A DNA stretch of 24,895 nucleotides. Source: a virus. Positions 1 through 24,895 of the stretch are shown here, one piece after another. The position numbers and the translations under genes were made by a program. Location: positions 1 to 24,895 of the IMG/VR virus record IMGVR_UViG_3300021379_001794; one strand, written 5' to 3'. The number at the start of each line of letters is the position of its first letter. Positions within the stretch are counted from its first letter, which is position 1. The notes below the pieces were generated by a model. That model had not been told where the DNA came from, made no database searches, and saw only the letters and a list, made by a program, of their open reading frames with translations.

Positions 1-72
1 GCAGGAATAGTGTTAGGAAGTTTATCACTAGCGTTTGTAATCATACAACTAATAGTCATATACACCTATTAA
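1..72 (+). CDS. C-terminal end of a membrane protein (partial, enters from left edge)
   Basis: The first plus-strand frame is open from base 1 to a TAA at 70-72. It encodes 23 residues that are almost all hydrophobic (AGIVLGSLSLAFVIIQLIVI followed by YTY), which reads as a transmembrane helix at a protein's C-terminus. All three minus-strand frames of this stretch contain stops, so a leftward gene is not an alternative. The gene converges on the leftward late operon, with a symmetrical terminator between them. Its function cannot be told from 23 residues; a holin-like or other small phage membrane protein would fit, but this is only a guess. Confidence 0.55.
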   Translation, partial: AGIVLGSLSLAFVIIQLIVIYTY

Positions 73-76
73 AAAG

Positions 77-102
77 AAAAGAGCCGATTGGCTCTTTTTT
101 TT
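77..102. terminator. Bidirectional intrinsic terminator between convergent genes
   Basis: A 9-bp perfect stem (77-85 with 90-98; AAAAGAGCC / GGCTCTTTT) has a 4-base GATT loop. It is followed by T residues to 102 on the plus strand and by CTTTTT on the minus strand (76-71). It starts 5 bases after the stop of the rightward fragment and lies just beyond the stop of the 1480-residue protein. It can therefore end transcription from both sides. Confidence 0.85.
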
Positions 103-106
103 ATTC

Positions 107-3100
107 CTACTGTCTAGGCAATACTGGCAATTGGTTTCCAGTTTCTTGTTCATATATTCTCTTCAAGTTTCTTAGGTTTTCTAAATCTTGATATAAAGCT
201 GTTAGTTTAAGTCTATCTAATTCTTGAACACTTGCAATACCTGCGCGTTCCGCAAAGTCTGAAAAGCCTGATGATGGACCTTGGTATCCAAGTAATGTAT
301 CTAGTATATCTAAACCAACAGTACCAAAGTTAAGTGGTGTACGAAGTCCTATATCATTTGCTATCTTTTGTGCAAGAGGTGTTTGGAAAATAGTCAACTG
401 TCCTCTTCGATTTCTAAGTCCTGATAGTAGTCCTGTACCTGATTCCATTACATTTGTTTGTCCTGGAAATTTTTCTATTGGCTGACCTGTAAACATATCT
501 CTACCTGCACCAATTTCTATCATTAGTTTAACAGGAGCTGTAACAGATTGTACACCTTTTTCAAATGGATTCTGTACAAGTTCAACAAAATCTGTGATTG
601 GTAAGTTAGCTTTTAAGAAAGCAATACCTTTTTTATCGTTTTTTGTAACCATCATCGGTATTGGTATCCACATTGATTCTGTCATATAATCTGGTAAATC
701 ATCTGGTCCATACCCTGCAATGTTTTCAAGATAGTACTTGTATGCTCGACCCGTTCTTGCATAGTATTTTGGATTAGCTAGTATGTTCTTTGAGTGAAAG
801 ATAAAGTTGTTTTTCATAAATGTATAAAATGGGAATAGACGCTTCATAACATCTTTTTCGAATCCAGTTAAGGCAGAGTAATCAAAAAGCGAATCTGTGA
901 CAACTTTGGCCGCTTTCTGAGCGTCTCCGTACTTATCTAATCCCCAACGATATAAGATATATCTTTGTGTATCATCTATCTTTTCTGCTAAGTTAAAATT
1001 TAACTTGATAACTTCATTATATAACTTCTTAACACCTTCAGCACCATCTGCTCCGAGCTCACTTGCTTCTTTTAACTGCTCAAGGTCACGAACCCCACGG
1101 TGTGATTGTATCAAACCGTTCTTTTGGAACTCTAAAACTGTATCATATGATTTTCTTAGAGCCTCTGGCAACTCACTATACTTAGTACCTGCTGCAATTT
1201 GTTTTATTGCCTCATCAAAATCAGCTAACTCTAACATACCTATACGGGTATATTTAAGTTGTGCTAAGGTGTCCATACCTGAAACATACGAGTTAAACAT
1301 ATTACCAAATAAGTTTCGTAAATGGAAACCTGGAGTAATAAGTGTAAGTCCTTTCCAAGTATTTAAAAATTTGTCGTATATTATTGTTAGTTCATCTAAT
1401 CCTTTAAATGCTTTTTCAGCCTCTTTTATAACGCGGTGCATTGTTTTATTCATAACAATCGCTTTGTTACCAACATCAAAACCAGCACCCACTAAATAAC
1501 CTTCTAAAGCAGCCATCTGAGATTCAGATAAGTTTTTACTTAACTGAGGAAACTCTGATTTAAAATCTTTAAAGATTGCATTTTCACTTTTTAAAGGGGT
1601 TGTTATATCTTTTGTATTATCTACAACTCTTAACAAGCCTTCCCCATATTTATCTTGGGAACGAAGAAGAAGGTCCACAAGCTTGCCTTGTTCAATGTTT
1701 CTAAACGCGTGTTTAAAGAAATCCTCTGCCGCCCTAAAAGCACTTGGGTCAAATACATCCATATCTAAATTATAAATCGCTCTAAAATATTCGTTGACTT
1801 CTTCAATAGAACCTAAGTAGCGTCTTTGTTTAAAAAACTGTGAACCTGGTTTAGCGAATTGGCTTAAGACACCTGGTTGATTTTTAGACATATACTCATA
1901 AGCTTGTTTTGTCATTATGTGTCTTAGGTAAGTGTCACTAATTTCTCCTGAAGCATTTAAAAATTCTCTAAAACCTCCTTCGTCAACAAGCATACGCTGT
2001 ACATCATCATTTAAACTAACAAACTGAGAGTAAAGACTGTTACCGTCATCGTCTATCCATTCTTTTAGAATCTTTTTTGCTTCGTCAGATATGGTTAACT
2101 GTGAGCCTTCTATTAAATTGTATTTACCATAATCTAGAAAATCATCTTTAAATATACTAACTGCGCTTCCATCAATATCAAAATCTTTTAATAATCTTGC
2201 AAGTTCATCATTAGTTATATTCTGTACTTCTAATACATTAACACCATTTTTTTGTACAATCTCAAAATAAATATCATCGTTTGTACCACCCATAAATTCT
2301 CTAGCGATTTGATTTAGTTGATTTATAAAAGCATCGTCTTTCCCTCTTGCAAATTTTCTAAGCATTCCAGGGTTGCCTTGCTGAACAGCATCGACAAGAG
2401 TTCTAAAGTAATCTTTAACTGAAATTGTTCTATCAGCAAAAACAATTGTTTCAACACCGTTTACCATTTGTAATCTAGCACCAGACTCTACAAGCTCTGC
2501 TAAATATTTATCTTTAATGTTAGGAAATTGTTTTTGAAAAGTATCTCTTAAATGAGAAAGCCTTAACATTCTTGCTTGATATTGTGCTGCTGTTTCACCT
2601 TTTAATCTTCGAGCAGCGGCAGCAGTTTCTGATGTTAAAAATCCAAATGCTGAAAATTTTTCTTTCATATAATTGATAAACTTAGAACCTACTTCTGCAA
2701 AATTACCAATAAGTCCTGGTCTATCTTTATAAAATTCAAAAATATTTACCTGAGCTGTTCTTGTCACATCAACCATTGCCTTGCCTTTTTTACTTTGTTC
2801 TAGAACTTGTGACAACCCAAAATACCCAGTGTTTATTTTACCTTCAGCAATTAAAACTTCTAGACCGCTTCTTCTACCACTTGCTTTTGAAGTTAAATCT
2901 ATAGCGGTACCACCTAAAAGTCTGTTTTGACTTGAACCAGAAAAACTCATTCTGCTTAAATCAAGAAACTCTTCGGCATCATCTAAATCCATATAAAAAC
3001 CTTTTTGACCTGCTTCTCCAAAATAAATCATTGCTTTTTCGCCCGGTGCAAGACCTGAAGCATCTTTGTACATATCAATAAGAAGTTTTCTCATATCTTT

Positions 3101-4549
3101 TTGGTCTGCTTCGCTTAAAATATCTGCAAGAGTTACATTTTTACCTTGTGCCATAGCTTTTTTTATTTTGTTCTGAATTGTAGTTCCTCGCCCTCTACCT
3201 GTAGCGCGTCTATTCATAATTTGGTTGAATCTATTAACGATATCTTCAGAGTACTGGGTTGCTCTATTACTTGTCGTAAGTATAACATCACCGGCTGCAT
3301 TCGTTGCAAGCGTAGCAGTTTTCAAGAAAAAGCCTGATGCTTTTTTAGCTTCAAGAGCCATTGCTTTAACATAATACACTTTGTCTCCAACTTTAACTTT
3401 TCTTACGATAGTAACATCAGGAACACGGTTAGAAGTTTTATTTAATATTGCTTCGTATTCGTCCCCATATCTTTTAGCAACTTCTTGTGCATCATCATAC
3501 AAGTTCATTTCTACTAAAACTTTTTCATCTATACCTGTTTCAGTAGCATATTCTAATTCTGTCATTGTTCCGTCAGCTTCTTTGAAGAATTTCTTTTTAA
3601 GTTTTCCTTGGTTGTTTGCTCGCACTCTTGCTTTAAAAGCTTCTGGAATCTCATCATTTATTTGTCTAATACGGTCTGCTTCTGATATCAAACCTTTTTT
3701 AAAGTCTAGATTTATTTTATCTATTTTCTTTCTTAAATCTTGTAACTTTTCAACCCTTTGTTTTAATTGCTCAAAATTATTTTTATAACCATAGGCATCA
3801 TCAGCTCTTCTAGCGCCTTGTTCGTAAACCTCACCAGCCCACTCTCCAGCCTCTTGTCCGCCTTCAACCAAAGCATCTAACTGTTGTTTTACAATGTCTT
3901 TAGTAGCTTCATCTGCGTTTTTTAAAAATTCATCTAACTGGTCTAGATTTTCAAATTCTAAAGCTTTTCCGTTAATTTCTATTTTATTAACAACATCTAA
4001 TACGGTTCCTGCAAGTTGCTTTAATGTTTTTTCTTTTGATTTTGTAAACAATTTACCAAACTTTTTTAAGAAATAACCACTAGGTATTAAGTTAAGTGGG
4101 TCCATTATAATATCTGGAATGATATCTTCTGCAAGTTCAGATACAGGATTATCTCCAAAATCAACACCTAATGCTTCTAATACATCACCACCTGGTGTAA
4201 GTTTTTGTCCTGATAACCCTTTCCAAGCTTCTTCTAAAACATCTTTGCCATCTATTCCTGCCATAAAACCAGCTTTTACTGCTTCAACAGGACGGTTGAT
4301 TGCTTCAAAGAAGTCGAAAAGAACCCCTTGGTCGGGCTTTAAATTCAATGCCTTTTCTAAAAAGTTTCTATTATCAAATTCTCCACCCAGAGTTTCTGGG
4401 TCAACACCTTCCGCCTGTAATCTTGCGTTTAAATTGTCTCTTTGTTTTTGTAAAGACTTTATTTCAGCCTTAACATTCTCAGCACTAGGCGCTGTAAACT
4501 TAAGTTTTTTAGGCTTGTAAGGTTTAAATTTGTATTTTACTTTAGCCAT
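107..4549 (-). CDS. Very large internal-virion/ejection-type structural protein (1480 aa)
   Basis: This is the last gene of the late operon. ATG at 4549 follows an AAGGAGAATTTTT ribosome site. The protein is mostly charged and helical with no signal peptide. Two regions look like parts of very large virion proteins I know from podoviruses. The N-terminal part has AINRPVEAVKAG (about residues 84-95), a WKGLSG motif and DPLNLIPSGYF (about 150-160). The C-terminal part has TPGFHLRNLFGN (about 1070), FDYSALTGFEKDVMKR and LFPFYTFMKNN (about 1220-1247). No lysozyme or transglycosylase motif is visible. The position after the fibres and a small hydrophobic ejection-like protein matches internal core or ejectosome proteins. 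Less likely, it is a tape-measure analogue or a polyvalent protein carrying an unrecognised enzyme domain in the middle (about 300-1000). Confidence 0.65.
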   Translation of the reverse strand: MAKVKYKFKPYKPKKLKFTAPSAENVKAEIKSLQKQRDNLNARLQAEGVDPETLGGEFDNRNFLEKALNLKPDQGVLFDFFEAINRPVEAVKAGFMAGIDGKDVLEEAWKGLSGQKLTPGGDVLEALGVDFGDNPVSELAEDIIPDIIMDPLNLIPSGYFLKKFGKLFTKSKEKTLKQLAGTVLDVVNKIEINGKALEFENLDQLDEFLKNADEATKDIVKQQLDALVEGGQEAGEWAGEVYEQGARRADDAYGYKNNFEQLKQRVEKLQDLRKKIDKINLDFKKGLISEADRIRQINDEIPEAFKARVRANNQGKLKKKFFKEADGTMTELEYATETGIDEKVLVEMNLYDDAQEVAKRYGDEYEAILNKTSNRVPDVTIVRKVKVGDKVYYVKAMALEAKKASGFFLKTATLATNAAGDVILTTSNRATQYSEDIVNRFNQIMNRRATGRGRGTTIQNKIKKAMAQGKNVTLADILSEADQKDMRKLLIDMYKDASGLAPGEKAMIYFGEAGQKGFYMDLDDAEEFLDLSRMSFSGSSQNRLLGGTAIDLTSKASGRRSGLEVLIAEGKINTGYFGLSQVLEQSKKGKAMVDVTRTAQVNIFEFYKDRPGLIGNFAEVGSKFINYMKEKFSAFGFLTSETAAAARRLKGETAAQYQARMLRLSHLRDTFQKQFPNIKDKYLAELVESGARLQMVNGVETIVFADRTISVKDYFRTLVDAVQQGNPGMLRKFARGKDDAFINQLNQIAREFMGGTNDDIYFEIVQKNGVNVLEVQNITNDELARLLKDFDIDGSAVSIFKDDFLDYGKYNLIEGSQLTISDEAKKILKEWIDDDGNSLYSQFVSLNDDVQRMLVDEGGFREFLNASGEISDTYLRHIMTKQAYEYMSKNQPGVLSQFAKPGSQFFKQRRYLGSIEEVNEYFRAIYNLDMDVFDPSAFRAAEDFFKHAFRNIEQGKLVDLLLRSQDKYGEGLLRVVDNTKDITTPLKSENAIFKDFKSEFPQLSKNLSESQMAALEGYLVGAGFDVGNKAIVMNKTMHRVIKEAEKAFKGLDELTIIYDKFLNTWKGLTLITPGFHLRNLFGNMFNSYVSGMDTLAQLKYTRIGMLELADFDEAIKQIAAGTKYSELPEALRKSYDTVLEFQKNGLIQSHRGVRDLEQLKEASELGADGAEGVKKLYNEVIKLNFNLAEKIDDTQRYILYRWGLDKYGDAQKAAKVVTDSLFDYSALTGFEKDVMKRLFPFYTFMKNNFIFHSKNILANPKYYARTGRAYKYYLENIAGYGPDDLPDYMTESMWIPIPMMVTKNDKKGIAFLKANLPITDFVELVQNPFEKGVQSVTAPVKLMIEIGAGRDMFTGQPIEKFPGQTNVMESGTGLLSGLRNRRGQLTIFQTPLAQKIANDIGLRTPLNFGTVGLDILDTLLGYQGPSSGFSDFAERAGIASVQELDRLKLTALYQDLENLRNLKRIYEQETGNQLPVLPRQ

Positions 4550-4560
4550 AAAAATTCTCC

Positions 4561-5292
4561 TTAATCAAGTGCGTTCATAATTGCAAGCGCTGCTCCACCT
4601 ATAATAAGCGCTCCAACTGCACCAATAAGAAGCATTCCTCCCACAGTACCTAAAGTACCCAATACTGCAGTACCACCTGCAATTTTAATCCAAGTTGCAA
4701 GACCCGTTACGGCGACACCACCACCGATTGCCCATCCGACAGCTTTGTCAAAATTAGTTTTATCTTTGATTTCATCACCTTCAACACTCATACCTAAAGC
4801 TTCTATCTGCTCTGTTTTTTGTTCTATTGTTAGTGAACTGTCTCCAAGTATTGCCTGTTTTTGTTGTGTGAGTTGTAATTCAGCGGTTCTATTTTGTAAT
4901 TCCATCTGTGTTGCTTGTTGTCCTTCGAGCTGTGCATCACTAAAAGCTGCTTGACTTTGTGCATAAAGTTCAGCTTGTGCTTGTTGTTGTGCCTGTCCAA
5001 TTTTACCTAGTTCTTGCATTTCTAAAGCAGACACATAATCACGGCGTTGTTGTCCCATACCACCTGATAGTGTTGGTCCACCCATTGCTTGTTGTCCTAC
5101 TGCACGCTGTCTTGCTTCTTGATACATATCCCCATAACTTCTTTGAGTACTCATTCGTTGTGCATCAAGACCCGCCATAATTTCTGAGTATCTTCGTTGC
5201 GCTACTTGTTGTCCATACTCAAAAGGACTACGACTTCGTTGGTAGCCTTCTTGTTGTCTTCTTCTGAAATCCTCACTATAATTTGTTCGCAT
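4561..5292 (-). CDS. Gln-rich protein with hydrophobic C-terminus, probable small ejection/internal virion protein
   Basis: This 243-residue protein has two clear halves. Residues 1-165 are polar, rich in Gln, Arg and Ala, predicted helical and full of QQ runs. Residues about 183-240 are Gly/Ala/Ile-rich and hydrophobic (AIGGGVAVTGLATWIKIAGG, then TVGGMLLIGAVGALIIGGAA), enough for two or three membrane-inserting segments. This split and the slot just before a huge internal-virion-type gene resemble T7 gp14 or P22 gp7/gp20 ejection proteins in layout. I see no direct sequence match. The start overlaps the end of the upstream membrane-protein gene by 17 bases, and the AGGAGG site lies inside that gene, 6 bases before the ATG. 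Confidence 0.55.
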   Translation of the reverse strand: MRTNYSEDFRRRQQEGYQRSRSPFEYGQQVAQRRYSEIMAGLDAQRMSTQRSYGDMYQEARQRAVGQQAMGGPTLSGGMGQQRRDYVSALEMQELGKIGQAQQQAQAELYAQSQAAFSDAQLEGQQATQMELQNRTAELQLTQQKQAILGDSSLTIEQKTEQIEALGMSVEGDEIKDKTNFDKAVGWAIGGGVAVTGLATWIKIAGGTAVLGTLGTVGGMLLIGAVGALIIGGAALAIMNALD

Positions 5293-6154
5293 TTCGTGCC
5301 TCCTTGACCCTGTCGCTTAGGTAATCTCTAATAATATTAAATCGTGTTTGTAAGTCTACGATTAAGACTTTTTTTAAATAGTCATCCGCATAGCTTCTAC
5401 CCATAATAAACATATAGAGTAAGATAACTAAACTGAAGAACACCTGAAACCAAAATGCGACATCACCAACATTAGCTGTATAGATAAACGAGTTGATAAA
5501 CACAACAAACGCAAACCCTAAAGCAAATCGTGGTGCACTGTCCTTAACAATTCTGCTAGGTCCAGCAAGTTTTTGGTTTTGTTTCTTTATATCTTTAGCT
5601 TCCCCACTTTCAATAAACGAACGGTTGATTTCGTCATAATCCACTTTCATCGAGATAATATACTTTTCTAATCGTTTTTCATCAATTAGTTTAAGTAACT
5701 TGTTTCTTCTTGCACAGTATCTATTTCTTTTCTTGTCTTTTTCTGTACCGTTATACCATACATTCAAATCTTTTGGTTTTGCTTTTAATTCTTCTTTAGC
5801 AATAATACCTTTAATCTTTTCTTTATATGCACGCTTTTTTTCTATTTTATTTTTGTCAAACACCCATTGTCCAAAATCCGATTGTATATCTTGGCGAACT
5901 GCTTTGGTTACTGTAGCATCTAAATCTAAGTAGCCTTTGTCCTCTTCCATATTCTTACGGTTAAATAGTCCGATGGTTGTCGAGAACACAATCAAGTTTG
6001 CCAGGTTTTGTGAAATAGTCTTATTCCAAAATTCTGAACTTGTTATAATGTCTGTACGAATCTGTGCAGATACAAAGTTAAATAACCCTACAACTGCAAA
6101 TGATAATAAATATAGAAACACATACGGTGCAATTCTCCCTATTTTTTGCCACAT
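5276..6154 (-). CDS. Membrane protein with four predicted TM helices and a basic soluble domain (292 aa)
   Basis: Two hydrophobic segments near the N-terminus (about 8-29 and 46-64) and two near the C-terminus (about 209-230 and 235-255) flank about 145 mostly soluble residues. That middle part is very rich in Lys, Arg and Asp and includes KRNRYCARRNKLLKLIDEKR. The C-terminal tail (DLQTRFNIIRDYLSDRVKEA) looks helical and cytoplasmic. The ATG overlaps the previous stop (TAATG), which implies translational coupling. No enzyme motif is seen. It belongs to a run of membrane-protein genes between the fibres and the ejection-like proteins. It could be a virion protein that enters the cell membrane at infection, or a late protein acting on the host membrane. 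Confidence 0.65.
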   Translation of the reverse strand: MWQKIGRIAPYVFLYLLSFAVVGLFNFVSAQIRTDIITSSEFWNKTISQNLANLIVFSTTIGLFNRKNMEEDKGYLDLDATVTKAVRQDIQSDFGQWVFDKNKIEKKRAYKEKIKGIIAKEELKAKPKDLNVWYNGTEKDKKRNRYCARRNKLLKLIDEKRLEKYIISMKVDYDEINRSFIESGEAKDIKKQNQKLAGPSRIVKDSAPRFALGFAFVVFINSFIYTANVGDVAFWFQVFFSLVILLYMFIMGRSYADDYLKKVLIVDLQTRFNIIRDYLSDRVKEARNANKL

Positions 6155-6573
6155 TATTCATTCACCCACTCTTTAAATTTTTCTACTCTTTCTTTGTGTA
6201 TTAGTGTGTGGAAGACACCACCTATCATATAGGATACGACCCACCAACCCACAACAAATGTAAACTCTTTAGTATAACCTGCAGTGACTTGTAGTAACAA
6301 GAATGCAAGTACAAATGGTGTCACATAGACTGCCCACATTGTGATTCCTCTTAGTAAATCCACACGATTAAATGTTTTTGCATATTCAACAATGCGATTT
6401 CGAAAGAAGAAGAATATCATTGCAAACACAATGATTAAACCAATACTTACTTTATACCAAGTCGATTTACCTTCCAATAAATCTGTGAATGGAAACTTAA
6501 TATTAACAATAAAAATAGGTACGATTAAAGAAAATGTCACATAGCCTAACCATAATAGTATTTTCTTTTTCAT
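6154..6573 (-). CDS. Small four-TM membrane protein (139 aa)
   Basis: Four hydrophobic segments are visible at about residues 5-25, 39-57, 76-96 and 104-124. The short loops are charged and the C-terminus is charged too (HKERVEKFKEWVNE). Size and topology would allow a holin, but four helices and a coupled larger membrane partner downstream (1-base overlap) fit equally well with a two-part membrane complex. The gene has an ATG start after a run of G residues (GGGGGTTATT). I do not recognise the family. Confidence 0.6.
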   Translation of the reverse strand: MKKKILLWLGYVTFSLIVPIFIVNIKFPFTDLLEGKSTWYKVSIGLIIVFAMIFFFFRNRIVEYAKTFNRVDLLRGITMWAVYVTPFVLAFLLLQVTAGYTKEFTFVVGWWVVSYMIGGVFHTLIHKERVEKFKEWVNE

Positions 6574-6583
6574 AATAACCCCC

Positions 6584-7018
6584 TTACTTTAATTGTTCGC
6601 GTAATTTAGATAGTGCGTCTTGACCCACTTGTTTAAACTCTTCTATCACTTCTTCAACTGCTTTTGGAGCTTCTTTAGGAGCTTCTTCTTTTTCTTCTAA
6701 TTTAGGCAACAACGCTTCATACGCTTCTTTGACCGCCTTAAAAGTTTCCAAAGCTTGTTCCTTAGCTTCTGGTGATAAGTTAGAGTTTACGATTGCATTT
6801 TTATATAACATTGTAGATTGAAATGTTATGGTTGCAATTGCACGAAGTTGACCTGCTAAGTTCGCGTGCTTTTCTAACTCGGCTTTGTTTTCTGCTAGGG
6901 CACCGATACCCTTGATAATAGAACGAACAAGTACACCTGCAAAACCTAATACCACAAATGATATAATGTTTGCAACTAAAGTACTATTCTCTAAATAATT
7001 TAATAACTCTGCCATCAT
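6584..7018 (-). CDS. Single-pass membrane protein with charged helical tail (144 aa)
   Basis: One N-terminal membrane segment (about residues 17-37, ISFVVLGFAGVLVRSIIKGI) is followed by a long helical, Glu/Lys-rich cytoplasmic-type tail with a Pro-containing linker (EEKEEAPKEAPKAVEEV). Two ATG codons lie in tandem. The AGGAGG site (7021-7026) is only 2 bases from the first (7018) but 5 bases from the second (7015), so the protein may really begin at 7015 and lack the first Met. The shape is compatible with a holin or a spanin-like or tail-membrane adaptor, but nothing specific identifies it. Confidence 0.6.
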   Translation of the reverse strand: MMAELLNYLENSTLVANIISFVVLGFAGVLVRSIIKGIGALAENKAELEKHANLAGQLRAIATITFQSTMLYKNAIVNSNLSPEAKEQALETFKAVKEAYEALLPKLEEKEEAPKEAPKAVEEVIEEFKQVGQDALSKLREQLK

Positions 7019-7024
7019 AGCCTC

Positions 7025-7447
7025 CTAAAATATACTTCCCTTCTTTGTGATTTCTTCAAATGTCCCAACTAAATCAAGCATACGACTTTTCATTTCTATC
7101 TTTAGTTCTTTCATTTCTTTTATTACTTGCTTCAATGCGATTGGATACCTGTCTTCTAACTTGTGTCCAAGTATCACCGCGTGTGTTAAAGGTATTGCAT
7201 CTGATTGAAAATATTTTATTTCATTACCTTTTTTTGCTCTGAATTTAAGGTCTAATACTGTCTTTTTAGTATCTTCTTTTGGTATTACAATACGCTTTCC
7301 AATTTTTTTAAATCCCTTACCGTTAACAGAGCAAGATAAAGTAAAACCCTCTAAGCCTGGAGCTTCGACACTTCCCTCTATCCTGTTATTCGGTAAACCG
7401 TGATTTTCTACTATGTGTACCAAACCATCTTTTAATACAAACTTCAT
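7025..7447 (-). CDS. Unrecognised protein: N-terminal beta domain plus C-terminal helix (140 aa)
   Basis: Residues about 1-90 look like a compact beta-rich domain (GFTLSCSVNGKGFKKIGKR, then a region ending in FQSDAIPL). Residues about 95-140 are helical and charged (LKQVIKEMKELKIEMKSRML). There is no membrane segment or signal peptide. It overlaps the upstream membrane-protein gene by 4 bases (ATGA), and an AGGAGGT site sits 9 bases before the ATG. A beta domain followed by a coil suggests a small virion or baseplate-like adaptor. I cannot name a family. Confidence 0.6.
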   Translation of the reverse strand: MKFVLKDGLVHIVENHGLPNNRIEGSVEAPGLEGFTLSCSVNGKGFKKIGKRIVIPKEDTKKTVLDLKFRAKKGNEIKYFQSDAIPLTHAVILGHKLEDRYPIALKQVIKEMKELKIEMKSRMLDLVGTFEEITKKGSIF

Positions 7448-7941
7448 TGGCTATCGACCTCCTTGGTCCATTGGTCGTCTATCATTTGTAGACGCTCTTT
7501 TCTTAGCTTCTCCCTAAATTCTTTTCTTTTACCCTCACTTTGTAATTCAACCTTCTTTGCCATCTCTAACATCATATCAATTTCTTCACTAGTTAAATAT
7601 GCGGAGAGTTGGTTTTGTAGCTGTAATTTTCTAAATGCCTCTTTGACATCTCGGTATGCCTGTGCTAACCAACCTCGCAACCAACGAATAAACAAAGCTA
7701 ATAAGATGGTTACAAGCCACCCTGGTGTTAAGGCTCCGAGTCCCCACCAGAATGCTGTCCACCCGAGTGCAAATGCTTGAAACCCTGGGTCATCTATAAA
7801 TGCCACCGCATACATCGGGAAGTTAAATATGAGTAGTGCCAGGAGAGCATCGATTCCATATTTCTTTAGGAAGTCATATGCCCATTTGAACCCTGTCCAC
7901 TTACCAATTACTACTAATACGCCCTTTACTTTTTTCTTCAT
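7444..7941 (-). CDS. Membrane protein with charged coiled-coil C-terminus (165 aa)
   Basis: Hydrophobic stretches occur at about residues 30-50 (GIDALLALLIFNFPMYAVAF) and 55-87 (an aromatic, Trp-rich stretch through WLVTILLALFIRWL), followed by a basic, helical tail (residues about 95-160). The N-terminus is basic (MKKKVKG). The ATG overlaps the stop of the 66-residue gene by one base (TAATG). A Trp-rich double span with a charged tail could be a holin, but no lysin is adjacent. It begins a run of membrane-protein genes interrupted only by the 140-residue protein. Confidence 0.6.
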   Translation of the reverse strand: MKKKVKGVLVVIGKWTGFKWAYDFLKKYGIDALLALLIFNFPMYAVAFIDDPGFQAFALGWTAFWWGLGALTPGWLVTILLALFIRWLRGWLAQAYRDVKEAFRKLQLQNQLSAYLTSEEIDMMLEMAKKVELQSEGKRKEFREKLRKERLQMIDDQWTKEVDSQ

Positions 7942-8141
7942 TATTTACCTACTGCCTTTTTTATTTCATCGAGTCTTGCTCGTTTGATTGCCCTTTGTTC
8001 TTTGTACTCTATCCATCTTGGGTCTGTAGTTTCCCATTCACCTACTGTAACTTTATTGACTTTCCAGTCATTATCTTTAAACCACGCTTTTATAACACCA
8101 CGCTCGTGTATCATTTTAGCTCGTATTAAACCTTTGTCCAT
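7941..8141 (-). CDS. Small Trp-containing hypothetical protein (66 aa)
   Basis: This short charged protein (net basic) has three to four Trp residues and a C-terminal helix (EQRAIKRARLDEIKKAVGK). Its ribosome site TAGGAGGT begins exactly at the stop codon of the big fibre gene, 8 bases before ATG. Its stop is shared with the start of the next gene (TAATG). The tight spacing on both sides makes it a real gene. Its function is unknown. A fibre chaperone is possible because it directly follows the fibre gene, but that rests on position only. Confidence 0.6.
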   Translation of the reverse strand: MDKGLIRAKMIHERGVIKAWFKDNDWKVNKVTVGEWETTDPRWIEYKEQRAIKRARLDEIKKAVGK

Positions 8142-8152
8142 TTAGCTACCTC

Positions 8153-11100
8153 CTACTTTCTTTCTCTGCGATAAACTCGCATAATTCTATAATTTGTACT
8201 AGACCCTGCAATATTATGGGTGTAATCAAACCTGTGGTTTTCTCCCGTCACTCCATACATATTATCTTTTGTACCTACGAAAGTAGATTGTACCATTCCG
8301 TCATAACTGGTACTACTTTGTGATACATAGTGTGTTTGAGCCCATCCTCGTAATACTAAAGTATAGTTACCTGGATAAGTTGACCAAGGACTATGTTGTA
8401 CAATTACTTCTGCTGTGTGAACGGTTGAAAAACTTGAACCACCGTTTGAATAACTAGATAAGTCTGCACCTGTGTAAATTAAACTTGCTGCTGCATCCCC
8501 TAAATTTAAGACAGTTTCTGTTGATTCTGCAGTTTGTGTTACACTTTCATATTGATAAGAATATTCATTGGCTGTTGCATCTCCGTTGATTCTTATATAA
8601 GGTTGAGAAGTATCTTCAGTAGCTGTCGCTTGACAATGTATAACAAATTTATAATCATAATTTCCATCATCCATATTGTTGTATGTTAATGTGTTTGAGT
8701 CTTTTACAACCGTTACATATTCCCACTCGTATTCACCACCACCGCCTGAAGCTGCTGCCCAAGAAGCTGTGCCGTCACCGTCTGACTGTAATACATAACC
8801 ACTTGTTGCTGTTCCACTACCTAAACGAGCCGTGTTAAATTCACCTGATGTGATATTACTTGTTGAGTGACTGTGTGAACCCGTGACATAACCTGCGCCG
8901 TTAGTTAATTCGTTGTTGTTTGTTGGTATCGTTGCTGTTGCAGAAGTTAAACCTGTAATATGTCCATATGTGTCAAGTGTAACATCTTGAATATATGTTG
9001 TGCCTGAATTATTCACACTTGATTGTGATGATGTATCAGCGTGAGATAAAGTTACTCCACCGCTTGTTCCACCACCTGATAAACCACTTCCAGCTGTAAC
9101 AGAAAGTATATCTCCTGTATTTGAAGTCCAACCTGCATCATTATTAAATGCGGATAAGTCAATTTCACTAAGGGCTTTTCTACCTTCGGTTGAACCAACC
9201 TGAAGAATCATTTCACTTGTGCCTTCGACATCTAAAGTGATATCAGTTAGTTCACTAAAGTCTAAATTTAATGTTACTGAACCTGAACTACCACCACCTG
9301 AAAGTCCTGTACCTGCTGTTACTGCTGTGATGTCACCGACATTTGTTGTATAACCTGCACCGTTAGTTAATTGGTTGTTGTTTGTTGGTATAGCTGAAGT
9401 TGCAGCTTTTGCATCCAAAGCAGTTTGTAGTCCATCTACATTTGCGATTGTATGATTATGTGAATCATCGTTAATTGCCACAGTTAATGTTGCATTGTTT
9501 AAATTACTAAAAGTTGTAGAACCTGAAGCATCACCTACAAGTGTTAATGTTGGGCTTTTGTTTATTGCAAAGTCTAATGTACCATCGCCATCTACATAAG
9601 TAACATCAATACCTGATTCAGTGTTACCACTAACCATTGCACCTACAATGTCTTGTACCTGCTCGTTACTTAATTGTGTATTTGTATCTGTATTTACAAC
9701 CGTTTCTGTTGCACTTGTAATTCCTGTAATATGTCCATAAGTGTCAAGTGTAATATCTTGAATATATGTTCTACCACTATTGTTGACACTTCCTTGTGAT
9801 GATGTGTCTGCGTGGGATACTGTAACTGTACCTGAGCTACCACCGCCTGACAAACCAGCACCTGCTGTAACTCCTGTAATATCTCCTGAAGTTGTTGTAA
9901 ATCCAGCATCATTATTAAACTGACTGAGTTTTATTTCTGATATAAGTTTTCTGCGTTCTGCGCCATTGTCAAGAAGTATCAATTCATCTTGTGAACCAAC
10001 AACATCTGCAGTCATATCTGTGAACTCAGATAAATCTAAACTTAAGTTAATTGTACCTGATGTAGATATTGGTCCGCCTGAAACATCTAACCCTGTACCT
10101 ACACCAACTTGAACGCTAGTTACTGTACCTGCGTTAGTTGTGTAACCATCTGGGTTGCTTGCTAAGTAGAAAGCACTTGCGTGGTTTCCATCTAATAAAT
10201 CAGCGTCTAATCCTGAGCCTGAACCATCATTACCTGCATCCCATATTATATTACTGTTATGTTTTAGTTGTGAACTTGCGTGAGTATCAAAAGCAATACC
10301 GTCGTTTGAATCATTTCTTGAACTAATTTTTAATACAGAGCCAGTGTGTCCGCCTGTATTTATTGTATGTTCAATATATGCTCTATCTGAAAAGTCTGTA
10401 GTTCCTTCTTTATCAAAACCTGTAAAGTCAATCATTCTTCCTTGGTTGGTTGTTGTTACATCACCAGTTAAAAGAATGTTGCCGTCGAACTGAAACTTAC
10501 CGTCAGTTCCTATTTTTATTTCTCTTTCTAAATCTTGGTTTGCCGCACGCGCTCTAAATTTTAACGCGTGACTATCTGCTGTTGTACCACTACCGTCGTG
10601 GTCTAGTGTTAAATCGCCAGTCATTGTATCGCCAGCAACTTCAACATATTCACTATGTGTATGTGATGTTGACGATTTACCTGCAAGCAGTGTGTTGACT
10701 TCAGACTCTGTATAGTATCTATCATCGTGTGTATGAGAGCTTGCTGCTTTACCTGCAAGGAAAGTATCTACTTCTGATTCTGTGTAGTATCTACTGTCGT
10801 GTGTATGAGTATTAAGTGACACAGGTGTTCCATTAACAGCAATTGATGCGTTTGTACCACTAAAGTTTAAGATACTGTCAAAACTATCGTCAGTAATCGC
10901 AAGTGTCATATCGCCACTTGAACCCTGCTTGAACTTAATACCTTCGCCAGGGTCATTGATTTCTAATTGGTTTACTCCTAAGATATTGTCATTTGATAAA
11001 GTCAATCCGTTTGCTGTAATTGTTCCCGCCACAGATACATTACCTGTGAATGAAGGACTTGCTAACGGCGCTTTTGCCGCTAAAGCTGTTGTAACTGTAG

Positions 11101-12175
11101 ATGCAAAACTTTCATCATCATTGATAGCTTCTGCCAATTCGTTAAGTGTATCTAACGCTCCTGGTGCGCCACCAATTAAATCTGTAATTTCACCTTGCAC
11201 AAATGCGGTTGTTGCAATCTGTGTAGTATTTGTATTTGCCGCCGCTGTTGGCGCCGTTGGTGTACCTGTCAATGCAGGGCTTGCTAAATTTGCTTTAGCA
11301 TTAAGATAACCATCTACTGCACTTTTTGTATAATATCTACCGTCGTGTGTGTGACTGTCATTTGCCACAGCTGCTGATAGTGTAACATTTGCGCTACCAT
11401 CAAAACTGACATTACCTGTTAAATCACCGCCGAGTGTAATGGTTCTTGCTGTTGTTAACTTGTCTGCGTTAGGGTGGTAATTATCCTCAAAAACTCTTAC
11501 CCAACTAGACCAAGTCGTGTAATATGTACGCATATACATTCTTGGCGGGTTTTGATATGTCACATATGTTTGAGTAACTTGTCCTGCACTTTTTTGTACA
11601 AGTAAACTACCCGCTACCTCTGCAGGATAATTATTTCCTGATGTATCAGCATTTGATGTTTGATAATAAAAACCTGCTTGATTTCCTTTTAAGTCATTTA
11701 AGTCTTGTGAGCTAGGAAGTTCCAAAGCCGTTCTAGGACTAAATTGACTACTTATTTCTATATCGTTAGCATTTGCAGTAATACCCGTACCACCTACAAC
11801 ATTGAGTGTTGGGCTTCCTGATGTACCACCACCAGTTAAACCGTTACCAGCAATAACGCCTTCAATATCTCCTCCAGTTGGATAGTTTGGCACTGCGAAA
11901 GTACCATCTCTTCTTAAAAAGCTAGTTGTGTCACTTGTGTTAAATATAACTGATGAAGTTGTTAAATCATTCCCTGAACTGTTGTCGGCAATAACGAGGT
12001 GGTCACCACTTGCAATATCTGCTGTAGTGTTTATCTCACCACCGTCAGTTATATTACCGTGTGTATGTGATGTCGGATTAAAATCCGTAGGGACATCTGT
12101 TAAGTCGTCATAACTTGGCTTTATCTGTTCCCAGGAACCACTTATCTTTGCATATTGTTTTCCGTTCTTAGCCAT
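8153..12175 (-). CDS. Large modular tail fibre / receptor-binding protein (1340 aa)
   Basis: The N-terminal segment MAKNGKQYAKISGSWEQ is nearly the same as in the 369-residue fibre and is probably the attachment region. The shaft is built of known fibre repeats: HTHDGRYY or HTHDDRYYTESEV motifs at about residues 37, 277, 458, 482 and 505; a TPTAPTAAANTNTTQIATTA repeat near 310; and at least five Gly-rich GDI-x-V-x-AG-x-GLSGGG modules near 103, 684, 764, 949 and 1022. A Gly-rich linker (about 1143) leads to a distinct 195-residue C-terminal beta domain rich in Tyr, Ser and Thr, the likely receptor-binding head. No intramolecular chaperone motif is seen. The AAGGAGG site precedes ATG by 9 bases. 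Inferred role: binding of the host surface at adsorption. Confidence 0.85.
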   Translation of the reverse strand: MAKNGKQYAKISGSWEQIKPSYDDLTDVPTDFNPTSHTHGNITDGGEINTTADIASGDHLVIADNSSGNDLTTSSVIFNTSDTTSFLRRDGTFAVPNYPTGGDIEGVIAGNGLTGGGTSGSPTLNVVGGTGITANANDIEISSQFSPRTALELPSSQDLNDLKGNQAGFYYQTSNADTSGNNYPAEVAGSLLVQKSAGQVTQTYVTYQNPPRMYMRTYYTTWSSWVRVFEDNYHPNADKLTTARTITLGGDLTGNVSFDGSANVTLSAAVANDSHTHDGRYYTKSAVDGYLNAKANLASPALTGTPTAPTAAANTNTTQIATTAFVQGEITDLIGGAPGALDTLNELAEAINDDESFASTVTTALAAKAPLASPSFTGNVSVAGTITANGLTLSNDNILGVNQLEINDPGEGIKFKQGSSGDMTLAITDDSFDSILNFSGTNASIAVNGTPVSLNTHTHDSRYYTESEVDTFLAGKAASSHTHDDRYYTESEVNTLLAGKSSTSHTHSEYVEVAGDTMTGDLTLDHDGSGTTADSHALKFRARAANQDLEREIKIGTDGKFQFDGNILLTGDVTTTNQGRMIDFTGFDKEGTTDFSDRAYIEHTINTGGHTGSVLKISSRNDSNDGIAFDTHASSQLKHNSNIIWDAGNDGSGSGLDADLLDGNHASAFYLASNPDGYTTNAGTVTSVQVGVGTGLDVSGGPISTSGTINLSLDLSEFTDMTADVVGSQDELILLDNGAERRKLISEIKLSQFNNDAGFTTTSGDITGVTAGAGLSGGGSSGTVTVSHADTSSQGSVNNSGRTYIQDITLDTYGHITGITSATETVVNTDTNTQLSNEQVQDIVGAMVSGNTESGIDVTYVDGDGTLDFAINKSPTLTLVGDASGSTTFSNLNNATLTVAINDDSHNHTIANVDGLQTALDAKAATSAIPTNNNQLTNGAGYTTNVGDITAVTAGTGLSGGGSSGSVTLNLDFSELTDITLDVEGTSEMILQVGSTEGRKALSEIDLSAFNNDAGWTSNTGDILSVTAGSGLSGGGTSGGVTLSHADTSSQSSVNNSGTTYIQDVTLDTYGHITGLTSATATIPTNNNELTNGAGYVTGSHSHSTSNITSGEFNTARLGSGTATSGYVLQSDGDGTASWAAASGGGGEYEWEYVTVVKDSNTLTYNNMDDGNYDYKFVIHCQATATEDTSQPYIRINGDATANEYSYQYESVTQTAESTETVLNLGDAAASLIYTGADLSSYSNGGSSFSTVHTAEVIVQHSPWSTYPGNYTLVLRGWAQTHYVSQSSTSYDGMVQSTFVGTKDNMYGVTGENHRFDYTHNIAGSSTNYRIMRVYRRERK
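8888..9930 (-). repeat. Diverged duplicated modules within the fibre gene
   Basis: Two DNA segments encoding TYIQDVTLDTYGHITG-type units (starting at 8952 and 9723) match closely with an offset of 771 bases (257 codons). A second pair encoding NNELTNGAGY-type units (starting at 8888 and 9350) is offset by 462 bases (154 codons). The GLSGGG modules alternate with LDFSELTD or SHADTSSQ units. The similarity at DNA level shows fairly recent internal duplication of shaft modules, all in frame. Confidence 0.7.
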
Positions 12176-12193
12176 CTATATGACCTCCTTCAA

Positions 12194-13303
12194 TTAAGCT
12201 GTGTATTCTATGTAAACATCTCCGTTTTTTCCAGTTGAACTACCTGGAGCAGCTGTGTTCACAAATATTTCTGGAATACCTATACCGCCTCCGGCATATG
12301 AAGTTTCTCTGTTCCAGTTATCTGCAGTTGCTATAAGCTCACCATCAAATTCTAATCCACCATTGATAGCTACATCTAAGTCTTTACTATCTAATGATAG
12401 AGAAGCTGGCTTATACTTGAAAGTAATTTTGTTTGAACGAGCACCATCTGCGGCTGAGTTATCTGTTGAATTAAAAATTATATCAGCGTCACTAGAAGCA
12501 CCATTACCAAGTGTTAAGTTACCAGTTAATTGACCCCCACTGAACTCTAAATAAGTTCCATCGTGATGATGGTTACCTGCAGCAAAGTTTGTTGCACCTC
12601 CGCCAAAGTTATCTTCAATTGCAAGTTTCAAAGTACTTTCAGTAATTACACCATTACCAGATAAAGTATTAAAACCATCACCATCTGCGTAGCTAGATAG
12701 TGTAACAATACCTTTTGAGTCTGAATCTGCATCTTGATATGTGTTATTTATAATTGCGATTGTAACTGTGTTACTTGATACATCAATTGCTGTACATACA
12801 ATCCAATCACCTTTTTCTAGGGAAAGTCCATCGCTACCTATTGAATTATTGACAGTATCTCCTGATACCGTTCCGTCATCTCCAACTGAGTTTTGTAAAC
12901 TACCTTGAACTGTTGAACCTGAGTTTGATAAAACTACAGCCTCCGCAGCAATAAGGTATTCACCTACTTGCGTTAATTTACCTGCTGTACCAACTGTACC
13001 ACTTGTAATATTATCGAATGTATATGTTTGTGCTGTAGTTAATGCACCAACAAATCTCATACCCCCAGTAATTGAAGACGGAAGTTGGTCTGTTTGTATT
13101 TTACCTAAAGCATTAAGTGTTGCAAAACCACTGTTTACTCCGAACATATCGTGAATACGCTCAAGAGCTGCTTCAACAGTTGTTTTTCCGTTTAGTATCC
13201 CTGTACCTTGGTCGGTAAAAGATACTTGTGTTGCTGTTGTTTCAAAATTTTGTTGTTCCCAGTTGCCGCTTATCTTAGCATAATATTTAGCATTTTTTGC
13301 CAT
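12194..13303 (-). CDS. Second fibre/appendage protein (369 aa)
   Basis: It starts with MAKNAKYYAKISGNWEQQNF, a close copy of the N-terminus of the 1340-residue fibre. The middle is beta-rich with many Gly, Thr and Ser residues and contains SSDADIIFNSTDNSAADGAR and a LTGNLTLG motif. It ends in GKNGDVYIEYTA, the same kind of terminal motif found in the 145-residue protein of this cluster. The shared N-terminus suggests both fibres dock to the same tail protein. GGAGGT 10 bases before ATG lies at the end of the coiled-coil gene. It could be a short fibre, or a proximal fibre segment on which the long fibre is mounted. Confidence 0.75.
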   Translation of the reverse strand: MAKNAKYYAKISGNWEQQNFETTATQVSFTDQGTGILNGKTTVEAALERIHDMFGVNSGFATLNALGKIQTDQLPSSITGGMRFVGALTTAQTYTFDNITSGTVGTAGKLTQVGEYLIAAEAVVLSNSGSTVQGSLQNSVGDDGTVSGDTVNNSIGSDGLSLEKGDWIVCTAIDVSSNTVTIAIINNTYQDADSDSKGIVTLSSYADGDGFNTLSGNGVITESTLKLAIEDNFGGGATNFAAGNHHHDGTYLEFSGGQLTGNLTLGNGASSDADIIFNSTDNSAADGARSNKITFKYKPASLSLDSKDLDVAINGGLEFDGELIATADNWNRETSYAGGGIGIPEIFVNTAAPGSSTGKNGDVYIEYTA

Positions 13304-13306
13304 TTT

Positions 13307-13633
13307 TTATTTACCTCCGTTAAGATATTTTTGTAATAATATTTGAACCAATTTTGCATTATTATTGAAGTTAGTTATGAAACCTTGGAAGACTTGAAGA
13401 ACATATCTTAGGTCTGCAAATGCTTCTTTGTTTTCTAAAACAATTTCTTTGTTTTCTTCGATAAGTCTTCGTAAGTCTTGGCTTTCTATTTGTTCTTTGG
13501 CTGCTCTCATTTTTTCCATTTCTTTTCTAAGTTCAGAGAGCATCGAGTCTTTTACTCTTACCGTTTCAGCCAAGTGGCTTAAGCTTCTTAACTTTTCAAT
13601 AAGTTCTGCTTTTGTTAATTTTTCGTACTCCAT
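13307..13633 (-). CDS. Coiled-coil protein between fibre genes (108 aa)
   Basis: The sequence is almost entirely helical with heptad-like spacing of Leu, Ile and Val (about residues 8-85), many Glu, Lys and Arg residues, no Cys and a short C-terminal hydrophobic patch (LVQILLQKYL). It is preceded by AAGGAGGAAATAAA before ATG, directly at the stop of the gene upstream. Its place inside the appendage cluster suggests a trimeric coiled-coil linker of the fibre or a fibre-assembly chaperone. The sequence does not distinguish these. Confidence 0.6.
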   Translation of the reverse strand: MEYEKLTKAELIEKLRSLSHLAETVRVKDSMLSELRKEMEKMRAAKEQIESQDLRRLIEENKEIVLENKEAFADLRYVLQVFQGFITNFNNNAKLVQILLQKYLNGGK

Positions 13634-13645
13634 TTTATTTCCTCC

Positions 13646-14083
13646 TTATTCTGAATATTCTATCCATACTTGACCATCTTCACCATCACTTGATTGTGGT
13701 TCGGAAGTACTCAAGGTTGTTAATGTTCCTGTGTCTGCAAAGTCTGTGATTGTGTCACCCCCCATTGTTATTGAGTTTACAGTTAAACTGTTTCCGGTAA
13801 CACTTCCTGTTACAGTGAGATTACCACCTGCACTTATATCATCACCTGCACTTATATCATCACCTGCACTTATACTACCGCTTGCAGTTACAGTAGTTGC
13901 ACTTAAAGTTCCTGTAGCAGTTAAACCTGCAACTGTAATTGAAGTGTCAGATGTTTCTCCATCTCCAACAAGTGTACTCAATCGATTGAGTTGATTGACT
14001 ATGGTGTCTCTTTCATACACATAATCTCGTGCATTAAATGTTTCACCATTACGCCATTGTTTAAATTGACTTATTATTGGCAT
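13646..14083 (-). CDS. Small beta-repeat appendage protein (145 aa)
   Basis: An N-terminal helical segment with a WRNGETFNARDY motif and a following NQLNRLS helix precedes a repetitive Thr/Ser/Gly/Ala-rich beta region in which short hydrophobic-polar strands alternate (ITVAGLTATGTLSATTVTAS). It contains a tandem repeat of the six residues ISAGDD. It ends in DGEDGQVWIEYSE, like the end of the 369-residue fibre. The W-NG-x-x-F-x-A start is typical of phage proteins that dock on the tail with the N-terminus. I infer a small tail appendage or fibre-docking protein next to the nozzle gene. Confidence 0.65.
   Translation of the reverse strand: MPIISQFKQWRNGETFNARDYVYERDTIVNQLNRLSTLVGDGETSDTSITVAGLTATGTLSATTVTASGSISAGDDISAGDDISAGGNLTVTGSVTGNSLTVNSITMGGDTITDFADTGTLTTLSTSEPQSSDGEDGQVWIEYSE
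13825..13874. repeat. In-frame 18-bp tandem repeat, about 2.8 copies
   Basis: The unit CACCTGCACTTATATCAT (plus strand) occupies 13825-13842 and 13843-13860 exactly. A third copy (13861-13874) agrees for 14 bases before diverging. It encodes tandem ISAGDD units in the 145-residue appendage protein, so copy-number slippage would lengthen or shorten the shaft by six residues at a time without a frameshift. Confidence 0.9.
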
Positions 14084-14085
14084 AA

Positions 14086-17000
14086 TTATTTACTCCTTGC
14101 TCGTTTCATTTTATAGGTTAATCCTAAAGACTCAAGCGTCCATTTTGACTTTGATAAGTCTTCTAAATATAACTTGGCATTATAACCTTTTCCTGACAGC
14201 TTAATAGTTTTAACAGCTGTAACTTTTTTACCGAAGTCACTCTCACCAAATTGCCAATCTCCAAGTTGTCCTTTTAACTTTAAATCTAAATCGACATCAG
14301 CAGTTGCTTGATTATACCCACTGTAATTATCAAAGTTAAGTGTTATATCTTCTGAAAGAACATAAGTACTAAATGTTAGTGTGTCATCATAAGTTATATC
14401 TGTGATAATAATTGAGGCAATATCTTGTGCAATATTTGAACTAAATTCTCCAGAGAAATCTATAGTAGTCGCATCTTCTTGATAATCGTTAGTAATACTA
14501 AAATCCCAAGTCAATGTGTTTTGAACTGCAAATGTTCCTCCTGCTGCTGTACACGCTGCTTCTGTTGTATTTATTTCTGGGTCACTACTACAAGTTTTTG
14601 TTCCAACAGCTGTAAGTCCTGTAACATAATTAGTTTGCCCTTCTATTGAAATAGAAGTTAAAGGTATATGTGTTACACTGCTAGTACTTGCCATAGTAAA
14701 CGCAATACGATATGTGTGATTTTTTTGAAAAGGTTGAGGAACAGTAATTGTAACTTCATCATTTTCAGGTCTTCCAAAGTCTGCATCTTGTGCACTATCG
14801 TAAAAGTCTTCGCGACCTTTGTTATATTCATTTTGTACTGTGAAGTCAAGTTTGGCTTCTTTGTAATTTTTTGGATGGAATGGATAGTTTTGATTGAGAA
14901 AAGCTGTTTCAAACTTAGCCTTTATAGGTGCAAATAAATCTGTTGGTATATTATAATCAGCGCCTACTTTGTAAATTCCTCTATTAGCGTTTTCTTCATC
15001 TTTAACACTTGGGTGTGTAATAAACTCTAATTTACCGTCTGCGATTTGATACTTAAATACACCGTCAAAATCAGACCAGCCTTGGTATACATCTTTTACC
15101 CAAGCTTTTTTATCTATGTACCATCGTAATGTTATACTATTATTTGGGAAATTTAACCAATATTGATTGTCAAATTGTATCCCTACAGCTTCAGAATCTT
15201 GTGGAACAATATTTCTTATACTCCTGTCTACAAAATCAATGTTGTATTGTTCGTCCGCTGCATATAAACTTTTGAGTGCAATCACCCCTTGCTTTGATAA
15301 AAAGAACAAGTGATTACGCACAGGTCGAACCGATTTATACGAAATCGTTCCTACCGTTGAGTTAATACCAAAAGGCACATATGGAGCAGGTGCATCAATA
15401 AGTCCTGAATTACCTCTTATACCCCAAGTTTGTGAAGCGGTTTGTGCAACCAATATATTCATATACGGTGTCACTGCTTCAATTTTTTGATTGGTATCGT
15501 TTGTAAAATCTAAATAAAATTTTGATGGAAAGTAAGTCGGTCTATCTGGGAATGAGTAGAAAATTGCGGTTGGCATTTCTGTACTACCCCAAACTAATAA
15601 CTTACCATAATGTTCCATTACTTTATTACAAGACCATATTGGTTTTAACTTTGGTAAAAAGTCAGCAGTTTGTCCTGGTATGTCTTGTAATTTTTCTGCT
15701 GTGATAGGTATGTTATAAAAGAAAACATCTGTATATTCAACCCCATCATCACCATCTTCTAGATTTAAAACACCTTCTGAATCTAAAGTAAATTTTGATA
15801 ATTTATATCTTAATCTAAAATCATAAGTTCCAGCAAGTAAATTGTTTAATGTTAGTCCGATATTTGTAGCTGTTGTTAATTGTCTTTGGTCACTAAGAGC
15901 CTCTATTTTTACTAACTCTTTATAAACAGTTGTAGGGTCTGGTATTTTTGTTGTACCTGATGTAAGAACTCTTCTTGTTGCATTAAAAGCCCCTGTAAAA
16001 GTAACTTTATAACTATCAATATTACTACCACTAATTAGCGTCGGTACTGTAAATCTATAACCTGTAGTTGTTCTTGTTAAAGTACTTGAGCTTAGTGTTA
16101 CTTTTTGTCTACGACTAGGCAACTCGTTACCATCTGCATCTATAGGTATAATAGTTATTTGTGGTTGGTCTGTTGAAAAGTTAAATCCATACTCGTTGGT
16201 TGTTTCCCACGGTTGTGGAATACTTGTAACTTCCGCAAAACTACTGTAATAAAAATCCTCTATATCATCTCCATTCCTAGGAATAAACAAAGGTTCTGTC
16301 GCTCCTGTTGCCGCATTTGCAAGTTTTAATAATCTAAACTCATATACATCGCCTTGTTGAAAATCATCTTTAGGAACAAGGTCTAAACCCAAGTTATTTA
16401 TTCTTTGGTGCCTTTGTGAATCAATATTTATTGAAAAGTCAATATCTGTAAAAGTATTATCGCTTGAAACTAAAGTTGTGTTATTATAAAAGTGAAAGTC
16501 TTTATTTCCTGGAGTGCCAGGGTCTTCTGTATAATCTGTAGTAATCTGTGTTTTAACGATTGCTCCTTCAACAGCAGCGATTAGTTCATCAGTGCCTGTG
16601 TAATTATTTGCAGGAGTAAACTCTATTGAACCACGGTCAGAATCAACATACTCATCAGCGCCTATACCAGAAGTACGGAAAGCTACACTGTCAACATCTA
16701 ATATATAAATTCTATCTTGGTTACCTGCATCATATTCTTCTAAGTAAGTTGGGTTAAAAGCATATTTAAAGTTAAAATGTAATTCACCATTATTTTGAAA
16801 AGGTATTTGAGGTGCAAACTTTTTTTCTTCAGGTGATGCTGCCAATTCTTTTTGAACTGCAAAAAATCCTGGATTAGTTTGAATGTTTGTTAGCTGTGCA
16901 TAAGTGTTAGTAGAAACACCTGGGTTAGTGTACTGTATGTCTGATTTTGTTTGATAATAAATTTCATCATAATCTTCTTCTAATAAATTATGTCCTGTGA

Positions 17001-17802
17001 CTACAATCTCATCGTAGGTAGGTATTGTAATAGGAAACACATAAAATCGTGGTACATTTTCAACTATCTTAACATAAACAGGGTATTTACCTGTAAAAAT
17101 GTACAACACATTGTTAACATTAACTGCATTCATATCTTTATCTGTTGGGAAACTAGGTGTATAAACTTTAGCAGTTGAAGTTGTATCAGAAGCAGAATAA
17201 ACTTGACAAGAATAAAAAGGATGTGTAACTCCCTCTGGAACAGGGTCATTTTCATTAGAAACTGTACAAATAGTGTAATTACTTTTTGTACTTGCGTCTT
17301 CCCCCTCACCACAAGTGCCTCTTTGATTTATAGGAGTTGACTGGTCACTTTGCGAAATAGTTACTGAACCAGCGGTATATTCACAACCAGTTACTTGAGT
17401 ATAATTTGCCGCATTACCAAAAACAGTAGGGTAACGCCACTCCTTTCCAAAAATAGTATCAGGTGCATAAAAATCTGTAGACTCTTGATAAAGTCTTTGT
17501 ATCTGTACAGCATCTCCTGTACCTTTATAATAAAATACACCATCGATAACAAAAATAGCAAAACCTAAATACTCCCAATACCCTTGAAGTTTGCCGTTTG
17601 TTTGTTTTATTAAATTTTTTTCTATTGTTCCGTAGCGTTTTTCTAGAAATCCAAACTCAGATAACGATATATTTTCAGCCTGTCTTAAAAAGACAGAACC
17701 GAGTGCATCATCTGTATCTACGGTTTTAAGTCCACCTTGAAACTGTTTATAGACATCAATAATTCGTCTGGTGGTATTGACATCATATGGAAACTTAGCC
17801 AT
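14086..17802 (-). CDS. Tail nozzle / stabilisation-type protein (1238 aa)
   Basis: The N-terminal part, with a GGLKTVDTDDALGSVFLRQA segment, a FGFLEKRYGT motif (about residues 50-59) and a GYWEYLGFAIFVIDG strand pair, is the arrangement I know from podovirus tail tubular B / P22 gp10-type tail proteins. In the middle, YFPSKFYLDF, a conserved-looking VTPYMNILVAQTASQTWGIR and later strands fit a beta-propeller-like nozzle. Two Cys-containing inserts are unusual: four Cys at about residues 139-198, and C-x12-C at 1071-1084. It lies directly after the adaptor gene (start overlaps stop, TAATG) and before the fibre genes, as expected for a protein that closes the tail tube and carries the fibres. 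Confidence 0.75.
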   Translation of the reverse strand: MAKFPYDVNTTRRIIDVYKQFQGGLKTVDTDDALGSVFLRQAENISLSEFGFLEKRYGTIEKNLIKQTNGKLQGYWEYLGFAIFVIDGVFYYKGTGDAVQIQRLYQESTDFYAPDTIFGKEWRYPTVFGNAANYTQVTGCEYTAGSVTISQSDQSTPINQRGTCGEGEDASTKSNYTICTVSNENDPVPEGVTHPFYSCQVYSASDTTSTAKVYTPSFPTDKDMNAVNVNNVLYIFTGKYPVYVKIVENVPRFYVFPITIPTYDEIVVTGHNLLEEDYDEIYYQTKSDIQYTNPGVSTNTYAQLTNIQTNPGFFAVQKELAASPEEKKFAPQIPFQNNGELHFNFKYAFNPTYLEEYDAGNQDRIYILDVDSVAFRTSGIGADEYVDSDRGSIEFTPANNYTGTDELIAAVEGAIVKTQITTDYTEDPGTPGNKDFHFYNNTTLVSSDNTFTDIDFSINIDSQRHQRINNLGLDLVPKDDFQQGDVYEFRLLKLANAATGATEPLFIPRNGDDIEDFYYSSFAEVTSIPQPWETTNEYGFNFSTDQPQITIIPIDADGNELPSRRQKVTLSSSTLTRTTTGYRFTVPTLISGSNIDSYKVTFTGAFNATRRVLTSGTTKIPDPTTVYKELVKIEALSDQRQLTTATNIGLTLNNLLAGTYDFRLRYKLSKFTLDSEGVLNLEDGDDGVEYTDVFFYNIPITAEKLQDIPGQTADFLPKLKPIWSCNKVMEHYGKLLVWGSTEMPTAIFYSFPDRPTYFPSKFYLDFTNDTNQKIEAVTPYMNILVAQTASQTWGIRGNSGLIDAPAPYVPFGINSTVGTISYKSVRPVRNHLFFLSKQGVIALKSLYAADEQYNIDFVDRSIRNIVPQDSEAVGIQFDNQYWLNFPNNSITLRWYIDKKAWVKDVYQGWSDFDGVFKYQIADGKLEFITHPSVKDEENANRGIYKVGADYNIPTDLFAPIKAKFETAFLNQNYPFHPKNYKEAKLDFTVQNEYNKGREDFYDSAQDADFGRPENDEVTITVPQPFQKNHTYRIAFTMASTSSVTHIPLTSISIEGQTNYVTGLTAVGTKTCSSDPEINTTEAACTAAGGTFAVQNTLTWDFSITNDYQEDATTIDFSGEFSSNIAQDIASIIITDITYDDTLTFSTYVLSEDITLNFDNYSGYNQATADVDLDLKLKGQLGDWQFGESDFGKKVTAVKTIKLSGKGYNAKLYLEDLSKSKWTLESLGLTYKMKRARSK

Positions 17803-18467
17803 TAGAATTTCTCCTCTTCTGCCATTGTTTCAACATCTTCGTCTACAAGAGAGTCATCAACATACTTAACGGTTGAACCGTCTTTCTTTTGAGTAACTAC
17901 ATACTCTTTGTACACAGATGCTTTACCCCAAGGACCAGCCATCGGTGATTGTGTCATATCACTGATATACACATTTTCTCCTAATTTATATTGGCTGAGT
18001 TCTCTGTTGCCTTCGCCGTCAACCAGATATCCGGTTTTAACATTTAAAGAGGATTTAAACTGCATCGCGTTTCTCATAAATTCTTGCATTGTAAGTCTTT
18101 GTTCTTGTATAGAAGATTCCTGTCCTTTAACTGCAGATACAACATAAGGTAACATTACACCAAGTATAAAGTTATTTGACAAAGGGTAATCTACATACGC
18201 ACCAATCTCTTCATCGTAAGTTGATGTACTTGCAAAAGAGTTTGTTGTTGCATTAAATGTATTTTTCTCTTCAGTTACTTTATAAGTAGTATCATTGTTT
18301 AAAGTGTTTGTGTCTACAATTGCCATATTGATAAATGGAAACTTCGTAACAGGAGGGATGAGGTTGAATTGTGCAACACCTTTATTAAAAAAGCGTGCAA
18401 CTTCTTCTATTGTGAAAGTATCGTCAACATCTTGGTTGACATAGTTTGTAAAGTCGTATATGTTCAT
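17802..18467 (-). CDS. Probable head-tail connector (adaptor) protein (221 aa)
   Basis: This helical N-terminal half (VNQDVDDTFTIEEVARFFNK) is followed by the hydrophobic FNLIPPVTKFPFINM, a beta segment (residues about 50-90), a second helical region (QESSIQEQRLTMQEFMRNAM) and a flexible acidic C-terminus. Size and place between the capsid genes and the nozzle gene match the T7 gp11 / P22 gp4 adaptor slot in podoviruses. No direct sequence match is visible. It has an AAGGAGGT site and its own leader just after the terminator hairpin, so it may be the first gene of the tail transcript. Confidence 0.55.
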   Translation of the reverse strand: MNIYDFTNYVNQDVDDTFTIEEVARFFNKGVAQFNLIPPVTKFPFINMAIVDTNTLNNDTTYKVTEEKNTFNATTNSFASTSTYDEEIGAYVDYPLSNNFILGVMLPYVVSAVKGQESSIQEQRLTMQEFMRNAMQFKSSLNVKTGYLVDGEGNRELSQYKLGENVYISDMTQSPMAGPWGKASVYKEYVVTQKKDGSTVKYVDDSLVDEDVETMAEEEKF

Positions 18468-18489
18468 TTATATACCTCCTTAAAAATTA

Positions 18490-18515
18490 AAGGGGTACCT
18501 CCTTCGGTACCCCTT
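18490..18515 (-). terminator. Strong intrinsic terminator hairpin between capsid and tail genes
   Basis: A perfect 10-bp stem (18490-18499 with 18506-18515) with a 6-base loop (GAAGGA on the minus strand) is followed on that strand by TTTAATTTTTAA. It starts 4 bases after the stop of the 108-residue gene. The core GGGGTACC/GGTACCCC is G+C-rich in an A+T-rich genome. It would lower transcription from the capsid genes into the tail genes, giving more capsid than tail mRNA. Confidence 0.85.
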
Positions 18516-18519
18516 CAGG

Positions 18520-18846
18520 TTAATCTTCGTATAGCTCCTCAGGCGTTAATGCTTTTTGATTTTTAGAAAGAACCGCTCCTTTCATCATTCGTTGTGCGTG
18601 GTCCGCAAATGGTTTTGGGACTTTTATCTTTTGTCCTATCGGTATCATAATTGAAATACCGTTAACACTAAAATGTAATGGGTCACCAAACGCAGCTCTA
18701 TATACATCAGGGACGAGAATATCTACTTTCTCAGAACTTGCGAAAGCTTCAAACGCTGCTTTCCAAGATGCTCTAACCGCTGCACTAGATGAAGGTTGTT
18801 CTTTTAAAACATCTTCAGCTGTGATTACTTCTTTTTCTTTTGCCAT
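18520..18846 (-). CDS. Small protein following the major capsid gene (108 aa)
   Basis: An N-terminal helical, Ala-rich half (ASWKAAFEAFASSEKVDILV) is followed by a short beta segment with HFSVNGISIMIPIGQKIKVP and a basic helical tail. The NG-x-x-I-x-IP-x-G-x-x-x-x-VP pattern is one I associate with small proteins next to capsid genes in other phages, but I know no proven function. A capsid-associated or head-completion role fits the position between the major capsid gene and a terminator. The start has AAAGGAGGTATAAACCT before ATG. Confidence 0.55.
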   Translation of the reverse strand: MAKEKEVITAEDVLKEQPSSSAAVRASWKAAFEAFASSEKVDILVPDVYRAAFGDPLHFSVNGISIMIPIGQKIKVPKPFADHAQRMMKGAVLSKNQKALTPEELYED

Positions 18847-18877
18847 AGGTTTATACCTCCTTTATTTTTTTAATTTA

Positions 18878-20239
18878 TTACGCTGCAATTGTTGTTACAA
18901 CTGTAATTGTTCTTAATTCTCCTTCAGCTGGAGCGCCAGCAATATTTCCGCTAACTGCGTGTCCTGATGAGATTAGTGATTCAATTGTTGGGAATGAAGC
19001 TGCATCGTGTGCGAAAGATTGAACAACACTAGTAACTGGATGTGTTACAGCTAATGCGCTAGCATTTGTACTAGATGCTCCTAAAGTAAATCCAGCGAGT
19101 ACAGCAGCTTCCTCAAGAGTTTTACTTAAATCTTGTTGTAATAATACTACATCAGTACCACTTGATACATCAAATAATATTCTGATAGCACCTTTGATTG
19201 CAGATTGAGCACCTGCAGCAACTTGGTAGTTTGATTCAGCGTTTGCACCAGAACCTAATGCAGCAGATGGTTTTGACCAGTAGTTAACTACTGACTCTGG
19301 ACGCAATACTTTTGCAGAGAATCCTGTAATTTTGTAACCAATTGATTGTCTTTGGTCGAGTGGGTCAGAGACACCAGCAGAACCTAAACCTTTAGTAATA
19401 ACTCTAACATTTCCTTCACCTTGTAATTTAGTGATTGCGTATGCTTCTTCAGCTAATACGATAGAGTCGTGAGCGTCACCAATAACTGGTGCATTTAACA
19501 CTTCTTCGAAACGGATTCCGAACATATCAATTGCAACACCATCTTGCAATGGAGCGTTATTGTTTCCAAAGCTCATATATTGAATCATTCTTCTGTCATC
19601 GAAGAGTGCAAACATAACTTCTGGTGAGATTAAAGCAACATATTTTCCACCAGCTGCTCTTGCTCCACCTACGAAGTCTTTTTTAAATCCTAATAAAATT
19701 CTTCTAAAATCGTCAATTGATGGTCTTGCAGCTACTGAACTTAATGCTGTAGCACCACCTGCGAAATATACAGAACCTTCGTTAACAAGTGTATTTCTTA
19801 CAATTGTGTCTAAAGTTTCTTGTGCGATGTATCCAAGTTCAATTGTGTATTCTCTTCTTACATCGTCTAATTGTTGTAGGTCAACCAAGTCAGTGAAGTA
19901 CATTACTTCCCCGTATTGTTTGATTGAAGCAGTAATTGCTTCCCCACTAATTCCACCTTTACCTTCAGGTGTTACCCCTTCAGTTAATAAACCTAGGTCT
20001 GAAGCGATTTCTAATTTTTTAAATCTTCTCCAGTTAATTGTTTCACCATAGTTTTTAGGTAAAGATTTTTGGATTGCGTATTTTGAATAATGAAATTCCA
20101 TTTGACGCAACATTTTAAGTAACAACATATCGTAATAAGCATCAGGCTTAGTTGTTACACCGCTTTGGTTATTTCCAGATTGGGAAACGCCTGAGGCATC
20201 AGTACCCGCACCATAACCAACCATTTTTTCTTGTGCCAT
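18878..20239 (-). CDS. Major capsid protein, N4-gp56 family (453 aa)
   Basis: The central part shows the features I associate with N4-gp56 major capsid proteins of the HK97 fold: YGEVMYFTDLVDLQQLDDVR (about residues 110-129), an alpha helix with LGYIAQETLDTIVRNTLV, then YVALISPEVMFALFDDRRMI and, near the end of the fold, QSIGYKITGFSAKVLRPESV. The N-terminus is Gly/Ser/Asn-rich (about residues 8-30), perhaps flexible. The last 110 residues (after VVNYWSKPS) form an Ala/Ser/Val-rich extension likely to be surface-exposed. Scaffold gene upstream, small capsid-associated gene downstream. ATAGGAGAT precedes ATG. Confidence 0.92.
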   Translation of the reverse strand: MAQEKMVGYGAGTDASGVSQSGNNQSGVTTKPDAYYDMLLLKMLRQMEFHYSKYAIQKSLPKNYGETINWRRFKKLEIASDLGLLTEGVTPEGKGGISGEAITASIKQYGEVMYFTDLVDLQQLDDVRREYTIELGYIAQETLDTIVRNTLVNEGSVYFAGGATALSSVAARPSIDDFRRILLGFKKDFVGGARAAGGKYVALISPEVMFALFDDRRMIQYMSFGNNNAPLQDGVAIDMFGIRFEEVLNAPVIGDAHDSIVLAEEAYAITKLQGEGNVRVITKGLGSAGVSDPLDQRQSIGYKITGFSAKVLRPESVVNYWSKPSAALGSGANAESNYQVAAGAQSAIKGAIRILFDVSSGTDVVLLQQDLSKTLEEAAVLAGFTLGASSTNASALAVTHPVTSVVQSFAHDAASFPTIESLISSGHAVSGNIAGAPAEGELRTITVVTTIAA

Positions 20240-20251
20240 TGTCTATATCTC

Positions 20252-21043
20252 CTATTTTATAATTTTTTGCTCCTTGAGATACGCATCAATTTCTGCTTCC
20301 ATTAGTTTTCTTTCGTCAACTGGAACAGTAGATTTTTTTGTACCTGTTTGGCCGACGCTTTTTGCGCGTCTTTGTTTACTTGTTTCGAGCTGTTTTTGTC
20401 TGCCTTGCTCGACGGCATTATCGTAATTTTTTGCACGATAAGCAAATTCTAGTAACGCAGGATTGTTTAATATATCAATCTTACTTGCACTAGCGTAGTC
20501 GAATAACTCGACCATTTGTTTATCAGAAAGGTTAAATTTATCAGACACTTTTTGAGCTTCGTAGTTGAATATTTCTTTTCTACGGTTTTCTTTTATTTCC
20601 TCGACTTCTTTTTGAAGTTCGTTCATCTTCTTATATTGCTCGGGTGTCATCCCTTCTTTTTGAGCCTGTTTCTTATCAGCCTCATCTTTGTAGCGTTGGA
20701 TTAACTGCTCTTTTGTAAGTCCATATTGAGTAGCTAGCTCACCTAAAAACTTATCAGATTCTGCTAATTTATCACGCTCTTCCCTAAGTTTCTTAAACGC
20801 ATCATTACGCTTATGTTCATTAGGGTCGTTTACTGCAGGTTCCGTCTCTGGTTCTTCAGTAGAATCTTCATCGACTGTTTCTACATTTTCTTCAGGGTCG
20901 CTTTGGACCTCAGGTTCTTGTTCCTGTGTTTCAGAAACTTCTTCGGTAGTTTCTACCGGTTCTTCAGAAGCTGGCTCTTCGACAGCAAACTGCGCATCGA
21001 GCTCTTTTTCAATTGCTTCGATGTTTACTTCTTGTTTATTCAT
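20252..21043 (-). CDS. Capsid scaffolding protein (263 aa)
   Basis: The protein has the three-part composition of phage scaffolds. There is an acidic Glu/Val/Pro-rich N-terminus (residues about 8-75), a long charged coiled coil (about 75-165, including KKLREERDKLAESDKFL and NELQKEVEEIKENRRKE), and a basic C-terminus (KQRRAKSVGQTGTKKS) ending in a short amphipathic helix (LMEAEIDAYLKEQK), the usual capsid-binding element. It lies immediately upstream of the major capsid gene. No Ser-protease catalytic motif is seen, so it is not obviously a protease-scaffold fusion. A GGAGGAG site 6 bases before ATG lies downstream of the candidate structured RNA. Confidence 0.82.
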   Translation of the reverse strand: MNKQEVNIEAIEKELDAQFAVEEPASEEPVETTEEVSETQEQEPEVQSDPEENVETVDEDSTEEPETEPAVNDPNEHKRNDAFKKLREERDKLAESDKFLGELATQYGLTKEQLIQRYKDEADKKQAQKEGMTPEQYKKMNELQKEVEEIKENRRKEIFNYEAQKVSDKFNLSDKQMVELFDYASASKIDILNNPALLEFAYRAKNYDNAVEQGRQKQLETSKQRRAKSVGQTGTKKSTVPVDERKLMEAEIDAYLKEQKIIK

Positions 21044-21071
21044 ATTCTCTCCTCCGTCTTGAGAACTCTAG

Positions 21072-21146
21072 GGTGACGACTACCTAAAGCTTTGGGAAAT
21101 GGCTACTCGCTGTTATGTGGGTCGGAATCCACACTCCCCGGTCACC
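21072..21146 (-). ncRNA. Candidate structured RNA in the leader of the scaffold gene
   Basis: The 122-base gap between portal and scaffold genes is conspicuously G+C-richer in its middle than the A/T-run flanks. On the minus strand a 6-bp outer stem GGTGAC/GTCACC (21141-21146 with 21072-21077) encloses a stem TGTGG/CCACA (21129-21133 with 21116-21120; 8-base loop). A further possible pairing is GGGAG (21134-21138) with TTCCC (21094-21098). No hammerhead, twister, pistol or HDV consensus could be recognised. It could be a cis-regulatory leader, a processing site or a packaging signal. The plus strand folds equally well, so orientation is inferred from operon direction. Confidence 0.5.
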
Positions 21147-21165
21147 TTTATTATTCTTATTTTTT

Positions 21166-22929
21166 TTAATTATTACTAATGCCTTGTTGTCTTTTCTGTA
21201 CATCTCCCATTTTTTGTTGTTCTGGGTTCAATATCTTGTAGACAATTTCAGCTACCATCTCTGGGTCATAGCCACTATTAAGGGCTTGTACGACTTCTTG
21301 TACCACTTGTGCTGCGGTATCATATGATTTTTGTTTCTTATCTTGTGTAATTCTTTCGAGTATTGAATCTCTATTTGGTGGGTCAAATGCCTTAACAATA
21401 TCTTCTGGTGTTACAAGTTGTAAGTTTGGACTATACTGTAACTGCCATTCAGACAACATTCTCATTATATCTTGTCTTGTTTGGTCGTTATGTCTAATCT
21501 TCTTAACAATATCTAAGTTAAAGTCCCACGCTAAATCTGTAAATTCACCTGCTTTAAATGGTACATACTCAAACTCTCCATCACTATTAGGATTACTATT
21601 ACGCATACGCATCAATCTATCATCTGTGTAATATTCGATTGCGTTTTGTAGTAATAGATAAGTTAATTTTTCTAAAAACTGTTCAAACAATGTAAATTCA
21701 TCTTGGTCACCCACTAAACTACGCTGAATCATTGACTGTATTCCACCTGATGTTTGTATTGAGCGTGAATTTGCACCTGTTGCAAAATCTGTCATACCTG
21801 TAAAGTCTTCGATGTCTGCTTTCAAAAATTCAATGTATGCGAGTAATGTTTGTGGTATTTCAGCCACATCGACATTACGAATGACATTTTGTAGGTCTGG
21901 TGATTTAGATAAAAACACCAATCCGAACGCATTTCCGTACTTCGATACGATTCTTGGGTCAATTCCTGCGCCTTCAAACACAATTTTTTGTGGATTTTGG
22001 TACAAAGTAGCTAAAGTTCCTATGATTGACTGCACTTTGTTAATCATTTTAACATTTGGTAGTATCAATTGTGAGTCTGAGATACCCCAGAAGTCTTGTC
22101 TTTGCTTGTGTTGGCGTAAAATAACGAATGGGAAAAGGTTTGGCATAATACCTTCAACCTTTTTAATGATTATACCGTCTGCGACAGTACATACATCAAT
22201 TCTAAACCCGCCTTCATCAAGTGGAACCTTGTGATAGTAGGTAATGAGGTCCACAATGTGGTCTTGATAGCTTGAATAATCGCGATTTGCATAAATTTCT
22301 CCTCTATCTTGCTGGCTGTGCATACCATAACTGTTCATTTTACGGTTTTCTTTGAATTTTTTCTTCATTTTCTTCTCAATCGACGGGTCTGCCATCAACT
22401 GTTCCATCGTTGTACGCACAAAAGTACCACAATACATCGCTTCTTCTAGGTCAAATGCTGATGGGTCAACGAAAAATGTGGATGGTTCGATTTCTTTTAC
22501 TAATATCTCCCCTTGGAATAGATGTCCTCTGGTTCCTCCAATGTAGTTTTCGTCCCAACCTACATATAATATCCCTGTCCCTAGTAATCTAGATGTACGA
22601 AGCGCATCTAATAAGTGATATTTGACATTTAATTTGTCAAATAACTGCTCATAGAAGCGTTGTAGCATCCATATTTGTGGTTCATTCTCTGGTGCAAGTG
22701 GTTTTAACTCACCTAAATAGTTTTCTAGAATTAAACTACCTGTCTTGTACCTTTTCACTTTATTTATATAGTTTGAAGATGGGCGTGGAATCCAGGAAGG
22801 CATTATACCTTTCTGCGTCCACTGCTCGCCTCTATCAAATGCGTCAAGTTCTATCCATAAGCTATCTTTTGCTTGTCTGCGATAATCAATCGCGTCTCTG
22901 GATTTTTGCCAAATGTCTTTAGCGTCCAC
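21166..22929 (-). CDS. Portal protein (587 aa)
   Basis: This is a podovirus-type portal by sequence features and place. A W-x-x-x-x-AIDYRRQAKDSLW start, FDRGEQWTQKGIMPSWIPRP (about residues 30-50) and YFGEL-like spacing up to LDALRTSRLLGTGILYVGWD (about 105-124) are followed by the EPSTFFVDPSAFDLEEAMYC wing (about 148-167). A helical stem/clip region and a long Gln-rich C-terminus come last. The start is GTG at 22929: no ATG is in frame near there, and GGGGGTGG sits 5 bases upstream. It overlaps the previous gene by 11 bases. The portal forms the dodecameric DNA gate at one capsid vertex and binds the terminase. Confidence 0.85.
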   Translation of the reverse strand: MDAKDIWQKSRDAIDYRRQAKDSLWIELDAFDRGEQWTQKGIMPSWIPRPSSNYINKVKRYKTGSLILENYLGELKPLAPENEPQIWMLQRFYEQLFDKLNVKYHLLDALRTSRLLGTGILYVGWDENYIGGTRGHLFQGEILVKEIEPSTFFVDPSAFDLEEAMYCGTFVRTTMEQLMADPSIEKKMKKKFKENRKMNSYGMHSQQDRGEIYANRDYSSYQDHIVDLITYYHKVPLDEGGFRIDVCTVADGIIIKKVEGIMPNLFPFVILRQHKQRQDFWGISDSQLILPNVKMINKVQSIIGTLATLYQNPQKIVFEGAGIDPRIVSKYGNAFGLVFLSKSPDLQNVIRNVDVAEIPQTLLAYIEFLKADIEDFTGMTDFATGANSRSIQTSGGIQSMIQRSLVGDQDEFTLFEQFLEKLTYLLLQNAIEYYTDDRLMRMRNSNPNSDGEFEYVPFKAGEFTDLAWDFNLDIVKKIRHNDQTRQDIMRMLSEWQLQYSPNLQLVTPEDIVKAFDPPNRDSILERITQDKKQKSYDTAAQVVQEVVQALNSGYDPEMVAEIVYKILNPEQQKMGDVQKRQQGISNN

Positions 22930-23356
22930 TCATACCACCCCCTGGCGGTTTCATCATACCCGCAAAGTTCTTTGGTGCTGCCTGCATTGGTTGTTGTGGT
23001 TGCATTGGTTGTTGTTGCATTCCTTGTTGTGCTGCCATCGCTCTTTCTCCAAGACCATTTAAAAGTTTTGTTATAGGATGTTTTTTTATAGCTTCTACAT
23101 TTTTTTCCATAAGTAGTTTAACAAATTCATTCAAACTATCTGTAAACTCTTTTAAACCTTCTTTAGTCATTTTCTTTAAAAATCCAGTAGATTCTAAAGC
23201 TGCTAAGATTCTAGCTTTTATTGCTTCTGCATCATTTCCTTGTGGAAGACCTGCTTCTTGATGTATTTGATTTAGTTGTTCTTCAGTTGGTTGTCCTTGC
23301 GGCGCTGCTTGTTCTTGTGGCGCTGCTTGCGCCATTTTACTGTAATCTGGTTGCAT
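22919..23356 (-). CDS. Pro/Gln-rich protein upstream of the portal (145 aa)
   Basis: Low-complexity ends surround a helical core. Residues 1-35 are rich in Ala, Gln and Pro, residues about 42-100 form helices (LESTGFLKKMTKEGLKEFTD), and residues about 108-145 contain QQQPMQPQQPMQAAP and a final Met/Gly-rich piece. It is translated from ATG after a GAGGTGAC site and overlaps the portal start. Function is unknown. Its fixed place just before the portal suggests a head-assembly helper. Confidence 0.55.
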   Translation of the reverse strand: MQPDYSKMAQAAPQEQAAPQGQPTEEQLNQIHQEAGLPQGNDAEAIKARILAALESTGFLKKMTKEGLKEFTDSLNEFVKLLMEKNVEAIKKHPITKLLNGLGERAMAAQQGMQQQPMQPQQPMQAAPKNFAGMMKPPGGGMSGR

Positions 23357-23367
23357 TATTTGTCACC

Positions 23368-23460
23368 TCACTTCTTCTTTTTCTTTTTTGGTTTCATCAT
23401 AGCTTTTGGCATTTTTTTAGCTGCTGACTTTCCTTTTTTGTATCCGACTCCTGCTGGCAT
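23368..23460 (-). CDS. 30-residue lysine-rich mini-protein
   Basis: The reading frame MPAGVGYKKGKSAAKKMPKA continues to a C-terminal run of six Lys. 13 of its 30 residues are Lys. The ATG shares one base with the stop of the 54-residue gene (TAATG), and an AGGAGGTAGACGATA site lies upstream, so translation is coupled and the frame is probably real despite its length. The following gene starts 11 bases later with a ribosome site that overlaps this gene's stop. A DNA- or RNA-binding role is an inference from charge only. Confidence 0.7.
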   Translation of the reverse strand: MPAGVGYKKGKSAAKKMPKAMMKPKKKKKK

Positions 23461-23624
23461 TATCGTCTACCTCCTCTAGGTTTCTTCGCAGTCTTCGCTG
23501 CGCGTTTGAAGTTAGCCGCCGTAGGCGCACCTTTACTTCCTGGTTTTCTCATTTTCTCTCCGCTGCCTGCCTTAATGCGTTTTCTCTTCGCGTGTATATT
23601 TGCGTATAATCCTTTCTTAGCCAT
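23460..23624 (-). CDS. 54-residue basic protein of a recurrent small phage family
   Basis: It begins MAKKGLYANIHAKRKRIKAG and continues with GSGEKMRKPGSKGAPTAANF. I recognise this pattern (KGLYANIHAKRKRI, then SGEKMRKPGSKGAPT) from small proteins near the portal/terminase genes of other phages, especially aquatic ones, but know no proven function. Lys and Arg dominate, with no acidic stretch. The SD GAGGTGAT overlaps the stop of the upstream gene, 7 bases before ATG. The conserved, exposed, basic sequence suggests nucleic acid binding or a capsid-internal protein. Confidence 0.8.
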   Translation of the reverse strand: MAKKGLYANIHAKRKRIKAGSGEKMRKPGSKGAPTAANFKRAAKTAKKPRGGRR

Positions 23625-23634
23625 TTATATCACC

Positions 23635-23916
23635 TCACCATTTGACTTTATTGGCCCAGTATGCCGCACTCATTTTACCTTTTGCAATGTTTGCGCCGTG
23701 TCGAGCCTTAAACGATTTTCTTCTCGCCTTTGATTTTGCATCCATCTTCTTACCTGCTGTTGATACACCTTGCTGTCCAAAACGAATGGTCTTTACTTTG
23801 TCTCCTTCCTTTGCTACAACAATATGTGATTTCTTAGGGTGTGAGGGTGTGCGTTTCGGTTTGTTGAATCCCGAAACCCCTGCTCGCTTGAGGCGAGGGT
23901 CTTTTTCTTTTGCCAT
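23635..23916 (-). CDS. Basic protein with conserved KSFKARH/YWANKVKW motifs (93 aa)
   Basis: The sequence is strongly basic. It starts with DPRLKRAGVSGFNKPKRTPS and includes SHIVVAKEGDKVKTIRFGQQ in the middle and KSFKARHGANIAKGKMSAAY near the end, finishing in YWANKVKW. I recognise this full-length pattern from numerous phage genomes, where it lies near small basic proteins like the neighbour here. I do not know a proven role. The single-base overlap with the membrane protein gene upstream (TAATG) makes the start secure. Possibly a virion-internal or packaging-associated DNA-binding protein. Confidence 0.85.
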   Translation of the reverse strand: MAKEKDPRLKRAGVSGFNKPKRTPSHPKKSHIVVAKEGDKVKTIRFGQQGVSTAGKKMDAKSKARRKSFKARHGANIAKGKMSAAYWANKVKW

Positions 23917-24191
23917 TATTTCAACTCCCTCGGGAGGCCAAAGTCCCGCTTAATATCTTCTGGAAACAATTCAAATGGTTTAATCTTATCTGACATTGTC
24001 TCATCATTCTCGCTTACTTTCTTTTTCCACTCATCCATCATTCGGTCAAGTTCTTTTACTTTTTCTTCATAATCTTGTCTTTTACTAAATTTAAGAAAAA
24101 TTTCAAAACGGCTAGCAAGGAACCCACCAAGAAGAACGCCGAATAAAAATATAATACAAAAAGAAAGCCAATAAAAAAGTTGTTCATTCAT
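23916..24191 (-). CDS. Single-pass membrane protein with coiled-coil tail (91 aa)
   Basis: An N-terminal membrane segment (about residues 5-27, FYWLSFCIIFLFGVLLGGFL) is followed by a charged helical part (QDYEEKVKELDRMMDEWKKK) and an acidic, Phe/Pro-containing end (ELFPEDIKRDFGLPREL). The ATG has AGAGGAGGCATAG upstream. It sits directly after the HPr-like gene with one base between them. It has a topology shared by small holins and by i-spanins, but no lysin is visible nearby, so the function is open. Confidence 0.6.
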   Translation of the reverse strand: MNEQLFYWLSFCIIFLFGVLLGGFLASRFEIFLKFSKRQDYEEKVKELDRMMDEWKKKVSENDETMSDKIKPFELFPEDIKRDFGLPRELK

Positions 24192-24192
24192 T

Positions 24193-24402
24193 CTATGCCT
24201 CCTCTAATAATCGATAGATTGCATCCATCGTGTCCATATCATTTGTTATGACATCAATGTTATCTATATCTACGAGTGACATCACTCCCAATATCGACTT
24301 TGCGTCGACCTGTATAAATCCTCTTTTGAGGTATACTGCTTGTTTCGTTTTTTGTGCAGCCATTACAATATCAATGGCTAAACGACTGTTCATTGTTTTC
24401 AT
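24193..24402 (-). CDS. HPr-like protein lacking the active-site histidine (69 aa)
   Basis: The segment AKSILGVMSL (residues 34-43) is the hallmark around regulatory Ser46 of Firmicutes HPr (KSIMGVMSL in Bacillus). Aligning Bacillus subtilis HPr without gaps from H15 to S46 puts phage Asn5 on H15, Arg7 on Arg17, Ala9 on Ala19, and Ser36 on S46. The predicted pattern helix (A9-K20), strand, strand, SILGV helix, strand, final helix (MDAIYRLLEE) fits HPr. The first beta strand is missing or very short. Because His is replaced, it should not carry phosphate in the PTS. It may bind HPr partners such as HPr kinase or CcpA, or simply reuse the fold. The start codon overlaps the terminase stop by one base. 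Confidence 0.75.
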   Translation of the reverse strand: MKTMNSRLAIDIVMAAQKTKQAVYLKRGFIQVDAKSILGVMSLVDIDNIDVITNDMDTMDAIYRLLEEA

Positions 24403-24895
24403 TATTCTCCTCCCCCATAACTTTCATACCAATCTTGCTCGACTTCCACATTGTCTCTAAGCTCCCACGGTAAGTTCTCTTGTCTAACAAAATTAAATGC
24501 TTTCTTATCTGTAAAGTAGACTTCCGTTACCACCTTGTCTGGGTCATCTGGTAATTCTTGGATGATATATCTTAGTGCATCCATTGTGTGGTTGTTTGCA
24601 TCGATTGGTTTCTCACCTCGGTTCTTTTCTTGATTAAGTTCCGTAGGTTTATATTTATATTCCCTTAACTCTCGAATCATATTGACACAATTCGAATGTA
24701 TTTTTAATTTACCTAAATCAAAGTAGGTAAACACTTTCATTAGTCCAGACTCTAAACGGTTGTTCCCTGGCTTGAAGAAGATACCATATTCTCTGTAGTG
24801 TCCAAAGTAACTTCTAAAGTCTGCGCCACGGTTTTGACCCTTCGGGTCCGCGACAGGCATTCCGTTTATCATTCCTGGTGGTACTTTACTCATCA
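24402..24895 (-). CDS. terL: Terminase large subunit, C-terminal nuclease part (partial, runs off right edge)
   Basis: The frame is open to the window edge; the ATG at 24893 is probably internal (Met of VMSKVPPG or similar). The visible 164 codons contain a segment ending in VADPKGQNRGADFRSYF, the conserved GIFFKPGNNRLESGLMKVF, LKIHSNCVNMIRELREYKYK and then DANNHTMDALRYIIQELP. The final DA(x)NH-x-x-DALRY element is the usual last acidic motif of the RNase H-like nuclease domain that cuts concatemeric DNA. The ATPase domain is not in this window. The acidic C-terminal tail (EVEQDWYESYGGGE) may contact the portal. Confidence 0.85.
   Translation of the reverse strand, partial: MSKVPPGMINGMPVADPKGQNRGADFRSYFGHYREYGIFFKPGNNRLESGLMKVFTYFDLGKLKIHSNCVNMIRELREYKYKPTELNQEKNRGEKPIDANNHTMDALRYIIQELPDDPDKVVTEVYFTDKKAFNFVRQENLPWELRDNVEVEQDWYESYGGGE

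Follow-up and report, generated by a model that had tools for sequence, protein, structure and literature searches.

HPr serves the Bacillota as a hub in both sugar uptake and carbon control. Crh of Bacillus, which has Gln at the position of the phosphorelay residue His15, acts through phosphorylation of Ser46 and binding to CcpA. HPr residues 43-55 lie within the modelled interface with enzyme I (PMC3724859), and Arg304 of CcpA contacts phosphorylated Ser46 at a site that is also bound by Crh (PMC4591507). Mutations in HPr, as a hub protein, can affect some partners selectively (PMC12445079). HPr-like proteins have already been annotated in metagenomic phages, and no paper on the function of phage HPr-like proteins was found in the literature searched.

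The stretch of viral DNA analysed here, called the window (IMG/VR record IMGVR_UViG_3300021379_001794, 24,895 nucleotides), is a phage head/tail region that contains the C-terminus of the large terminase subunit (terL), a P22/SU10-type portal, a scaffold-like protein, the major capsid protein, and tail proteins. It also encodes a small HPr-like protein, whose gene and surroundings are laid out as follows.

24193..24402, minus strand: HPr-like protein, 69 aa, without HPr strand 1; adding 10 to a residue number gives the HPr position
24388..24390, minus strand: codon 5 (Asn), aligned with the phosphorelay His15; 7 of 12 distinct family sequences have His here
24274..24306, minus strand: codons 33-43 (DAKSILGVMSL), the Ser46 helix, HPr 43-53; strongest purifying selection in the gene
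24295..24297, minus strand: codon 36 (Ser), equivalent to Ser46; the same in 12/12 distinct family sequences
24402..24893, minus strand: C-terminal part of the large terminase subunit, whose gene runs off the window; its stop codon and the start codon of the HPr-like gene overlap
23916..24191, minus strand: next gene downstream, for a 91-aa protein with a single N-terminal membrane segment; also kept in phages without the HPr-like gene

The initial annotation recognised the 69-residue frame and left its strand unstated; it is the minus strand, and the plus strand of 24193-24402 has no open frame. The start codon and the terL stop overlap within TAATGA, a strong ribosome site, GGGGGAGGAG, precedes the start, and a single base separates the end of the ORF from the gene for the 91-aa membrane protein.

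The window protein resembles HPr in its match to the PF00381 (PTS-HPr) profile, its predicted fold, its His15-Ser46 register, and a helix 2 nearly identical to that of Bacillota HPr. Unlike HPr, it lacks strand 1, matches the NCBIfam HPr models weakly and under their cut-offs, and has Asn5-Ser6-Arg7-Leu8 in place of an active site with His15 and Arg17-Pro18, the latter pair being generally missing from its family. With Crh it shares the fold, the retained Ser46 helix, and the loss of His15 (here to Asn); it differs from Crh in being phage-borne and 69 residues long, in lacking strand 1 and Arg17-Pro18, and in having relatives most of which carry His15. Other HPr-like proteins from phage contigs (L013, L030; BFVD A0A8S5S213, A0A8S5PSI8, A0A8S5S9E0) are likewise small and phage-borne. 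Two of these (L013:6013-6246 and L030:2868-3095) form a second, distant phage HPr-like group in different phages; they keep VDAKSILGV and lack the His15 motif but, unlike the window family, have an N-terminal stretch and fall on a separate long branch.

Homology, predicted fold and the missing strand

Scans of IMG/VR found a full-length relative at 12 loci (L001-L011 and L029). The HPr-like proteins of L003 and L004 are identical, so that with the window there are 12 distinct full sequences; L012 is a partial copy at a contig end, and L050 holds the last 23 residues at a contig edge. In the 'phages' collection the window protein had no relatives at E values up to 1, and the matches obtained there with L007 (weak) and with cellular HPr queries lie mostly in unannotated contigs, for which bacterial contamination is likely. 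Searches of bacterial genomes returned full-length HPr genes as the only relatives, and a prophage copy was not found among them.

Profile searches and structural models agree that the product of the ORF is a real protein with a predicted HPr fold. In the Pfam comparison that the initial annotation had proposed, the window protein scores above the cut-off of the profile (E = 4.5e-6; 27.1 bits against 23); the profile also matches all 11 members of the family alignment (best 8.1e-10), and 9 of 15 related records pass its cut-off. When a profile of 11 family members was compared with PDB sequences, the 24 matches were all HPr or Crh (best 1.2e-7); ubiquitin matches in the PDB sequence search were rejected, as their scores were sums over weak repeats, none of which was significant as a domain by itself. 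No significant PHROGs family was obtained for the window protein, nor did PADLOC match it. AlphaFold modelled the window protein with a pLDDT of 90.9 and a pTM of 0.80, and the His-bearing relative L007 with a pLDDT of 93.2. Foldseek, the structural check called for at the outset, matched both models to Crh/HPr at probability 1.00; its top matches for the window model are the Crh structures 1mo1/1mu4, and the structural alignment with Crh has about 28% identity. The ungapped register first suggested for the protein, with Asn5 at His15, Arg7 at Arg17, and Ser36 at Ser46, continues into the SILGVMSL helix and holds both against the B. subtilis HPr sequence and independently against PDB chains. 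A fold unlike HPr, a failed Pfam match, or homologues without the Ser and the SILGV helix had been named as contrary outcomes; what was found is an HPr-like predicted fold, a matching profile, and a Ser and SILGV helix kept in all homologues.

One feature of the fold had gone unnoticed, namely the absence of the first beta strand. In 10 of the 12 inspected sequences, the window included, an in-frame stop lies no more than 12 codons upstream of the start; the exceptions, L005 and L007, are open slightly further, and conserved strand-like sequence precedes the start in none of the 12. HPr strand 1 is therefore absent rather than misannotated. The AlphaFold model of the window protein likewise has no full strand at this place, and the window family thus lacks the complete HPr domain with strand 1 that is seen in Crh.

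Helix 2, the relay site and a proposed docking role

The sequence DAKSILGVMSL is almost invariant among homologues that are just 40-50% identical. In the 12 distinct sequences D33, A34, K35, S36, I37, L38, G39, V40, and L43 do not vary and M41 and S42 each show one change, an invariance that may be overstated because helix-2 peptides were among the seeds of the homologue searches, which could have missed members with an altered helix. In the same 12 sequences the helix-2 codons have a pN of 0.032 and a pS of 0.69, while the remaining codons have a pN of 0.38 and a pS of 0.69; the equal pS and the low helix-2 pN point to purifying selection at the protein level, centred on the HPr Ser46 helix. 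Pairwise comparisons of the window with L002 (dN 0.08, dS 1.11) and with L001 (dN 0.07, dS 0.34) also give dN/dS well below 1. Part of the conservation of helix 2 could be structural. Ser36 is never Asp, Thr, or Ala in the family; Asp or Thr could equally cap a helix. The Ser alone is no proof of phosphorylation, since Ser46 is conserved in the HPr of E. coli although E. coli is not known to have an HPr kinase.

The relay site shows a different pattern. At position 5 (HPr 15), 7 of the 12 distinct sequences carry His, 4 carry Asn, and 1 carries Asp. Position 7 is R, D, G, or K, with Arg17 retained by just one of the seven members that have His, and position 8 is always Leu or Ile, so that Pro18 occurs in 0 of 12. 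The Arg17 equivalent, a CcpA contact in HPr, is unconserved in the phage family, a point against the mimic proposed below. The combination seen in Crh, a Ser46 helix with His15 replaced, is found in the window, L001-L004, and L006, and not in the His-bearing members. In a tree with cellular HPr (85 columns, several branches weak), the Asn/Asp forms are grouped beside the His-bearing L005; with cellular HPr as outgroup and His in the deeper branches, His is the likely ancestral state. The loss of His15 is therefore confined to one subgroup and is not the family trait that the window sequence had seemed to indicate. The broader proposal, that phosphorelay was given up while the Ser46 helix was kept, does fit the pattern of selection. 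Position 5 may still have a role, because most homologues keep His there.

The decay of the relay part together with the freezing of the helix-2 face favours a mimic that, like Crh, competes with HPr for one of these partners or takes its place there. In this reading, to which we give about an even chance, the phage protein would be a truncated imitation of HPr/Crh, docking on host partners of HPr through helix 2 without relaying phosphate. From the His15 position onwards it retains the HPr fold to the C-terminus, without strand 1, and it presents an unchanged docking face (Lys45-Ser46-Ile47-x48-Gly49-Val50-Met51 in HPr numbering) beside a decayed relay site (His15, Arg17, Pro18). Its action would most likely be Crh-like, with binding to at least one host partner that recognises HPr through helix 2; candidates are HPr kinase/phosphorylase, for which it might be a substrate or decoy, CcpA, for which it might be an effector, and enzyme I or EIIA domains, for which it might be a competitor. 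The predicted outcome would be a shift in host sugar uptake or catabolite control, with no phosphate being carried. That the conserved face is used to bind host partners is what we infer, and during infection the protein probably competes with the host's own HPr. A further, tentative possibility is a phage-encoded decoy without strand 1 that would occupy HPr kinase/CcpA (or enzyme I/EIIA) by way of the invariant helix 2 and thereby override the catabolite control or sugar uptake of the infected host, the His and Asn alleles being swapped among phages according to the host.

The His at position 5 raises the alternative that the members bearing it are genuine phosphohistidine carriers in a phage or host relay, the Asn/Asp forms, including that of the window, being derived and left with a binding function only. 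The occurrence of His across the deeper branches, where it is likely ancestral, is consistent with such carriers, as is the L007 model, which places the His just before helix 1 as in HPr. However, the His-bearing members nearly all lack Arg17 and entirely lack Pro18, strand 1 is missing, and Asn and Asp are tolerated at position 5 while almost nothing is tolerated in helix 2; a phosphocarrier role is accordingly judged unlikely.

Genomic setting and exchange of the gene

The HPr-like gene is present in 10 terL-to-portal loci, the window included, and absent in 8 that were retrieved by portal-based searches (L052, L053, L054, L055, L056, L057, L058, and L061). A profile search of these 8 whole records, most of which are fragments, found no HPr-like copy elsewhere. 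In all 9 relatives with both terL and portal, the gene stands immediately before the 91-aa membrane gene and either directly after terL or after 1-3 small genes. Other genes precede it in L003, L005, and L008. The L005 phage, which has a different portal, carries the gene apart from terL; adjoining it there is the gene for a membrane protein that shares about 90% identity with the product of window 7444-7941.

Identity of the HPr-like proteins does not follow that of the portals (Spearman rho 0.03), whereas that of the adjacent membrane protein does (rho 0.48); these correlations are descriptive, the pairwise values being interdependent. Between L009 and L010 the HPr-like proteins are 97% identical and the portals 69%; between the window and L001 the figures are 90% and 68%. 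The gene is thus accessory: its presence varies among close relatives, and its alleles are shuffled between portal lineages. Its absence from relatives and its exchange between lineages argue against a packaging function and for a host-directed protein.

Immediately upstream of the membrane gene there seems to be a slot for insertions. In L052 the HPr-like slot is taken by a DUF502 membrane protein (L052:2130-2678), and in L049 a HEAT-repeat protein precedes the membrane gene (L049:27-749). Paenibacillus phage API480 was considered as a carrier of the HPr-like gene and rejected, since its terL-portal interval holds a membrane protein instead. The membrane protein of window 7444-7941 is about 90% identical across phages whose portals are about 70% alike, and its homologue adjoins the HPr-like gene in several relatives while lying far away in the window; this high identity despite divergent portals, together with the variable placement, indicates that it too is exchanged.

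These data bear on the suggestion, also raised in the initial annotation, that the HPr fold has been reused as a structural or packaging part of the phage, such as a small terminase or a head accessory protein. The position in the head operon, the way the start overlaps the window's terL stop, and the constant membrane-gene neighbour speak for such a part. But the link with terL and packaging is not borne out: the 8 related loci do without the gene, other genes intervene in some relatives, alleles have been exchanged across portal lineages that differ by about 30%, and L005 carries the gene apart from terL. In addition, the invariant segment is the very helix with which HPr binds its partners, and a packaging role is considered improbable. 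The setting does count against the helix-2 mimic in one respect, as the gene sits in a late head/packaging operon and not among early takeover genes.

Further alternatives, the host and the meaning of a viral HPr

The missing strand allows another mechanism, in which the open strand-4 edge would accept strand 1 of host HPr or Crh, or would pair with itself, so that a mixed dimer titrates host HPr. Strand 1 cannot be encoded upstream of the start, given the in-frame stops, and a full strand is also missing from the model; solved structures include a Crh dimer (2rlz) and a domain-swapped HPr (1y50). Strand exchange alone does not account for the selection on helix 2, and we regard it as quite unlikely. 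That the gene is a decaying, functionless HPr fragment, as its truncation and missing relay residues might suggest, is very improbable in view of a dN/dS well below 1, a nearly frozen helix 2, and intact start and ribosome sites.

The host is probably a member of the Bacillota. Among cultured phages, the Paenibacillus phages API480 and SV21 come nearest in terL, portal, and capsid, with 36-45% identity. The L004 contig encodes a 548-aa lipoprotein (L038:11784-13430) with a PnrA/Bmp substrate-binding domain (Pfam 4e-47) and a C-terminal extension, which is up to 57% identical to chromosomal proteins of Bacillota and is possibly a host-derived surface protein. HPr kinase was matched in 3 of 15 Bacillota genomes that have an L004-like PnrA protein, a count whose negatives are unreliable because the B. 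subtilis control was unmatched as well; B. subtilis has HPr kinase. Window 23635-23916 and 23460-23624 encode small, very basic proteins. The former (PHROG 7595, function unknown) is up to 82% identical to proteins of marine and environmental phages (Roseobacter, Synechococcus, and others), and was rejected as a clue to the host because it is widely common to Roseobacter phages and cyanophages.

What is new in the family described here is the form without strand 1, the nearly invariant helix 2, and the exchanged His/Asn alleles. No description of a virus steering host carbon regulation in this way was found in the literature searched. A viral copy pared to the docking helix would naturally compete with the HPr hub, and it would offer a ready tool with which HPr docking can be separated from phosphorelay.
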